DNA of 64,000 nucleotides. Origin: a virus. The stretch spans positions 248,001-312,000 of IMG/VR virus record IMGVR_UViG_3300043418_000114. One strand, written 5' to 3'. Under the pieces are notes generated by a model. The model was given only the letters and a program-made list of their open reading frames with translations, did not search any database and had not been told where the DNA came from. The position numbers were made by a program, and so were the translations under genes. Shown piece after piece: positions 1 through 64,000 of the stretch (positions within the stretch are counted from its first letter, which is position 1; each line of letters opens with the position of its first letter).

Positions 1-2
1 AT

Positions 3-362
3 CGTACCAGTTGGGAAAACATCAGTAGAGATTGGCTAAGTCGTTGGCCTGATATTCCATTCTTGGCAACAGTAAATGTAGGCAATGAAAAGATATTGTA
101 TTATGAGATTCTTGGCATGCAACGATATACTGACAGATTGCCACTAGATGATCCATTCAGACAAAATCAAAAGTCATTCTACTTGCATCCCAAATTAGTC
201 AAAGAAATGTACACGTGGCAATATGCATGGTATACCACTAACTATGTTGGATTTCAACGTGAAGAAATGGACATGGATGTTGAAGTCAAGAAACAAATTG
301 AAGACTACTGGGCTAAAGGATATTGGCTTGGCAAGGGCAACACTGACAGGACAACAGTATGA
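3..362 (+). CDS. Unknown protein, 5' end outside window
   Basis: The frame is open from the first codon of the window to a TGA at 360-362, so the start lies upstream. A TTG at 63 is only an internal codon; codons before it encode a plausible sequence rich in Trp and Arg. About 119 residues are visible, soluble, aromatic-rich, with no motif I recognise. The stop overlaps the ATG of the ketoacyl synthase (ATGA, 4 bp), so it is the first visible member of a translationally coupled operon running to 4562. Because of this context it is probably part of the same pathway, but no function can be assigned. Confidence 0.75.
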   Translation, partial: RTSWENISRDWLSRWPDIPFLATVNVGNEKILYYEILGMQRYTDRLPLDDPFRQNQKSFYLHPKLVKEMYTWQYAWYTTNYVGFQREEMDMDVEVKKQIEDYWAKGYWLGKGNTDRTTV

Positions 363-1561
363 CAGACATAGCCATTATTGGAGTAGGTATTGTTGACAGT
401 TTAGGTTTCAACAAAGACGAATGCTGGAACAACATGCTCAACGGTGTTGTTGGACTAAGCCCTAATGTTCTATTCAATAGAGAACAATATCCTATATCAA
501 AAATCAATAGTGTTCATAGCGTAGACTTGAACAAGATAACACTTGCCGAGTTCACTGACAAAGAAAGACAGAATATGGATCGCATCTTTTTGCTTTCCAT
601 GCATTCAATATTAGACTGTATCAAAGACAGTAATGTTACATCCACTGATGTTTCAATGATTGTAGGCATGACTAGTTCTATGAAGAATTTAGAACTAGAA
701 TCTTGGAACAGATTACTCAATAATAAACGCACTGCGCCTAGACAAATGTACTTTGCAATGCGTGATACTATCACATCGACAATCACTCGAATGTTTGGGT
801 ATACGGGTGCAACAAGTACCATGAGTAACATGTGTACTACATCTATAAGTTCGTTAGATTATGCTGTGCGTTTGTTAAACGACAACGACTGTGCATATTC
901 ATTAGTCACTGGAGTAGATTCGTTCGTACACCCTCTTGACATGTATGTTATGCAATCAATGGGTGCAACATGCATTGACGAAAATCCATTAACCAAACCA
1001 TTTGACGAGAATCGTAATGGTATCACATTAGGTGAAGGCAGTTGTTCATTCATGCTAACCACCTTAGCTAATGCTAAAAATAACAATCATAAAATCTATG
1101 GCATTATTAAGGGAATAGGTCACGGTACTGAATCTGTGCATGAAACTGACATGAGTACAGATGGTATTGGTTCACGCAATGCTATCAACATGGCACTAAG
1201 AAAAGCAAACTTGTCCAGTGCCGATATTGGATACGTTAATTGTCATGCAACAGGAACACCTCAAGGAGATACTGTCGAATATGATATTGTCAGTAGCATG
1301 TTCCCAAACGTAACAGTAGGTGCAAACAAATCAAATATCGGACACACCATGGGTGCGTGTGGTATGCTTGAGTTGTTCTACACGATCATGGCGTTGAATC
1401 GTCAGGTAGCACCACCTATCGCTAATTTAATTACCCCTATAGGTCATTCAATAAATATCCCAATGACCATGCAAACAATTGACACTATGTATGCCCTAAA
1501 GAATTCTTTTGGCTTTGGTGGCAAAAGTAGTTGCGTTGTCATTGAACGGGGAACATTATGA
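359..1561 (+). CDS. Beta-ketoacyl-ACP synthase (KAS I/II, FabF-like)
   Basis: Condensing enzyme of the thiolase fold that extends an acyl-ACP with malonyl-ACP by decarboxylative Claisen condensation, normally in fatty acid or polyketide synthesis. At 400 aa it has the usual family length. The catalytic residues are all in place: Cys159 in SNMCTTS, His296 in NCHATGTPQGD, Lys324 and His329 in KSNIGHTMGACG. The GEGSCSFML segment and C-terminal FGFGGKSSCVVI are also typical. It overlaps its neighbours by 4 bp on both sides and lies two genes upstream of a FabG-like reductase, so a condensation-reduction pair is encoded. A KAS is unusual in a phage. No acyl carrier protein is visible in the window, so it would use a host ACP or one encoded further left. 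The family call is firm; the substrate is unknown. Confidence 0.92.
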   Translation: MTDIAIIGVGIVDSLGFNKDECWNNMLNGVVGLSPNVLFNREQYPISKINSVHSVDLNKITLAEFTDKERQNMDRIFLLSMHSILDCIKDSNVTSTDVSMIVGMTSSMKNLELESWNRLLNNKRTAPRQMYFAMRDTITSTITRMFGYTGATSTMSNMCTTSISSLDYAVRLLNDNDCAYSLVTGVDSFVHPLDMYVMQSMGATCIDENPLTKPFDENRNGITLGEGSCSFMLTTLANAKNNNHKIYGIIKGIGHGTESVHETDMSTDGIGSRNAINMALRKANLSSADIGYVNCHATGTPQGDTVEYDIVSSMFPNVTVGANKSNIGHTMGACGMLELFYTIMALNRQVAPPIANLITPIGHSINIPMTMQTIDTMYALKNSFGFGGKSSCVVIERGTL

Positions 1562-2337
1562 AGTTAGCAATGGTTTCAGCACATACAGTTGACTTTTACC
1601 ATTTTTTCAAAATTCAATATGCAATGATGCAGATGTATGACCCATTGGTTAAAATCACTGTAGCAAAGAGTGATACATTCGAGCAGTTCAATGAGAAGGT
1701 TGATTGGGTAGATTTAGGATATCCTGATTTCTTGCATCCAATGCATCGTAACTATACAACCAAATTCAACTTTGCACGTGCTCCGTTGGCACAATCAGTA
1801 GATGCAGACCGAGTAGCATGGGTAGATGCAGATATATTGCCTCTAGTTCCAACCGCTATTAGCAACTTCATGACTGTAAGTGACAAGCCCACAGTAGCAC
1901 ACAATGTATACATGAGCGATGAACAATATGATGGGTGGAATAGTCTTACTGAATGGTATGGAGTTGGTAAGTTACCATGTTATAATTGCGGATTGGTTGC
2001 GGCTAATCGTGATGATAGTTTTTGGAATGAATGGGCAGATGCTAAAAAGATGCTGTACCTAAGTAGACTCGATTACTTCTTAACGTATGAGGGTGATTAT
2101 CATTATGGAATCCCACTCAGAATGTTCTTCATTGACCAAATAGCACTTAATTATGTTATCAACAAAGATGTGAGTAGATTCCACTGTGTTGATAGTAGTA
2201 ATAACTGGCAACCACTTGATCCAAATGGCAACATGTTTAAAGACACAATCAGAATGCCATTCGATACAAAGATATTACATCTAAGTGGACCATCAAAGAA
2301 AAGTCTTTTAATAAACAAGGAAACAATAAATGTATAA
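1558..2337 (+). CDS. Glycosyltransferase-like protein with DxD motif
   Basis: A 259-residue protein starting with a hydrophobic beta strand (MKLAMVSAHT). It contains RVAWVDADILPL at about residues 85-96, where Asp90-Ala-Asp92 matches the metal and nucleotide-sugar binding DxD motif of GT-A fold glycosyltransferases, preceded by an Arg-Ala-Pro segment as in GT8/GT32-like enzymes. A family transfer of a sugar from a nucleotide donor is therefore likely; donor and acceptor are unknown. Cys residues around 138-141 (PCYNCG) could be structural. It starts inside the ketoacyl synthase stop (ATGA) and ends overlapping the SDR gene by 8 bp. No signal peptide or membrane segment is apparent, so it should act in the cytoplasm. 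It was assigned by motif only. Confidence 0.6.
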   Translation: MKLAMVSAHTVDFYHFFKIQYAMMQMYDPLVKITVAKSDTFEQFNEKVDWVDLGYPDFLHPMHRNYTTKFNFARAPLAQSVDADRVAWVDADILPLVPTAISNFMTVSDKPTVAHNVYMSDEQYDGWNSLTEWYGVGKLPCYNCGLVAANRDDSFWNEWADAKKMLYLSRLDYFLTYEGDYHYGIPLRMFFIDQIALNYVINKDVSRFHCVDSSNNWQPLDPNGNMFKDTIRMPFDTKILHLSGPSKKSLLINKETINV

Positions 2338-3094
2338 ACCATTTGATTTAACAGGTAAAGTAGTTGCTGTAGTGGGCGGCAATCAAGGCATTGGCTTTGG
2401 AGTAGCCGAAGCATTAGCACAAGCAGGAGCTACCGTTGTTATCGGTGGACGCAGAACAGAATGGAATCAAAAAGCCGCTGAGAAAATTGGTGGTGATTAT
2501 ATTGACGTTGATGCCACTGTAGAAGAATCAGTTGTCAACTATATGAATACTGTAGTTGAGCGTCATGGCAGATTAGATGCTTGTTTCGCTATCTTGGGTG
2601 GTGCAACAATTAGTCCTGCCCCATTCGACTTAACCCCGCTTGAATGGTGGGAGAATGATATTCAAAAGAATCTAACTAGTGTATACTTGTGTTTCCGTGA
2701 AGCATCTAATCACATGATTAAGCTAGGAAACGGCGGGTCATTGGTTAGTATTGCATCTATTACATCAATTGGATCTAGTGCATATATTAGTGCATATGCA
2801 AGTGCTAAAGCAGGATTGATTGGATTGACTAATTCATTGTGTCGCAAGCTAGGAGAGTACAAGATTCGTATCAATAGCATCATGTCGGGCGTTATTGACA
2901 CAAAAGAATCACATGCTAACTTACCTGAACAGTTTAGACAACACATGATTAACCACTCAGTGTTTAATCGTCTAGGTGCAGTAGAAGACTTTGGTGGGCT
3001 TGCTGTGTATCTAGCTAGTGATGCATCATCATATCATACCGCTGATGTTATGTTACTCGACGGTGGACAAACAAAGACAATCATGGTAGTATGA
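2330..3094 (+). CDS. Short-chain dehydrogenase/reductase (FabG-like)
   Basis: A 254-aa classical SDR, normally an NAD(P)H-dependent reductase of a keto group. The Rossmann glycine motif is GGNQGIG (residues 16-22, with Val in place of the usual preceding Thr). The catalytic tetrad is Asn114, Ser143, Tyr156, Lys160 (YASAK). The Arg pair after the second strand (GGRR, 39-42) suggests NADPH preference. The C-terminus (AVYLASDASSYHTADVMLLDGG) is typical of 3-oxoacyl-ACP reductases, with the nearby ketoacyl synthase supporting that reaction, although sugar or secondary-metabolite reductases share this architecture. The ATG at 2330 has AAGGAAA upstream and overlaps the previous stop by 8 bp; its own stop overlaps the next ATG. 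Confidence 0.88.
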   Translation: MYKPFDLTGKVVAVVGGNQGIGFGVAEALAQAGATVVIGGRRTEWNQKAAEKIGGDYIDVDATVEESVVNYMNTVVERHGRLDACFAILGGATISPAPFDLTPLEWWENDIQKNLTSVYLCFREASNHMIKLGNGGSLVSIASITSIGSSAYISAYASAKAGLIGLTNSLCRKLGEYKIRINSIMSGVIDTKESHANLPEQFRQHMINHSVFNRLGAVEDFGGLAVYLASDASSYHTADVMLLDGGQTKTIMVV

Positions 3095-4032
3095 CATTAG
3101 AACCTACTGTTTGGTATGCTGGTCGCAACAACTATAAGAAGCATACGTATGAACCTGACTACTTTGGGCCAAAGATGGGAAGATTCACTACTGAGTTACT
3201 TGATGTTGAGACCAGAGACTTAACCAATATCCATGATATCATCGCTGATGACTTAGGAATAAGACAAACCAAAACTGTCGAGGTCTTATTCAGTGGCGGT
3301 ATGGATAGCGAATGTGTAATTCGCAGTTGCCTACACAGTAAGATTCCAGTTCGTGCATTGACTGCTAGATTCATGGTTCGTGGCTATCCAGTCAATACAC
3401 ATGACTTGTATTACGCTGAGAAATTTTGCAGAGAACACAACGTAGAGCAAGTGTTTGTTGACTTGGATGCAGTTACTTTCTTTGAGAGTGGCAAGTTCGC
3501 TGATTATATTGTGCCTTACAACATTTGGTATCCGCATGTCGCAGTACACTTTTGGATATTCGAACAAGCTACTGGATTCCCTGTATTAGGTGGAGAGTAT
3601 AGTTGGCCATGGGCGACTGAAAAGATTATAAGCCCTCATAGAATTCCATTCATGTCATACGATAGATTCATGCATGACCGAGGTATACACGGGATTGGCA
3701 GTATGCTAGGCAATAGTCTAGAAAGTAACTGTTTATTCATTAAGAATCATCTACAAATCGTCCGTAGTGCGCCAGCAGGGTATTACAGAGGAGAAGATGA
3801 TAAGATAACCATACTCAAGCAAGTATTGTACAAGCAAATGGGGTTTGGTGACTTAGAATTGCGTATGAAAAACTACGGATGGGATATGGTAGGCAAAGAC
3901 ATATTTGATTTATGGAAATACTGCGGGGATGTAGTTGATCAATACGGTGAATCCAAGGCAGTCATTAAATGGGGCAATTTTATTGCCGAAGCAATGAATG
4001 GTGCACCAGGAAGTAATGACAGACACATATGA
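3091..4032 (+). CDS. PP-loop ATP pyrophosphatase-like protein
   Basis: A 313-aa protein with LFSGGMDSE at residues 67-74, the SGGxDS pyrophosphate-binding loop of N-type ATP pyrophosphatases (asparagine synthetase, GMP synthetase, QueC, TilS, NadE relatives). Such enzymes adenylate a carboxyl or carbonyl and release PPi, usually before amide or thio transfer. Later segments (LGGEYSWPW, HDRGIHGIGSM) are not diagnostic to me. There is no glutaminase domain, so an activated intermediate would have to meet ammonia or another nucleophile. The gene is in the middle of the operon, overlapping both neighbours by 4 bp. Phage relatives of this family exist, but the substrate here is not predictable from sequence. 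Confidence 0.72.
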   Translation: MTLEPTVWYAGRNNYKKHTYEPDYFGPKMGRFTTELLDVETRDLTNIHDIIADDLGIRQTKTVEVLFSGGMDSECVIRSCLHSKIPVRALTARFMVRGYPVNTHDLYYAEKFCREHNVEQVFVDLDAVTFFESGKFADYIVPYNIWYPHVAVHFWIFEQATGFPVLGGEYSWPWATEKIISPHRIPFMSYDRFMHDRGIHGIGSMLGNSLESNCLFIKNHLQIVRSAPAGYYRGEDDKITILKQVLYKQMGFGDLELRMKNYGWDMVGKDIFDLWKYCGDVVDQYGESKAVIKWGNFIAEAMNGAPGSNDRHI

Positions 4033-4562
4033 ACTACGATGCATTCAGTCATGGTCAGATGAAAAGCAAGTTATGGCTTGCTGAAAAACTCGAACCATAC
4101 CTTATAAACGAAAATATCGTAGTATTGGGTAGTTGGTATAATGTTACTGCATTGGTGTTAAAGTGTCGAAACTACAATGGCAAGATATACGGCATAGATA
4201 TAGACCCTGAAGTTAAATCAATTGCAGATAAGATTTGTAGTCAATGGGTTATAGAAGGCTCAGTTGAAAATATTACAGGTGATGCTAATAATATCACAGT
4301 ACCATATGATACCATTATTAACTGTAGTAGTGAGCATATGACTACTGAGTGGTTTGATGCGATTAAACCAGGGACACTCGTTTGTATTCAGTCTAGTGAT
4401 GTGACTGATCCTGAGTATCCCTGGTTAATTAAAACTGCTAGTGCCGATATAGAATCGTTCAAGCAAAAATATAACCTGTCAAAAGCCCTTTTCTGCGACA
4501 CACTGAGAATTCAGTACGGCGATTGGGGCTATGACAGGTTTATGTTAATTGGCGTTAAATAG
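4029..4562 (+). CDS. Methyltransferase-like Rossmann protein
   Basis: A 177-aa protein that looks like a small class I SAM-dependent methyltransferase. A first strand and turn VVLGSWYNVTALVL stands where the SAM glycine loop would be, KIYGIDIDPE gives the acidic residue at the end of strand 2, and NITVPYDTIINCSS resembles motif IV. The glycine loop is degenerate (GSWYN instead of GxGxG), so catalytic activity is uncertain. It is the last gene of the operon and its TAG overlaps the 3' end of the rubredoxin gene on the other strand by 8 bp. If active, it could use S-adenosylmethionine made by the metK gene 1.5 kb away. Confidence 0.5.
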   Translation: MNYDAFSHGQMKSKLWLAEKLEPYLINENIVVLGSWYNVTALVLKCRNYNGKIYGIDIDPEVKSIADKICSQWVIEGSVENITGDANNITVPYDTIINCSSEHMTTEWFDAIKPGTLVCIQSSDVTDPEYPWLIKTASADIESFKQKYNLSKALFCDTLRIQYGDWGYDRFMLIGVK

Positions 4563-4683
4563 CTTCGTAGTCTTCTTTACCAACGCCACATTCTGGACAG
4601 AGAAAATCTGCTGGCAATTCATCCCACTTGCCTTCTGTTTCTTCATCGTGGACATGTCCACAAACTACACATACGTGTTCCAT
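4555..4683 (-). CDS. Stand-alone rubredoxin, 42 aa
   Basis: A very short gene read on the minus strand. The protein carries a CVVCGH knuckle (Cys5, Cys8) and CPECGVGKEDYE (Cys29, Cys32), the two CxxC knuckles that hold the single iron of rubredoxin, with the typical W-DELPADFLCP segment between them. It is shorter than usual free rubredoxins (about 52 aa) because the middle loop is reduced. The ATG at 4683 follows a GGAGGG ribosome-binding site and begins 1 nt after the rubrerythrin stop. It would pass electrons to the diiron protein encoded just upstream. The family call is secure from the four cysteines and spacing. Confidence 0.88.
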   Translation of the reverse strand: MEHVCVVCGHVHDEETEGKWDELPADFLCPECGVGKEDYEAI

Positions 4684-4684
4684 A

Positions 4685-5137
4685 TTACAATCCCTCCAAT
4701 ACTTTTTGATATGCTTCTGCGTGGCGCTTTTCTACTTTTGCAAGTGCCGCAAAACGCTTTTCTGCTTTCTGCAATACTTCTTTGAATTGGGCCGCATGTT
4801 CTTTTGATTCTTCAATCTGATGACGAGCTTCTTCTGCCGCGGCAATATTGCCTTCGAATTCTGCTTTCTCTTTGAATTCAGGATACATGACTTCAAACTC
4901 ATGTGTCTCGCCTTCAATCGCCATTTCTAAACAAGTGTGAGTGTCAGGCTTGCCAACTAACAATTCTAAATGTCCCCACGCATGTAGTAATTCTTGATCC
5001 GCGGTATGCTCGAAGTGTTTTGCAACATCCTCATAGCCTTCTTCTCGTGCGATTTTTGCAAAGTAACGATACTTTGTATGTGCTTGACTTTCACCCGCAA
5101 AAGCGGCTTGTAAATTCAATAGTGTCTCTGATGACAT
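4685..5137 (-). CDS. Rubrerythrin diiron domain protein
   Basis: A 150-aa ferritin-like four-helix protein. Iron ligands are visible as Glu16 with His20 in GESQAHTKY, Glu49-x-x-His52 in DQELLHAWGH, a mid-chain Glu cluster near residues 94-107, and Glu-x-x-His in VEKRHAEAY. The family reduces hydrogen peroxide in the cytoplasm using electrons from a rubredoxin centre. Classical rubrerythrin carries that centre as a C-terminal domain; here the protein ends after the diiron domain and a separate rubredoxin gene follows 1 nt later. The start has a strong AAAGGAG site. A phage copy may protect the infected cell or phage iron enzymes (NrdB) from peroxide; that role is inference. Confidence 0.9.
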   Translation of the reverse strand: MSSETLLNLQAAFAGESQAHTKYRYFAKIAREEGYEDVAKHFEHTADQELLHAWGHLELLVGKPDTHTCLEMAIEGETHEFEVMYPEFKEKAEFEGNIAAAEEARHQIEESKEHAAQFKEVLQKAEKRFAALAKVEKRHAEAYQKVLEGL

Positions 5138-5148
5138 AGTTTTCTCCT

Positions 5149-5451
5149 TTAAATATCTTCTGTTGGCGTTAAACCATTACTGTGTTTGTCTGTAGTCTTC
5201 TCTACATCTTGAAACAATCGTTTCTCTTGTGCGGTGCGCTCTTTAAAAATTTTACGAGGATTACCACAAAGCATACATCCAGGTTGACCACAATCCATTG
5301 CGTGATGTTTTGCCAAACGATGAGGCTCTTTTACTGCTTTGTCTTTGTTAGTAAGACCGTGTGCTTTTGCAATCTTAACTTGCTTCTTCACAGCAGTTTC
5401 GTCACGAAAGCGACGACGACTATTCAAATATTTTGCTAACTCATTACTCAT
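5149..5451 (-). CDS. Conserved small protein with CxxxxCxxCGNPRK motif
   Basis: A 100-aa basic, hydrophilic protein. It has an Arg-rich N-terminal part (NSRRRFRDETAVKKQ), a central DCGQPGCMLCGNPRK segment with three cysteines and a nearby HHAMDC, suggesting a small zinc-binding or nucleic-acid-binding fold. I have the impression that this protein type recurs in aquatic phages and bacteria, without a known function. The start overlaps the stop of the 192-aa gene by 4 bp, so the two are coupled. It is unlikely to be spurious because of the motif and tight packing. Confidence 0.7.
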   Translation of the reverse strand: MSNELAKYLNSRRRFRDETAVKKQVKIAKAHGLTNKDKAVKEPHRLAKHHAMDCGQPGCMLCGNPRKIFKERTAQEKRLFQDVEKTTDKHSNGLTPTEDI

Positions 5452-6026
5452 AACATTATGTCCTTATCGTTATCCTCTTTTACTAACCAACCTAACTTAA
5501 ACAAATCATTGCGTATCTCGTCGGTTACTACACTCTCTGAAACAACCGCTTTTGACTGTAGATAGTATTCTTGCTGTTCTTTAGTCATTTGCCTAAATTG
5601 ATCATCATCTACATCTTTTGCATCCCTGATGCCAGAACAGTACCAGTCGATGTAGTCACCCTTTTGTTGCATGTTAGCTATGATGCCACCAGCACTTCGC
5701 CAACTTGCACTCCATGTTTTGTCAGTCAATATAGGCCAAACATCATTCTTAATGAATTCGTTGTTGCATATTGCCGCATATAAATGCTGTGCATATACAT
5801 CGTCTGCACGTACTTTGTCAAGAATCCATTGCGTAGTTCTCAAATCGTATTCCATGTTGTCTGTTTGCCATTCAACTGTTGATTCAAGTTCTGCTCTACG
5901 TTGGTCCCATGTCTTGAAATAGTCAATCCTCTCCTGAGCTTCCTCAGCAGATGTTGTTCCTTCTTCAACACGTTTAAGTTCACAGTCAATGTTGAATTGA
6001 CCACGTGCTGGACTCTTGCTTAACAT
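5448..6026 (-). CDS. Unrecognised protein, 192 aa
   Basis: Soluble and acidic, with many Trp residues in the middle (TKTWSASWRSAGGII, GDYIDWYCSGI). The N-terminus is charged and probably helical (residues 15-60). The C-terminus LGWLVKEDNDKDIML looks complete. The ATG at 6026 is 1 nt from the metK stop, and the stop overlaps the next gene, so it belongs to a metK-led minus-strand transcription unit. No catalytic motif is recognised and I assign no function. Confidence 0.7.
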   Translation of the reverse strand: MLSKSPARGQFNIDCELKRVEEGTTSAEEAQERIDYFKTWDQRRAELESTVEWQTDNMEYDLRTTQWILDKVRADDVYAQHLYAAICNNEFIKNDVWPILTDKTWSASWRSAGGIIANMQQKGDYIDWYCSGIRDAKDVDDDQFRQMTKEQQEYYLQSKAVVSESVVTDEIRNDLFKLGWLVKEDNDKDIML

Positions 6027-6027
6027 A

Positions 6028-7128
6028 TTAGAATAAATCTACCTTCTCCCACGGTAAATCTTTCTTGCCAAAGTGACCGTAGTTAGTTGTACGACCGTAG
6101 ATTGGTTTGAACAAATCAAACCGCTCAATGATGCCTTTTGGTGTCAAGTCTACATTGTCTTGTACCCACTTAGTTAAGTCTCGTGCTTGTTTAGCATCGG
6201 CAGTTTCAATGTAGAAACTCATTGGATCTTTCATACCAATAGCATAACTGACTTGACATGTTGCCCAGTTAGCACGACCTGTTGCTACAATGTTCTTAGC
6301 AATATAGCGCATCATGTACGCCGCCGAGCGGTCAACTTTCGTAGGATCTTTACCACTAAATGCACCACCGCCATGGGGACTATAGCCACCATAAGTATCA
6401 ACAATGATTTTTCTTCCGGTGAGTCCAGTGTCACCATCAGGACCACCAATAACAAAACGCCCAGTAGGATTAATGTAATACTCAGTATCATTGTCTAGAT
6501 ATTGTGGTGGTAAAATTGCACGAATAACTTCTTTTACCGCTAAACGTAAAGAATTGATTTCAGTGTCTTCGGTGTGTTGAGTAGAACATACAACTTTAGC
6601 GATGCGTTTTGGTGTGCCATCGTCGTTATATTCAAACGTTACTTGACTCTTGGCATCTGGTCCTAGGCATGTCATTGTGCCATTCTTTCGAAGTCTTGTT
6701 AATTCTTCAACAATACGATGTGACCAGTAGATTGCACTTGGCATGTAATTGTCTGTCTCGTTACATGCGTAGCCAAACATTAGACCTTGATCACCTGCAC
6801 CAAAGTTATCAGTGCCCAACGCAATGTCTGCACTCTGACCATGTAGTAAATTGGTCACTTGAACAGTTCGCCAATTAAAGCCTTTTTGTTCGTAACCAAT
6901 ATTCTTAATCACTTTACGTACAGCGGCGTCGACCTCTACATCATGTAGAATGCCTTTATATTCGCCTGCCAACACGACTCGATTAGTAGTAACAAGAGTC
7001 TCACATGCACAACGTAGTGCAGAGTCTTCCTTTGACATTACTAAATCCAAAATTGCATCAGATATGGCATCTGCCACTTTATCTGGATGTCCTTCACTAA
7101 CACTCTCACTTGTAAACAAATAACTCAT
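6028..7128 (-). CDS. metK: S-adenosylmethionine synthetase
   Basis: Makes S-adenosylmethionine from methionine and ATP in the cytoplasm. The 366-aa chain is close to the bacterial length of about 384. Recognisable motifs are SEGHPDKVADAISD near the start (ATP and substrate binding), GAGDQGLMFGYA (family signature 1) and GGGAFSGKDPTKVDRS (signature 2, phosphate-binding loop). The C-terminal GHFGKKDLPWE is also typical. The start has AAGGAAAT upstream. A phage metK implies high demand for methyl donors or interference with host SAM pools; the methyltransferase-like gene at 4029 is the only candidate consumer I can see in the window. There is no sign of truncation. Confidence 0.97.
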   Translation of the reverse strand: MSYLFTSESVSEGHPDKVADAISDAILDLVMSKEDSALRCACETLVTTNRVVLAGEYKGILHDVEVDAAVRKVIKNIGYEQKGFNWRTVQVTNLLHGQSADIALGTDNFGAGDQGLMFGYACNETDNYMPSAIYWSHRIVEELTRLRKNGTMTCLGPDAKSQVTFEYNDDGTPKRIAKVVCSTQHTEDTEINSLRLAVKEVIRAILPPQYLDNDTEYYINPTGRFVIGGPDGDTGLTGRKIIVDTYGGYSPHGGGAFSGKDPTKVDRSAAYMMRYIAKNIVATGRANWATCQVSYAIGMKDPMSFYIETADAKQARDLTKWVQDNVDLTPKGIIERFDLFKPIYGRTTNYGHFGKKDLPWEKVDLF

Positions 7129-7173
7129 TGATTTCCTTTGTTAGATATTTACTATGATATCAGTCTGCGTGAA

Positions 7174-7746
7174 TTATTTCAACTTTTTCGGCTTAGTTTT
7201 CTTGGGAGCTATACGTTTTACTTTACTGTAAAACACGTGATTGCCGATAGTAGCAACGTGATAATATGGCCAAATAGGATTAACGCTTGTATTATGAAAA
7301 AACAACGTTGAATTTGGAACAACATCCACATAACGATTGTTTACCATAACATCATACGCTACCTGTTTTGCTTGCTGATATCGTTGGTTGTTGACTGGTT
7401 CTCCTTTGCCTTCGCATACCCAACTAAACTGACAAATTATCTTGTCTTGTATAGTTGTTCTTTGGTATACCACTTGACATGGATTACTTCCAAAACCGTG
7501 ACGTACTCTGTTCAATACTACTCTCGCAACTGCGGCTTGACCATCGATTGATTCATGACCAGCTTCGTAGTATATGTTCTTTGCCATACATGCAATTTGT
7601 TTTGCATCTATTTTAGTCAAAGAAATCTGTGCTTGTTCGCCGTAATTGTTAGCTGGAGGAGCATTTACTTTGCTCGTTCCTAGTAAACATATTACTGCAA
7701 TTAAACCCAAAAATAACATCTTGGGTAGGTTACTCAGTATTTGCAT
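7174..7746 (-). CDS. Cell wall hydrolase, SleB family
   Basis: A 190-aa protein with an N-terminal hydrophobic stretch (MLFLGLIAVICLLGTS) that serves as a signal peptide or anchor, followed by the SleB/Hydrolase_2 domain: CMAKNIYYEAGHESIDG holds the catalytic Glu, then GQAAVARVVLNRV and FSWVCEG. Such enzymes are lytic transglycosylase-like and cut peptidoglycan, so this is the best lysis candidate here, acting outside the membrane. I choose the ATG at 7746 because AGAAAGGA lies just upstream and a perfect TATAAT sits at 7768-7773, which places the transcript start after the alternative ATG at 7764. The C-terminus is basic (Lys-rich). No holin gene was recognised beside it. Confidence 0.85.
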   Translation of the reverse strand: MQILSNLPKMLFLGLIAVICLLGTSKVNAPPANNYGEQAQISLTKIDAKQIACMAKNIYYEAGHESIDGQAAVARVVLNRVRHGFGSNPCQVVYQRTTIQDKIICQFSWVCEGKGEPVNNQRYQQAKQVAYDVMVNNRYVDVVPNSTLFFHNTSVNPIWPYYHVATIGNHVFYSKVKRIAPKKTKPKKLK

Positions 7747-7767
7747 ACTTTTCCTTTCTACCATAGC

Positions 7768-7773
7768 ATTATA
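7768..7773 (-). promoter_or_regulatory. Sigma70-type -10 box before the wall hydrolase
   Basis: On the minus strand the sequence reads TATAAT about 22 nt before the chosen start codon. The -35 region is weak (TTG-like at 16-17 bp). A start 6-8 nt downstream gives a leader that holds only the AGAAAGGA ribosome-binding site. Confidence 0.5.
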
Positions 7774-7805
7774 CTATGGCTTATTGATAAACCAAAGTAT
7801 ATTGG

Positions 7806-10166
7806 TTATTGCATCCAGCAATCACAGTTGCAACGGACGACTTGGTCTATTGCATCTGGCACGCTTAGTGTAGCAGGTGATAGAACACCTGATGTAAATG
7901 CAGTGCTTAGGTTTGGTGGAATCAGACTCTGATATTCAGAGCCAGCGAGACTACCTGGAACGTCGGTTTGGCCAACGTCTAATGGTGCACCAGGACCTGT
8001 TGGTGCAAATGGCGCATCGACGTTTCCAGTGCTTACCATGGTAGCTACCATGAATGCGTTGCCAACTGGATCAAAATAACCAGATGGAACAGGCACAACA
8101 GTTGTATCCATACCCGTTGCTGGGTCTGCTAACGTAACTGCTAATGTGGTAGGAGTAGGAGCGCCATTTGCTAATAGTGTCTTAACTTCTAATGGCGTCG
8201 ATTCAGGGATATTGTTATCTAAGTGAATGCCAATTTCCTGTAATCTTGCTTGGTTTCTTTCTTGTCTGCACATTCCAATTAGACTCTGACCGCCAGGCGT
8301 TGACGTATCACTAATAGCTTCTAACGTCTGTGCGCCCATATTTGGCTCAGTGTCTATTGCAAGTGCTGGCACTAAATCAATAAATCCAACTAATGATGTT
8401 GGGAATGCTCCCATTGCGGTAGGTGGACTTGAAATTTGTACGGGAACGATGCCATTGAATCTAGCACGTTGTTCGATTGTCAGTTGTGTACCAACTTGAT
8501 TCCATGCAGTATTCAAGTTGTTTGAAACAGTTGGGTGACTATTTAGAATGGCGGCAATTTCTGCATTCGCTTGATCTATGTAGCCTTGAACAACTGCATC
8601 TGAATAGGTAATGTTGTCAATAACTGCATCGTACAAGTTCTGATATATTGTTGACAAGTTAGCTGTTTGTAATTGCTGAATGTTACTATATATTGTGCTG
8701 ACTGGATAAGGCAAGCAAGACATAGCACCAAAGAAATCGCTGAATGTGTATGAGCCATTCGGGCCACTTCCTAATGCCATCGCACTCAATGCTTGCGTGG
8801 CAAGAGTAGTATCTGTTGGTACATTTGTACCTGCGACTTGATTCAGGCCAGCAGTAGTTTCAATGTTCGCTACAACCTGTGCAAGTTTCTCAATTGGAAT
8901 CGCATTTATATTCTTGATTTGGCGCATCGACACGCTGAATGCACCAGCACCTTGTGCTACATCATTTGGAAGAATTCCAACCAAATAGGATCCAAATCCT
9001 TCTGGCAATACTTGAGGGTTTACTGTTGCAGTTGATGTTAACGGTGCACCTGGTACACTAAGTGTACCTACTTGAGCTTTTACTGCTGGACTAGTAATAC
9101 TAGCGTGTAATCCACCTGCGTTATATATTGGATAGTAAGTCTTACTGTTTGTAGGCCCAGGTAGTGCATTGTAAAGTGGCACTGTTAGTGTTTGATAGCT
9201 ATTTGGAAATAGCATTATTGGATTCAACAAGTCTGCAAGAGTATTCAACCCTTTTGTTTTGCAGTTTAGTCCAGTTGTTACATCGATCAAGTCTACGCCA
9301 ATGATTATCAAGAATGCGGCGTAAATCTTTTGTTCTTGTTCAGTGGTAGCAGGTTTACCAGCCACTATCTGATTCACTTCACTTGGGGTAAGTCCACTGG
9401 CAATTAATGCAACACTCACCGATTGAGTTATTGCATTGTGTTTGTTCATCGTTGCCAACAAATTGGATGGCATGCCAAATGATGCAATCGTCTTCGTGTC
9501 GATTACTTTTCCAGATGCGACTAAGTCCTGTCCAAATACATTGGTTGCCAGACTTACACCGGCAATGTCTGCACTAATCAAATCATCCATGTTACTGAAT
9601 GTGCCGTTTAGGAAACCCAAACTCTGAACAACTGTGTTGATTGCACTATTTGAATAGTTAACATAGCTTTGTGCCATTGAAAAACTTGACACAAACTCTT
9701 TATAGTCAATTGACGAGTTCGATGGATTGTTGTTCCAGTTAAATTCGTTCCATGCTTGCAATGCAATCAAGCGAATGAAGCCATGTTGTGTGATTGCTTT
9801 GTTTGTATGATCATATGGCAACCACTTAGCTGTTTGACTTGCAGAATTTCCAGTATTGATTAAACCAGTGTACGTATAGGTTGGCGGCTTGCTATTACCC
9901 AATGCTGGAATAGAAGTTGCACCAATCGAAATAAGATTATCATACGTAGCATCTGACATTAAGCCAAGGGTATATGCCTGAAATATTGCATCAGTTAACT
10001 TACTGAGGCATGTATTCGTAACAATGCTACCTGGTGTATAATCATCATTAGTATGACTAGTTCCCACATATTGAGGAACTTGTTGATTGATTTTTAGACC
10101 TGTGTTTTGTAGTACAGACCCTAGTGCATTTACGCCTAGTGGACTTTGTTTGCCAGTATTGCTCAT
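7806..10166 (-). CDS. Large virion-associated protein downstream of PAAR
   Basis: A 786-aa protein of low sequence complexity, rich in Ala, Asn, Thr, Ser and Pro, with no membrane segment. Its N-terminus overlaps the stop of the PAAR gene by 4 bp, so the two are made together; large proteins in this position are usually attached to the spike tip. The extreme C-terminus RCNCDCWMQ contains three closely spaced cysteines that might bind metal or form the tip of a domain. I do not recognise a family. A structural role in the baseplate or a cargo delivered through the tail are both possible; neither is shown by motifs. Confidence 0.65.
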   Translation of the reverse strand: MSNTGKQSPLGVNALGSVLQNTGLKINQQVPQYVGTSHTNDDYTPGSIVTNTCLSKLTDAIFQAYTLGLMSDATYDNLISIGATSIPALGNSKPPTYTYTGLINTGNSASQTAKWLPYDHTNKAITQHGFIRLIALQAWNEFNWNNNPSNSSIDYKEFVSSFSMAQSYVNYSNSAINTVVQSLGFLNGTFSNMDDLISADIAGVSLATNVFGQDLVASGKVIDTKTIASFGMPSNLLATMNKHNAITQSVSVALIASGLTPSEVNQIVAGKPATTEQEQKIYAAFLIIIGVDLIDVTTGLNCKTKGLNTLADLLNPIMLFPNSYQTLTVPLYNALPGPTNSKTYYPIYNAGGLHASITSPAVKAQVGTLSVPGAPLTSTATVNPQVLPEGFGSYLVGILPNDVAQGAGAFSVSMRQIKNINAIPIEKLAQVVANIETTAGLNQVAGTNVPTDTTLATQALSAMALGSGPNGSYTFSDFFGAMSCLPYPVSTIYSNIQQLQTANLSTIYQNLYDAVIDNITYSDAVVQGYIDQANAEIAAILNSHPTVSNNLNTAWNQVGTQLTIEQRARFNGIVPVQISSPPTAMGAFPTSLVGFIDLVPALAIDTEPNMGAQTLEAISDTSTPGGQSLIGMCRQERNQARLQEIGIHLDNNIPESTPLEVKTLLANGAPTPTTLAVTLADPATGMDTTVVPVPSGYFDPVGNAFMVATMVSTGNVDAPFAPTGPGAPLDVGQTDVPGSLAGSEYQSLIPPNLSTAFTSGVLSPATLSVPDAIDQVVRCNCDCWMQ

Positions 10167-10444
10167 GGGACGTTAACGTTCGGGCTACCTTCAACGATAC
10201 TATGACCGCAACTATTGCCTGATCCTACTTTAAGTACTTGACTTCCCTCTGCAAATACTGTTGGACTTGCAGAGGTTGTCTTTGCCGCATCGTGTGGTGG
10301 ATGTGGCTTACCCCATGGTGCATGGGGTGTTATTTGACTAACATGTAAGCCGACAGGGATGCCATTGGCAAACACTGTGCCAGCACCTCTCATAATTTTG
10401 CCACCCACTTGGTTTGCATCATTCTGTCTGCTTATCTGAGCCAT
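10163..10444 (-). CDS. PAAR-domain spike tip protein
   Basis: A 93-aa protein of the PAAR family, which forms the sharpened cone at the end of the central tail spike (gp5.4 in T4). It shows the repeating glycine hairpins of the family: GGKIMRGAGTVFANGIPVGL near residues 14-33, a His-rich loop (APWGKPHPPHD) and a C-terminal SCGHSIVEGSPNVNV with Cys and His zinc ligands. The length is typical. It precedes, and overlaps by 4 bp, a 786-aa protein that is probably its partner. It lies far from the main baseplate cluster at 51-64 kb, among metabolic genes. Confidence 0.85.
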   Translation of the reverse strand: MAQISRQNDANQVGGKIMRGAGTVFANGIPVGLHVSQITPHAPWGKPHPPHDAAKTTSASPTVFAEGSQVLKVGSGNSCGHSIVEGSPNVNVP

Positions 10445-10445
10445 A

Positions 10446-10754
10446 TTATCCTAAGATTAGTTTCTTCTCTGGCACTTTGATGCCAGTAGTTGCTTCCAAG
10501 TACTTCATCTTTACTGAGTCATCAGTCTTAGATACAAGAGAAACACTATTAGTATTTAGCTTAATTTCTTCTGCTGGATCCGCAGTAAAAAGACTAGGCA
10601 CTAAACCCATGCCTTGTGGACCAGGAGCAATAGATACTGGTTCTTCTAAGATGATCCAATTACTACTTGATTCTTTGACTTTAGCTACCATTTCTTCGCC
10701 AGAGTTCATTTTGAATGTATATACTTGATTTGTTTCTAGTGCTAGTTGTGTCAT
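10446..10754 (-). CDS. Unrecognised small beta-rich protein, 102 aa
   Basis: The sequence alternates hydrophobic and polar residues, with a short SGEEMVAKV segment near the N-terminus and FKMNSGE resembling a small barrel (Sm-like) fold, as in several phage proteins of similar size. It lies between the PAAR gene and glutaredoxin, with 1-nt spacings, so it is co-transcribed with both. No function assigned. Confidence 0.65.
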   Translation of the reverse strand: MTQLALETNQVYTFKMNSGEEMVAKVKESSSNWIILEEPVSIAPGPQGMGLVPSLFTADPAEEIKLNTNSVSLVSKTDDSVKMKYLEATTGIKVPEKKLILG

Positions 10755-10984
10755 TACACGCTTTCAGTTAGTTTCTTTTTGAGTTCATTAAATCCGCCGA
10801 CCAATTCGCCATCGATGACGATTTGCGGTACTGTACGTGCAGATGGAATTGCTTCCAATAATTCTTCTTTGGTGTACCCATCACCAATTTTACGTTCTTC
10901 AAACTGAATGCCCTTTTGTGTTAAAAGTGCTTTAGCTTGATCACAGTAAGGGCAGTGGTACTTAGACCATACGATTGCTTTCAT
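10754..10984 (-). CDS. Glutaredoxin
   Basis: A 76-aa thioredoxin-fold protein with active site CPYC at residues 11-14, the cis-Pro segment ARTVPQIVIDGE and C-terminal VGGFNEL, all diagnostic of dithiol glutaredoxins. It reduces disulfides with glutathione and typically recharges ribonucleotide reductase. The nrdB and nrdA genes lie immediately upstream in the same operon (one small unknown gene in between), matching the T4 arrangement in which a phage glutaredoxin serves the phage reductase. Confidence 0.93.
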   Translation of the reverse strand: MKAIVWSKYHCPYCDQAKALLTQKGIQFEERKIGDGYTKEELLEAIPSARTVPQIVIDGELVGGFNELKKKLTESV

Positions 10985-11538
10985 TTTATTTCCTTAGATA
11001 GTTTTTTATTTACGTAAATTCGTATACGTTCTTTAAATAGTTCAACTCGTGTTGGCTTATAATCTAGCCAGTCACCAGTGATTTGAGCCAGACGTTTCAA
11101 TTCTTCCTTCTGGCGTTGATTCTCTGCATAAAGTTCATTCCACTTTGGATCAGTGTGTTCTGGCATCGGAGGTAATTCCTGACGTGGACTAGATACAATA
11201 CTACATACCGGCGCATGAATTTCTTTCACGGTGTACTTTCTGATTTTCTCACCTGCTTTTGGTGAGAAACGTCCAACGAATTCTGATAGCCAGTACATGA
11301 ACTTGACCGAGCGGCATTCATACTTTTCATCAATCGCATGAGTGTGACTAAGAATAGCCGACATGTCGTTGATCGCTTTATTCATATCGCTCTTTTCTAG
11401 TACCTGTAGTCTAAACTTATAGCTTTTAAGATTTGATTGGGCGGCTTGCTTTGTCCACTCACTAGCTTCTGGATTTGCTATCAATTCTTCTTGTAGTTTG
11501 ATCTTTTCTTTTAGTTTTCCTACCATATCTATTTTCAT
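10981..11538 (-). CDS. Unrecognised protein, 185 aa
   Basis: A charged, mostly helical protein: residues 1-60 are Lys/Glu-rich with a predicted coiled coil (GKLKEKIKLQEELI), the middle holds an aromatic segment (SVKFMYWLSEFVGRF) and a Pro-rich linker follows (RQELPPMPEHTDP) before another helical C-terminus. The stop overlaps the glutaredoxin start by 4 bp. It lies 9 nt after nrdB, so it is expressed with the nucleotide-reduction genes. I see no catalytic motif. Confidence 0.65.
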   Translation of the reverse strand: MKIDMVGKLKEKIKLQEELIANPEASEWTKQAAQSNLKSYKFRLQVLEKSDMNKAINDMSAILSHTHAIDEKYECRSVKFMYWLSEFVGRFSPKAGEKIRKYTVKEIHAPVCSIVSSPRQELPPMPEHTDPKWNELYAENQRQKEELKRLAQITGDWLDYKPTRVELFKERIRIYVNKKLSKEIK

Positions 11539-11547
11539 AATATTTCC

Positions 11548-12648
11548 TTAAATGTTTGGTAGTGAGTCATAGTCTAATGAATCACTCATTACACCAATGA
11601 CGTAGTTTGTACTTTCGTTTTCCTGTAACGCAGTTTGTTTCTTGCTAGTATCGCTATGCTTGTTAAACCATGGGATAGGAGTAGACTTTGGTGCAGGGGC
11701 TAAGTATTTAATGCCGATATCGTGTAGTGCACCTTTTGCTGTGTAGTCTACAAAATCTTTCAATACTGTTGCATTCAATCCAATAACTGGACCCATCTTG
11801 AATAGATAATCTGCCCATGCTTTTTCTTCACGGATAACGTCCATGTACAATGCATAGACTTCTTCACGGCATTCTTCTGCTACCCTAGCGAATCGAGGAT
11901 CTTCCTTGACAACTTGATTGATAATCCAAGCTGTCCAACCCTTGTGTAGCAATTCATCTTGTAGAATCAAACTGATAATGTTACCATTGCCAATGAAGAT
12001 TTTGTTTTCTACCATTGCTAAACTTGTAGCAAAGCTAACCATGAAGCGGAATGCTTCTAGTGCATAGCTTGCATGTAGAGCCATCCAAATTGCTTTGATG
12101 TGTTCGTGTTCAGTGATAACTTCACCAATCTCTTTGCGGCAATTAATACGATGTAGTGTGTCATAGTACATGCCGACACTAGATGCCATACTCACAATAG
12201 GCTGAGTATCATGGATAGTATTAAACACTTCCTTTGGCACATTGTAGATGTTACGAATGATGTGACTGTAACTGCGAGAGTGAATGTTAGTCTCAAAGAA
12301 CGACCAGTTACTCATTAATGCTTCTACTTCTGGAATAGAACACACTGGTGTAAACACTTGTGCTGGTGCGCGACCTTGTAAACTATCTAACGCAGTTTGG
12401 CGCAACACGTTACTTGTGAAAATATGTTTGACTGCATCCGATGCGTCTTTAAAGTCGCCAGCGTCTTTAGTTAGTGATACTTCTTCAGGGACCCAAAAGA
12501 AGCCACGTGCAGTCTGTTCATAATCTGCAATCTTTTTGTACTTTACTTCTTCGAATCGTTGAATAGTAACTGGACCTGCTGGGTCAAGAAACATTTTGCG
12601 AGATAGGTAGTCGGTAGGTGTGTTTAAGTTATATTGTTGTTTACTCAT
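11548..12648 (-). CDS. nrdB: Ribonucleotide reductase small subunit (class Ia)
   Basis: A 366-aa diiron protein that generates the radical needed by NrdA to convert ribonucleotides into deoxyribonucleotides. Family segments are visible: FFETNIHSRSYSHI (Glu and His iron ligands), the helix ALHASYALEAFRFM, and LQDELLHKGW holding further Glu/His ligands. Length matches the bacterial family. The C-terminus, which docks into NrdA, is DYDSLPNI. The start overlaps the nrdA stop by 4 bp, coupling the two subunits. Confidence 0.96.
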   Translation of the reverse strand: MSKQQYNLNTPTDYLSRKMFLDPAGPVTIQRFEEVKYKKIADYEQTARGFFWVPEEVSLTKDAGDFKDASDAVKHIFTSNVLRQTALDSLQGRAPAQVFTPVCSIPEVEALMSNWSFFETNIHSRSYSHIIRNIYNVPKEVFNTIHDTQPIVSMASSVGMYYDTLHRINCRKEIGEVITEHEHIKAIWMALHASYALEAFRFMVSFATSLAMVENKIFIGNGNIISLILQDELLHKGWTAWIINQVVKEDPRFARVAEECREEVYALYMDVIREEKAWADYLFKMGPVIGLNATVLKDFVDYTAKGALHDIGIKYLAPAPKSTPIPWFNKHSDTSKKQTALQENESTNYVIGVMSDSLDYDSLPNI

Positions 12649-14969
12649 AATTTACATGCTTCACATGAATCTTCGTCATCAAAGTCAATAACTTCCAATG
12701 GACCTGATGTTGTTTCGTCTTGTTGCTTGCTACCAGCTTTGTTAATCAAGCTATAATAAAAGGTCTTAATTCCCCACATGTGTGACTGCATCAAGTTCTT
12801 AGCAATTAGTGTGGTAGGTACTTTTCTGTCAGGGAAGTGAGCAGGGTTATAGAATGTGTTGGTTGAAATAGATTGATCAACATATGCTTGAATAACTGCA
12901 CTAGTCTTTAGATATGCTTCACAATCTGTTTGTTCCCACATTAATTGATAATTCTTGCGAACCTTTGGATTGTGGTACTCAGGCACAACCTGAATGAATG
13001 AACCAGCTTTTGATTCTTTAACAGTAATCAAACTCATTGGCATTTCGATGCCATTAGTTGAGTTGATAGCAACGGAGCTAGATTCTACAGGAGCAACCGC
13101 GCCATTGGTAGCATTACGAACGCCATATTGAATCATGTCTTTACGTAGTGGTTCCCAATCAAGTTCAGGAGTAAAGTCTGTAAGTTCGTTAACGCCGTTA
13201 GCACGTAATTCCCATGGGAATTTACCTTGACCATAACGTGTCTTGTCGCTATGCAAACATGCACCACGTTCTTTAGCTAGCTCAACACTTGATTCAGTGA
13301 GATAGAACATTTGATGTTCCATCCATGACTTGACTTCTGCTAATGCGTCTTTGTCGCCATACTTCATTCCGCGTTTGGCATGCCAGTACGCTAAGTTAGT
13401 AATACCAACTCCAATAGGACGAATTTCTTCATTACTCAAACGAGATTGGACAGAGAGAAAATCTTGATAATCCAAAATGTTGTTAAGAGAACGGTGAAGT
13501 ATACGACAAGCACGGCGCATATCTTCAGGGTTACGGAACGCACCCCAGTTAATCGATCCCAAAGTACATAGAGCAATGCGACCATTGTCATCATCGAGGC
13601 GCTTAAAAGACTTAGTAGGTAATAAAATTTCACAGCAAAGGTTACTCTGGTAAATGGTATGGTATTCGGGGTCAAACGGACCTTGGTTCATAACGTTGTC
13701 TATGAATACCAAATAGATACGTCCAGTGTCTGTGCGCTCTTTGAGAATGCCTCCCTTGAAGACTTCCTCTGCCGCCATTACTTTCTTGCGAAGGTTTTTA
13801 TTTTTTTCATACTTAACATATAGTTCTTCGAACAACGCTGTATTGCTGTAGAACGCTTCGTAGAGGTCGGGAACTTCATTAGGGTCAAAGAAGGTAATAT
13901 TCTCTTTATTCTTGAATCGTCTCCAAAAGAATGCAGAAAGCACCACACCGTAATCCATGAAGCGGACTCTCGTTTCGTCAGTTCCTTGGTTGTTTTTGAG
14001 AACAATAAGGTCATCGAATTGAAGATGCCAGATGGGATAGAAAACCGTAGCAGAAGCATTTCTGATTCCTCCTTGTGAACAACTACGCAAATCACCGAAC
14101 CACTTCTTTAAGAAGGGAATCATGCCAGTGTGTTGAATTTCGCCGCCACGAATCGGTGAACCCAGTGAACGTAGACGACCAATCTCTAAGCCGATGCCAG
14201 CACGTTTGCTAGCATACTTAGCCATCATTTCTCCGGATGCAAATATGCTATCCAAATCATCGTCACTACGGATAAGAACACATGAGCTAAACTGTTTAGT
14301 TGGAGTACCCAAGCCAGCCAGAACAGGAGTAGCAAGAGTAAATAAACCGTCACTCGCACAGTTATAGTAATCTTTGATGTATCGCATACGAGCAGAATTA
14401 GGTTCTTCTTTATGGAAGACAGTTGCCGCGGCAACCATGTAGCGAACTTGTGGAGTTTCATAAGTTTGTTTTGTTGAGCGGTTGCGAACTAGGTATTTTT
14501 CAATCAATTGCTCGATTGCCGCATATGAATATGCTTCGTCCTTTTCATGGTCGATAAACGCATCCATTTTGTCCCAGTCTTCTTTTGTGTACCACTGTAG
14601 TAGTTCATCAGTGTATAGACCAGAGGCAACGTTCTTTACCACGATATCGTATAAGCTAGGTGGTACATAATCACCATATACGTCTTTGCGTAACATGCTT
14701 AGGCGCTGTTTTCCTGCAACGTACTGGTAGTTAGTATGCCCAACGTCTGGATTTGATTCCACGTCGATTAAATCGACAATAGCACGTAATGTAATGCTAT
14801 CAATCTCTTGCGTAGTAATGCCATCGTAAAAGTGTGGATTACTACGAATCTCAATCATTGACGGACTAACGTCAGCTATTCCTGCACAAATTTTTGCCAC
14901 TTGTGCTTGCCATTTTTCTAAATTTAATGGCTCCTTCTTACCGCTTCTCTTGGTAACGTTAATAATCAT
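12645..14969 (-). CDS. nrdA: Ribonucleotide reductase large subunit (class Ia)
   Basis: A 774-aa catalytic subunit. Residues 1-95 form an ATP-cone allosteric domain (VTKRSGKKEPLNLEKWQAQV). The core shows FSSCVLIRSDDDLDSI (redox-active Cys), SNLCCEILLPTKS (radical Cys loop), and the C-terminal tail CEACKL with the Cys pair that is reduced by glutaredoxin or thioredoxin. The ATG at 14969 has an AGGTGA site. With nrdB and glutaredoxin it forms a complete dNTP supply operon for phage DNA synthesis in the cytoplasm. No intron or inserted endonuclease interrupts it. Confidence 0.97.
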   Translation of the reverse strand: MIINVTKRSGKKEPLNLEKWQAQVAKICAGIADVSPSMIEIRSNPHFYDGITTQEIDSITLRAIVDLIDVESNPDVGHTNYQYVAGKQRLSMLRKDVYGDYVPPSLYDIVVKNVASGLYTDELLQWYTKEDWDKMDAFIDHEKDEAYSYAAIEQLIEKYLVRNRSTKQTYETPQVRYMVAAATVFHKEEPNSARMRYIKDYYNCASDGLFTLATPVLAGLGTPTKQFSSCVLIRSDDDLDSIFASGEMMAKYASKRAGIGLEIGRLRSLGSPIRGGEIQHTGMIPFLKKWFGDLRSCSQGGIRNASATVFYPIWHLQFDDLIVLKNNQGTDETRVRFMDYGVVLSAFFWRRFKNKENITFFDPNEVPDLYEAFYSNTALFEELYVKYEKNKNLRKKVMAAEEVFKGGILKERTDTGRIYLVFIDNVMNQGPFDPEYHTIYQSNLCCEILLPTKSFKRLDDDNGRIALCTLGSINWGAFRNPEDMRRACRILHRSLNNILDYQDFLSVQSRLSNEEIRPIGVGITNLAYWHAKRGMKYGDKDALAEVKSWMEHQMFYLTESSVELAKERGACLHSDKTRYGQGKFPWELRANGVNELTDFTPELDWEPLRKDMIQYGVRNATNGAVAPVESSSVAINSTNGIEMPMSLITVKESKAGSFIQVVPEYHNPKVRKNYQLMWEQTDCEAYLKTSAVIQAYVDQSISTNTFYNPAHFPDRKVPTTLIAKNLMQSHMWGIKTFYYSLINKAGSKQQDETTSGPLEVIDFDDEDSCEACKL

Positions 14970-14979
14970 TGTTCACCTG

Positions 14980-15417
14980 TTATAATTTTCTTTTTATTGT
15001 GTCTATGTCTAGCTTTTTGGCTATTGTAAAATCTTGTAGATTATTACTTAGCACAGTATCGGGCCAGTAATTAAGTATATATTTTGCGCCATCAACCAAG
15101 ACTAATACAACATCTTCACTATTATCGTCGGTTGCAATACAAAAGTCAACATCTTGTACATCCGTTAATAGTAAAGTATATATCATGCCCAATCCACGTG
15201 CGATTGTGCAATATTCATTGTCTGATAGTAGTTCCCACGGTCCAGGCCATGCTGATGGCTCTTGTGGATGCAGATAATGAGAGACAATAGGCGCAGATTG
15301 CCACCACTTGTCTATTTCTAGACATTTGGTTTCCAAATCCGCTTCTTTGAGTTTGTTTCGTAGATCGAACCAGTTTTGAAGTCTGGTTTCGTAATTGAGT
15401 TGGAATACGTTTATCAC
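14980..15417 (-). CDS. Conserved phage protein of unknown function, 145 aa
   Basis: A compact, Trp-rich protein (EIDKWWQSAP, SAWPGPWELLSDNEYCTIARGLGMIYTLLL) of a type I recall seeing in T4-like phages of aquatic bacteria, with no known role. The only plausible start is GTG at 15415-15417. This codon lies inside a 14-bp hairpin (15413-15450) with only weak Shine-Dalgarno sequence, so translation is probably controlled by RNA structure. It sits between the fibre cluster and nrdA. Confidence 0.7.
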   Translation of the reverse strand: MINVFQLNYETRLQNWFDLRNKLKEADLETKCLEIDKWWQSAPIVSHYLHPQEPSAWPGPWELLSDNEYCTIARGLGMIYTLLLTDVQDVDFCIATDDNSEDVVLVLVDGAKYILNYWPDTVLSNNLQDFTIAKKLDIDTIKRKL

Positions 15418-15450
15418 ACTGTACTTATCTTTCGAGAAGCACAGTGTGAT
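15413..15450 (-). promoter_or_regulatory. Hairpin that covers a GTG start codon
   Basis: A perfect 10-bp inverted repeat (ATCACACTGT with ACAGTGTGAT) continues through a G-U pair and CTT/AAG on the minus-strand RNA, giving 14 bp around a 10-nt loop. The GTG of the 145-aa gene is in the 3' arm. There is no U-run on the minus strand, so it is not a standard terminator. A GATAAGTA box resembling the late promoter lies at 15422-15429 inside the hairpin. Confidence 0.55.
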
Positions 15451-15458
15451 TTTGTGTA

Positions 15459-18400
15459 TTAGAATCGACCCACAGCTACTTCGATGACACCACTAGCGTC
15501 TTTGAAGTTTTCTAGTGATTTGCCGATGATAGTACCAGCTCGTGCCATGTTGTTTGCGATAGCGTGTCCGTTGCCAGCGGCAACTAACAAGTCACCCTTG
15601 TACACTGGACCCAATACTTTACATGGTACACGACCTTGTAGGGCAATATCAGCTACATACTCGGCTTCTAGTGCGCTATTCATTGTATATGCGGCATCAG
15701 TTGTTACAACACCAGCGACACGGAACGAGTCTGCTTCGGTTGATAGGGTAACTTCATGCTCACCACCAAACACTAGGACTGTACCAGGCTCATAATTAGC
15801 GTCAGCAACATACTTTTCTGACAAGTCAGCGTATGTAGCGTTCCACTTAGAACCCGCAGTCAATGTCCAGTTACCAGTTAAATAACCAGCAGTAACGTTA
15901 GCGCCTGAAGTCAAGTTGGTTGTTGTTAGTGCGGCATTACCTGAAACAGTTGTTGTACCCGAAACAGTCAAACTAGTTAATGTACCAACTGACGTAATGT
16001 TAGGTTGTGCGGCAGTCGAAACAGTGGCCGCATAACTTGATGTTGGGACACTTAATGTACCTGTTACGTTAGCACCAGGGATACCTGTCAAGCCAGTTGC
16101 TGGACCATAGAATGTTGAGATGACGTTGCCAGCGTTGACGTTACCAGTAACACTCAATGATGATAGTGTGCCAACTGACGTAATGTTAGGCTGTGCCGCC
16201 GTTGTTACAGTTGCCGCTGTTCCACTTACTGAGCCTGTGATTGTGGTTGTGACTGACAGACCTGATAGCGTACCTAAAGATGTAATATTAGGCTGAGCAG
16301 ATGTTGTGATCGTACCAGTTAGTAAAGTACCAGTGACGTTGCCACCAGTGATATTGCCAGTTGCAGAAACAACACCACCTGTTACAACGTTGCCGAATGT
16401 ACCATTCCCAGTTGCACTTACAGTAGATGCGATGACTGCCGCTGTGCCAATATTGCCAATGTTTGCATTACCAGATACTGACAATGAACTTAGGGTACCT
16501 AAACTCGTGATATTAGGCTGAGCGGCACTAGTTACAGTACCAGCAACACCTGCAGTAGCTACGTTCAAGTTTGCAACCTGGGTTGTAGATGTTACAACAA
16601 ATGGAGCAGTGCCAGTAGCAATAGAAGAAACATATTGACCAGCAGTGCCAATGTTACCCACGTTAGCATTACCTGAAACACTTAATGAAGTTAACGTGCC
16701 TACTGCTGTCAAATTAGAAGATACAACTGTTGAATTCAATGCAGAGCCACTTAGCGTTCCGGCTGGTGCAACCACAACCGCAGTATTTGCCGCTGTCAAT
16801 TGGCCTTGTTGATTAACAGTGAATGTTGGGATAGCAGTTGAACTACCATAACTTGCGGCAGTGACTGCTGTATTAGATATACTGAACTGTGTGCCAGTTA
16901 ATGTTAATCCTGTACCAGCAGTATAAGTACCAGCGCCAGAGAACTGAGTGAATGTAATTGGTGTAGTACCGACGGTAACTGGGTTAGTATCTGTACAGAC
17001 CCAACCAGTGTTATCGTTAACGGTACCGTCTGCAATGAAGACGAATGCACCTGCAATTTCTTGACCTGGGCTATTGTCAAAGTCAGTTGAACGAGTCAAC
17101 ACAGTGCCACTAGTATACGTGTAAATACCATTCCATACTGTATTCGCTTCATCTTTAACTAGAATACGTGTTCCTGAACTTGCAATGTTGACGCCGTCGA
17201 TTGTTGTATATGAACCAGTTGTGGTCAATGTAGCACCGACACCACCTGTACCGTTGTTATATGTAACAGTACCACCGGATGCTGATGCTAGTGTGCCTGT
17301 TGTACCGGCGACCGCAGATTGTTTAACTGATAGACCTTGTGCAGTTGTATCAACATAGTTCTTTGTAGCAACGTCAGTAGATGCAACGGGTTCTGCCACT
17401 GTAGTGATACGTGCATTGGCAACGTCAACTGTACCTGTGCCAGACGGTACCAACAAGATGCTCTTGTTAGTGCCAATTGCAGAGATTGTTAAGTTACTCG
17501 ATACACTTGATAGTGCGTTAGCTTTTACCGTACCGTTAGCGGTGATGTTTGCATTTGAGTAAATGCTACCATCAGTGCCAATATTGGCAATTTGAACGTT
17601 ACCAACACCATTATTGAAGAATACGAATCCATCTGCCGCGCCTGCACTGAAACGTGCATTGCCAGATGAGTAATCAGCTACTAAGCCGTCTGAAAATGCG
17701 CCGCCATATGTGCTTGTTGATATTAAACCATTAGCGACTGAGATATAACCGCCACCTGTGATGTTGCCGGTGGCACTGATTGCACCGCCGGAATAGATGT
17801 TACCTGCAATACCTACGCCGCCGCCAACGCGCAATGCGCCAGTTGATGTAGAAGTTGAAACTGTTGTCGGTTTGACATAGAATTGATTGCTTGCGTTAAT
17901 GAAACGCATAACTTCATTGTTGGACAAGAAACCGTTAGTAGCAAATACAATATCGTTAGTTGTTCCAGTTGAACCGGTTGCTATGACTAAATTACCGCCT
18001 AATCCAGTTCCAGTTACCGCTTTAGAGAAGATATAACCATCATTCTTACCAGTAATAGTATAATTGGCATCACTGAAATTTGAACCAGTGAAGCCCATGT
18101 CCATCCAGCCAGATATGTCATTCCCGTTATCACTATATGCGATCCAGTCAGCACTACCAGTTGCTGTTTGATTTAACAATGCGCCTTGGATATATTGAGC
18201 GCCAGCGTTTTCTGCAACAATTGTAGGTGAGGTTAGTGCAGTAGTTGTGGCACCATTACCTACATATAAAACACCGCCAATTACACCATTGCCATTTGCA
18301 GTCAGACTGCCATTGGCAATAATATTTCCTCCGATACCTACACCGCCGCCAACACGTAATGCGCCAGTGGCAGATGTAGTTGCCGCGGTTGTTGTCTCGA

Positions 18401-20225
18401 TATAGAATTGTCCGGTTGCGTTAATAAAACGCATTTTTTCATTTGACGACAAGAATCCACCAGTCGCAAATACGATATCATTTGTAGTACCAGTTGAGGC
18501 GGTGGCGATAACTAGATTGCCACCAAGTCCGGTACCTGTTACTGCCTTAGAGAAGATATAACCATCATTCTTGCCAGTGATTGTGTAGTTTGCATCACTG
18601 AAATTTGAACCAGTGAAGCCCATGTCCATCCAGCCAGCAACGTCATTGCCGTTATCACTGTATGCTGTGTAGTCACTAGAACCGGTATTCGCACTGTTCA
18701 CTAGACCAGCTTGAATATAGTCTGTGCCTGAAGATTTTGCTAATAGAACGGGGTTAGTGAATCCAGCCACCACGGATGGGTATCCAATCAACACTCGATT
18801 ATTTGCGATTACACTATCATTTGCAATTACATTAACTGTTGTAATTAAATTGCCAGTCGAGATGTTGCCGTTAACTTGTAAATTTGCAGTTACTAGTACG
18901 TTTGATGTTGAGATATTACCAGCACTCAAATTGCCTGTTGCAGTTATTGTGTTTGATAAAATGTTATTGGTAATGTTTAAATTATTGCCAGTAATGTTTG
19001 CGTTAGCGACTACATTGCCACCTGTGTTTATATTACCAGCACTCAAGTTACCAGTAGCGGCAATAGTACCTGCGGTGTTGATGTTCCCGCCAGTTAATTG
19101 ACCAGTTGCAATGATTGAAGTGGCACCTAAATTACCAACGTTCGCATTTGCAGAAACTGACAAATTACCAGCAGTATTCAAGTTGCCGCCAGAGATATTA
19201 CCAGTTGCAGTGATCAATCCAGCAGTGCCGATATTGGCGATGTTTGCATTGCCAGTTGCACTCAGTGTTCCATTGACTTGTAGACCTGTGCCACTAACGA
19301 TTGTTACGTTGATGTTACCTGCTACTGATGTGTTTACGTTGCCACTAGCTGTAGGAATATTTACGTTACTAGTGCCATTCGCTAGAGCACCAATTAAATT
19401 ACCAACTGTTGCGTTACCTACGACATTTAAATATCCAGAAGTATAGATACCTTCTGCGCCATCAGTAGTATCGATGCCTAAAATATTTGCTTTACCAGAC
19501 GACTGCCATGTAATAGCTGTTTGCGAGTTATCGTATAAATCCCAGCCAGTTGGATTTTCAATAGAACCCATGAAACCAGATTGAATGTAGAAAGCATAGT
19601 TGCCTAATCCTGAGCCAACTGCATTGCCCAATACACCAATATTATAACCACCAGAGTGTGTATCTGTTGCATAGCCACGTATACCCACTGCCGCACCCGT
19701 ATCACTACTTGATGTAACATTTGCTTGACCTTGAATACCCGTTGCACGAGTTGAACCCGATGTTTTAGATGTACCTGTAATACCTACGCCGGAGGTAGAT
19801 CCAGTATTTGCAGAAAACGTTCCAGCTACGTTAGCTCCAGTAGATGCAACTGTAAGGACGTTTGCAGTGCCAGCTACACTAACAGTAACATTACCACTTA
19901 CGCCTACGATATCTACGTTACTTGTTCCGTTAGCAATAGAAGAAACACTAATATCTCCAGCGTTCAATGTGCCAGTGACTGACAAGTTAGCCACAGTCAT
20001 TGTGTCATTAGTCTTGTCGTATACTAAACCAGCATCGCCGTTGATTGCGCCTTGATCATTGAACAACACCTGGGTATTACTACCTTGTACTGTAGGGAAT
20101 GTGGTTACGTTACCATCTGGTCCCTTTGTAGCCATTGTATTATTCTGATCGACGAATAGCGTTGTTTTACCTGCTGGAGGTGTTGCTATCGTATTTGCTG
20201 GTTCTTGTTTTAAAATTAAACTCAT
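15459..20225 (-). CDS. Long tail fibre with C-terminal processing-type domain
   Basis: A 1588-aa fibre built largely of short Gly/Asn/Thr repeats (SVSGNANVGNIGTAG type) typical of beta-rich phage fibres. Residues about 430-790 contain two copies of a 175-aa module (GWMDMGFTGSNFSDANYT in both). Residues about 940-1115 hold a module shared with two other fibres of the cluster (NYVDTTAQGL, TRSTDFD, DNTGWVCT). The last 120 residues (WNATYADLSEKY to VAVGRF, with LQGRVPCKVLGPVYKGDLL) resemble the Peptidase_G2/intramolecular-chaperone-like C-termini of aquatic phage fibres. A strong AAGGAAG site and a GATAAATAA late-type box precede the ATG. Host recognition is the likely role. Confidence 0.85.
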   Translation of the reverse strand: MSLILKQEPANTIATPPAGKTTLFVDQNNTMATKGPDGNVTTFPTVQGSNTQVLFNDQGAINGDAGLVYDKTNDTMTVANLSVTGTLNAGDISVSSIANGTSNVDIVGVSGNVTVSVAGTANVLTVASTGANVAGTFSANTGSTSGVGITGTSKTSGSTRATGIQGQANVTSSSDTGAAVGIRGYATDTHSGGYNIGVLGNAVGSGLGNYAFYIQSGFMGSIENPTGWDLYDNSQTAITWQSSGKANILGIDTTDGAEGIYTSGYLNVVGNATVGNLIGALANGTSNVNIPTASGNVNTSVAGNINVTIVSGTGLQVNGTLSATGNANIANIGTAGLITATGNISGGNLNTAGNLSVSANANVGNLGATSIIATGQLTGGNINTAGTIAATGNLSAGNINTGGNVVANANITGNNLNITNNILSNTITATGNLSAGNISTSNVLVTANLQVNGNISTGNLITTVNVIANDSVIANNRVLIGYPSVVAGFTNPVLLAKSSGTDYIQAGLVNSANTGSSDYTAYSDNGNDVAGWMDMGFTGSNFSDANYTITGKNDGYIFSKAVTGTGLGGNLVIATASTGTTNDIVFATGGFLSSNEKMRFINATGQFYIETTTAATTSATGALRVGGGVGIGGNIIANGSLTANGNGVIGGVLYVGNGATTTALTSPTIVAENAGAQYIQGALLNQTATGSADWIAYSDNGNDISGWMDMGFTGSNFSDANYTITGKNDGYIFSKAVTGTGLGGNLVIATGSTGTTNDIVFATNGFLSNNEVMRFINASNQFYVKPTTVSTSTSTGALRVGGGVGIAGNIYSGGAISATGNITGGGYISVANGLISTSTYGGAFSDGLVADYSSGNARFSAGAADGFVFFNNGVGNVQIANIGTDGSIYSNANITANGTVKANALSSVSSNLTISAIGTNKSILLVPSGTGTVDVANARITTVAEPVASTDVATKNYVDTTAQGLSVKQSAVAGTTGTLASASGGTVTYNNGTGGVGATLTTTGSYTTIDGVNIASSGTRILVKDEANTVWNGIYTYTSGTVLTRSTDFDNSPGQEIAGAFVFIADGTVNDNTGWVCTDTNPVTVGTTPITFTQFSGAGTYTAGTGLTLTGTQFSISNTAVTAASYGSSTAIPTFTVNQQGQLTAANTAVVVAPAGTLSGSALNSTVVSSNLTAVGTLTSLSVSGNANVGNIGTAGQYVSSIATGTAPFVVTSTTQVANLNVATAGVAGTVTSAAQPNITSLGTLSSLSVSGNANIGNIGTAAVIASTVSATGNGTFGNVVTGGVVSATGNITGGNVTGTLLTGTITTSAQPNITSLGTLSGLSVTTTITGSVSGTAATVTTAAQPNITSVGTLSSLSVTGNVNAGNVISTFYGPATGLTGIPGANVTGTLSVPTSSYAATVSTAAQPNITSVGTLTSLTVSGTTTVSGNAALTTTNLTSGANVTAGYLTGNWTLTAGSKWNATYADLSEKYVADANYEPGTVLVFGGEHEVTLSTEADSFRVAGVVTTDAAYTMNSALEAEYVADIALQGRVPCKVLGPVYKGDLLVAAGNGHAIANNMARAGTIIGKSLENFKDASGVIEVAVGRF
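17770..18800 (-). repeat. 525-bp tandem duplication in the long fibre gene
   Basis: Two in-frame copies about 525 bp apart encode nearly the same 175-aa module; stretches such as the one ending in GWMDMGFTGSNFSDANYT are identical in protein and close to identical in DNA. Between copies the first 40 residues and the linker have diverged. Confidence 0.85.
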
Positions 20226-20261
20226 TTTTCTTCCTTGCGTATGCGGTGTTGTGCTATTATA

Positions 20262-20270
20262 TTATTTATC
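20262..20270 (-). promoter_or_regulatory. Late promoter box GATAAATAA before the long fibre
   Basis: On the minus strand GATAAATAA lies 37 nt before the ATG at 20225, and a good AAGGAAG ribosome-binding site falls between. It matches the T4 late promoter TATAAATA in all but the first base. Confidence 0.6.
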
Positions 20271-20333
20271 ATTTCCACAACTTGACTGTATCCATTTATT
20301 GTTGGACCCGTCGTTATTCCTTTACTACAGTGT

Positions 20334-20702
20334 TTATTTTTCACCCATGTCTACCCAATTATTTGTATAATCGTCCCAACAATATAGGTTACCATCATCG
20401 GGATATGGTATAGGCGGTTGCCAAGTATATGTTTCGTTGTTCAACACCCAACTTGTATAAGGACGTGGTTCTAAAAATGCATCTCTCAACTGGTTATATA
20501 AAAATCCAACTCCTGCCATAGTTTTACGAAAACTACCATTGTATGATGTTTGTTTCCATGTAGTATCATTTCCATAAAGTGATTTACAAAACTCTATTCC
20601 TTTTTCTTCTGATTCACTGCCGTTGTCTAGCAGTTCATTATTGTGTACCACAATAACTTTTATCACTATATTGTTTTCGTTAAGTTGTGCAAAATGTGCC
20701 AT
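20334..20702 (-). CDS. Conserved phage protein, 122 aa, fibre-associated
   Basis: An aromatic-rich protein (SYNGSFRKTMAGVGFLYN, PYTSWVLNNETYTWQPP, YCWDDYTNNWV). I recall similar small proteins in aquatic T4-like phages, usually encoded among structural or fibre genes, without proven function. The pattern ending in Trp-Asp-Asp resembles a small binding domain found at fibre tips. It starts MAHFAQLNENN with an AAAGGAT site 6 nt upstream and is located between the Gly-rich adhesin and the long fibre, both on the same strand. Confidence 0.75.
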   Translation of the reverse strand: MAHFAQLNENNIVIKVIVVHNNELLDNGSESEEKGIEFCKSLYGNDTTWKQTSYNGSFRKTMAGVGFLYNQLRDAFLEPRPYTSWVLNNETYTWQPPIPYPDDGNLYCWDDYTNNWVDMGEK

Positions 20703-20731
20703 ATGTTATCCTTTAAAATATATAAAATATT

Positions 20732-22213
20732 TTAGAAAGTTATACTCCCTGAGCCGGTGAACGTATAAAATTTATATAAACCCGAGGTAGTAACTGTTGG
20801 AGAGCCGGTAGTCGATACGGCTGTAACTCCACTACTCACTCGTATGATTACAACACCTGACCCACCGGCAAGACCATTTGTGACGCCGCTATATCCGCCA
20901 CCACCGCCACCACCGCCAGTATTAGTTGTACCTGTTGTATAAGTCGTGCCCGATCCTGCTCCTTGTCCACCGCCGCCATATCCACCAGCACCGCCGGTAG
21001 AAGTATTGCGTTCAGTGCCAGCTCCACCACCACCTGCCAAATAATATGTAGTTGACACTAGTTGGCCCACAGTCGATCCTGAAAATGGATTTGCTACACC
21101 AACGCCTCCGTACCCGGCTGAGGTTTGACTATTAGCTGGTGTTTGTCCTGCTCCGCCTGCACCACCGCCGCCGCCACCGTTCTGAGAAGCATTGCCGCCG
21201 CTTGGGTTACCTGTTCCGCCGTCATATCCTTGTCGTGGTGCATCTACATAGCTTGATCCAGGATAAACACCCTTTCCGCCTACGCCACCTGAGATTGGGT
21301 TACTAGAAGCGCCGCCACCTGAACCGCCACCTGCTCCACCTTGATATACACCGTTATATCCGCCGCCGCCACCGCCGCCATATGCAGTAACCGTAGTCAA
21401 ACCTGTTCCCGATATGACAGAATTACTGCCAGTGCCAGACTGTGGAGAGCTGGTCGCTGTGCCGCCTGCACCAACAGTAATTGTGTAAGTTACCCCAGGA
21501 GTCATTGTGACGCTAGTAGCAGTTAAATAACCGCCAGCGCCACCGCCACCTGTGCCATAATTACCATATCCACCGCCTCCGCCACCTGCAACTACAACAT
21601 AATCTACAAGAACAACGCTAATAACATTTATACTAAATGCCCTCGCCACGCTTTGATTATAATTGTTAGTAGCAGTTATAGTAAAATTGTATGTTGTTTG
21701 TGTAGTTGGTGTTCCTGTAATTGCCCCTGTACTAGAATTTAGACTTAATCCTGTTGGCAAGGAACCTGATGTAACACTATAAGTTATACCTGTGCCGGTA
21801 GCACTAACCGATTGTGAATATGAGTAACCTACAGTTCCCGCAGGTAACGCTCCGGCGGCAGTTACCCAAACCGGTGGAGTGTTAAATAATATCCCTGCTG
21901 GCTTTGTAGCATTTGTACCATCTGTATTATAAAATAATAGATTGTATGTTCCAATGCTGGTTGCAGGGGTTGTAAATGTTAAACTTGTGCTATTGCCATA
22001 TGTTGTAGTACATGCAGTAGAATTGATGTATACTGTGATACCAGAGTTAAATCCAGTACCCGTGACTGTTATTGTTTGACTACCAGCCGGATCTGCCGCG
22101 GTAGCACTATTTGGATATGTTACTGCTGTTACCGCAACAGTCGGTGCTACGCCACTAGCAGTTAATACTGGCCCAAGTGCTGTTGATTGTAGTGTGGTTA
22201 AACTTTGCGCCAT
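20732..22213 (-). CDS. Glycine-rich adhesin with IPT and Ig-like domains
   Basis: A 493-aa protein with a clear modular plan. Residues about 25-110 look like an IPT/TIG immunoglobulin-like domain (GSQTITVTGTGFNSGITVYI). Residues about 112-205 are a putative Ig (He_PIG-type) domain (GSLPTGLSLNSSTGAITGTP). From residue 210 the chain is Gly-rich with runs such as AGGGGGGYGNYGTGGGGAG. Gly-rich loops on a scaffold are how T-even gp38 adhesins contact receptors, so this is probably a fibre-tip adhesin. The start overlaps the preceding fibre stop (TAATG). Confidence 0.82.
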   Translation of the reverse strand: MAQSLTTLQSTALGPVLTASGVAPTVAVTAVTYPNSATAADPAGSQTITVTGTGFNSGITVYINSTACTTTYGNSTSLTFTTPATSIGTYNLLFYNTDGTNATKPAGILFNTPPVWVTAAGALPAGTVGYSYSQSVSATGTGITYSVTSGSLPTGLSLNSSTGAITGTPTTQTTYNFTITATNNYNQSVARAFSINVISVVLVDYVVVAGGGGGGYGNYGTGGGGAGGYLTATSVTMTPGVTYTITVGAGGTATSSPQSGTGSNSVISGTGLTTVTAYGGGGGGGYNGVYQGGAGGGSGGGASSNPISGGVGGKGVYPGSSYVDAPRQGYDGGTGNPSGGNASQNGGGGGGAGGAGQTPANSQTSAGYGGVGVANPFSGSTVGQLVSTTYYLAGGGGAGTERNTSTGGAGGYGGGGQGAGSGTTYTTGTTNTGGGGGGGGYSGVTNGLAGGSGVVIIRVSSGVTAVSTTGSPTVTTSGLYKFYTFTGSGSITF

Positions 22214-23511
22214 TATATCTCCAATAATTTCCAGCCGTATGTGCTATTGCTGTATACTAATCCAAAACTACTTTGGTTTACCGTTACTAATAAATCTTGA
22301 GCAACTCCTTGAATGTTGCCACCGTTCCTGGCCACCGTTAAATTATTTGTGCCAAATGTTCCTGCTAGGTCATTAATACGAACAGTATCACCTAGAGTAG
22401 CAGTAGAAGGAAGTGTTAGTGTTTTTGCGCCGGCTGTAGTGTCAACAAAATATCCGTTGTTCTTAGTCATTGTGACGTTACTACTTACTATGCTCCATGT
22501 CATCGCACCTGATGCGGGCGCGGCAAATGAACCGTTGCCATACAATACATTACTTGAGCTACCATCTAAGTTTACAGTAGCAATATTGCCTAGACCAGAA
22601 ACATTTGATGTGCTTACTGAAATTGCGGCGAATGAACCGTTGCCATACAGTACATTGCTTGTACTACCGGTTAAGTTGACAGTAGCAATATTACCTATAC
22701 CAGATACGTTTGCTACAGCAACACTATTAGCTGTAGTTGCATAACTGACTGCACCCGATACATTAGCACCTTGGATGTTAGATAGTCCATTGCCGTTACC
22801 AGCCAAGAAAGGTGCAGTAAAGATACCGGTTGTTTTATTAAAAGTGAACCCACTATTACCGCCAAAGCCACCTGCATCATTGAATTGAACTTGTGTGTTA
22901 GAACCGCTAGGTGTTCCGCCACCACCACTGCCAGTAGTCCATGATAAATTGCCAGTGCCATCAGTTTGAAGATATTGACCTGACGTACCGCCGGTTATTT
23001 TTACGTTACTGACTGAACCAAGATTAGCAGTGCCTGACAATGACAATGCTACAGTGGATAATGTGCCTGTAACTTTATTGAATGTTAGATTAGCATTGCC
23101 AGTTGTTGTGCCATAGTCATTAAAAATGATTTGACTATTCGAACTACCGACGATACCATCGACTTGTACTAGGACACCATCGACAGTTAAACTACCATCT
23201 ACTACAATTGGTACGCTATAGATACCTTGATAGTTTGCGCTGATGCTTAAGTCGGTGCCTACAGGCACGTAAGTTGGCATTGGCGCGGGTGTTGTTGTAC
23301 TAGCTGGTGATACAAATGAGAGAGTACCGTTTCCGTCTGTTGACAAAAAGTAGCCACGTGAGCCACCTGTCATGCTTACATTACCGACTGCACCTAGATT
23401 AGAATTTCCTGTGACAGATAAATTTGTTCCAGATATATTTCCACTAGTTGCGTCTAGCGAAATATTGCCTGTAGAAAGGCCGTTCTTTACGTTGAAGTAT
23501 TTTACTGTCAC
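22213..23511 (-). CDS. Tail fibre, 432 aa
   Basis: The N-terminus (YFNVKNGLSTGNISLD) closely resembles that of the next upstream fibre (MTTRNFVVKNGITTGN), indicating paralogy and a shared attachment site. The body carries GGSNTQVQFNDAGGFGGNSG-like units and the SGTANLGSVSNVKITGGTSG repeats that recur across the cluster. The C-terminal 90 residues (GYFVDTTAGAKTLTLPST to YGWKLLEI) form a different head, a small beta domain common at fibre ends. Its stop is fused to the start of the Gly-rich adhesin gene, which suggests that the adhesin attaches to this fibre, as gp38 does to gp37. Confidence 0.82.
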   Translation of the reverse strand: MTVKYFNVKNGLSTGNISLDATSGNISGTNLSVTGNSNLGAVGNVSMTGGSRGYFLSTDGNGTLSFVSPASTTTPAPMPTYVPVGTDLSISANYQGIYSVPIVVDGSLTVDGVLVQVDGIVGSSNSQIIFNDYGTTTGNANLTFNKVTGTLSTVALSLSGTANLGSVSNVKITGGTSGQYLQTDGTGNLSWTTGSGGGGTPSGSNTQVQFNDAGGFGGNSGFTFNKTTGIFTAPFLAGNGNGLSNIQGANVSGAVSYATTANSVAVANVSGIGNIATVNLTGSTSNVLYGNGSFAAISVSTSNVSGLGNIATVNLDGSSSNVLYGNGSFAAPASGAMTWSIVSSNVTMTKNNGYFVDTTAGAKTLTLPSTATLGDTVRINDLAGTFGTNNLTVARNGGNIQGVAQDLLVTVNQSSFGLVYSNSTYGWKLLEI

Positions 23512-23561
23512 AGTTCCATATTCCCTGTTGAGTAAAACTAATGAGGATTAATTCAGTAGTT

Positions 23562-26399
23562 TTACGTTTTGATATATCCCGCCACTACGTTAACTTTACA
23601 GTTAGCACTTGCTGATGTTGCATACAACGTCACGTTGCCCGAGACACCATTTACGTTTGCTGTAATATCAACAATATCGGCGGACACGTTAGAACACACA
23701 GAACCATAAATTGTGATGTATGCGCTAGTACCGTCATGAACCAATAGAGTTTCAACGGATTGATATCCGTTGTCTCCTGATGCACTAATAACATATTTAG
23801 CCGTTCTAAATGTTGCTGGTGCAAATTGGTCAATCACTGAGTTTGTGGTAACAGTGACGTTAGCACGTGAAGTGGTAATACCAGAAGATACTAGATTACC
23901 AGCAGTTACGTTACCTGATACACTCAAGTTGCCAGCAGTTACGTTGCCAGTTGCACTTACAAGACCACCAGTGATCAAGTTTGCGCCAGTGATGTTACCT
24001 GTAGCAGTAACTACAGCAGTGCCGATGTTACCAATGTTTGCGTTGCCAGATACAGACAATGAAGTTAGTGTGCCTAGCGATGTGACGTTCGGCTGAGAAG
24101 CAGTGGTTAATGTACCAGTGACTAATGTACCACTAATGTTGCCGCCAGTAATATTACCTGTGGCAGTGATTAGACCAGCTGTGCCGATATTGCCTACGTT
24201 GGCGTTACCTGACACAGATAATGATGTTAGAGTACCTAGCGATGTTACGTTTGGCTGAGCCGCTGTTGTTAGGTTACCAGCTACTGTAGTGAACACACCA
24301 CCAGTTGCGCCGATATTACCTACGTTTGCATTGCCAGTGGCACTGATTACACCACTAGTTACTAAGTTACCGCCAGTGATGTTGGCACTTGAGTTGATTG
24401 TTCCTGTCGCACTTATCGTGCCTGCAACGTTCATGCCTGTACCAGTAACTACAACTACGTTAGCGTTACCTGCACTAGAGATATTAACGTTAGCGTTAGA
24501 TACAACACTTACATTACTATTGCCGTTTGTGATGCTTGATGTACTGATAGTTGCCCAAGATAATGAACCTGAACCGTTTGTCTGTAGATATTGACCTGAA
24601 CTTCCGCCAGTGATTGTAACGTTACCGACTGCACCTAAGTTGCTTGTGCCAGTTACACTTAGTGTCCCACCGTTTACTGCACCAGTCGTTACTAAGTTAG
24701 CACCAGTTATGTTGCCAGATGCAGTAATAATACCCGTACCGATGTTACCTACGTTAGCGTTGCCAGTTGCACTCAAGGTTGTTGAGAATACGCCAGTAGC
24801 GCCTAAGTTACCCACGTTACTGTTACCAGTACCTGATAGATTACCAGCAAACAACGTAGCTGTAACGTTACCGCCAGTGATGTTACCAGTTGCACTGATG
24901 ATTCCAGCAGTGCCGATGTTACCAATATTGGCATTGCCAGATACACTTAGACTTGTTAGTGTGCCAACTGAGGTTACAGTTGGTTGTGCAGTGTTAATAC
25001 TGAAAGTGGTACCAGTTAATGTCAAACCTGTGCCGGCGGCGTATGATCCAGCACCAGAGAACTGGCTAAAGGTAATATTTGTTGTGCCGACGACAACTGG
25101 TGCGTTTGTAGTACATACCCAACCAGTATCCGCTTGAGTAGAACCATCTTCGACAAAGGTGAATGCTGATGGGATTTCAGAAGCAGTATCAAAATCAGTT
25201 GAACGAGTCAATACGAATGGTGCACCAGCAGAACCAGTGTTTGTTACTACATAGATACCGTTGTATGGAGCATTTGTGCTTGTTTCGTTCTTAACTAGAA
25301 TACGGTCATTAGTCGCCACAGTTACGCCATCGATTGTTAGAGCACCGTTTGCGTTAGCTGTGATAGTGGCACCGACACCACTTGTGCCGTTGTTGTATGT
25401 ATATGCCGCTAATGCTCCCGTAGTTGCAACACGGACCGATGCTTTTGGATCTAGACCAGTTGCAACTGAGTCAACGTAGTTCTTAGTAGCGGCATCTTGT
25501 GCGCCAACTGGATCAGCAACACTAGTGATGTTCTTGCTGTTCATGTTTAGGTTGCCACCAATAGACGCTACACCAGTAGCTGTCAATGTAGAAGCACCTA
25601 AGTTACCTACGTTAGCGTTGCCTGAAACTGATACAGTCGTCAGTGTACCTACGCTAGTAATGTTGGGCTGTGCGGCTGTAGTTAATGAGCCAGCAACAGT
25701 AGTGAACACGCCTCCTGTGGCACCAATGTTGCCAACGTTTGCATTGCCAGTGGCACTGATTACGCCGCCGGTTACTAAGTTTCCACCAATGACGTTACCA
25801 GTAGCTGTAATTAGACCAGCAGTGCCTATGTTACCAATGTTAGCGTTACCTGTTGCTGATATGACACCGCCAGTTACTAAATTACCACCAGTGATATTAC
25901 CAATGGCAGTGATTAGGCCGCCAGTGCCAATGTTACCTACGTTAGCATTTGCACTCGCAGATAGTGTTGTTGCAAATACACCAGTTGTGCCTAGATTGCC
26001 TACGTTAGCATTACCGGTAGCAGAGACTACACCGCCAGTGATAATGTTGCCTGCATTTAAGTTACCCGTGGCAGTAATCAAACCACTTGTGCCAATATTA
26101 CCGATGTTTGCATTACCTGACACAGAAACTGTTGTTAGTGTACCTACTGATGTAATGTTTGGTTGAGCGTTTGTTGTTACAGTACCGGCTGTTGTTGCGA
26201 ATGATGCATTGGCAATGGCACCGGTAATGTTTGCCGCTTGAATGTTACTTAACAGGTTACCAGAACCTGAGAAGAAGTTGGCAACAACTAAGTTACCTAA
26301 GTTAGCGTTACCTACGCCCGTAATATTACCAGATGCCGCATCTAGTACTATATTGCCTGTTGTAATACCATTCTTTACAACGAAATTTCTTGTAGTCAT
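23562..26399 (-). CDS. Tail fibre, 945 aa
   Basis: A fibre with many SVSGNANIGNIGTAG / ISATGNANVGN repeats. Residues about 290-470 contain the module shared with the 1115- and 1588-aa fibres (ATKNYVDSVATGLDPKAS, LTRSTDFD, DTGWVCTTN, FSQFSGAG). The last 100 residues (RTAKYVISASGDNGYQSVE, LLVHDGTSAYITIYGS) are homologous to the head of the 528-aa fibre downstream of it in coordinate order. N-terminal MTTRNFVVKNG is shared with the 432-aa fibre. No catalytic domain is visible. Confidence 0.85.
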   Translation of the reverse strand: MTTRNFVVKNGITTGNIVLDAASGNITGVGNANLGNLVVANFFSGSGNLLSNIQAANITGAIANASFATTAGTVTTNAQPNITSVGTLTTVSVSGNANIGNIGTSGLITATGNLNAGNIITGGVVSATGNANVGNLGTTGVFATTLSASANANVGNIGTGGLITAIGNITGGNLVTGGVISATGNANIGNIGTAGLITATGNVIGGNLVTGGVISATGNANVGNIGATGGVFTTVAGSLTTAAQPNITSVGTLTTVSVSGNANVGNLGASTLTATGVASIGGNLNMNSKNITSVADPVGAQDAATKNYVDSVATGLDPKASVRVATTGALAAYTYNNGTSGVGATITANANGALTIDGVTVATNDRILVKNETSTNAPYNGIYVVTNTGSAGAPFVLTRSTDFDTASEIPSAFTFVEDGSTQADTGWVCTTNAPVVVGTTNITFSQFSGAGSYAAGTGLTLTGTTFSINTAQPTVTSVGTLTSLSVSGNANIGNIGTAGIISATGNITGGNVTATLFAGNLSGTGNSNVGNLGATGVFSTTLSATGNANVGNIGTGIITASGNITGANLVTTGAVNGGTLSVTGTSNLGAVGNVTITGGSSGQYLQTNGSGSLSWATISTSSITNGNSNVSVVSNANVNISSAGNANVVVVTGTGMNVAGTISATGTINSSANITGGNLVTSGVISATGNANVGNIGATGGVFTTVAGNLTTAAQPNVTSLGTLTSLSVSGNANVGNIGTAGLITATGNITGGNISGTLVTGTLTTASQPNVTSLGTLTSLSVSGNANIGNIGTAVVTATGNITGANLITGGLVSATGNVTAGNLSVSGNVTAGNLVSSGITTSRANVTVTTNSVIDQFAPATFRTAKYVISASGDNGYQSVETLLVHDGTSAYITIYGSVCSNVSADIVDITANVNGVSGNVTLYATSASANCKVNVVAGYIKT

Positions 26400-26411
26400 T
26401 TTTTATCCTTG

Positions 26412-27998
26412 TTAATCCGGAACGTAAGTGCCCATTAAGTTTACTGTCGTGTTTGCACCGACGGCAGTAGCTAGAAGTTGAACATTTCCAGAAACTATCG
26501 TTGAAGCCAACGTTATTAAATCCACGCCTGCAGTAGAAAGACTACCATAGACTGTTATAATACTATTTATGCCATCATGAACCAAAAGCACTTCCAGTGC
26601 TTGATAGCCCAGATCGCTACCTGCTTTTATCGTATATTTTACCGATCTATACGAACTTGCGTTGAATGAGTCAACAATCGTGCCTGAGGTCACTATCACA
26701 GGTGCACGTTTGCTATATAAATCATTTGCCTTTAAATTGTTTGTATCTACCGTGCCAGTAACCGTTGCATTACTAGTAATCAAGTTATTCTGAATTGACA
26801 CTTGACCAGATGTTGATCCCAACGTTACGTTAGCGGCTAGACCTATGTTAATATCAGTAATTGTTGCGTTGAAAATACCTGCCATGGTACCGCTTGTAGA
26901 TATTGAGCCAGGCCCAACTGTTACTGTACTATTTGCAACTAGATTTGCGGCAGTGATTGTGCTGTTTGCTAATATATTGGCGGTTGTTATAGTATTGGTA
27001 GATGTAATATTACCCGTTACTGCTAATACATTAGTTGATGGCGCAAACGTAAAGTTAGTCGAACCTCCAAAACTGCCATTATCGTTATACTGTACGCTAT
27101 TCGTTGATCCACCTGGAGTTGAGAAATCAAATGGCTGTCCATTGGCATAATATAGATTGTCTGTTTTTAATCCAGTAGTCGAGATATTACCGAAAACATT
27201 TAACGTGCCGTATATGTTCGCTTCGTCTTGACCGACCACCAATATATTGGCTGTATCCACTATCATGTGGATAGTGTTATCCCAAACTTCAATCTGTGCA
27301 TTAGTATTAGAGACACTAGACTGATTCGTTATCGCATTGCCTGCTACTGAGAACTGTCCACCTTGGCCATTGGTAATAGTAAGATTACCATTGGCATCAT
27401 TGGAGATGACGCCATCACCCAAGTAAATAGTTGAATTAGCTAACCAGATATCTTTCCAACGATTTGTACTTGTACCTAAGTTATATGTTATATTGCCGTT
27501 TGGCAAAATATTACCGGTAACATTCAAGTTACCTGGTAACGCTAGATTTGAACTTGAATTGTCAAACGTGAAACCAGTGTGACCTGTATAGTCGCCGCCA
27601 CTTTCAAAAATTACTTGACTATTTCCTGCGCCTACATTTGATAATTCAATCAAAACACCATCTACTTCGAACGAGCCATCAATCTCTATTGGCTTGCTGA
27701 ATAGACCTTGAAAGTTTGCAGGTACAGTGAATTGTTCACCGACTGGAATATAGTAGGGCATTGGCGCCGCTGAATTTCCGGTACTACCTGTGCCCCATGA
27801 TAAGACACCATTACCATCCGTCGTCAATACGCTGTTAGCATTGCCACCAAGAATGGTAATGTTGCTAACAGGGCCTAAGTTCGATAAACCATTTACGTTG
27901 AGATTAGCCGCTGTAACGTCACCGTTAGCGGATATAACCTCGATAAATGATTCACCTACTGATAAACCACCGACGGTATTTAACGCTTTTAGTGCCAT
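26412..27998 (-). CDS. Tail fibre, 528 aa
   Basis: N-terminus MALKALNTVGGLSVGES closely matches MAIKALNSVGGFSVGE of the 1115-aa fibre upstream, so these two form a second attachment subgroup. Middle units (GNSAAPMPYYIPVGEQFTV and LNVTGNILPNGNITYNLGTS) are typical virion fibre segments. The C-terminal head (YRSVKYTIKAGSDLGYQ, LLVHDGINSIITVYGS) is homologous to that of the 945-aa fibre. It is separated from both neighbours by only a few bases, so it is in one long fibre operon. Confidence 0.83.
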   Translation of the reverse strand: MALKALNTVGGLSVGESFIEVISANGDVTAANLNVNGLSNLGPVSNITILGGNANSVLTTDGNGVLSWGTGSTGNSAAPMPYYIPVGEQFTVPANFQGLFSKPIEIDGSFEVDGVLIELSNVGAGNSQVIFESGGDYTGHTGFTFDNSSSNLALPGNLNVTGNILPNGNITYNLGTSTNRWKDIWLANSTIYLGDGVISNDANGNLTITNGQGGQFSVAGNAITNQSSVSNTNAQIEVWDNTIHMIVDTANILVVGQDEANIYGTLNVFGNISTTGLKTDNLYYANGQPFDFSTPGGSTNSVQYNDNGSFGGSTNFTFAPSTNVLAVTGNITSTNTITTANILANSTITAANLVANSTVTVGPGSISTSGTMAGIFNATITDINIGLAANVTLGSTSGQVSIQNNLITSNATVTGTVDTNNLKANDLYSKRAPVIVTSGTIVDSFNASSYRSVKYTIKAGSDLGYQALEVLLVHDGINSIITVYGSLSTAGVDLITLASTIVSGNVQLLATAVGANTTVNLMGTYVPD

Positions 27999-27999
27999 T

Positions 28000-30900
28000 T
28001 TATATCAATCTAATTTGTGTTGTCCATACGGTTGAGTTACTACTTGAAGGTGTAACTTGTAAGTTAACGAATGAGTTACCACCAGAGCTTGTAATTGCAA
28101 CAAGAAGCGCTCCTGTTGAACCACCTATGCGCTGACCTCCAAACTGGCCCCAGTCAACTGATGTACCATCAGTGACTGCTTGAATCGTACAGACACTGTA
28201 TTTAGATCCAACAGAGTCAGTTGATTTAACAAAATACTCGATACCAGTGATAGTTGAACTTGTTAATTGAATGTTCGCAATTGTTTGATTAGCCGTGATC
28301 GCTGATGTTGTTACAGTGAATGCTACGGTGCTTGTGTTGCCAACAACTACACTGCCGTTGGTCACTAAATTGCCAGCGATTACGTTACCAGTTACTGTTA
28401 CTAGACCACCAGTTGCGATATTACCAAATGTACCATTGCCGGTTACTGTAATTAGACCAGATGTGCCTAAATTACCTACATTGGCATTCCCTGTTGAGCT
28501 TAGTGTTGTTGCATATAAACCAGTTGTGCCAACATTACCAATATTCGCATTGCCTGTGACAGATAGAACACCACCTGTTACTAAGTTGCCACCTTGAATA
28601 TTACCTGTTGCGGTAATCAATCCAGCAGTACCTATGTTACCAATGTTAGCGTTGCCAGTTACTGTCAATACACCACTAGTTACAAGATTACCACCAATAA
28701 CGTTACCAGTAGCAGTTACGATACCAGCTGTTCCGATGTTGCCAATATTAGCATTACCAGTTACAGATAAGGCGCCGGATGTGTTTAAATTTCCACCATC
28801 AATGTTGCCAGTGGCGGTGATTAGGCCTGCAGTGCCTAAGTTACCTACATTAGCATTACCAGTTACGGTCAAAATACCTGCCGTTCCGATATTGCCTAAG
28901 TTTGCATTCGCGGTGGCGGAGATTGTTGTTGCGTAAACGCCGGTGGTGTCTAAGTTACCAACGTTGGCATTGCCAGTTACAGTCAGAATACCTGCTGTGC
29001 CAATGTTGCCAATGTTTGCGTTACCTGTTACTGTCAAGACACCACTTGTTACTAGATTAGCACCGACTACATTGCCGCCTGCTGTTACTAATCCTGTTGT
29101 TGTTAAGTTGCCGCCAGTAATGTTGCCAGTAGCAGTTACAACACCCGCAGTGCCAATATTACCTATGTTTGCGTTGCCAGAAACACTTAGACTTGTTAGT
29201 GTACCGACCGATGTAATAGTTGGTTGAGCAGTGTTGACACTAAACACAGTGCCTGTTAGTGTTAAACCAGTGCCAGCTTGATATGTACCTGCACCAGAGA
29301 ACTGGGTGAATGTAATATCAGTGGTGCCAACTGTAATCGGTTGATTTGTTGTACATACCCAACCAGTATCAGCTTGAGTTTGACCGCCTTCTACAAATGT
29401 GAAGGCACTTGACATTTCAGGGCCGGCGTCAAAGTCAGTTGAACGTGTCAACTGATACGATGTTGTTGCGTTACCTGCACGAGTAACAACGTAGATACCA
29501 TTGTATGGACTTGCGTTACTCGTACCTTCGTTCTTAATCAAAACACGTTGTGTTGCTGATACTGCATTGCCGTCAATAGACAATGCGCCATTTGTAGTAC
29601 CTGTCAGTGTCGCGCCTACACCACTAGTACCGTTATTGTATGTGTATGTTGGAAGAGCCGCGGCTGTAGCATAGAATACTGACGCCTTTGGATCTAGGCC
29701 AGTTGCAACAGTATCAACGTAATCTTTGGTTGCCGCATCTTGTGCGTTTACTGGGTTAGCTACGTCTGTTATCCAAACGTTACCCATGCTCAAATTGCCA
29801 CCAAAACTACCTGTTCCGGTTGCAACAAAATTATTTGTACCTAGATTGCCAGTGTTGGCATTGCCGCCTACACTTAATACACCTGTTGTGTTAAGATTAG
29901 CACCTTGAATATTACCAGTAGCAGTAATTAAACCACCTGTGCCGATATTGCCAATGTTAGCGTTACCGCCAACTGATAGAATGCCACCCGTATTGACGTT
30001 GCCAAATAGACCGTTGCCAGTGGCAGATACTGCACCGACAGTGTTTACATTGCCGAATGTACCGTTACCAGTAGCAGTTACTACACCTACGGTTGTTAAG
30101 TTGCCACCAGTGATATTACCAGTAGCAGTAATTAATCCACCTGTGCCGATATTACCTACGTTAGCATTGCCAGTTGCACTGATTGTGCCACTAGTGATGA
30201 CATTGCCAAATGTACCGTTACCAGTAGCAGTAATTAGTCCTGCTGTGCCTAGATTGCCTACATTGGCATTGCCGCTTGCAGAGAGAGTCGTTGCGAAGAC
30301 ACCAGTTGTATTTACGTTCGCAACATTGGCATTGCCACTTGCTGATATCATACCAACTGTGTTGATATTGCCACCATCTATATTGCCAGTGGCAGTTACA
30401 ACACCAGCAGTACCAATATTGCCCACATTGGCATTACCAGTTACTGTTAGAATACCACTAGTAGCAATGTTGCCACCGGTAATGTTGCCAGTAGCAGTGA
30501 TTATGCCAGCCGTACCGATGTTGCCGATGTTAGCATTACCAGTTACAGACAGAGCACCGCCCGTGTTTAAATTGCCGCCGCCGATGTTGCCAACAGCGGT
30601 GATTAATCCACTAGTGCCTAAGTTGCCCACGTTTGCATTAGCAGTGGAGCTTAATGACGTTGCATATACACCAGTTGTGCCTAGATTTCCTACGTTAGCA
30701 TTACCGCCAACACTCAATGCTCCGTTAGTATATAAGTTGCCACCAGATATGCTACCTGTACTGCTGATTGTGCCGGCAACATTTATGCCGGTAGTTGTTA
30801 CTAATACAACGTTCGCTGTTCCACCCACAGAGATAGCAACGTTGTCATTGATTGTTGGGATGCTAATATTTGAACTACCATTAGCAAGAGGACCCATCAA

Positions 30901-31347
30901 GTTACCGGCATAAATGTTGCCAGTAGCTGTAATAATTCGTGTGCCTAAGTTGCCTAAGTTAGCGTTACCACTTACACTCAAATAACCGTCGATGTTTGCA
31001 CCGGTTCCAGTGAACACAGCTAAGTTACTAGTACCCGCAGGTGATAATGTAATATTACCGTTGTTGTAAACTTGTAAATTTGCGTTACCGTTACTTAGAC
31101 TTGATGTACTGATGGTAACAAAGCTAAGGACGCCCGAACCATCTGTCTGAATAACTTGACCACTAGTACCACCAGTGATGTGTATATTAGCTATGTTTCC
31201 TAATGCTACGTTGCTGGTAGCTGTTAAGTTGATAACACCATTGGCAGTAATACTGCCTGTTGTAATATCACCGTTAGCTAAAATAATGTTGGATGCTATC
31301 TCGCCTACTGAGAAGCCACCAACTGAGTTCAATGCTTTAATTGCCAT
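28000..31347 (-). CDS. Tail fibre, 1115 aa
   Basis: The most repetitive fibre, with over thirty GNANVGNLGTAGLITATGN-like units. Residues about 527-704 hold the shared module (ATKDYVDTVATGLDPKAS, TRSTDFDAGPEMSS, DTGWVCTTNQP). The C-terminal head (STITGIEYFVKSTDSVGS to WTTQIRLI) differs from the heads of the neighbouring fibres, which suggests a different receptor or assembly role. A GATAAATATA late-type box and AAGGACG ribosome-binding site precede the ATG. The repeats produce long open frames on the opposite strand that are not genes. Confidence 0.85.
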   Translation of the reverse strand: MAIKALNSVGGFSVGEIASNIILANGDITTGSITANGVINLTATSNVALGNIANIHITGGTSGQVIQTDGSGVLSFVTISTSSLSNGNANLQVYNNGNITLSPAGTSNLAVFTGTGANIDGYLSVSGNANLGNLGTRIITATGNIYAGNLMGPLANGSSNISIPTINDNVAISVGGTANVVLVTTTGINVAGTISSTGSISGGNLYTNGALSVGGNANVGNLGTTGVYATSLSSTANANVGNLGTSGLITAVGNIGGGNLNTGGALSVTGNANIGNIGTAGIITATGNITGGNIATSGILTVTGNANVGNIGTAGVVTATGNIDGGNINTVGMISASGNANVANVNTTGVFATTLSASGNANVGNLGTAGLITATGNGTFGNVITSGTISATGNANVGNIGTGGLITATGNITGGNLTTVGVVTATGNGTFGNVNTVGAVSATGNGLFGNVNTGGILSVGGNANIGNIGTGGLITATGNIQGANLNTTGVLSVGGNANTGNLGTNNFVATGTGSFGGNLSMGNVWITDVANPVNAQDAATKDYVDTVATGLDPKASVFYATAAALPTYTYNNGTSGVGATLTGTTNGALSIDGNAVSATQRVLIKNEGTSNASPYNGIYVVTRAGNATTSYQLTRSTDFDAGPEMSSAFTFVEGGQTQADTGWVCTTNQPITVGTTDITFTQFSGAGTYQAGTGLTLTGTVFSVNTAQPTITSVGTLTSLSVSGNANIGNIGTAGVVTATGNITGGNLTTTGLVTAGGNVVGANLVTSGVLTVTGNANIGNIGTAGILTVTGNANVGNLDTTGVYATTISATANANLGNIGTAGILTVTGNANVGNLGTAGLITATGNIDGGNLNTSGALSVTGNANIGNIGTAGIVTATGNVIGGNLVTSGVLTVTGNANIGNIGTAGLITATGNIQGGNLVTGGVLSVTGNANIGNVGTTGLYATTLSSTGNANVGNLGTSGLITVTGNGTFGNIATGGLVTVTGNVIAGNLVTNGSVVVGNTSTVAFTVTTSAITANQTIANIQLTSSTITGIEYFVKSTDSVGSKYSVCTIQAVTDGTSVDWGQFGGQRIGGSTGALLVAITSSGGNSFVNLQVTPSSSNSTVWTTQIRLI

Positions 31348-31364
31348 TTTGACGTCCTTGTTAT

Positions 31365-31374
31365 TATATTTATC
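31365..31374 (-). promoter_or_regulatory. Late promoter box GATAAATATA before the 1115-aa fibre
   Basis: Minus-strand GATAAATATA lies 18 nt upstream of the start codon with AAGGACG between; same core as the boxes at 32978, 39573 and 51271. Confidence 0.6.
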
Positions 31375-31382
31375 TTAAAATC

Positions 31383-32957
31383 TTATTGGGTATACTTGGT
31401 AATCATCATTTTGTATGTCACCAGATTGTTCGTTGCACATACAATGTATAAATCCATAGATGGTGGATTAACTACATCACCTGGATTGAATGTAATGCCG
31501 AATGTGCCTACACCCCCATTGATTTGTAGACCCGCATATTCGTTAAACTGCACTTGATCTTGATAACAAAGTGCTGAAATCTTCAACGATTGACGCAATG
31601 AGCTAATAGGCTCAGTTGCAATAATCATATAGTCTGCACCGTATAGTCCATCAATTGGAATACTGAATAAGGTTTGATTTCCAGTGGTATCAGTCGTTGC
31701 AAAATATACACTAGTCGTACCAAACTCAAATGATCCTGATCCAATTTGAAATGAGTTTGCTATTAGTAATCCACCAACTTGTACTTCATGTGATACTTGG
31801 TTATATGTGAAGTTAGGACTACCCGCAAAGCCGCCGTTATAATTGAACTGTACGTTTGTGTTGGATCCACCTGGGTTGCCACCACCGCCACCACCTGCAT
31901 CTGTCCATGACAAGTTGCCGGTGCCGTCTGTTGTCATAACTTGACCAGTAAAGCCACCAAAGATTTTTAAATTGTCAATCTCGCCAATCTCAACGTCTGC
32001 TCCGTTAAAATCAACATTACCGTTTGCCGTTAGCTTGCCTGAATTAATCGTTAAATTGCCGCCAACTGATGCATTGCCAGTAACAAATAAGTTACCGGTT
32101 GTTGTTCTATTTGATGCTTGTACGTTAGCACCAGAAATGTTTCCTGTTACTACTAAGCTAGTTAGCGCGCCAACGCTTGTGATATTAGGCTGTGCGGCTT
32201 GTAGTACAGTGTTTGCCACTTCTGCAACAGGAACGATACCTGTTACATTTGCGCCGTTGATATGATTCAACTGAGCACCGTTACCCGTAAAGCCCTGTGC
32301 TTGCACGTTGCCAGTAACACCTAAACTAATCAGTGTACCAACACTAGTGATATTAGGTTGTGCGCTTGCTGATACAGTTTGTGTAGATAATGATGTTGTT
32401 GCTGTACCAGTCAAGTTACCAGTTACGTTTGTGACTGTGATATATTGTACGCCGAGTGTGTTAGTATCACTGTTGTAGGTAAAGCCTGGATCACCTCCAA
32501 ATTCACCTGCATTGTTAAACTGCACTTGAGTGTTTGATCCACCAGGTGATCCGTTTCCGCCGCCACCTCCCGCCGCGGCCCATGTCAACTGACCTAGGCC
32601 ATCCGTTTGTAGAAAGTATCCATTCAATCCACCAGTAATAGAAACACTCTCTATTGGACCCAAAAATGTCTCACCGTTGACTGTGAAGTTTGTCGTAGTC
32701 AACATACTATTTGCACTATCAAACGTCAAGTTAGCACTGGCACCTAATCCTGTGCCGTTGTTAAATTGAACTTGCGTATTTGATCCAGCTACGTATGGTT
32801 GGCCGTTAGCATATCGTAGATTATTAGTAAGTAGTGTGTTAGCTATGATGTAGTTTGAGTTTACATTACCTGTATATCGACCATTGGCGTCGATAATAGG
32901 AATAGCCGGTATACCTACTGAGTAGCCACTAATTGAGTTGAAAAGTTCAGATGCCAT
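31383..32957 (-). CDS. Tail fibre, 524 aa
   Basis: First gene of the fibre operon in the direction of transcription. N-terminus MASELFNSISGYSVGIPAI is a diverged version of the ALN(S/T)VGG(F/L)SVGE start of the next two fibres. GGSNTQVQFNNAGEFGGDPG and SNTNVQFNYNGGF units recur. The C-terminal about 130 residues (YGADYMIIATEPISSLRQS to MMITKYTQ) form a head resembling general phage fibre/adhesin ends and different from the others. A late-type box GATAAATAT is 21 nt upstream. Confidence 0.82.
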   Translation of the reverse strand: MASELFNSISGYSVGIPAIPIIDANGRYTGNVNSNYIIANTLLTNNLRYANGQPYVAGSNTQVQFNNGTGLGASANLTFDSANSMLTTTNFTVNGETFLGPIESVSITGGLNGYFLQTDGLGQLTWAAAGGGGGNGSPGGSNTQVQFNNAGEFGGDPGFTYNSDTNTLGVQYITVTNVTGNLTGTATTSLSTQTVSASAQPNITSVGTLISLGVTGNVQAQGFTGNGAQLNHINGANVTGIVPVAEVANTVLQAAQPNITSVGALTSLVVTGNISGANVQASNRTTTGNLFVTGNASVGGNLTINSGKLTANGNVDFNGADVEIGEIDNLKIFGGFTGQVMTTDGTGNLSWTDAGGGGGGNPGGSNTNVQFNYNGGFAGSPNFTYNQVSHEVQVGGLLIANSFQIGSGSFEFGTTSVYFATTDTTGNQTLFSIPIDGLYGADYMIIATEPISSLRQSLKISALCYQDQVQFNEYAGLQINGGVGTFGITFNPGDVVNPPSMDLYIVCATNNLVTYKMMITKYTQ

Positions 32958-32977
32958 GTCTTTTATCCTGTTATATA

Positions 32978-32986
32978 ATATTTATC
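32978..32986 (-). promoter_or_regulatory. Late promoter box GATAAATAT for the fibre operon
   Basis: Minus-strand GATAAATAT upstream of the first fibre gene, with AGGATAAAA serving as ribosome-binding region. Confidence 0.6.
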
Positions 32987-33049
32987 AATTTTGGGTTTTT
33001 TAAAAGACGGTTTAAGTTACCTCGATAATCTTTATTTCATAAATAAAAG

Positions 33050-33415
33050 ATGCTTACTCAACAACCACATCGTCCTTTCTGTGAACAATGCAAAGTTAAT
33101 TTGGCGAAGGCTAATGGTATCAGTAAGCATGGATTTAAAAAATGGCACAAGTACTGTACCACATGTGCCAAGGCAGTGTATAATCCAAAGAATGGATACT
33201 TGCTTAACAAAAAACAAGAGTGTGATAGATGTGGGTTTGTGCCAGAAGATAGTTGTCAGTTAGATATTGCTTATATCGATGGCAATAGTAAGAATAAAAC
33301 TGATTCAAATATACAAACGCTATGCGCCAACTGCAACAGACTGCATCAAAAAAGTTTACGAGAAAAGAAAAAGTCCATTCTCAATATCACAGTTGACGCG
33401 GACGTAACGATTTAG
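33050..33415 (+). CDS. HNH-like zinc protein, probably without full HNH triad
   Basis: A 121-aa protein with four Cys pairs. CEQC and CTTC form an N-terminal zinc knuckle, followed by CDRCGF and CANCNRLH, which have the spacing of the zinc-bound HNH nuclease fold (ECDRCGF, LDIAYIDGNSKN, NIQTLCANC). The central segment normally reads HHIDG; here it is AYIDG, so the first catalytic His is replaced by Tyr. DNA-binding without cutting, or an altered active site, is possible. A late-type CATAAATA box at 33038-33045 ends only 4 nt before the ATG and there is no clear ribosome-binding site. The 3' end overlaps the next gene on the opposite strand by 4 bp. Confidence 0.7.
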   Translation: MLTQQPHRPFCEQCKVNLAKANGISKHGFKKWHKYCTTCAKAVYNPKNGYLLNKKQECDRCGFVPEDSCQLDIAYIDGNSKNKTDSNIQTLCANCNRLHQKSLREKKKSILNITVDADVTI

Positions 33416-33783
33416 TAGCTTTTTTCTTCGACAATAGTTGAACCAACTAGTAGGTTGATTTCACGTTTAATTCTAGCACGAACATCGTTTTTTAGGTAGA
33501 CTTGTCTTGCGGCATTAACGAATCCATCACCAAACGCCTTTTCATCTTCCATGGCTCGTTTATACGTTTCGATGTGCCACAGTTCCTGATTGATATCATA
33601 TAAGTCATTTCGTAAATTTGTGATATCTGGCAATTCTAGGTTATCCAGAATACTAATCAATTGAACGTGTTCTTTCAATACGTTTTCACGCTTAGATTCA
33701 TCTCTAATGAATTGCAGTTTTAATTCTAAAATTGTGATTTTATCGATCAGTTCGCCAACTGAAATGGGTGCTAGTACTATCAT
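33412..33783 (-). CDS. Small conserved protein (DUF6165-like)
   Basis: A 123-aa, helical, acidic protein. The start MIVLAPISVGELIDKITILELKL is typical of a small family found in phages and bacteria that I believe is catalogued as DUF6165; the function is unknown. The chain looks like a helical bundle with a conserved ELWHIE segment. It begins 4 bp after the stop of the 251-aa gene and is co-transcribed with it. Confidence 0.65.
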   Translation of the reverse strand: MIVLAPISVGELIDKITILELKLQFIRDESKRENVLKEHVQLISILDNLELPDITNLRNDLYDINQELWHIETYKRAMEDEKAFGDGFVNAARQVYLKNDVRARIKREINLLVGSTIVEEKSY

Positions 33784-33787
33784 AGAT

Positions 33788-34543
33788 TTACTTATGTTTT
33801 ACAAAGTCCCAGATAGATTTCTGTGCTTCAATGTATTGATCATATATCGCATACGCAGATATTGGTATTGGTCTGTTTGTAAGATTGCTGATAGTTTCTA
33901 ATGTCGTTTGTTTACTACTCAGTATGTCACTAAACTGGATTAATGTTACGTTTGTAATATCAACCATGTCGCCAATCTTGAAAGGATAATCAGTAACTTG
34001 TTGATGTTTATTTGCTCTATCCATAATCAGCTTCTGTATCATATCTGATGTTATACTTGGATCGAATGGATCTTTAGCACCATTGAAATAGGTTGGCGAT
34101 TCTTGTTGCCATAGTTGATGCCAATATGGAATTTCGTGATAGCTATCTACCTGAACTTTAAAATAGAAATTAGCTTCTATTAATAGTCTATCTTTCATAG
34201 GATCAATTTGTATGTATAAGACTTTACCTTTAGGATATTTCTCAAAGAATAAGTCGTGATCGATCACATAATGCTCAGTGAGTATTATTGGCAATTCTGG
34301 ATTTTCTGGATTCGTTTCTAAAAATCTAGAAAATAATTGCCCGTCTTTGAGTGTTGTTTTATCAAAATTCAGATCAAGTACTTGATTGGTTCCATTTCTC
34401 GTCACGTGAGCATTGCCATTTTTAGAAAACTCCACTTGATTGAGTGTGTTTGTGAACTCGGCTATTAACATACAAATAAATGATCCACTTGTTCCAGGTA
34501 GATATGATACAGTATATGCTTCGGTATCTGGGAATATTTTCAT
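33788..34543 (-). CDS. P-loop-like protein, 251 aa, function unknown
   Basis: The N-terminus YTVSYLPGTSGSFICMLI (residues 11-28) looks like a strand, a Gly/Ser loop (PGTSGSF) and a helix, as in sulfotransferase-like P-loop proteins. Further on, KGKVLYIQIDP and HYVIDHDLFFEKYP fit an alpha/beta fold. The canonical Lys of a Walker A is absent, so nucleotide binding is not assured. It is transcribed divergently from the neighbouring 244-aa protein, which has a similar N-terminal pattern; only 25 bp separate their start codons. I do not recognise a named family. Confidence 0.6.
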   Translation of the reverse strand: MKIFPDTEAYTVSYLPGTSGSFICMLIAEFTNTLNQVEFSKNGNAHVTRNGTNQVLDLNFDKTTLKDGQLFSRFLETNPENPELPIILTEHYVIDHDLFFEKYPKGKVLYIQIDPMKDRLLIEANFYFKVQVDSYHEIPYWHQLWQQESPTYFNGAKDPFDPSITSDMIQKLIMDRANKHQQVTDYPFKIGDMVDITNVTLIQFSDILSSKQTTLETISNLTNRPIPISAYAIYDQYIEAQKSIWDFVKHK

Positions 34544-34568
34544 GTTTTATTTAATCGTAAATATACAC

Positions 34569-35303
34569 ATGGCTAACATTAAAAAGTTATATATTGTATT
34601 GGGAACTGGTGGTTCCAGGAAAGATTTCCTTACAGGATGGTTGGGCAAGTTGCCGTCTTTCATAGACACTAAATGGTATATTGACTTAACTTGTGGAGCC
34701 AGTTATAGCGATGCACATCGACTAAAGATTGTCGATACATCACCCAAACATACATTTGTTCATCTATTGGAAGAAATGGATATTAGATTCAGTGATGATG
34801 CTATATTAAACTTAGCCGTTAATTGTCATGGCATTAATCTAGCAGATAATCTAAAAGGATTATCAAAAAGTCAATATGAAATATTGAATGTAAACGTTAA
34901 TCCCAACACAAATGATACATTCTGGCAAAACTTTGTGAAGAATTTCCTTCACTATAATACTAGTATTGACCAGTTAGATGATTACATGAATCAATCTATT
35001 CTACAATATATACCACAAGTCGGTGACACACAAGAAGAAATAATATCTAATTTCTTCTCCAAAGATAATCCTAATTTTGAATCAAAGATGCTTATATCGA
35101 ACTACAATCAAGATGAAGTTATACAATTTGATTATAACGAGTTATTCGTGAAGTCAGGCAGTAGAATATTGTGTGATAGGCTAAAGCTACATGCACCAGA
35201 CAACGTACATGCATTCTGGGATGCAATGCTACCATTTGCTGATCCTCCTCCTGAAGTGGAATTCTTAGGCAAAGTTTGGAAAAAATCAGACTATATCAAA
35301 TAA
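34569..35303 (+). CDS. P-loop-like protein, 244 aa, function unknown
   Basis: I choose the ATG at 34569 because the open frame upstream of it runs into the divergent gene. The N-terminus KKLYIVLGTGGSRKDFLTGW has the strand-loop-helix pattern of P-loop folds, here with GTGGSRK, reminiscent of the 5'-PSB loop of sulfotransferases. The rest is acidic and aromatic-rich (AFWDAMLPFADPPPEVEFLG). It shares the general pattern but little sequence with the divergent partner. A TAAATATA box lies just upstream. Its stop is followed 3 nt later by a bidirectional terminator. Confidence 0.6.
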   Translation: MANIKKLYIVLGTGGSRKDFLTGWLGKLPSFIDTKWYIDLTCGASYSDAHRLKIVDTSPKHTFVHLLEEMDIRFSDDAILNLAVNCHGINLADNLKGLSKSQYEILNVNVNPNTNDTFWQNFVKNFLHYNTSIDQLDDYMNQSILQYIPQVGDTQEEIISNFFSKDNPNFESKMLISNYNQDEVIQFDYNELFVKSGSRILCDRLKLHAPDNVHAFWDAMLPFADPPPEVEFLGKVWKKSDYIK

Positions 35304-35306
35304 AGA

Positions 35307-35330
35307 AAAAGGACTCCGAAGAGTCCTTTT
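35307..35330. terminator. Bidirectional terminator between 244-aa gene and capsid gene
   Basis: A 10-bp stem (AAAAGGACTC with GAGTCCTTTT) with loop CGAA on the plus strand. Read on the minus strand the loop is C(UUCG)G, the extra-stable tetraloop common in T4 terminators, followed by a U-rich tail. It therefore stops the gp23 transcript and the plus-strand gene alike. Confidence 0.85.
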
Positions 35331-35345
35331 AATTTCCTTCCCGTT

Positions 35346-35363
35346 AACCCACCGTAGTGGGTT
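35346..35363 (-). terminator. Second hairpin after the capsid gene
   Basis: A perfect 7-bp stem (AACCCAC with GTGGGTT, loop CGTA) lies between the gp23 stop and the stronger terminator at 35307. It lacks its own U-run, so it may stabilise mRNA ends or back up termination. Confidence 0.5.
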
Positions 35364-35386
35364 TCCCGAACAAGAAGATTCCTTGA

Positions 35387-36583
35387 TTATTGGAATGTCA
35401 AGTTCTGAACAGCGATTTCACCAACGTAGTCAGCGGCATTACCGAAGCTAGACGCTGTGTTAGTCAATTCGATGTAACCATAACGTGTCATGAATGATAC
35501 GACTGGTTCGAAACTTGTTGGATCTAGTACAACACCAGAACTCATCAATGGGATGTATGGGCAATAGAATGCCGCGGCATCAGTTTCGCTTGAACCCTTG
35601 TAACCAACCAATACTGGAGTAGTGTCTGGAGCATAAGAGTCAACGAACACGCGCATAGCGCCGTTCAATGTACCAACAAACTTAGTGTTTGTAGGAGCTT
35701 CGAATGTACCTTCTGTAGTACGAGCGAAAGCAGAAGTAGTTGCAGATTGCAATACTGTCAATGCGGCGCTAGAAACAACAGCCCAGTTACCTGCGCCACG
35801 ACGAGTGCGTTGAGCGATCAAGTTAGCAACACGGTTGATCAACACTGCCAAAGCGGCGTGTTCGTCACCAACGTATGTAGCTGTACCAGAAACGGTAGCT
35901 TGGTTGTATGTGTACTCAGTAGATGCTAGAGTACGTAGAGATAGCAAGATTTCTTGGTCGATTTCAGCAGTAATTTCTTGTGCTAGAGCGGCCATGATTT
36001 CTGCTTCTACGTCGATACCGTGCTGAGATTGTGCATCTTGCGCGGCTTCGAATGTCCAACGTGCTTGCAACTTACGTGACTTAGCTTCAACAGCTTGACG
36101 CAAGATTTGTACGCTGATTTGCTTACCACCGTTACCTTCTAGAGCCGCTGTATCGTTAGCAGTGTAAGAAGATGTAGATGTTGTACCATATGGAGTACGA
36201 GAATACGCTTGAGCGATCTTGAATGGTGACAATGCTTCTTCACCAGCTGTAACGCTAGTTTGTGCGGCAGAGTTGTCAGTCAAAGATTGAGCATAACGTA
36301 CACGTAGAGTGTGGATTTGACCAACTGGACCAGTCATTGGCTGAACGCCGACTAGTTCGTTAGCGATAACTGTAGGCATAACACGACGGATAACCGGTAG
36401 AATAACGCGGTTAAGAGTTGCAATGTTACCTGCAGTAGTTGTACCAGCTGATGATTCAGCCAATAGTTGCTTTTTGGTGTTTTCTAAGATAACACCCATT
36501 GTTGAGCGGCGTGTGCCCTTTAAGCCTTCAAGTAGGGCTTCTTTGGTCTCGTCCCAACGGCCTTCTAATAGAACTTTTGACAT
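35387..36583 (-). CDS. 23: Major capsid protein gp23
   Basis: A 398-aa HK97-fold capsid protein of the T4 superfamily, identified by position (20-67-68-21-22-23 order) and by segments such as RVILPVIRRVMPTVIANELV, QPMTGPVGQIHTLRVRY and FYCPYIPLMSSGVVLDP. LLAES at residues 40-44 offers an (L/I)xE cleavage motif, so gp21 would remove about 43 N-terminal residues during head maturation. It is shorter than T4 gp23 (521 aa). The gene has an AGGAG site and is followed by two hairpins, as expected for a highly expressed gene. Confidence 0.95.
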   Translation of the reverse strand: MSKVLLEGRWDETKEALLEGLKGTRRSTMGVILENTKKQLLAESSAGTTTAGNIATLNRVILPVIRRVMPTVIANELVGVQPMTGPVGQIHTLRVRYAQSLTDNSAAQTSVTAGEEALSPFKIAQAYSRTPYGTTSTSSYTANDTAALEGNGGKQISVQILRQAVEAKSRKLQARWTFEAAQDAQSQHGIDVEAEIMAALAQEITAEIDQEILLSLRTLASTEYTYNQATVSGTATYVGDEHAALAVLINRVANLIAQRTRRGAGNWAVVSSAALTVLQSATTSAFARTTEGTFEAPTNTKFVGTLNGAMRVFVDSYAPDTTPVLVGYKGSSETDAAAFYCPYIPLMSSGVVLDPTSFEPVVSFMTRYGYIELTNTASSFGNAADYVGEIAVQNLTFQ

Positions 36584-36611
36584 GTTTAATTTCTCCTAAT
36601 ATATGTCGTTT

Positions 36612-37709
36612 TTATAGCCCTGCTAAACGCTTAATGTCGATAACGTTATCACGTTGTTCCACATCAACTTCTTGTTTGGCAGTTTGTTTATCCCCAGTAA
36701 TTACCTTTGATTCTGAAAGTTTTTGTTTTGCAACAATCTTTTCAGCGCCAGTGTTTAGTACTGCTGGAAGATACTTATCGAAAGCGGCTTGCAACTTAGT
36801 TGTCTGTACGCTTTCTAGTAAGCTACGCATTGTGCCTGCTTTTTCCTCGTTTAGAGTACCTAGCAATTCACTCATAGTCTTCTCACGTAGATTGGACTCT
36901 TTAATAATGCGAACTTCACGTTCTTTTGATTCCACTAATTTCTTAGCTTCGTTAACTTTTGCGGTTGATTCAGCTAATTGAGATTGCATATCTTCAACTT
37001 TAGCCATTAGCTTACGTGTTTCAGCCTTGTCATTTAGATGAGTAACTGAGAACTCGCTTGCGAATGATTCAAAAATACGACGACCAAAATTGTTCTCACG
37101 AGCAACTTTGATATCTTCTTTCAACTGGCTCATTTCGCCCTTTAGATGAGTAGTAACAGCGGCGCCAACTTTCTTAGCAGATTCAGCAACAAAACGTGCC
37201 TTCAATGCTTCTAATTGTTTACGGCCTTCTGCAACTAACTTGACCTTAGCTTCAACTACAGCTTGTTTGTCTTGAGCGAACTCTTTGATTTCACGTGCTA
37301 GAGCATGAACAATGAATTGTTCTAGCTTTTGCTGGCTTTCGTTTTGAATCTTGCGTTCTGCACGTAGTTCTTTGATTTCTTCGGCTAGTTTAGTAACCAT
37401 AAAATCATTGAACTTAGTTGCGCTTTCACGCAACTTCATTTTCGCTTGTACGCGGTCTTCGTTCATTGCTTGTCTTTCTGACTGGAATTCTTGAATTTCA
37501 GTAGCTAGACTTTCTGATACCATTTTATCAAGGGCTTCAACCATTACGACACGGTCGTGTTCGTAACGTTGTGCGAATTCCTCACGTAATTCAGCACGTA
37601 CTTGTTCCTTAGCTTCACCTAGTTTTGCTTCCCATGCTTCGTTTAAAGCAGAAGAAGTTTCTTCATTGATAAGGCCAGATTCAAGTAATGGTTTGATAGC
37701 ATCTAACAT
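36612..37709 (-). CDS. 22: Prohead core scaffolding protein gp22
   Basis: A 365-aa, Glu/Lys/Ala-rich protein predicted to be long coiled coil throughout (LGEAKEQVRAELREEFAQRY; repeated AxEIxEL patterns). It is the main internal scaffold around which the head shell assembles and is later degraded by gp21; LxE motifs are frequent. The identification rests on coiled-coil composition, the MLDAIKPLLESGLINEE start and its place between the protease and capsid genes. Confidence 0.88.
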   Translation of the reverse strand: MLDAIKPLLESGLINEETSSALNEAWEAKLGEAKEQVRAELREEFAQRYEHDRVVMVEALDKMVSESLATEIQEFQSERQAMNEDRVQAKMKLRESATKFNDFMVTKLAEEIKELRAERKIQNESQQKLEQFIVHALAREIKEFAQDKQAVVEAKVKLVAEGRKQLEALKARFVAESAKKVGAAVTTHLKGEMSQLKEDIKVARENNFGRRIFESFASEFSVTHLNDKAETRKLMAKVEDMQSQLAESTAKVNEAKKLVESKEREVRIIKESNLREKTMSELLGTLNEEKAGTMRSLLESVQTTKLQAAFDKYLPAVLNTGAEKIVAKQKLSESKVITGDKQTAKQEVDVEQRDNVIDIKRLAGL

Positions 37710-37721
37710 GCTTTGTTCCCC

Positions 37722-38357
37722 TTATTTAATTTTGAGATCCTTGATGAGGCGCATTACTTCCTCTTGAAGGTATCTCTGTACTTTTCTGTCACTCTGTGCG
37801 TCTTTTGCAATATCCAACATCTTATGACCATGACGCATATTCATCATACCTTCATAAATTGCTTTTGGATAAGCATTAGGCGCGCTCGGTTGAGCAACAA
37901 TATCCACGGTGACTATTTCAAAGTCACTGACACGGCCGTCCAAATCGTTCACGTTTCCGCTACCACGACTAGATACGCCAAGTTTGACACCACTCTCCAA
38001 CATGGTAGTTACTAACTGACCCATTGGAGTTGGTAAAATCTTTAATTTGCCGAAGCCATTAGCGCCGTCCATCCACATTTGAGTAATCATATGGGATACA
38101 CGGTCTAAGTTAATTTTTAGATCATCTGGATGGTCAACTTCGCCTAAGACTGAATAACCACCGGTAATTTGTTCGTTGAGAGCATTGACTGCGGCTTCGA
38201 TTTCAGAAACAGGGTAAACACGCTCATTGGCGTTTTTTACCCCACCCTGAATGAAAATCCCCTTCATATACAGAGATTTTCCTTTGCCTTCACCTTCACT
38301 TTCGACTACCATTCCGGCACGGTCGAAAGTTAGATGCTCTTTGAGATACAAAGCCAT
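37722..38357 (-). CDS. 21: Prohead protease gp21
   Basis: A 211-aa serine protease (T4 gp21, S77 type) that cuts scaffold and capsid precursors. The likely catalytic His is in LGEVDHPDDL and Ser in LGVSSRGSG; FEIVTVDIVAQPSAPNA is a typical segment of this protease fold. The length equals T4 gp21 (212 aa). Lying immediately upstream of gp22 in the transcription direction matches T4. Confidence 0.93.
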   Translation of the reverse strand: MALYLKEHLTFDRAGMVVESEGEGKGKSLYMKGIFIQGGVKNANERVYPVSEIEAAVNALNEQITGGYSVLGEVDHPDDLKINLDRVSHMITQMWMDGANGFGKLKILPTPMGQLVTTMLESGVKLGVSSRGSGNVNDLDGRVSDFEIVTVDIVAQPSAPNAYPKAIYEGMMNMRHGHKMLDIAKDAQSDRKVQRYLQEEVMRLIKDLKIK

Positions 38358-38374
38358 TTTCTCTCAGATTCCGA

Positions 38375-39208
38375 TTAGATGCGCTTCTTAGCAGAACGTG
38401 ATTCTGCTACTGGGCTATTTGTGTTAACGCCTGATGCTTGTGACTTGACTGGAGCAGGAGCTTTTTCGCCCTTCTCAGAGAAGTTGTTTTGAGCAGGAGC
38501 GTTCTTGAATGAGCCAGCACCCTTAACTTGTGTTTCGCCCTTAGAACCGTAGTTGCTAGGAGCCTTTGGACCTGTTGGAACAGATTCAGATTCACCAGAG
38601 AACTTAACTGGAGCTACACCAGCTACTTTAACTTTTGGTTGATTCAATGAAACTGCTTTAGCGTTAGCGCCATTGTCGCCACCGATTTTAGAACCGTATA
38701 GACCTGGAACGTTCTTTAGAGAAACAGCTTCTGCTAGAGCTTCTTCACCGGCTTCTTCACCAGCTTCAAAGTCTTCTGCGCCTTCTTCGTCACTAGAACC
38801 GAAGTCTTCTTCGTCGCCAGCTTCTTCGTCACCATTGCTCATGATTTCTTCGAATTCAGCCATCAATTCATCTAGCTTGTCTTCGATAGAAATTAGACGT
38901 TCTTCAACTTCGCTTTCGCCATGTTCTTCTTCGCCTGCTTCGAAATCAACAACGTCATCACCGTCTTCGATTTCTAGGTCGTCAAATTCGTCGTCGCCTT
39001 CGACAACGCCAGATTCTTCTGCACCGATTTCGTCTAGCATGCCGCCAACTTGGCCGCCCATGCCTTCTTCGACAGATTCATCATCCATCATTGATTCGTA
39101 AATTTCACGTGATTTTTCAACCACGATATCGTGGAATAAGGCACGTGCTTGATCTTCATTTTCGTTGATGATTAAATCGATCAACGCTTCAAATTTTTTA
39201 TTGTCCAT
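38375..39208 (-). CDS. Acidic prohead core protein in gp68 position
   Basis: A 277-aa protein. Residues 1-45 are helical (KKFEALIDLIINENEDQARA), 45-165 are extremely acidic (Glu/Asp runs), and 165-277 are disordered, Lys/Ser/Pro-rich with repeated NVPGLYGSK and NYGSKG segments. Position between gp21 and the gp67-like gene matches T4 gene 68, a minor prohead core protein, although there is no clear sequence similarity and T4 gp68 is half the size. An AGGAG site precedes the ATG. Confidence 0.72.
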   Translation of the reverse strand: MDNKKFEALIDLIINENEDQARALFHDIVVEKSREIYESMMDDESVEEGMGGQVGGMLDEIGAEESGVVEGDDEFDDLEIEDGDDVVDFEAGEEEHGESEVEERLISIEDKLDELMAEFEEIMSNGDEEAGDEEDFGSSDEEGAEDFEAGEEAGEEALAEAVSLKNVPGLYGSKIGGDNGANAKAVSLNQPKVKVAGVAPVKFSGESESVPTGPKAPSNYGSKGETQVKGAGSFKNAPAQNNFSEKGEKAPAPVKSQASGVNTNSPVAESRSAKKRI

Positions 39209-39243
39209 TGTTTGTCTCCTGAATGAAATGGCTTATGTAGAAT

Positions 39244-39266
39244 TATTTAGTGAGTAGCCACTAAAT
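39244..39266 (-). promoter_or_regulatory. Hairpin with late-type box before the acidic core gene
   Basis: An 8-bp perfect stem (ATTTAGTG with CACTAAAT, loop AGTAGC). On the minus strand the second arm continues as CACTAAATAATT, a weak match to the late promoter core, 40 nt before the start codon at 39208. Confidence 0.4.
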
Positions 39267-39311
39267 GTGTACATTAAGATAGTATTTTTTGCGTTTTTGT
39301 GTTTTTGACCA

Positions 39312-39340
39312 AATAATGGCCCAATATTTGGGCCATTATT
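39312..39340. terminator. 13-bp hairpin after the gp67-like gene
   Basis: Perfect stem AATAATGGCCCAA / TTGGGCCATTATT with a 3-nt loop, placed directly after the stop of the gp67-like gene on the minus strand. It is strong but has only a mixed T-rich tail. A terminator or processing site is likely. Confidence 0.7.
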
Positions 39341-39341
39341 C

Positions 39342-39569
39342 TTAAACGGTTGGTTGCTCTTGAACTGCCGACGCGCCGTATTGTTCGTGAACTTTCTTAA
39401 GATATTGCTTCTTTTCGTAGTTACGAACGTCCAACATCTTACGTAACTTGCGAATTTGACGTAAGGTTAATTTAGTTTTGCGACTTTCTTTCCATCTAGG
39501 GCTTGAGTTATCAGATGCAATATCTTGATAGCCCTGCACAGGCGCATCGAACATTTCCATTAGTTTCAT
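39342..39569 (-). CDS. Small basic prohead core protein in gp67 position
   Basis: A 75-aa basic protein (SPRWKESRKTKLTLRQIRKL, many Arg/Lys). The start at 39569 (MKLMEMFDAPVQG) was chosen over an upstream in-frame Met because the extra codons overlap the portal gene and the GATAAATATA box sits just before 39569. Order portal-small gene-acidic gene-protease is that of T4 20-67-68-21, and T4 gp67 is also about 80 aa. Equivalence to gp67 is by position. Confidence 0.68.
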   Translation of the reverse strand: MKLMEMFDAPVQGYQDIASDNSSPRWKESRKTKLTLRQIRKLRKMLDVRNYEKKQYLKKVHEQYGASAVQEQPTV

Positions 39570-39572
39570 GCT

Positions 39573-39582
39573 TATATTTATC
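39573..39582 (-). promoter_or_regulatory. Late promoter box GATAAATATA before gp67-like gene
   Basis: The box ends 3 nt before the ATG at 39569, within the intergenic end of the portal gene. Such closeness would give an almost leaderless message, so either the ATG is used differently or the box mainly serves genes further downstream. Confidence 0.5.
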
Positions 39583-39588
39583 TTTCTA

Positions 39589-41379
39589 TTACATTCCAGT
39601 GCCACCAGGTGCTGGATTACCTGGCATTGGGCCGGCATCGCCTACTGCACCTGCTACTTCAGGACCCATCATGGTTTCATCGCCCATGTCTTCCATATCT
39701 TCCATCTCGTCAGCAGTGTTTTGATCGGTTTCAATGTCTCCAACAGATACGCCAACGCTACGTAGATCGTTACCCTTAGGATCAATGTCGGTGTCTTTGT
39801 TTTGTTCTTCACGCCACATTTTTTCGTTCTTATTAATTTCTTCTTCGGACAATCCTAAGAAACGTTCTAGCGCAAAACGCTTAGAGATATATGGATATTG
39901 TTCAATCGCAGTGAATGAACTCATACGTGCTGTATCTAACTCACTTTGGCGATATGCGGCAAAGTTTTGTGGAGGATTAAAGTTTAGAGAGAACAATGAA
40001 CTATCAATATTGAAACCTCTCCAACGCAAGAATAATTTAAATTCTTCGTCTAGCTTTTGACTGATATACTTCTGTAGACGTTCGCAATATTGATTGAAAC
40101 GGAACTCTTGAATCATCGCAGTACCAACACGACCATCGCTTAGAGGAGTTGTGTTATCATCAGGGCCTGTTGGCAAGTATGATGATGGCACACGCAAACC
40201 ACGAGCTAGTCTGTTGTTAAAGTATTTCAAGTCGTCAATCTCACCCAAGTTTTGACCACCTGGTAACAAGTCAACACTTGAACCACGACCATCAGCAGTG
40301 ACTGGGAAGAAGTAATCTTCGTTCATTGATAGTGGGTTGTATGTGGCGTCCAATACACTTGAACCACCTTGACTTGATGGAATACGGCGTTGGTGAATTT
40401 CGTTTTTGATACGATCAACGAATGCCATAGCCATGTGAGCAGGCATGTTACCAACGTCAATCTTGAACACTCGGCGCTCAGGCGCACGTTGTACACGATA
40501 GATAAGAACCGCGTCTTCTAGCAATTCTTTTTGCTTGTATACTTTGAAAATGTTTTCAAGTACAGACTGTCCAAATGGCCAGAAACGATCTAGGCCTTCG
40601 GTTAAACTCAAGTGGACAACGTGTTTAGCATCGATTGCGCTCTCAGTCTGTCCTAAGGTAAAACGGGATCCTGTCGTGTTATACGGCATCGCAGGTACAG
40701 TGTAACCAGATGATGGTGATCCACCGCCTGTGCCACCTAAACCTGTAGCTGGGTTTGCGGCAAAGTCTGTGTTAGTCTTTTGTGCCGCAGTTAAATTCTG
40801 TAAGTTAATGTTAATGTCTTTGATAACGTATTGCTCTGGCTTCTTACCTTCACTCTCGTTAACGATAACTTTGATGACCTTAGTCATGTCGATCCAGAAT
40901 AACTTAAAGTTTTCTGGGTCACGAATGAATACTTGATCACCGTATTTCAATGTATTACGGAATAATTTGAACGTTCTAGTATCAAATTCATTCAACTTAC
41001 ACCATTGAATCAATTGTGTTTTTAACAATTCGATTTCATGTGGTGTTGGATCTTCGTTGAATTCTAGATCAAATGGAGTCTTGTTATGTTCGTTTTTCTG
41101 TGTAGAGAACTCAGCGATAATGTCCAAACATGCGTTAATTTCAGCATCTACGTCCATCATTTCATACTGGTTATAACGCTCCACACGGTTAGGATGACCT
41201 GTATAAACTTCTGGCAACTTACTGCCGTAGTTTTTATAACCGAAAGAATCATTGTTCCAACCGCCAGTTGGCATGCCATTCTGACCTGGGCTACCATTCC
41301 ATGCGCCGCTATTGCTATTAGCACCGGAGATAGGGCTGGACACACCAGCTTTGTTCGTAAAACGTTTTTTATATGACAT
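39589..41379 (-). CDS. 20: Portal vertex protein gp20
   Basis: A 596-aa portal protein (dodecamer at the unique head vertex through which DNA enters). Diagnostic segments are YNQYEMMDVDAEINACLDII, NTLKYGDQVFIRD, RVQRAPERRVFKIDVGNMP, NEDYFFPV and LGEIDDLKYFNNRL, all typical of T4-type portals. It is slightly longer than T4 gp20 (524 aa), with an Asn/Gly-rich N-terminus and an acidic Met-rich C-terminus. A CTAAATACT box and AGGTCAA site precede the start. Confidence 0.96.
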   Translation of the reverse strand: MSYKKRFTNKAGVSSPISGANSNSGAWNGSPGQNGMPTGGWNNDSFGYKNYGSKLPEVYTGHPNRVERYNQYEMMDVDAEINACLDIIAEFSTQKNEHNKTPFDLEFNEDPTPHEIELLKTQLIQWCKLNEFDTRTFKLFRNTLKYGDQVFIRDPENFKLFWIDMTKVIKVIVNESEGKKPEQYVIKDININLQNLTAAQKTNTDFAANPATGLGGTGGGSPSSGYTVPAMPYNTTGSRFTLGQTESAIDAKHVVHLSLTEGLDRFWPFGQSVLENIFKVYKQKELLEDAVLIYRVQRAPERRVFKIDVGNMPAHMAMAFVDRIKNEIHQRRIPSSQGGSSVLDATYNPLSMNEDYFFPVTADGRGSSVDLLPGGQNLGEIDDLKYFNNRLARGLRVPSSYLPTGPDDNTTPLSDGRVGTAMIQEFRFNQYCERLQKYISQKLDEEFKLFLRWRGFNIDSSLFSLNFNPPQNFAAYRQSELDTARMSSFTAIEQYPYISKRFALERFLGLSEEEINKNEKMWREEQNKDTDIDPKGNDLRSVGVSVGDIETDQNTADEMEDMEDMGDETMMGPEVAGAVGDAGPMPGNPAPGGTGM

Positions 41380-41397
41380 ATAGTGATTGACCTGACT

Positions 41398-41406
41398 AGT
41401 ATTTAG
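41398..41406 (-). promoter_or_regulatory. Late-type box CTAAATACT before the portal gene
   Basis: A variant of the GATAAATA core lies 19 nt upstream of the gp20 start, after the end of the tape-measure-like gene. Confidence 0.4.
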
Positions 41407-41408
41407 CG

Positions 41409-44237
41409 TTAGGCCATAGAATAATTTAATATCTTGCCTTGAATGTCGTTGCTATCGCCTAGTTTGTTAATCACTTGATCTAGCTTATCTGACATGGTTT
41501 CTACCATATCTGCAAGTAATCCAACGACTTCATCTGGTCCCTGGGCTGGACTAGAAGTTCCACTTGATAACGTTTCTTTCTTGATATCTTTGAAGTTTGC
41601 TTGTGGCACAACTGCTTCTCTGCCATGTAACATCACTGGATATCCAGATGATGGACCTGAGAATACGCCACCAGTTCTTGCGCCTTTTAGTTCAGCGTGA
41701 ATATGTCCAGCAGTAGATTTACTAGATGGATTGTTATATTCGTCTTGGACATAAGTGATACCCATGTCCATTAGCATTGCTGATAGTTGTTTACCCTCGT
41801 CTGGAGTAGGTTTTCTATCTAATACAAAATCGAATGCTTTACCAGCAGTATGTCCGCTAGTAGGTGCCTTTTCATTATGGAATCCATCATTAAACGCGGA
41901 GAAATATTTAAAGCCAGGAATTCCCTGAACTTGTTTTGCAATTTCGATCAAGCGTGGATCGACACCTGCACCTTCTTTTTGTACATCGCCTTTTTTTAGA
42001 GTCAACCCAGCTTCTTGTAATGATTGGGCGGATGATGGCGTTGCTTGTGATGCACCAGCACGTTGACCTTGTCTTGCTAATTTTGGATTGCCAAATGCGG
42101 CACCACCGCCAGTAGTTCCATATGCTGGTGCCGCACCTGATGCCGCTGATGCGCCCGCACCGCCACTCTTGCCACGAGCATATTCATCGAATTTTTTAAC
42201 TGCCTCAGAGAATGTATCTGACGCTAGCTTGTTTACTCCTGCCGCCTTTGTGAATTCCAATGCGGCGGTATCTAGTTTAATTGCCGCGGCTTGCTGTGAG
42301 CGTGTTAGGTCGACGTTATCCTTCGTTGACTTATCTTTTGCTTCACGATCGGCTTTGACTTTGGCTTCGAATTCAGAAAGGAACTTGTCTTCATTAAAGT
42401 TAGCTCCAAGTTTCTTTTGTTCTGCGGCTTTAGCTTTCTCATAGTCACGTAGCTGGGCCCTAACATCACCAGCCACAGCAGATGAATCACCTGCCATGCC
42501 AGTTGTGTCTGCACCAAGTCTTCTAGCGGCAGATACTTCGCTAACTGATCTAACGCCACCTTCTAGTGCTTTAACTGAGCGACTTGCTGTGGTTCCTCTG
42601 CCCGCTTCAATGTCTTCCATCGCGCCGCCTCTGCGACCCAAGGCGCGTCTTGCCTCAACGGATTCCATTGTTGTTACTGCTTTACCAGCACCATAATATT
42701 GTGCTGTACCAGTTGCTAAACGTGTGAAGCCTTTAGCTTGTAGGGACGTAGCTACTTCGAGCGCACGTTCCATTTCCTGTAATCTTTGTTTTGCTCCAGT
42801 ATCACCGCGATCTGCTTTATCTTGCTCATTGAGCATACCAGCACGTAGCTGTTCAATCGCCATAACTGCGTTACGTGCATCTTCCTGTTCTTTGCGAGTT
42901 GCACCAGTAATAGCGGCAATTTTATCTAGTTCTTCGATATAGGTAGCTGTACTCTTGGCTAGCTCTTTTGCATTCTTTTCTTCTAATAAACCAAGTCTAG
43001 ACTGTAGAGCCATGTACTTGGCAGTGTGTTCGTACTGTTCATCTAGTGTGATGCCCATACGTTGGAACATCTTACTAGCTTCTGATTCATATAGATTAGC
43101 TGTTACATCAGTGAACTTAGTAAGACCGTCGGCCATTGTCGAGCCGAACATCTTCATTTCTTTTGAGTTTGCGGCTACAACTGCCTTAAACTTATCGAAC
43201 TCAGCTACAGTCATTCCCATCTTGTGTAGCTTGTCGGCAACGTCTTCCATGCCGCCACTAGCGGTCATTGACATTTTACCTAGTTCATTAAAGCCTGCAA
43301 ATAACTTATCATTAAGTTGTGCGGCAATCTCGTTCAATTCGGCAAGTACGCTTGCCGTTTCCGCGGCAGCCGATGTTGCCAAACCTGCCGCAACTGCTAC
43401 CCCGCCAACTGCAACCGCGGCAAGCGATAGGCCACCGGTGAATGGCGCAAGTAAAACAGCGACACCAATGATGCCGGCGCCAAGACTAGTTAGTGACGTA
43501 CCGACTGTACGCATTGCTTTAGTCATTTCATTTGTTGCGGCAGTAACACCCTTTGCGCCAACTGCCATGCCACGTTCACCGTTGATCAGAGCTTTGCCCA
43601 TAGCCATGGATGCTTTGGCCATGCCGGTAAGCGCACCAACTGCTAGGGTGCCAGCGGCTTCTAATAATACAAGACCACCAGTAGCTAGTTTGCTACCCTT
43701 AGCCATGTCAAATAGACTGTCTTTGCCTGCTCCAACGATAGAATTCAAGGAATCTAGTTGTCTGCCATGCTCGGTTGTGTAGCTTCTAATTGCTTCACCA
43801 GGAGCAGTCATTGCTTTAGCGACACGTGCGGCAGTTTTTGCCATGTCGTTGTAAGCACTGTTAGTTTGTTCTATTTTATCCAGTTCTTCGGATAATAGTT
43901 TCTGTTGCTGTCTGCGTAAAAAAGCCTCTTCACCAACATCTTTTTTGATCTGGTTGATTGCTTCTTTCTTTTGCTGATTCTCGGCTTTACGTAAGTCTAC
44001 GCTTTCTTTGATAATGCCAAGTTCATCTCTGTAATATCCAAGTTGCTTAATTTCAGCTTCACGGATATCTTTACTAGCAATCTTTTGTTTTCTATGGTCT
44101 TCTTCTTCCCAAGACGCAATTTTCTTATCTTTTTCAAACTGATCATTAATAAGTTTGGACTGGTTACCAAAAGATTCAGCCAGCTGGCGCATGCCTTCTG
44201 ACAATTCTTCCATCGTTCGTTTAATTTCTTCGTCCAT
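41409..44237 (-). CDS. Tape-measure-like tail protein with M15-type peptidase domain
   Basis: A 942-aa protein. Residues 1-135 are charged coiled coil; about 180-310 hold long hydrophobic, Ala/Gly-rich stretches (GGLVLLEAAGTLAVGAL; AAVAVGGVAVAAGLATS) typical of tape measure proteins, which span membranes on DNA entry; more coiled coil follows to 640. Residues about 770-870 resemble M15 zinc peptidases: His796 and Asp803 in SGHTAGKAFD (HxxxxxxD spacing) and HIH at 845-847. This domain would cut peptide cross-links of the cell wall during injection. It lies divergently to the gp26/tail-chaperone gene, supporting the tape-measure role. Exact equivalence to T4 gp29 is inferred. Confidence 0.72.
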   Translation of the reverse strand: MDEEIKRTMEELSEGMRQLAESFGNQSKLINDQFEKDKKIASWEEEDHRKQKIASKDIREAEIKQLGYYRDELGIIKESVDLRKAENQQKKEAINQIKKDVGEEAFLRRQQQKLLSEELDKIEQTNSAYNDMAKTAARVAKAMTAPGEAIRSYTTEHGRQLDSLNSIVGAGKDSLFDMAKGSKLATGGLVLLEAAGTLAVGALTGMAKASMAMGKALINGERGMAVGAKGVTAATNEMTKAMRTVGTSLTSLGAGIIGVAVLLAPFTGGLSLAAVAVGGVAVAAGLATSAAAETASVLAELNEIAAQLNDKLFAGFNELGKMSMTASGGMEDVADKLHKMGMTVAEFDKFKAVVAANSKEMKMFGSTMADGLTKFTDVTANLYESEASKMFQRMGITLDEQYEHTAKYMALQSRLGLLEEKNAKELAKSTATYIEELDKIAAITGATRKEQEDARNAVMAIEQLRAGMLNEQDKADRGDTGAKQRLQEMERALEVATSLQAKGFTRLATGTAQYYGAGKAVTTMESVEARRALGRRGGAMEDIEAGRGTTASRSVKALEGGVRSVSEVSAARRLGADTTGMAGDSSAVAGDVRAQLRDYEKAKAAEQKKLGANFNEDKFLSEFEAKVKADREAKDKSTKDNVDLTRSQQAAAIKLDTAALEFTKAAGVNKLASDTFSEAVKKFDEYARGKSGGAGASAASGAAPAYGTTGGGAAFGNPKLARQGQRAGASQATPSSAQSLQEAGLTLKKGDVQKEGAGVDPRLIEIAKQVQGIPGFKYFSAFNDGFHNEKAPTSGHTAGKAFDFVLDRKPTPDEGKQLSAMLMDMGITYVQDEYNNPSSKSTAGHIHAELKGARTGGVFSGPSSGYPVMLHGREAVVPQANFKDIKKETLSSGTSSPAQGPDEVVGLLADMVETMSDKLDQVINKLGDSNDIQGKILNYSMA

Positions 44238-44244
44238 ATTTCAC

Positions 44245-44270
44245 CAATAAATAGTTATCACGTATTTATG
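44245..44270. promoter_or_regulatory. Divergent late-type boxes forming an inverted repeat
   Basis: ATAAATA at 44247-44253 faces plus and TATTTAT at 44263-44269 (ATAAATA on minus) faces minus, separated by 9 bp. The plus box precedes the gp26 gene and the minus box precedes the tape-measure-like gene. The two predicted transcripts would overlap at their 5' ends. Confidence 0.55.
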
Positions 44271-44303
44271 CGTCCAGATTTGTCAAATATTTAGGAGAAA
44301 CAA

Positions 44304-45125
44304 ATGAACAACCCACTACGCCAGTATTTCCGCAGACCAGCCCTGTTTATCTCTTTGCCTAGCAAAGGTCAGCACTATCCGGCTGGTGCGATTGAAGTTC
44401 CAGAAAATGGAGAATTTCCAGTCTATCCAATGACTGCTATTGATGAAATTACTGCCAAAACGCCTGATGCACTTTTTAACGGCAGTGCAGTAGCGGAGAT
44501 TATTAGAAGTTGTGTGCCTGCAATCAAAGACCCATGGTCTATTCCAGCTACTGACTTAGATGCCATTTTGATCGGCATTCGTGCCGCATCTACTGGCAGT
44601 GAGATGGACATTGAATCTGTCTGTCCTGCATGTGAAGAAGTCAGTAAGTACGGCGTGAATCTAGTAGGTCTTCTAAACGATATCAAGGGTGATGCATATC
44701 TAGAAACTCTAAAACTAGGTGAACTAGTATTCCACTTTAAGCCACTAAGCTATCGTGAAGTGAATCAAGGCAATCTAGGTCAATTTGAACTCCAACGTGA
44801 AATTGCACAGTTAGAATCAATTGAAGATGACGTAGAGCGCACAAAGAAGTCCAATGAAACCATGAAGAAATTGACGGAAATGAATATTGGATTCATGGCT
44901 AATACTATCTCTAAGATTGATTTGCCAAATGAATCAGTAACTGAAAATGAGTTTATCGTCGAATATCTACACGGCTGTGATCGTGCATCATATGATGCCA
45001 TTCGTACCCAGATCGTAAAGATGCGTGAATCTGTGAACATCAAGCCACTGAAAATCAAATGTGTAGCTTGTAATAACGAATACAATCAACCACTAGCATT
45101 GAATGTAACTGATTTTTTCGTATAA
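44304..45125 (+). CDS. 26: gp26 family baseplate/tail assembly protein
   Basis: A 273-aa protein of the T4_baseplate (gp26) family, as judged from the start PLRQYFRRPALFISLPSKGQ, the VYPMTAIDEI segment and a split zinc ribbon (Cys107, Cys110 in CPAC; Cys253, Cys256 in CVAC). T4 gp26 is a baseplate hub assembly component of 208 aa. Here the gene sits next to the tape-measure-like gene, where tail chaperones are encoded in other phages. It ends LNVTDFFV, and the Phe codons form the sequence T TTT TTC at 45113-45119, the form of a -1 slippery heptamer; a second reading frame opens exactly there. AGGAGA precedes the ATG. Confidence 0.82.
   Translation: MNNPLRQYFRRPALFISLPSKGQHYPAGAIEVPENGEFPVYPMTAIDEITAKTPDALFNGSAVAEIIRSCVPAIKDPWSIPATDLDAILIGIRAASTGSEMDIESVCPACEEVSKYGVNLVGLLNDIKGDAYLETLKLGELVFHFKPLSYREVNQGNLGQFELQREIAQLESIEDDVERTKKSNETMKKLTEMNIGFMANTISKIDLPNESVTENEFIVEYLHGCDRASYDAIRTQIVKMRESVNIKPLKIKCVACNNEYNQPLALNVTDFFV
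45113..45119 (+). promoter_or_regulatory. Putative -1 ribosomal slippery site T TTT TTC
   Basis: In the gp26 frame the codons read GAT TTT TTC GTA TAA, giving the heptamer X XXY YYZ. The -1 frame is blocked by TGA at 45110-45112 and is open from 45113 to 45349. A 7-bp stem (45128-45134 CTTCTAT with 45164-45170 ATAGAAG) begins 8 nt after the heptamer, in the distance range of frameshift stimulators. Confidence 0.65.
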
Positions 45126-45349
45126 GGCTTCTATCTCTACCACCTGAAAAGATCAAGGCATTAATAGAAGGCATGAAAAATGAGTGCAATGACGTTAAGA
45201 AAAACGCACTCAGATTATCTTGGTATATGAGAGGTGGTGTTTCATATGAGGATGTATTGAATATGTCCCAGACGGAGAGAGAAGCCATCGGAGCCATTAT
45301 TGAAGATAACTTAGAAACAACTAAGAAATCTCAGTTGCCATTCTTCTGA
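45119..45349 (+). CDS. -1 frame extension of gp26 (76 aa), or separate small gene
   Basis: The frame encodes LLSLPPEKIKALIEGMKNEC, then ALRLSWYMRGGVSYED, and ends TTKKSQLPFF. The upstream part (LPPEKIKALI) looks genuinely coding but contains no ATG, GTG or TTG before the ATG at 45173. Reading by -1 slippage would join it after Phe272 and give a 348-aa protein. If the ATG at 45173 is used instead the product is 58 aa, with a ribosome-binding site almost touching the start. The arrangement copies the G/GT tail chaperones of lambda. I recall this short protein type in T4-like phages next to gp26. Confidence 0.65.
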   Translation, partial: RIRLLSLPPEKIKALIEGMKNECNDVKKNALRLSWYMRGGVSYEDVLNMSQTEREAIGAIIEDNLETTKKSQLPFF

Positions 45350-45362
45350 TACACAAACAAAT

Positions 45363-45384
45363 ATAGGTACGGAGACGTACCTAT
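45363..45384 (+). terminator. Terminator after the gp26 operon
   Basis: A 9-bp perfect stem (ATAGGTACG with CGTACCTAT) closed by a GAGA tetraloop and followed by T-C-ATTTAT. It lies 14 nt after the stop of the -1 frame gene, so the short plus-strand operon ends here. Confidence 0.8.
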
Positions 45385-45443
45385 TCATTTATCTAAATTA
45401 CCAAATTTCTATTTTGATTTTATTGTTGATTTAACACTTATTA

Positions 45444-45956
45444 CCACTTAGAGATGAACTACGTTCATCTAACAACTCACTTCGTTCGTTGTTAATTTTC
45501 ATTCTTATTAATTCTAAACACTTTTATTAACTTATTTTAACTATCCATCTTTGACATACACTTGCCGCTTTGAAGACGTAGTAGTGCTTCCAGCACTACT
45601 ACAAAAAAAGGTCATTTGCCATGCCCGTCATTCGCATCATTTTTCTCCCGTTTAATTGCCGTCTTTGTGACACTAAACGCTACCGGTTGCTCTGTAAAGT
45701 TTATGGAGCTGTAGTGAGCCTATCAGATTAAACCAATGGGTTCTGACGACTCCGCAACGCACATTCTATAGCTCAAAAATGAAGTCGCTATAGACTTGTT
45801 GAAGGTTCGCTTTGTCGATTGCCTTCTCGGTATGCCGATGAATATTGCTACTCATCTATACTCCAGAATCTGACGGCACAGCCGAACTGTACAGTCTCAA
45901 GGAGGACTCCCAACGGAGCCAACGAATTGTTTATTTTAGATGTTAGATATAAGTGG
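45444..45956 (+). ncRNA. Large structured RNA candidate, about 513 nt
   Basis: No convincing gene lies here, yet long-range complementary segments are strictly nested: CCACTTA 45444-45450 with 45950-45956; ATCTAACA 45467-45474 with 45941-45948; TTCGTTG 45485-45491 with 45920-45926; TGCCGTC 45657-45663 with 45872-45878; and 45704-45718 with 45851-45865 (14 pairs, two single-base bulges, one G-U on the plus strand). Local hairpins add to this: 11 bp at 45578-45602, 8 bp at 45765-45794, GAAGG/CCTTC at 45801-45825. The outer stem is followed by GGTTATTTT on the plus strand. The G-U pair and this U-rich end favour plus. Size and ornate form recall phage RNAs such as GOLLD and ROOL, but I cannot match it to any class. 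Confidence 0.6.
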
Positions 45957-45958
45957 GG

Positions 45959-46483
45959 TTATTTTGACTTGGTGTCGGTTGTTGAATATGTTTTAAGTAT
46001 TTCAGTGTTATGCATAAAGAAACTATCAAATTCCATGATTATCCAGTCTCCGTATTTTTTTGATGTATAATAGACAAAATTATCAGTCTTCCATGTTAGT
46101 TTGCTTTGAACAGCAATGTAACGACCTTTGCGATTAAACTTCATAAACAGAAGATTAACATCGTCAGGGTCAGCTACTTCTAGAAGTTGATCCAGCCAAG
46201 CATCTAATACTTTACATTCCCCTGTAAGTAAAAGATGAAATGGGAAGTCAGCATAGAATTTACATTCAATGTTCATTTTACTGAACGATTCACCAGGAAT
46301 AACATCGCCCTTGAAAGTGCGAATCTGTCCCTCGTGTAGTACTTCTTTGCGTACTTGATTCTTCCCACCCACATAAGCACCAGAACCAGGAGCGCGGATG
46401 AATGATTCACCATATGCCTCTGATAGATATTTTGCGATTTCTCGTTCAAAACCTGAACCTTTTGCTTTCTGTGGACTTGTCAT
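45959..46483 (-). CDS. PD-(D/E)XK nuclease, Holliday-junction-resolvase-like
   Basis: A 174-aa protein with the layout of archaeal Hjc-type resolvases and RecB-like nucleases: GSGFEREIAKYL with Glu13, a basic RAPGSGAY loop at 30-37, GDVI with Asp60, and IECK with Glu73 and Lys75, giving the E...D...ExK metal-binding core. Such enzymes cut branched or recombining DNA. T4 uses gp49 (an endonuclease VII fold) before packaging; no such gene is seen here, so this could fill that role. The family is well supported; the exact substrate is not. Confidence 0.78.
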   Translation of the reverse strand: MTSPQKAKGSGFEREIAKYLSEAYGESFIRAPGSGAYVGGKNQVRKEVLHEGQIRTFKGDVIPGESFSKMNIECKFYADFPFHLLLTGECKVLDAWLDQLLEVADPDDVNLLFMKFNRKGRYIAVQSKLTWKTDNFVYYTSKKYGDWIIMEFDSFFMHNTEILKTYSTTDTKSK

Positions 46484-46518
46484 ACTCTTACTTATGCAGG
46501 TAAATTATCTGTTAAAAA

Positions 46519-48591
46519 TTATTCTGTCTCGGTAGCTGTGCTGTAGCTAGTGAAACCATTTTCTTTTATGACCTTGAGAACGTTTGGAACACGACCGGCT
46601 AGTTCTTCACGATGTGACACAAGCCAGATTGATTTGTGACGACGACGAGACATATCTTTTAGGATAGCTAGACTGTTTTCAACGCCCATTGTATCTAAGC
46701 CACTGTCGATCAATTCGTCAATGAATAGAGTATTGATAGGAGCGTATAAGTTTTCCCAAACATCACGGAAAGCAAAAGATAAGCCTAGAATCAAACGATT
46801 ACGTTCACCACGTGACAAGTTATCAAAGTCAAGTTCACGACCCAACTCAGTGATTTCAACTTGCAAATCGTTTTTAAATACAACATTGTGTGGCAAGCCA
46901 ATCTTATCAAGATAGTGTGTAAGTCGAGTATTCAGGTAACTCAAGTTCTGGTCAATGATCTTCTTACGAACAAACGAATCTTTACTGACCAACAAATCAA
47001 GCAAGAACTTTTGGTGTTCCATTGTTTTTGTCAATTCATTGATTCTGTCAAACTTTACTTCCTGAAGTGCATGAGACTCCATCTCTGCAATTTGATCTTG
47101 ATAAGGATCAGACTCACTCGCTTTGCTCTCAATCTGTAATAATAATGACGAGACCTTTGTTCGATGCTCAATTGCTTGGGCTTCGGTATCGTAATGAGTA
47201 GATGGACATGGGCCAAGAGTGACGCTAGCCGTATCAAAAAGCTGTTCACTGAATGGGTTATTTTCATTTTCCTTCTCCATGATTTGCTTTTTGATATTTT
47301 CAATCTCGGTAGATTGACGAATAGCTTCGGCTTCTGTCTTGTAATGAGTTGTTGGCTTCTCAATCACAAAGATTTCTTTGGATCGTAGTTCGTTCCACTC
47401 ATTCAATAATCTAGTTGCAGTCTCTTGAGCATCTGATAATAATTTTTTCTTATCTTCTAATACTTTGCCGTGTTGATCGTCATGGAAATGTTGACCACAT
47501 GCATAGCAAGTATGATCTTCCAATGATTGCACTTCTGCAACTAGCTTTTTAACTAGTGCATCTTCCTTGTCGATTTCTTTGGAAAGTCGTGCGATTTCTT
47601 TATCACGATCTGCTAGCTCTTTTGACTTTTGAATATGTTCTGCAAGGTCTTTGTGCGCCTGTAGTTCAGCAGTAAAATCAATATGACTTAACTCATCCAT
47701 TTTAAGTTTGAGTTGATCAATGTCTTTGTCTTGCTTTTGCATCCATGCAGTCTGTCTAGCGATCAATGCATCATATGCCTCTTGTTGTTTCTTTTTCTCG
47801 TTCCAAATAGTTAACTCTTTGTGAGCTAGTAATTCGGTATCGATATCAATTTTAATCAAGTCATCATATGACAGGGCAAGGTGAGATAAATCTTCATCAT
47901 GTTTTTTCAGCCATAGCGTTTGTCTACGCTTGAATGCTTCGATTTGTTCTTTAACTCGCTTGTTAGCTTCTTCGACTGCCTTAACACGGAACTCTTCCTG
48001 TTGAATTTCATCTTTGCTATTGCGAATCATTTCCTTGACAACTTCTGCTTTCTCTGATAGCAAAGTGATGCCCAACAATTGTTCAATGATTTCACGTTGT
48101 TCATTATTCTTAAGTGCCAAGAACGGTTGACTATAGGTATTCAAAACGACTATATGGCGGAACATTTCAGGTGTCATGTTAATAACACGTTCAATTGCCG
48201 CCTGAGTTTCTTTATTTTCGCCTTGCTGGTCTTCTGACGCTTTTTGTTGTTCATCATTCACGTAGAATTTCAACACATTGGGTTTACGTCCACGTTCGAT
48301 TTTGTACTTAGTACCATTGACCATGAATTCAAGTGTAACCATCATTGCTTTGCCGTTTGTACGATTGACAAGGTTATCTTTTCTGATATCATTGATTGGT
48401 ACACCAAAAAGAGCATACGACAGACCTTGAATTAGGGTGGTCTTGCCGGTACCATTACGAGCACCGTCGCCACCTAAGTCTAAGTTCTCGCCTAGAATGA
48501 GTGTTAATTCTTTTTTGTCAAAGTTGACTGCTTGTGTTACTTGCCCAATTGATAGGAAGTTGCGTAAAGTTATGTTTTGTAATGTAATCAT
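46519..48591 (-). CDS. 46: Recombination nuclease subunit gp46 (SbcC/Rad50-like)
   Basis: A 690-aa ABC-type ATPase. Walker A is GARNGTGKTT (residues 43-52), long coiled coils flank a CYACGQ zinc hook in the middle, the signature is LSRGERNRLILGL and Walker B is TLFIDELIDSGLD. With gp47 it forms the nuclease that resects DNA ends for recombination-dependent replication. The length is normal (T4 560 aa; longer coiled coil here). Its start overlaps the oxygenase-like gene by 4 bp. Confidence 0.95.
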   Translation of the reverse strand: MITLQNITLRNFLSIGQVTQAVNFDKKELTLILGENLDLGGDGARNGTGKTTLIQGLSYALFGVPINDIRKDNLVNRTNGKAMMVTLEFMVNGTKYKIERGRKPNVLKFYVNDEQQKASEDQQGENKETQAAIERVINMTPEMFRHIVVLNTYSQPFLALKNNEQREIIEQLLGITLLSEKAEVVKEMIRNSKDEIQQEEFRVKAVEEANKRVKEQIEAFKRRQTLWLKKHDEDLSHLALSYDDLIKIDIDTELLAHKELTIWNEKKKQQEAYDALIARQTAWMQKQDKDIDQLKLKMDELSHIDFTAELQAHKDLAEHIQKSKELADRDKEIARLSKEIDKEDALVKKLVAEVQSLEDHTCYACGQHFHDDQHGKVLEDKKKLLSDAQETATRLLNEWNELRSKEIFVIEKPTTHYKTEAEAIRQSTEIENIKKQIMEKENENNPFSEQLFDTASVTLGPCPSTHYDTEAQAIEHRTKVSSLLLQIESKASESDPYQDQIAEMESHALQEVKFDRINELTKTMEHQKFLLDLLVSKDSFVRKKIIDQNLSYLNTRLTHYLDKIGLPHNVVFKNDLQVEITELGRELDFDNLSRGERNRLILGLSFAFRDVWENLYAPINTLFIDELIDSGLDTMGVENSLAILKDMSRRRHKSIWLVSHREELAGRVPNVLKVIKENGFTSYSTATETE

Positions 48592-49178
48592 AGTTTTTCA
48601 AAATATTCATGTAGCTCTGGGATAAATCTAGCACTGATTATTACCCTAGTGTCTTCCCTCTCGCTGTATGGTCTATGTGGTATAGACACATTGACCCAAG
48701 CAGGAGTTGATGCATCTAATCTATCAATTTCTGTGTATGGCAAATCGTATTTTATCGTTCTTGCGCTGGTCAAGTCTGGATGATCCGCTATGATAGGTGC
48801 ATACTCTATAGTGGCATCGTACCATACAGTATATGTCCCCTCGCAGTTGAACAATGGTATATTCAATCCACATACTCTTTGTTCAGGATCAACGTGATCA
48901 ATATGAATGACTGGAATATTTGATGCTAATTTTGATGCTGTTGCAAGTAATGATATATCCCATCTATCAAAGAATCCAGTACTCTTTATCATGTCAACAT
49001 ATGTTGGAGAATAACTAGTAACTTCTTCCTTCGTCAATGGAATAAATTCCGACATTGGTGTTTGAGTGCCATCAAAACACGCAGGAACATATTTTTCAAC
49101 TAAGGGTTTTAATTCTTGTTGAATTTTTTCTAAATTATTTACTGTAGCTGTTTTGTATGTCCAGGATGGAATGTTCAT
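48588..49178 (-). CDS. 2OG-Fe(II) oxygenase-like protein
   Basis: A 196-aa protein with a jelly-roll-like pattern. VIHIDHVD gives His92-x-Asp94, RVCGLNIPLFNCEG is a strand pair, and VNVSIPHRP gives His168, with Arg178 ten residues later in EDTRVIISARF. This HxD...H...R order is that of Fe(II)/2-oxoglutarate oxygenases, which hydroxylate proteins, nucleic acids or small molecules. It is coupled to both partners of the gp46/gp47 complex by 4-bp overlaps, so it is made together with them. Substrate unknown; the fold assignment is by motif only. Confidence 0.6.
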   Translation of the reverse strand: MNIPSWTYKTATVNNLEKIQQELKPLVEKYVPACFDGTQTPMSEFIPLTKEEVTSYSPTYVDMIKSTGFFDRWDISLLATASKLASNIPVIHIDHVDPEQRVCGLNIPLFNCEGTYTVWYDATIEYAPIIADHPDLTSARTIKYDLPYTEIDRLDASTPAWVNVSIPHRPYSEREDTRVIISARFIPELHEYFEKL

Positions 49179-50191
49179 AAATTGTTATAAATGTCCAGTA
49201 GAATTTTTTTGTCGAATGAGTTAGATTCGATTGCATTGATTTGGTCGATGATAATTTGATCAACTGATTCAAATTTAATGCCGTCACTATTTTGTCCTTG
49301 TTCAATCGCTTCGCCCTTTACTGGAATCAACGACATTTCACGTAGTTTGTGTTCAGGGATTAGAGTCTCACGAATGAAGTTTGCTTCTTCATAACTAATA
49401 TCAATGTCTAGATGTACTCTAACATGTGAATCAATTAGTAGCAATCCTTCTGGATTCTCTAAGATTTCTGACAATTTGTAGACACGATAGATTGGCTGAC
49501 GTGGCCAAGAATAAAACTCTGGCTCTTGGTCCCACGCTAGTATCATCATGCCACGCGCATCATCACCAGCGTCTGCGTAGTTGTGAGGGAAGGCATTGCC
49601 AATGTACCAGATGTTTTTCTGTGCTTGTCGCTTGTGAAAATGACCAGAAAAGACTTTCTCAAACTGTCCAACGTGATCAGTATTTAATTCACCGTGATCT
49701 GGCATTTCTACCATGGCATTCATGTAGAAGTGTGGCAATTCAAAGTGACCAAACAGATACTTGCCAGACATTTTCTGTAATTTTTTGTAATCGTCGGCAA
49801 CTAGCCAAGGCGCAATCGTTACATTACCTTCTTGAAAGAAGTCGTTGATAATCTTGACATTAGGCAAGTGCTTGCCCCACTCAACTGAGTGAATGTCACG
49901 ACGATCACGGTAGTACAAGTCGTGATTGCCTGGAATAAAATAAACAGTTTCAAAACTATTACTCAGCTTCTCCAATGATTGGAGACCAAACTGTAGGGTT
50001 TGAATGTTAATACTAGCACGATGATGATTCCAATCACCTAGAAAAATGCAAGTCTCGCATCCTTCTGATTGTGCTTTCTTAATGAACCAATCGACAAAAT
50101 TGGCACAGTCTTGATTATGTTGCAAACTGTTTGACTTTAATCCAAAATGAATGTCAGTGAAAACAGCGGCTTTCTTAAATAGGTTGCTCAT
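49175..50191 (-). CDS. 47: Recombination nuclease subunit gp47 (SbcD/Mre11-like)
   Basis: A 338-aa metallophosphoesterase with all signature blocks: FTDIHFG (Asp, His), LGDWNHHR, PGNHDLYYRD and SGHFHKRQ. It is the catalytic partner of gp46 and supplies the exonuclease/endonuclease activity on DNA ends. Length matches T4 gp47 (339 aa). The start is a clear ATG; upstream lies the terminator of the gp55 transcript, so the gp47-oxygenase-gp46 operon is transcribed separately or by readthrough. Confidence 0.96.
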   Translation of the reverse strand: MSNLFKKAAVFTDIHFGLKSNSLQHNQDCANFVDWFIKKAQSEGCETCIFLGDWNHHRASINIQTLQFGLQSLEKLSNSFETVYFIPGNHDLYYRDRRDIHSVEWGKHLPNVKIINDFFQEGNVTIAPWLVADDYKKLQKMSGKYLFGHFELPHFYMNAMVEMPDHGELNTDHVGQFEKVFSGHFHKRQAQKNIWYIGNAFPHNYADAGDDARGMMILAWDQEPEFYSWPRQPIYRVYKLSEILENPEGLLLIDSHVRVHLDIDISYEEANFIRETLIPEHKLREMSLIPVKGEAIEQGQNSDGIKFESVDQIIIDQINAIESNSFDKKILLDIYNNL

Positions 50192-50213
50192 AAGTGGTAG
50201 TATAAAATAGAAA

Positions 50214-50234
50214 GAGGTTGTAAAACAACCTCTA
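50214..50234 (-). terminator. Terminator after gp55
   Basis: A 9-bp perfect stem (AGAGGTTGT with ACAACCTCT) around a 3-nt loop; on the minus strand it is followed by TTCTATTTTAT, a typical U-rich tail, between the gp55 stop and the gp47 start. Confidence 0.82.
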
Positions 50235-50254
50235 TGGTTAAATCAAAAGTGTTA

Positions 50255-51172
50255 TTATTCTTCGTAGCTCATTGAGCCACCCATTCCAGCACCTTGTCTA
50301 CTCCAACTTGGATTTAGACCATTCATTTCCAGAATGTCGTCTCGGATGTTTTGATTACGTTTCTCTGTGTTTAAAACGCGGCAGAAGCTATTTGTAATGG
50401 CGGCTGTATAGTAAGCAAAGGGATTGGCCGATTTAGCTTCGTTAAAGCGCAATCCAACGTAGGTAAGTTGAAGAATGGCTGAGTTACGCATCTCGTCGTT
50501 GTATGTGTAGCCACGCCAGTTGAACTTCATGGCATACTTTTCACACATCATGATATACATTCTGGCTAGCTTGTTAGTAACTTGACCATGATCCTTTGAG
50601 AACTCACCTGTCTCTAGATCACCTTTCCAGTGACTCTTGCCTACGCAATAAAATGTATTGTTTGCGTCGATCTTATAGTGTTGGAATGGAGGGAAATTGA
50701 CTTTGACATGAACCATGTCGTCAATCTCTGCTTTGGTTGTGGTATCTTCTAAGTCTGCAAAGATTTCATCTGGATCCGAATCTTCGAATTCGAAAATGTC
50801 TTTTGCGGTCTTCTTTTTAACAGTCTTGCGCGGCTGTTTTGGCGCAACTGGAATGTGGTCCCACGTCATGACACGAAACATTAAATCAGTGACGGGAATT
50901 GATAATGGGTCAGTCGTGCCTTTTGCCAGACCTTGCTCAACGTCCATTCTGGCGGCACGTGTCTCTCTTGCTTCCTGGATAGTTTCGGGCTTTAGTGCGT
51001 ATTCAAATGATTCTTCTAGTGTATTTTGTGGCAAATCAACGATAAAGTCGTAGCGGTGCTGGTCAGGTGCTGAAAATGTGCAGTAAGTTGTTTTGCTTTC
51101 GTGAATTTCTTTCAGGATATCTTTGTTGTTCAGATAATTTACTGGCTTTTTTGGTGTAGGTAATAGGGACAT
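50255..51172 (-). CDS. 55: Late-transcription sigma factor gp55
   Basis: A 305-aa protein whose C-terminal half carries the gp55-type sigma region 2: RMYIMMCEKYAMKFNWRGYT, then EMRNSAILQLTYVGLRFNEA, and NPFAYYTAAITNSFCRVLN. gp55 directs host RNA polymerase to TATAAATA-like late promoters, working with a sliding clamp. It is much longer than T4 gp55 (185 aa) because of an acidic and Lys-rich N-terminal extension (residues 1-180). It lies beside gp47 and gp46 as in T4. GATAAATA boxes before many virion genes here fit its activity. Confidence 0.9.
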   Translation of the reverse strand: MSLLPTPKKPVNYLNNKDILKEIHESKTTYCTFSAPDQHRYDFIVDLPQNTLEESFEYALKPETIQEARETRAARMDVEQGLAKGTTDPLSIPVTDLMFRVMTWDHIPVAPKQPRKTVKKKTAKDIFEFEDSDPDEIFADLEDTTTKAEIDDMVHVKVNFPPFQHYKIDANNTFYCVGKSHWKGDLETGEFSKDHGQVTNKLARMYIMMCEKYAMKFNWRGYTYNDEMRNSAILQLTYVGLRFNEAKSANPFAYYTAAITNSFCRVLNTEKRNQNIRDDILEMNGLNPSWSRQGAGMGGSMSYEE

Positions 51173-51173
51173 A

Positions 51174-51300
51174 ATTCTCCGTGGTTATGGTGGGATTAGT
51201 ATAGCACAATTGTTGTAGAAATACAACACTTTTCGGTGCAAAGAGACTGGAAACAGCACTTTATTTAGTAGATAAATATAAGCAAGGATATTCATATATT
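51174..51300. promoter_or_regulatory. Divergent promoter region between gp55 and baseplate operon
   Basis: On the minus strand TATACT with a weak TTGTAT 18 bp upstream may be a sigma70 promoter for gp55. On the plus strand GATAAATATA at 51271-51280 is a late-type box for the baseplate operon, with AAGGAT before the ATG. A small TGTTGTA-GAAA-TACAACA hairpin lies in between. Confidence 0.5.
51271..51280 (+). promoter_or_regulatory. Late promoter box GATAAATATA for baseplate operon
   Basis: The box lies 21 nt upstream of the first baseplate ATG, with AAGGATAT as the ribosome-binding region downstream. It is the best-placed example of the motif in the window. Confidence 0.7.
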
Positions 51301-52974
51301 ATGGCTCAATACACTAGTACAAGCACAACTGGCGGCGGGATCGTTGTCAATTCTATTTTTGACACTGAAACAAACACAATAACGTACACTGCAACAGCGC
51401 CTAACGGCGCGGTGGCAACTGTTAGTCAAAATGCTAGCACCGGTCTCAATAACTCAGTGGTAACGTCCCTTAAGACACAACTATCTCAGGGCGGAGCAGA
51501 CGCGCAGACGTTTTCGATTGGGTTGTTACCCGCCCTTTCGGCAACATCTAACAACGTAATTGATCAATCAACAAAAGCAGACGCAACATCGACCGTCACA
51601 GGAAATCCACCTCCGCAGGAAGTCCAACCAATCCCTGTATCTCCGCTATCAGATGCAGATGCCGCTAAAGCCGAAGCATTCCAGCGCATACAAGAAAATA
51701 TGAGCAAACCAAAAGTTGATGTTCCATTGGATCAAATGATAGCTGATGTTAAAGCGGCACAAGATGCAAATGATGCCGCAAATGGAATAGTCAAAGATCC
51801 CGCAACGATTGCCCAAGAAGAAACTATCGCGGCTCAACTAGCGGCTATCGACGCAAACAGAAGTAACCCACAAGAAACACCGGCCCCAATCGAGGGACCG
51901 GTCCCAATATTCAAACAGGATCAGATCAATAAACAAATCGTATTACCTAATGATAATCCAACTGGTCCATCATATGATGATGAAGGCAACTTGATGCCAG
52001 GCTGGTCACTGGACGAAGAAAATAATCCAGTATGGATCGGAAATAACAAAGATGGAACAGTGTTCGTGGAACCAGCCGTTCAAGCTAGCGCCGCGGCAAG
52101 TCGTGCATCCGTCCAGGGCTTAAAGGCCAAAGCGCAATCACAGGCTACCCAACGCAATGCATCAGACTTTGCAAAAGCAGGCGACTGGCGTGTTCGATTA
52201 AGTCTTGCTCCTGGTGCAGATTATCTATACAAGTCACCTAACGCAACAGAACTTGGAATATTAAAGCCATTGGCAGCCACCGATGGCATCATTTTCCCAT
52301 ACACTCCAAGTATAAGTGTTGCATATAACGCATCTTATGACAATACCGAATTGACACATAGCAACTATAGAATGTATCAATACAAGTCAAGTAGTGTTGA
52401 TAATATCACGATTTCATGTGATTTTACTGCTCAAGACACACAGGAAGCAAACTACTTACTAGCGACGATTCACTTCCTACGAACAATCACGAAAATGTTC
52501 TATGGTCAAGATAAAGGACCTGCTCCTGGAACACCACCTCCACTGGTTTATCTAACCGGCTTAGGCGCATTCCAATTCGATAGACATCCACTAGCGATTA
52601 CCAATTTTAATTATACGTTGCCCAATGAGGTTGACTATATACGTGCTGGTGTACCTGCATCGCCACCTGGTGTCGCTAAAAATACACCTGGAGAAACCAA
52701 TAAGCCATCTCTATTCAGTCAAGTAACATCCGTTGCTAGTAGATTATTTGGATCTAATTTATTGGCCGGCGCACAAGCCGCCCCTCCAGCGTGGAAAACA
52801 ACCCAAACAGGAACAGTAACTGAGCCAACTTATGTACCTACCAAGATGCAGATACAAATAACAGCAGTGCCAATTGTTTCACGTGGAGATATTAGTAATA
52901 GATTCAGTTTGACTAAGTATGGAACAGGCGATTTATTGAGAGGTTCTAAGAATAATGCTGGAGGAATTTGGTAA
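51301..52974 (+). CDS. Baseplate tail-tube cap/initiator (gp48/gp54-like)
   Basis: A 557-aa protein. Residues 1-280 are Ala/Gln/Thr-rich and probably flexible. Residues about 295-450 form a conserved domain with WRVRLSLAPGADYLYKSPNA, IIFPYTPSISVAYNASYD, and EANYLLATIHFLRTITKMFY, as in T4-type tube cap proteins (LysM/tube-like fold that starts tail tube growth). The C-terminus KMQIQITAVPIVSRGDISN supports the tube-fold assignment. First gene of the baseplate operon, preceded by a strong late-type box; its stop overlaps the gp53 start (TAATG). Confidence 0.75.
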   Translation: MAQYTSTSTTGGGIVVNSIFDTETNTITYTATAPNGAVATVSQNASTGLNNSVVTSLKTQLSQGGADAQTFSIGLLPALSATSNNVIDQSTKADATSTVTGNPPPQEVQPIPVSPLSDADAAKAEAFQRIQENMSKPKVDVPLDQMIADVKAAQDANDAANGIVKDPATIAQEETIAAQLAAIDANRSNPQETPAPIEGPVPIFKQDQINKQIVLPNDNPTGPSYDDEGNLMPGWSLDEENNPVWIGNNKDGTVFVEPAVQASAAASRASVQGLKAKAQSQATQRNASDFAKAGDWRVRLSLAPGADYLYKSPNATELGILKPLAATDGIIFPYTPSISVAYNASYDNTELTHSNYRMYQYKSSSVDNITISCDFTAQDTQEANYLLATIHFLRTITKMFYGQDKGPAPGTPPPLVYLTGLGAFQFDRHPLAITNFNYTLPNEVDYIRAGVPASPPGVAKNTPGETNKPSLFSQVTSVASRLFGSNLLAGAQAAPPAWKTTQTGTVTEPTYVPTKMQIQITAVPIVSRGDISNRFSLTKYGTGDLLRGSKNNAGGIW

Positions 52975-53294
52975 TGGCAGTTAATAACACAAACCCTTTA
53001 TATTCCGCGACGAGTCCATATAATGGAACAGGAATTGTAAATAATAAATTTTTAGATGTAATGGTCAATAGACCTATTCCAATGTTGGCAACTGATATCT
53101 ATTGGAATATTACACCGACTTATGAATATCGTCCTGATCTATTAGCATATGACTTATATAACGACAGTAGATTATGGTGGGTATTTGCACAACGTAATCC
53201 AAACAGATTGAAAGATCCATATTTTGATTTTGTTGCAGGAGTTGGAATTTATTTGCCAAAGCTAGACACATTACAACAGACACTAGGACTATAA
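52974..53294 (+). CDS. 53: Baseplate wedge protein gp53
   Basis: A 106-aa wedge subunit. Segments DLLAYDLYNDSRLWWVFAQRN and DPYFDFVAGVGIYLP are characteristic of the gp53/LysM-like family, which connects wedge and hub. I choose the ATG at 52974, which overlaps the previous stop by 1 nt and has GGAGGAA 8 nt upstream, rather than the TTG at 52968. It is shorter than T4 gp53 (196 aa), having only the core domain, as in other aquatic T4-like phages. Confidence 0.9.
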   Translation: MAVNNTNPLYSATSPYNGTGIVNNKFLDVMVNRPIPMLATDIYWNITPTYEYRPDLLAYDLYNDSRLWWVFAQRNPNRLKDPYFDFVAGVGIYLPKLDTLQQTLGL

Positions 53295-56159
53295 ATGTCA
53301 AAAGTAGATGATATTACCTCTGCGGCCAATGGCCTGAATGATATTTTAGGCACATTCGCCATCGATCAAAAAGCATTGCAAGACGATACGATTGCATTAA
53401 TGGCAGAGGATCCATGCTCACAGGGCGCAAGCGATAAACTCAAAGCCATTGTAGATAGAGCCGCCGAACTAAACGCACAGAAAACAGGATACGCCCAGTT
53501 ATTAGACACGTTGCAGTCTCAGTATGATAATCTTGGCATATTTGACTTTGGTGATAAGGCTGCCGCAAAGGCTGCCATTGATGCGACAAAGGCCGCATAT
53601 CTTAATATCAATACAATAGCTAAAGACTTTACAGGCCCAACTAAACGTGCTGATTTAACAGCGGCAATTGCCGCATGTCCAGTTGATGCAACTGCAGGTG
53701 AACAGGCGACTAGTCCAGCTAGCACTAATGCCGACCCTGCAACTGCAACAACAGATGCTAATGGTGCACCATCATCACAGGGTGAAAATCAATCAACTGA
53801 TGATAATCCAGATCCTACACAAAAAAGTCCACCATCTACCTCTACAACAACACCTGTACAGGAAGTCGTCGTTACTGCTAATAGACCAAAGAAACAAAAG
53901 CCTGGCATCAGAACGAAAAACCCACTAAGCAACTTCTCCAGTTACACGTATCAAATAACACTATACATGATTACCCCTGATGCATATCAGGCATTCGTGT
54001 TGTCCGATCGAACTAAAATCAATGCTATCAATAATACAACTAGCGCAGATGCGGCCAAAGCGGTCGGCGGTAACGGCGCGTATATTGTTGCACAATCGGG
54101 TGGCATAAACAACTCAACTTCTAAACGTCTTCCAAATTCGCCGTTTGATTACTACATCGACGATTTGAAGATGAACACTATGATCTCCAGTAGAGATACC
54201 AAGACTGAAACTAACACGACTGAATTTTCATTCAACGTGTATGAGCCTTATGGTTTCTCCTTTATTTCTGAATTGAAACGTGCAAGAGCCGCATTGACAT
54301 CATCATCAAATAAGTCAGCACAATTTAAAGACAATGAAGATCCTATGAAACAATTCTTTGTATTAGGAATTAAATTCAGAGGTTACGATAAAGATGGCAA
54401 AGTACTATCTGGCAACGAACACTTTGCTAGTGATACTGCAAATCCAGTTGGCAATAGTGATGGCGTATTCGAACGATTCTTTGACATTGCAATCAAGACG
54501 TTCAAGTTTAAGCTAGATGGCAAAACCACAGTCTATAACATCACTGCGGCATCATTGCCAATCATTGAAGCGGCAAGTTTAAAGCGTGGTACACTTGATA
54601 AAGATACTACCGTTACTGCAGGAACAGTGGGTGACGCAATCGACGATTTGATTTCTAAATTGAACAACATTGAAAAGCAAATGTTGAACAAAGAAAAACC
54701 AGACATTGAGAAAGCAAACACGTATGCAGTGAAGTTTCTTCCAGGTGCTGAGATTCTACAAAATGCAAAGTTAGCCACCAAGAACAACTTAGATAAGTCC
54801 AGATGGGCAGGTAATCCTATTAAAGATACCAAAGATGTTAATGCTAAACTCGAAGTATCAAGTACACCTAACAACACAGAAGTTACGGTGAAGATGGTCC
54901 AAGGTACTCCTATATTGCAACTGATTAGTGATTTGGTCAAGAATAGTAGTTATTTGGCAGATGCCATGATAGTGTTAAATGAAGCAAACTCACAGGGCAA
55001 TCAAGACATACAGAATAGTAAAAATCCAAAAACATTGCGTTGGTTCAATATATCACCAAACGTAGTTTGTACTGGATGGGACAAGAAACGTAACGACTAT
55101 GTATATGACATTACGTATGTGATTCAAACATACGAAACGCCTGCGGCAATCGCATTGTTAGCTGGCAAAGTAACACCATACTACGGACCACATAAACGTT
55201 ACGACTATCTCTACACAGGTCAAAACTCGGAAGTCATATCATATGAACAGCAAATGAATAATACATTCTTTGTTAACATGTATGAGAACCCAGATGATCC
55301 AGGTGCTAGTAAAGGACCTCCTGGCATATCAAAAGCTACTGGTAAACCATCAAACGTTTCTAACCAAAACAACGCTGACACTGGCCCACAATCGTTCGGT
55401 CCGTATCTAACTAGCTTGTTTGATCTTAGCGCATATGCAACTGCGAAGATGACGATTATGGGTGATCCAGATTACCTAATGCAAACCACATCAAGTGGAA
55501 CACAGCTAAGTGATGTGTATAACCAATTCTATGGTGTCGATGGCTTTACCATTAATCCAAACGGCGGACAAGTATTCGTCGAGGTTGATTTCAAAGAAGC
55601 AAAAGACTACAACAACGAAACAGGGTATTTAAAAATTAACGACAGTATTTTATTCTGGAATTATCCAAAAGAAGCACAGGTACAAGGAGTTAGTTATCAA
55701 CTACGTCAAGTAACAAGTGTGTTCAGTAAAGGTAAGTTTACACAGTCATTGGACATGTTTATGAATACGTTTGATGATTATCCAACATCAGATACAACAG
55801 ACGCAGGTAGAGAAAATCAATCTGACGCAGAAACAGCACGATTAGCTAGACAAAGTGCCGCATCAGGTCCTACTGGTCAGACCGCAAGCAATCCATCTGG
55901 TTCAACAACTGAACAAACTGCCGCAACATCAGACGCCGCAGGCTCATTGACGCCATCAACTGCGCCTGCCAATAACACACTGACTAGTCCAACGGGCGGA
56001 GTATCAGATCAACCTCCAACAGCGGCATCAATCATTGCTAATTCTCCAATTATTCAAGCATCTAACTCTGTACCTGTAATTAAAACAGTGCAAGATGATG
56101 ATAGTACTAGTGGAAATACTCCTACAATTGCATCCGATCAGGGAGGCAGAGAAAGTTAA
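53295..56159 (+). CDS. Large baseplate hub protein (gp27-like position)
   Basis: A 954-aa protein. Residues 1-130 are helical, 135-205 a Thr/Pro/Asn-rich linker, and 210-800 a set of beta-rich segments (YQITLYMITPDAYQAFVLSD; ETNTTEFSFNVYEPYGFSF; KTFKFKLDGKTTVYNITAAS; VTVKMVQGTPILQLISDLV) reminiscent of hub proteins that hold the spike. The C-terminal 150 residues are disordered (Thr/Ala/Pro). It lies between gp53 and the gp5-like spike. No peptidase or lysozyme motif is seen. Equivalence to T4 gp27 is by position and general composition. Confidence 0.65.
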   Translation: MSKVDDITSAANGLNDILGTFAIDQKALQDDTIALMAEDPCSQGASDKLKAIVDRAAELNAQKTGYAQLLDTLQSQYDNLGIFDFGDKAAAKAAIDATKAAYLNINTIAKDFTGPTKRADLTAAIAACPVDATAGEQATSPASTNADPATATTDANGAPSSQGENQSTDDNPDPTQKSPPSTSTTTPVQEVVVTANRPKKQKPGIRTKNPLSNFSSYTYQITLYMITPDAYQAFVLSDRTKINAINNTTSADAAKAVGGNGAYIVAQSGGINNSTSKRLPNSPFDYYIDDLKMNTMISSRDTKTETNTTEFSFNVYEPYGFSFISELKRARAALTSSSNKSAQFKDNEDPMKQFFVLGIKFRGYDKDGKVLSGNEHFASDTANPVGNSDGVFERFFDIAIKTFKFKLDGKTTVYNITAASLPIIEAASLKRGTLDKDTTVTAGTVGDAIDDLISKLNNIEKQMLNKEKPDIEKANTYAVKFLPGAEILQNAKLATKNNLDKSRWAGNPIKDTKDVNAKLEVSSTPNNTEVTVKMVQGTPILQLISDLVKNSSYLADAMIVLNEANSQGNQDIQNSKNPKTLRWFNISPNVVCTGWDKKRNDYVYDITYVIQTYETPAAIALLAGKVTPYYGPHKRYDYLYTGQNSEVISYEQQMNNTFFVNMYENPDDPGASKGPPGISKATGKPSNVSNQNNADTGPQSFGPYLTSLFDLSAYATAKMTIMGDPDYLMQTTSSGTQLSDVYNQFYGVDGFTINPNGGQVFVEVDFKEAKDYNNETGYLKINDSILFWNYPKEAQVQGVSYQLRQVTSVFSKGKFTQSLDMFMNTFDDYPTSDTTDAGRENQSDAETARLARQSAASGPTGQTASNPSGSTTEQTAATSDAAGSLTPSTAPANNTLTSPTGGVSDQPPTAASIIANSPIIQASNSVPVIKTVQDDDSTSGNTPTIASDQGGRES

Positions 56160-56161
56160 TC

Positions 56162-59100
56162 ATGGCAGATAATTTATTTAAAACAAGAGGTCAAGTTAAG
56201 TCAGCTAGTTCAGAAGCTGGTAGTGGCGTCACTAGATCATTGCCAGTTTATGGCATCGTAAAAAACAACATCGATGCAACTAGAACAGGCCAGCTACAAG
56301 TCTACATTGAAAACTTTGGATCAAGTAATCCAGACGATAGCAATTCATGGATACCAGTATCATACATGATGCCGTTTTATGGCGTGACTGCACCAACTGC
56401 ACCAAATACTGGCTACGGTGACTATGTTGGTAACCCAACAAGCTACGGCATGTGGTACAGTCCACCAGACATTGGCAGTAAAGTAATTTGTATTTTCATC
56501 AACGGTGACCCAGGTAGTGGTTTCTGGATTGGCTGTGTACCTCAGGCAGAAGCATTAACAATGGTACCTGCAATTGGTTCAAGTGATAATGTCACCATGA
56601 ACAAAGGCGAAGCAGATAGCTACGGCGGAGCAACACGCTTGCCAGTAACTAACATGAACACCAATGATACTAACAAAGCAGACAGTGCTAATTTCTTAAA
56701 CACTGCGAAGCCTGTTCACAGTTATGCCGCTAGTATTCTAGCACAGCAAGGTTTAATTCGTGATACAGTTAGAGGCACGATTGGCACTAGCGCACAGCGT
56801 GAAAGTCCTAGTAGAGTTGGATGGGGCGTCAATACACCAGGTCGACCAATTTATCAAGGTGGATTCAATGATGATAACTTGCTTGATAATATAAAGTCAA
56901 ACAAAGAAAAACTACAACTAATCAATCGTCGTGCTGGTCATTCTATCGTAATGGACGATGGTGATATCACTGGTAAAGATCAGTTGATTCGTTTGCGTAC
57001 TGCATTAGGTCATCAGATTTTAATGAGTGACGATGGACAAACTTTGTTCATTATACATAGTAACGGTCAAAGCTACATTGAGTTGGGCAAAGAGGGTACA
57101 ATTGACATGTATTCTACAAACTCAGTGAACGTTAGAACACAGGGCGATTTAAATCTACATGCAGACAACAACATTAACATTAATGCCGCAAAAGATTTAA
57201 ACATTTCTGCAAAGAATATGAATGTGAATACCGAAACTGATACTAACTTCCGTGTCGGTGGAAATTATAGCAACTACATTCAAGGCAATTACACTGTAAA
57301 AGTTGATAGCAGTTTAAGTTTATATGCAAGTGGCGAATCAAGTATTGCTAGCGCAGGCACAACTTACGTAACCGGTCCGTCCGCTGTTAACTTGAACACA
57401 GGTTCAGCATCGTTGGTTCCAGCAACAGTCTCTCCTATTCCAATTATTGCACAAACAGATACCTTATTTGATAAAGTCAAGGGATGGGCAGCCGCACCTG
57501 GAAAGTTGTTAACTATTGTAAGTCGTGCACCTGCACACGCTCCATGGGCTAGTGCAAATCAAGGTGTAGATGTTAAGGTTGATAATGATGCCGATGCATC
57601 ATTACCATCAGTACCATCTAGTTCAGTTGCCGCTGTGAACAATGCAACTGCCGGTGTGCCAGAAGTACCAACCGCTCCAGCATTGATTGCCACGGTTCCA
57701 GGTGCAAGTGCGGCCAGTTCTGCACTAGATGCTAGCACAACCGCATCATTAGTTGGTGCCGCGGCATCAACCGCATCAGCAACTGCCGCATCAGTGGTAA
57801 AGGCAGGAACAGGTACGATAACAGATGCCACTGGCAAACTAACCGCCGCGGTTGGATCATTGGCACAAACACCACAGCAACTAGAAACTGCCGGCATATT
57901 GAAGCCTGGCGCGGCATCAGTCGTGAATGGATTAGTTCAAGCTGGTAAATCAGTTACTGACGCCATGACTTCTAATCTATTCACTGGTAAGCCAGGCGCA
58001 CAATCATTAACTGCATTGGTAAACAACACCAAGGCACAAGTTGGTTCAGTAATTTCCAACATACAGTCTGCTCAAGCTGGATTGACACAAACCGGCGTGA
58101 TTACCGGCAAAGAATCGCCTACTCAGATTGCTGGTCTAGTGAGCGCGGCCGCGAGTAGCGGTGTGAAAGCAGTCACTGACTTTGTTAACAATGCATCAGG
58201 AAGTATCGGATCAGCAATCAGTGGAATTGGAAATAAGCTAACCGCCGGCCCAAGTTCAATCGCAGGTCAGATTAGTGCAGGCAACTTTGCCGCAGGACTT
58301 TCTAGCACAGTGACAGGTGGATTAAGTTCCATCGCCACCTCATTGAGTGGTATGGGAGCTAGTGCGATCAAGGGCGTTTCAGGCTTGTTAGATAGTGCTA
58401 AGGGTGTTGCTGGTTCAGCATTCGCCGCAATTACCAAATCGTTCAAGTCGTTTACACCAGGTGTGCCACAGAACCTAACAGAAATTGCCAAGAAGAATGC
58501 CGCAGAAGCATCTACAGCAGACGCCACAAGTGCCGGTTCAGGCGGACTATTTGATTCGATCAAGGGTGCCGCTAGCGGTGCACTATCATCTGCGAAGAAT
58601 GCATTGGCTAGCTTAACATCAGGTGCAGGATCAGGTGTAGGTAACTTACCAGGTGGCCTCGGTGCAATCACCTCCAATTTGAACAAGGCAGCCGATATTA
58701 CTGCAAAGGTTCCAGGTTTAGCTGGAGTTTCTGCACTAGCTAAATCAGCATCATCGGCAGTAAACAATGGAATTTCATTGGCAAAGAGTGCATCTAGTGC
58801 AGTTGCCAGCCTAACAAACACCGCGAATAGTATATCTGGTGGCATTGATAAGTTAACTAGCAGTGTTTCAGGCAGTGGTATACCTGGCGCAGGAGGTCTA
58901 GGAGGACTTGCGGCCAGCGCACAGGGCGCATTATCCAAGCTAGGTAGTACTAGCCTGTCATCCTTGGTGTCTGCTGGTCTTCCAGCAAGCGTAGGAGCCC
59001 AGTTGAATTCAGCTATCAGTTCGTTAAGTGCAGGCGGTCCGTTCCCGATCAAACTTCCAACGGTCGCATCGGACACAAGTAATCGTGCTAGCTTAGGTAC

Positions 59101-59410
59101 ACAGATCACTTCTGTTCTTGGAAACGCTAAGATTCCTGCTCCTAATTTCAATAAGAATGTGGACGCACAAAAAGCAGAAGCAGACCGTCTATCTGCGTTG
59201 GTAGAACAACAGCAGGCATTATTGAAGCAACTAGAAGAACAAAGCACCGTGGTTGACAAAGCACAGGATGCATTTGCTACCGCTAGAGATAGCTTACCGG
59301 CTGGCGACCCAGGAATCACTGCCGCGTTGGACGCATACAAAGCAGAAATGACTAAGCACAGTGAAATTGCAACAAAAATCAGAGCTATAGCAGATTCTGC
59401 GCTGGGATAA
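56162..59410 (+). CDS. 5: Central spike protein (gp5-like) without lysozyme domain
   Basis: A 1082-aa protein. Residues about 22-140 form the OB-fold of gp5/VgrG (RTGQLQVYIENFGSSNPDDS, PPDIGSKVICIFINGDPGSG). About 265-405 form a beta-helix spike (GHSIVMDDGDITGKDQLIRL; repeated NxNxNAAKDLNI units). From 410 to 1000 it is Ala/Gly/Ser-rich low-complexity sequence, probably long helices, followed by coiled coil (ADRLSALVEQQQALLKQLEE) to the end. The catalytic lysozyme segment between OB-fold and beta-helix of T4 gp5 is missing, so wall cutting must be done elsewhere, perhaps by the M15 domain of the tape-measure-like protein. Confidence 0.85.
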   Translation: MADNLFKTRGQVKSASSEAGSGVTRSLPVYGIVKNNIDATRTGQLQVYIENFGSSNPDDSNSWIPVSYMMPFYGVTAPTAPNTGYGDYVGNPTSYGMWYSPPDIGSKVICIFINGDPGSGFWIGCVPQAEALTMVPAIGSSDNVTMNKGEADSYGGATRLPVTNMNTNDTNKADSANFLNTAKPVHSYAASILAQQGLIRDTVRGTIGTSAQRESPSRVGWGVNTPGRPIYQGGFNDDNLLDNIKSNKEKLQLINRRAGHSIVMDDGDITGKDQLIRLRTALGHQILMSDDGQTLFIIHSNGQSYIELGKEGTIDMYSTNSVNVRTQGDLNLHADNNININAAKDLNISAKNMNVNTETDTNFRVGGNYSNYIQGNYTVKVDSSLSLYASGESSIASAGTTYVTGPSAVNLNTGSASLVPATVSPIPIIAQTDTLFDKVKGWAAAPGKLLTIVSRAPAHAPWASANQGVDVKVDNDADASLPSVPSSSVAAVNNATAGVPEVPTAPALIATVPGASAASSALDASTTASLVGAAASTASATAASVVKAGTGTITDATGKLTAAVGSLAQTPQQLETAGILKPGAASVVNGLVQAGKSVTDAMTSNLFTGKPGAQSLTALVNNTKAQVGSVISNIQSAQAGLTQTGVITGKESPTQIAGLVSAAASSGVKAVTDFVNNASGSIGSAISGIGNKLTAGPSSIAGQISAGNFAAGLSSTVTGGLSSIATSLSGMGASAIKGVSGLLDSAKGVAGSAFAAITKSFKSFTPGVPQNLTEIAKKNAAEASTADATSAGSGGLFDSIKGAASGALSSAKNALASLTSGAGSGVGNLPGGLGAITSNLNKAADITAKVPGLAGVSALAKSASSAVNNGISLAKSASSAVASLTNTANSISGGIDKLTSSVSGSGIPGAGGLGGLAASAQGALSKLGSTSLSSLVSAGLPASVGAQLNSAISSLSAGGPFPIKLPTVASDTSNRASLGTQITSVLGNAKIPAPNFNKNVDAQKAEADRLSALVEQQQALLKQLEEQSTVVDKAQDAFATARDSLPAGDPGITAALDAYKAEMTKHSEIATKIRAIADSALG

Positions 59411-59414
59411 ATAT
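59406..59414 (+). promoter_or_regulatory. Late-type box GATAAATAT before gp25
   Basis: The box overlaps the end of the spike gene and lies 14 nt before the gp25 ATG, with AGGGAA in between. Confidence 0.55.
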
Positions 59415-59428
59415 CATAGGGAATAATC

Positions 59429-59878
59429 ATGCCATCATATTACGGATTTAGCACAATAAACGCAAACAAACCACAGTCTACTAACTTAAACGCAGGGGTA
59501 GACGGTGGATATGGTGGCACAGTCAGACCTGTCGTGTTTGGTAAGAAGTATGTATTGGTTGACGAACAATTGATTATCCAAGACTTTATCAATGCATTGA
59601 ATATCCAACAGGGTCAGAAAGTGGGTCAACCTCAATATGGTACTACTATCTGGTCATTCATTTTTGAGCCAAACACACTGGACACTCAGACTAAACTACA
59701 AAACGAAATCCTTCGAGTGGCTAGCCAGGACCCACGAATGATCATTAATACGATCAATGTATATCCACAAGACAATGGCATCTTAATCGAAATCGAGATG
59801 GCTATTACGCCAATGAACAACGCATTTCAGTTGTCAGTATTTTTTGATAACCTAACAAATCGAGCGGTAGCACAGTAA
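59429..59878 (+). CDS. 25: Baseplate wedge protein gp25
   Basis: A 149-aa protein of the gp25/TssE family, which nucleates sheath attachment to the baseplate. It has GKKYVLVDEQLIIQDFINAL, GTTIWSFIFEPNTLDTQT and ILRVASQDPRMIINTINVY. The family's conserved E-P-R core motif appears as Q-D-P-R-M. Length is normal (T4 132 aa). It is transcribed with the spike and gp6 genes and has its own late-type box. Confidence 0.94.
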   Translation: MPSYYGFSTINANKPQSTNLNAGVDGGYGGTVRPVVFGKKYVLVDEQLIIQDFINALNIQQGQKVGQPQYGTTIWSFIFEPNTLDTQTKLQNEILRVASQDPRMIINTINVYPQDNGILIEIEMAITPMNNAFQLSVFFDNLTNRAVAQ

Positions 59879-59905
59879 TCCTTAAAAACCAGTGTTTTCA
59901 GGTAT

Positions 59906-59914
59906 GATAAATAC
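59906..59914 (+). promoter_or_regulatory. Late-type box GATAAATAC before gp6
   Basis: Lies 19 nt upstream of the gp6 ATG, in the short gap after gp25; AAAAGAGA follows. Confidence 0.6.
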
Positions 59915-59933
59915 TTAAAAGAGAACACTATCC

Positions 59934-62900
59934 ATGGCTACAAGTTCAAGACAATCCGCACTATTTGGCGTTAATGACTGGCAGGCATTATATCAAACCT
60001 TCCGCCAGGCAGACTTTAGAAGTTATGACTATGAAACCATTCGCAAGAGTTTCATTGATTACTTACGTACCTATTATCCAGAGACATTCAATGACTACAT
60101 TGAATCGTCAGAATTTATTGCCTTACTTGACGTTATGGCGTTTATGGGTCAAGGTCTTGCTTTCCGCAACGACTTGAACACCCGTGAAAACTTCATTGAC
60201 ACCGCAGAGCGTAGAGATTCTGTAGTTAAGTTGGCCAACTTAGTTAGCTATAATCCAAAGCGCAACTTGTCTGGTCAAGGATATATCAAAGTCACCAGCA
60301 TTCAGACTACCCAAAATATCTCAGACTTGAATGGCTTTAATCTTTCTAATGTTCCTATCCTATGGAACGACCCTGCTAACCCAAACTGGCAAGAACAGTT
60401 CAACACTATCGTTAACGCCACACTAATCGATACTCAACGTGTTGGTCGACCTGGCAATAGTGCTACGATTCTAGGCGTAAAAACCGACGAATACGCAATG
60501 AATATTCCTGTTTCTAGTTTGCCGATTGTGCCATTTACCACATCAGTTAATGGTCAAGACATGAACTTTGAATTGGTATCAGTAACAAGTGTTGGTGAAG
60601 ACTATGTATATGAGTTGCCACCAGCACCAAGTCAAAAATTTAACATGTTGTATCGTAACGACAAGTTAGGTTATGGCAGTCCTAACACAGGATTCTTCTT
60701 CTATTTCAAACAAGGTTCCTTGTTGAATTATGATTTCATCCTTCAACAACAAATTAGTAACCAAGTAGTTGACATTGATATCCAAGGTATCAATAACACA
60801 GATACATGGTTATATCAGTTGAATGCAAACAATTCTCCTACTGGTCTTTGGAAACAAGTCGAAGATGTATATGCTGACGCTTATCTACAAACTGAATCTA
60901 GTATCAAGAATATCTTCTCAGTTACTTCACGTTTCAACGATCAAGTAACTTATGTGTTCGGTGATGGTGTTTTCAGTCAGATTCCAGTTGGTTCTTTCCG
61001 TGCATATGTTCGTTCAAGTAACGGATTGACATACACAATTGATCCTACTGAAATGCAGGGCGTGTTTGTCACATTCAACTATGTAAGTCGTTATGGTCGT
61101 ACTGAAACATTGACAATTGGTTTAGAACTAGCTACACCTGTTTCTAACGCACAGTCACGTGAAAGCATTGCTAACATTAAGCAAAATGCGCCAGCCCGTT
61201 ACTACACACAGAACCGTATGGTCAACGGTGAAGACTATAACAACTTCCCATACACTCTATACAGTTCAATCATCAAGTCAAAAGCTATCAATCGTAGCTC
61301 AGTTGGTGTATCTAAGAATCTAGACTTACTTGATCCAACTGGCAAGTATTCTAGTACCAATAGTTTCGCCAGTGACGGCGCAATGTATCTGAATGATGAT
61401 GACGGTGTGTTGGCATTTACTATCACGAATGCTGGCGATATCATTACATTCTTGACTGATTCATTGGCGGCTGTGTTGGCAGACAACAGAGCAATGCAAT
61501 ATTATATTCAGAACTATCCTCGTTACTCGATTAATTCTGCTAGTGGCGACGGAACAGTTTATTGGAATACAAGTACAGTTGACGCAAACAGCAACTCTGG
61601 ATATTTCTACAACACAATTAACAATGATAATACTCCTATTCCAGTAGGAACGTATTCTACTCACAATGTGAAGTACATCACCAAAGGTGCTATGTTGAAC
61701 TTTACAGCACCTCCTGGATATTACTTTGATAGTAACAACCGCTTGGTGCCTGGTATTGCAGGTCCTAGTTCTCTAACATCTATTTGGACAACTGCATTGA
61801 ATGTAATCGGCGACGGTTATAACAATGGCGTAGGACAGTTCAGCAACGGTAAAGGCCCAATCACACTTAACGGATATATTCCAAACGGCGCAATCTTAAA
61901 CACAGTTATTCCTGCGTTCAGCAGTTCATTGCCAAACTCCGTTGTTCAAGAGTGTATCACTAAACTTGAATTGAATCAAAGTTTCAGCTTGGTGTTTGAC
62001 AATAGCTTAACTATCGCTCAAGATCGTTGGAGCATTGGAACATACAATCAAAGCAATTACTTTGTAAACTTTTCCAGCAAGCCTGGAACAAACATGTACA
62101 CTGTAACATATCGCTCATTGGCATACTACTTCGGTAGTGTTAAGGACACTCGATTCACCTTTGAATTGGGTAAACTAGTTTACGATCCATTTAGCGGTAA
62201 GATTCTACAAGACTTCGTGAATGTGTTACAGACTAACACACAGCCAACCAGCAACTATCCATTGGCAACAAATGTCCAAGCTAGTGTTCTTGGTCAGACA
62301 GTTTTAAGCGATGGCTACATTAACGACTTTGAAGTTGAGATTGCAAGTATAGATGTTAATGATAGAACAGTTATCATGAATCCTGACTTCTTTACTCAAG
62401 TTACTGGCTATGTCAACGGTTCAGCTAACATAGGCATCTACACATTTTTTGAATTGATTCAAGATTCCGTTACGCTTTCAAATTATCAATTACTCGACAG
62501 TACTACTATCAATTATCAATTCAGTAATTCTACACAAATTGAAGTTGTTAAATATGAGTATCCAGTTGGTCAAGTGTTCTATGCATATGCCGAAAACAAA
62601 TTCTATACGACAGTGCAAGATCCAACAGTTCAAACGTTGGACTATTCATTAGTACCTCAGCCACAATATATCATGAAGCCAGGTCGTCAAGGATTGAATT
62701 TCCAATATCGTCACAACAGTAACAATACAACTCGTATTGATCCTGCGACTACAAACATTATCGACATGTACATTGTTACATTGGCATACTACACCGCGTA
62801 TCAGAACTACATTCAAGATACTACCAACACTATTCCTGAGCCTAATAAGCCAACGATCAATGATTTGAATCAGGAATATGGTAAGATTCAAGATTACAAA

Positions 62901-63308
62901 ATGTTGTCAGACAGCGTTGTATTAAACTCTGTTGTCTTTAAGCCATTATTTGGACCTAAGGCCGCACCAGCATTGCGTTCTACTATCAAGGTTATTAAGA
63001 ACCATGCGACAAACGCAAGTGATAGTGAGATTCGTAGTGCTGTGTTAGCAACTATGAACAACTATTTTAGTATCCAGAACTGGAACTTCGGTGATACGTT
63101 CTACTTCTCTGAGTTGAGTGCATACATTCATAATCAGATTGGTGAATTGGTAAGCTCCGTGGTACTAGTACCAAATGATCCTACAATGCACTTCGGTGAC
63201 TTGTATGAAATTAAATGCATGCCGTTTGAAATTTTTGTCAATGCGGCAACAGCGAACGATGTAGTAGTAATTGCAGGTCTTACACCAGCACAATTACAAA
63301 TAGCATAA
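59934..63308 (+). CDS. 6: Baseplate wedge protein gp6
   Basis: A 1124-aa wedge protein, the ring-forming backbone of T4-type baseplates. The N-terminal block is highly characteristic: DWQALYQTFRQADFRSYDYE, then RTYYPETFNDYIESSEFIAL, then ENFIDTAERRDSVVKLANL. The following SYNPKRNLSGQGYIKV and the PGNSATILG-like beta segments also fit. The C-terminal region with LRSTIKVIKNHATNASDSEI resembles J-type baseplate proteins. At nearly twice the length of T4 gp6 (660 aa), it has insertions in the middle. Confidence 0.94.
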   Translation: MATSSRQSALFGVNDWQALYQTFRQADFRSYDYETIRKSFIDYLRTYYPETFNDYIESSEFIALLDVMAFMGQGLAFRNDLNTRENFIDTAERRDSVVKLANLVSYNPKRNLSGQGYIKVTSIQTTQNISDLNGFNLSNVPILWNDPANPNWQEQFNTIVNATLIDTQRVGRPGNSATILGVKTDEYAMNIPVSSLPIVPFTTSVNGQDMNFELVSVTSVGEDYVYELPPAPSQKFNMLYRNDKLGYGSPNTGFFFYFKQGSLLNYDFILQQQISNQVVDIDIQGINNTDTWLYQLNANNSPTGLWKQVEDVYADAYLQTESSIKNIFSVTSRFNDQVTYVFGDGVFSQIPVGSFRAYVRSSNGLTYTIDPTEMQGVFVTFNYVSRYGRTETLTIGLELATPVSNAQSRESIANIKQNAPARYYTQNRMVNGEDYNNFPYTLYSSIIKSKAINRSSVGVSKNLDLLDPTGKYSSTNSFASDGAMYLNDDDGVLAFTITNAGDIITFLTDSLAAVLADNRAMQYYIQNYPRYSINSASGDGTVYWNTSTVDANSNSGYFYNTINNDNTPIPVGTYSTHNVKYITKGAMLNFTAPPGYYFDSNNRLVPGIAGPSSLTSIWTTALNVIGDGYNNGVGQFSNGKGPITLNGYIPNGAILNTVIPAFSSSLPNSVVQECITKLELNQSFSLVFDNSLTIAQDRWSIGTYNQSNYFVNFSSKPGTNMYTVTYRSLAYYFGSVKDTRFTFELGKLVYDPFSGKILQDFVNVLQTNTQPTSNYPLATNVQASVLGQTVLSDGYINDFEVEIASIDVNDRTVIMNPDFFTQVTGYVNGSANIGIYTFFELIQDSVTLSNYQLLDSTTINYQFSNSTQIEVVKYEYPVGQVFYAYAENKFYTTVQDPTVQTLDYSLVPQPQYIMKPGRQGLNFQYRHNSNNTTRIDPATTNIIDMYIVTLAYYTAYQNYIQDTTNTIPEPNKPTINDLNQEYGKIQDYKMLSDSVVLNSVVFKPLFGPKAAPALRSTIKVIKNHATNASDSEIRSAVLATMNNYFSIQNWNFGDTFYFSELSAYIHNQIGELVSSVVLVPNDPTMHFGDLYEIKCMPFEIFVNAATANDVVVIAGLTPAQLQIA

Positions 63309-63334
63309 GTACTATATAACAATAGAGACTTGAA

Positions 63335-64000
63335 ATGGCAAACAGAATTAGAACACTAAACTTTCTTCCAGAGATTTTTCAAACACCTACTAACGCTCAA
63401 TTTTTGAGTGCGACATTAGATCAATTAGTCGATCAGCCGAATGTGGCTAGAATGCAGGGATTTATTGGCAGTAAGTTTGGTTATGGTATCAATGCAAAAG
63501 ATTATTATGTAACTGAGCCTACAAAGGTTCGTACTGATTATCAATTGGAACCTGGCGTTGTTTTCACTAAAGCAAATGAAACAACAGCACAAGACTTCAT
63601 CAGCTATCCAGGCATTGTTGATGCATTGAAACTAGAAGGCGGTGTTACTAATAATAACAATCGTCTATTCAATAGTCAATTCTATTCATGGGATTCGTTT
63701 ACGGACCTAGATAAGATCATTAACTTTAACCAGTACTACTGGTTGCCAGAAGGTGCACCAAGTGTTAACGTTTCCAACAGTGTAGTGTACAACGCTACAG
63801 ACTACATTGTTACTAACTTAGCTAACGAGTATCTAATCTCTAGTCCTGCAAACATTCAGGGCGATATTAACCCTACGCTAACACTCTTGCGCGGCGGCAC
63901 TTACTCATTCACCGTATCACAACCAAGTCAGTTTTGGATTCAAGGCGCTCCTGGTGTAACCGGTTTCAGCCCAACACAACCTAACGTACAAACACGTGAC
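63335..64000 (+). CDS. Baseplate structural protein (gp7-like), 3' end outside window
   Basis: The ATG at 63335 opens a frame that runs off the window (222 codons visible). The visible part begins MANRIRTLNFLPEIFQTPT and contains ATLDQLVDQPNVARMQGFIG, YSWDSFTDLDKIINFNQYY and YWLPEGAPSVNV. This N-terminus is typical of the very large virion proteins that follow gp6 in T4-like phages of aquatic bacteria, in the place of T4 gp7. Equivalence to gp7 is by position. AATAGAGAC is a weak ribosome-binding site. Confidence 0.7.
   Translation, partial: MANRIRTLNFLPEIFQTPTNAQFLSATLDQLVDQPNVARMQGFIGSKFGYGINAKDYYVTEPTKVRTDYQLEPGVVFTKANETTAQDFISYPGIVDALKLEGGVTNNNNRLFNSQFYSWDSFTDLDKIINFNQYYWLPEGAPSVNVSNSVVYNATDYIVTNLANEYLISSPANIQGDINPTLTLLRGGTYSFTVSQPSQFWIQGAPGVTGFSPTQPNVQTRD

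Follow-up and report, generated by a model that had tools for sequence, protein, structure and literature searches.

The minus strand of a gene-free gap (positions 45350-45958 of the window) almost certainly encodes a structured non-coding RNA, about 500 nt long, whose fold is conserved, as judged from comparison of homologous sequences. The window is the whole 64,000-nt stretch that was analyzed, G000:C1:248001-312000 of a 364,247-bp virus record. Its place in a superfamily linked to the Rfam entry Polynucleobacter-1 (RF01718) is strongly supported. We consider it likely that this minus-strand RNA is produced by read-through of a recombination operon followed by processing, and that it acts in trans, perhaps as a scaffold or decoy. 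The original prediction, made from the letters of the window, of a large, ornate non-coding RNA was right in substance, while the strand, the nesting, the closing stem and the G-U argument that it put forward were wrong. The observation was confirmed in part, and the interpretation given to it was likewise supported in part.

The gap lies between two convergent genes, gB and gC, as originally described. It had also been called the only big gene-free gap; in the whole 364-kb record, leaving aside the tRNA-rich region at 221-241 kb, no other ORF-free gap exceeds 450 nt. gC adjoins the RNA on its 5' side and belongs to a minus-strand operon in the order gp55-like, gp47-like, gp46-like, gC. The PHROGs and Pfam searches gave no family match for gB. 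Open frames in the gap are no longer than in shuffled sequence, the spacing between invariant anchors takes all three residues modulo 3, and no conserved protein frame runs through the region. A small ORF starting from GGAG followed by ATG was rejected, the ATG being present in only 13 of 100 sequences.

Homologues were collected from IMG/VR jumbo phages. A search with gC gave at least 80 loci. gB lay downstream in 77 of the 80 listed, and the gap between the gC match and gB was nearly constant (about 525-598 nt) although gB varies down to 49% identity; three listed loci had about 580 nt extra between gC and gB. The gap DNA aligns end to end on the minus strand, with long invariant blocks and a mean identity of 77%. 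A pattern scan added more diverged members, and a profile then found the RNA in nearly all of the pattern loci (10 were without it). At least 125 unique complete homologues, the window's included, were kept. The gene order gp47-gp46-gC-RNA-gB-baseplate hub was found wherever the flank was long enough. Furthermore, a second gC search found the RNA in all loci but one, whose sequence ends before the site, and no gC-clade locus with downstream sequence lacks the RNA. One significant copy was found in each of seven large records, including that of the window.

Some loci carry additional elements. In L002 and L074, ORFs of 162 and 161 aa whose sequences look GIY-YIG-like by eye are inserted between the RNA and gB, and unrelated ORFs occupy the same site in L013, L096, L196 and L205. 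Six 21-bp tandem repeats lie at the 3' end of gC, just ahead of the RNA, in L209 (6442-6568).

Outside these loci, blastn searches of 50,697 phage and 72,556 plasmid records, with the window RNA and relatives as queries, returned nothing real, and weak AT-rich or short matches were dismissed. A pattern scan of genome contigs gave at least 118 stretches, which were attributed to chance because no locus that was kept matched the RNA profile. A literature search found no description of this RNA.

The minus strand folds at -144.4 kcal/mol, compared with -123.7 kcal/mol in shuffled sequences (z -4.07). Covariation was evaluated with a tree-aware test (G statistic with average-product correction; our own implementation, not R-scape), in which the null was obtained by re-dropping each column's changes on a FastTree tree and the input was 100 sequences of less than 96% identity. 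Eighteen pairs were significant at E<0.05, of which 16 were canonical and lay in helices or the pseudoknot. The significant pairs were located in P4, P6, P7, P9, the last 3' hairpin and the pseudoknot 45778-45782/45637-45641. In a core alignment that was not fitted to any structure (A1), 94.2% of the cells were canonical vs. 30.5-40.8% when the partners were slid by 1-3 columns. Double changes occurred in 36 of its 48 pairs, with 490 double-changed cells against 155 in shuffles, and none of 500 shuffles equaled this. The wider structure including the pseudoknot (A2) was 90.9% paired vs. 30-45% in the slid controls, with double changes in 63 of 86 pairs. P1, P4 and P8a are partly blurred in the alignment, where length variants are misaligned. 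All five pairs of the pseudoknot covary, none being broken in 59 sequences.

The fold begins with a 5' domain (P1; P2 enclosing P3; P4), after which P5 closes over P6, P7 and P8 (Table 1). In the pseudoknot, the P7 loop pairs with a strand located 3' of P9. P10 and two 3' terminal hairpins follow downstream, both of the latter lying beyond a variable linker.

Table 1. Predicted parts of the RNA, flanking genes and standalone copies; positions are those of the window except in the last row
Feature	Position	Strand	Basis
Baseplate hub protein	44304-45125	+	phrog_150, PF12322
gB, 73 aa, conserved convergent gene	45128-45349	+	kept in position at 30-73% identity
Predicted extent of the non-coding RNA	45452-45976	-	conservation and structure, 125 unique homologues; 5' end uncertain
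3' terminal hairpin B (8-bp hairpin of the original prediction)	45452-45470	-	pair 45464-45458 significant; strand-neutral (G-U 7, A-C 6)
3' terminal hairpin A	45471-45493	-	G-U 31 vs. A-C 5
Conserved RNA core P1-P11	45557-45928	-	A2, 90.9% paired vs. 30-45% slid
P11 short hairpin	45564-45576	-	92.7% paired; one-sided changes only (weak)
P10 hairpin (11-bp hairpin of the original prediction)	45579-45601	-	99.8% paired, mostly invariant
Pseudoknot, 3' side	45637-45641	-	combined p 5e-5 for equivalent pairings across eight distant groups
P9 hairpin	45650-45678	-	92.7% paired; double changes in 10/10 pairs
P5 (ACCG/CGGU), closes multi-branch core	45681-45832	-	98% paired
P8 (GUUGC/GCAAC) enclosing P8a hairpin (about 45716-45752) and invariant ACUACAG/UUACAG strand	45686-45758	-	
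P7 hairpin, loop makes pseudoknot	45761-45799	-	99.2% paired; double changes in 10/11 pairs
Pseudoknot, loop side	45778-45782	-	5/5 pairs covary; 100% paired, 59 sequences
P6 hairpin	45801-45826	-	100% paired; double changes in 4/5 outer pairs
P4 hairpin	45836-45856	-	pairs 45852-45841 and 45851-45842 significant, tree-based test
P2 (CUCC/GGAG, nearly invariant) enclosing P3 hairpin (45876-45892)	45861-45904	-	98.7% and 90.8% paired
P1 hairpin	45905-45920	-	alignment A2
gC, PDDEXK_15 endonuclease/RusA-like Holliday junction resolvase	45959-46483	-	PF24608, E 3e-24; phrog_244, E 1e-20
Leader mini-hairpin GAC-ACCAA-GUC	45966-45976	-	127 unique upstream regions compared
gp46-like (SbcC) recombination subunit, in operon of gC	46519-48591	-	phrog_77
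gp47-like (SbcD) recombination subunit	49175-50191	-	phrog_100
gp55-like late sigma factor	50255-51172	-	phrog_12791
Standalone copies in G010 (L499, L502, L503, L504)	34879-35164, 165335-165621, 232703-232990, 310903-311190		

The balance of G-U and A-C appositions favors the minus strand. In an alignment fitted to the model (A3), G-U outnumbered A-C by 158 to 20, a count that leans somewhat towards the minus strand, on which the structure was derived. In the unfitted alignment, the G-U and A-C counts were 84 and 11 in P1, 58 and 9 in P3, 45 and 2 in P4, 132 and 20 in P9, 23 and 3 in the pseudoknot, 31 and 5 in 3' hairpin A, and 7 and 6 in 3' hairpin B. Every variable helix agrees with the minus strand except the last 3' hairpin, which may act on both strands.

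The possibility was considered that the RNA is transcribed from the plus strand, as originally proposed, or that the fold arose by chance. The plus strand folds moderately better than shuffled sequence (z -2.58), its minimum free energy being better than that of all 100 shuffles. However, the stronger fold of the minus strand and the G-U bias speak against a plus-strand RNA, and the covarying helices are incompatible with the nested plus-strand model. The long-range pairs from which that model was built are at chance level, with 67 complementary runs of at least 7 bp vs. 56.7 ± 8.0 in shuffles. The G-U pair 45711/45859, previously cited as diagnostic of the plus strand, lies in a register whose pairs are kept in only 50% of the cells in 59 relatives; together these two results indicate that the nested model reflects chance. 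The outer 7-bp pair (45444-45450/45950-45956) is present in the sequence but is special to this genome, and it is not a closing stem, as the relatives lack that stretch and their RNA begins at or inside the gC stop codon. The local hairpins described at 45578-45602 (11 bp) and about 45453-45469 (8 bp) are present and survive as the conserved P10 and the last 3' hairpin, respectively. We give the plus-strand or chance explanation practically no credence.

The predicted leader of the minus-strand RNA overlaps the 3' end of gC. An 11-nt element of the form GAC-ACCAN-GUC or GAG-ACCAN-CUC lies inside the end of that gene; among 127 unique upstream regions its ends were GAC..GUC in 106 and GAG..CUC in 17, with no mismatched combination. 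The element is repeated after the gC stop codon in the non-coding leader of L212 and before each of four standalone copies in G010, described below, which argues that conservation acts on the nucleic acid in addition to the peptide DTKS/ETNS. Synonymous identity in gC rises to 0.71-0.77 in the last ~25 codons vs. 0.54 overall. The stop codon of gC falls within P1, or in the sequence preceding it, in several relatives. Two other proposals for individual segments were dropped. Anti-Shine-Dalgarno mimicry by CCUCCUU in the 5' domain was rejected, since the CUCC strand pairs with GGAG in nearly all sequences. A conformational switch between ACUACAG and the P10 stem is unsupported; the sequences are complementary, but no covariation was seen by eye.

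More distant relatives were reached with an alignment led by the gC of phage PA5oct, which extended to loci with gC at about half identity. Many of these loci have ORF-free stretches of 300-700 nt right after gC. Three covariance models were employed: R1, from the core of the window clade; R2, from the window clade and the groups found by R1; and R3, from the cores of RF01718-type RNAs only. Their E-values are rough because the calibration was short. R1 matched L443, L444, L445, L454 and L468 and, without filters, also L438, L440 and L442, with E-values of about 1e-9 to 2e-7 for L443, L454, L468, L438, L440 and L442. R2 matched L458 at 5e-8 (positions 3778-3914), immediately 3' of an RF01718 domain (3624-3768). 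L477 (0.013), L476, L474, L465, L460 and L449 were below or near the R2 threshold, yet all lay at the expected place. R3 matched L461 (2e-8), L460 (3e-5), L443 (2e-4) and L454 (3e-4) at the same places, and in L443 it coincided with the R1 match. With cmscan, RF01718 was detected just upstream of the core in L467 (114.9 bits), L477 (105.6), L458 (90) and L447 (61), the cut-off being 37 bits.

The shared architecture was recovered independently. RNAalifold applied to the R3 set, without reference to the window, predicted the same P5[P6,P7,P8] topology: a helix encloses two hairpins plus a third helix, and the 3' strand of this third helix sits immediately beside the closing strand. The P7 loop of eight groups is able to pair with a segment located 14-39 nt into the region downstream, even though the sequences are wholly different (for example CUUGGAUU/AAUCCAAG, CCUCCUAU/AUAGGAGG and UUAGCGU/ACGCUAA; combined p 5e-5 with one member per group). 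Moreover, the gene order gp47-gp46-gC-RNA-gB-hub is common to the groups, most strikingly in L477. Downstream of the RNA, the window clade has a convergent gene, and the groups of L438, L443, L447 and L467 have a co-directional one.

The core directly 3' of the RF01718 domain tests as homologous to the window core with R1, R2 and R3. Homology between the window RNA and the RF01718-bearing RNAs is strongly supported, in four ways; the link is transitive, since R3 gave no direct match to the window clade. Bridging covariance models, positional orthology and the shared pseudoknotted core place the window RNA in a superfamily of about eight phage groups. Polynucleobacter-1 resembles the window RNA in several respects. 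It sits between gC and gB/hub in L477, its 5' hairpin precedes another hairpin that is enclosed by a CCCU/AGGG-type stem, as in P1 and P2/P3 of the window RNA, the P5[P6,P7,P8] core with its P7-loop pseudoknot follows directly 3' of the RF01718 domain, and the models cross-match through the bridging groups. It differs in having an extra three-way junction; the window clade runs P4 straight into P5, with no such junction in A2. The RF01718 model, 141 nt long, covers the 5' domain only and scores nothing in the window clade, and neither the window RNA nor any other part of the window or genome reached its gathering score of 37 bits. The window RNA is therefore a relative of RF01718 and not a member. 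As RF01718 is the 5' domain in some groups, this orphan entry appears to represent a single domain within a larger RNA of phages. Weinberg et al. (2010, PMC2864571) classed Polynucleobacter-1 as probably an RNA with a probable cis-regulatory role and gave its sources as Burkholderiales and fresh water or estuary, whereas here it is found in jumbo-phage genomes, partly as multi-copy standalone units. RF01718 was not found in 369 genomes of a gammaproteobacterial class sample, a result that shows little because the control matched nowhere either.

Of the isolates nearest by gC, SCTP-2, Phosso, PA5oct and Atu_ph07 gave no significant R1 or R3 match, and a weak RF01718-like scrap in Phosso (13 bits), located in a gene-dense stretch, was dropped. 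Sinorhizobium phage Phosso (L339, 2986-4001) and PA5oct (L340, 2478-3992) have about 1-1.5 kb beside gC with no or doubtful tiny genes. These gene-poor stretches matched no RNA model; they may hold further-diverged RNAs.

Scanning the window and eight diverse clade members produced no covariance-model match to group I or II introns, RNase P, tmRNA, GOLLD or ROOL, and a FasX match fell outside the RNA and far below its cut-off. The suggestion that the RNA might be a new class was borne out insofar as it is phage-encoded, about 500 nt long, pseudoknotted, strongly covarying and without an Rfam match; against this, relatives exist, and in other phage clades the 5' domain of the superfamily is RF01718. 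It is neither GOLLD nor ROOL. GOLLD (RF02032) is likewise large, ornate and phage-encoded, but it has no sequence or covariance-model match to the window RNA and lies in a tRNA array, whereas the window RNA is at 293.5 kb, away from the tRNAs (225.7-240.9 kb). A GOLLD RNA (203.5 bits) is encoded separately in the same genome, at G000:C1:227205-227668 on the minus strand (L517:7205-7668), inside an array of ~45 tRNAs, so that the window RNA is present alongside GOLLD and does not represent a variant of it. A tRNA-like match of odd anticodon lies inside this GOLLD. ROOL often lies near tRNA islands. It is large, pseudoknotted and phage-borne like the window RNA, and differs in size and gene neighborhood, with no Rfam match between them. 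GOLLD forms RNA-only nanocages, and cages are known also for ROOL, a large pseudoknotted phage RNA (PMC12286853).

ARAGORN found no tmRNA in the window. The record does contain a permuted (two-piece) tmRNA at G000:C1:361980-362523 on the plus strand (L524:1980-2523; RF04321, 113.7 bits), with the ARAGORN tag ANDSVFALAA, followed by a tRNA with a CUA anticodon near the record end. The host may be betaproteobacterial, as hinted by the permuted tmRNA and the Burkholderiales link.

Copies of the RNA also occur away from gC. In G009, the genome of L441, an RF01718 RNA lies far from gC, with a predicted near-consensus sigma-70 promoter (TTGACA-17-TATAGT) 48 nt upstream. G010, a 327-kb phage record, has four RF01718-type copies, each in its own ORF-free stretch; over about 1 kb the copies are about 80% identical. 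Each lies behind strong sigma-70-like promoters (predicted as TTGACA-17-TATAAT, 12/12, and TTGACA-17-TACAAT) and arrays of GACACCAAGTC/GAGACCATCTC. No sigma-70 promoter was seen in front of the window copy. The sequence GATAAATA, which recurs upstream of gene starts (window positions 15459, 28000, 31383, 51301, 59934 and others; 43 copies genome-wide), is likely the late promoter of the phage (T4: TATAAATA), and it too is absent in front of the RNA.

The lack of a promoter before the window copy suggests that in this phage the RNA would be made by read-through of the gp55/gp47/gp46/gC operon and then released by processing. Relocated copies in other phages would use their own host-type sigma-70 promoters, so some phages may express the RNA independently, while in others it may come from the end of the recombination operon. 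We infer that it is a stable folded molecule working in trans during infection, where its most probable role would be that of a scaffold or decoy, with a protein of the phage or the host, or a component of the ribosome, as its partner. In this it would be similar in kind to GOLLD and ROOL, but not through common descent. Trans action is favored by the dispersed and relocated copies and by the downstream gene, which differs between clades. A bolder proposal, which we hold tentatively and regard as somewhat doubtful, is that a superfamily spanning at least eight jumbo-phage groups, with a P5-P9 core and RF01718 as one variable 5' domain, makes an undescribed RNA-only or RNA-protein assembly or a catalyst.

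Alternatively, the RNA may be a cis-acting 3'-UTR element of the recombination operon that protects the gC mRNA from exonucleases or controls termination or the levels of gC and gp46. Its constant position directly after gC in the window clade, sometimes overlapping the stop codon, fits such a role, as do the missing promoter, the two terminal hairpins and the unusual synonymous conservation at the end of gC. However, the standalone copies of G009 and G010, relocated or dispersed and provided with their own predicted sigma-70 promoters, favor a trans-acting RNA, and the pseudoknotted core, 340 nt in length and including dozens of unpaired bases that are nearly invariant, far exceeds the needs of a stability cap. 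We judge the 3'-UTR explanation unlikely.

An origin transcript, that is, a primer RNA of the ColE1-RNA-II type or an R-loop origin beside the recombination-replication genes, is less probable still. gp46/47 and the resolvase are nearby, and the G010 copies have tandem promoters and arrays of an 11-bp element; yet cumulative GC skew has no inflection at the RNA and simply tracks coding direction, and the number of copies, four in one genome and one in most, does not suit an origin. Marginally lower again do we rank a ribozyme, whether a derived intron, an RNase P-like RNA or a new self-cleaving class. The multi-branched pseudoknotted core has invariant junction sequences, and its ACAG..AACCG(CC) strand bears what we take to be a superficial likeness to bacterial RNase P RNA. 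No Rfam ribozyme, intron or RNase P model matched the window RNA or the eight diverse clade members at E<=1, however, and the RNA sits between convergent genes, where it interrupts nothing.

To our knowledge, few large structured phage RNAs have been described, GOLLD and ROOL among them. The minus-strand RNA adds a further example, conserved throughout a clade of jumbo phages that are uncultivated, and its fold is defined well enough for mutational testing. The standalone promoter-bearing copies provide a compact unit for laboratory expression. For the orphan Rfam entry Polynucleobacter-1, the analysis supplies a home in phages, the structure at full length and the genomic surroundings. All examined members of the clade retain the RNA, so that infection probably requires it.
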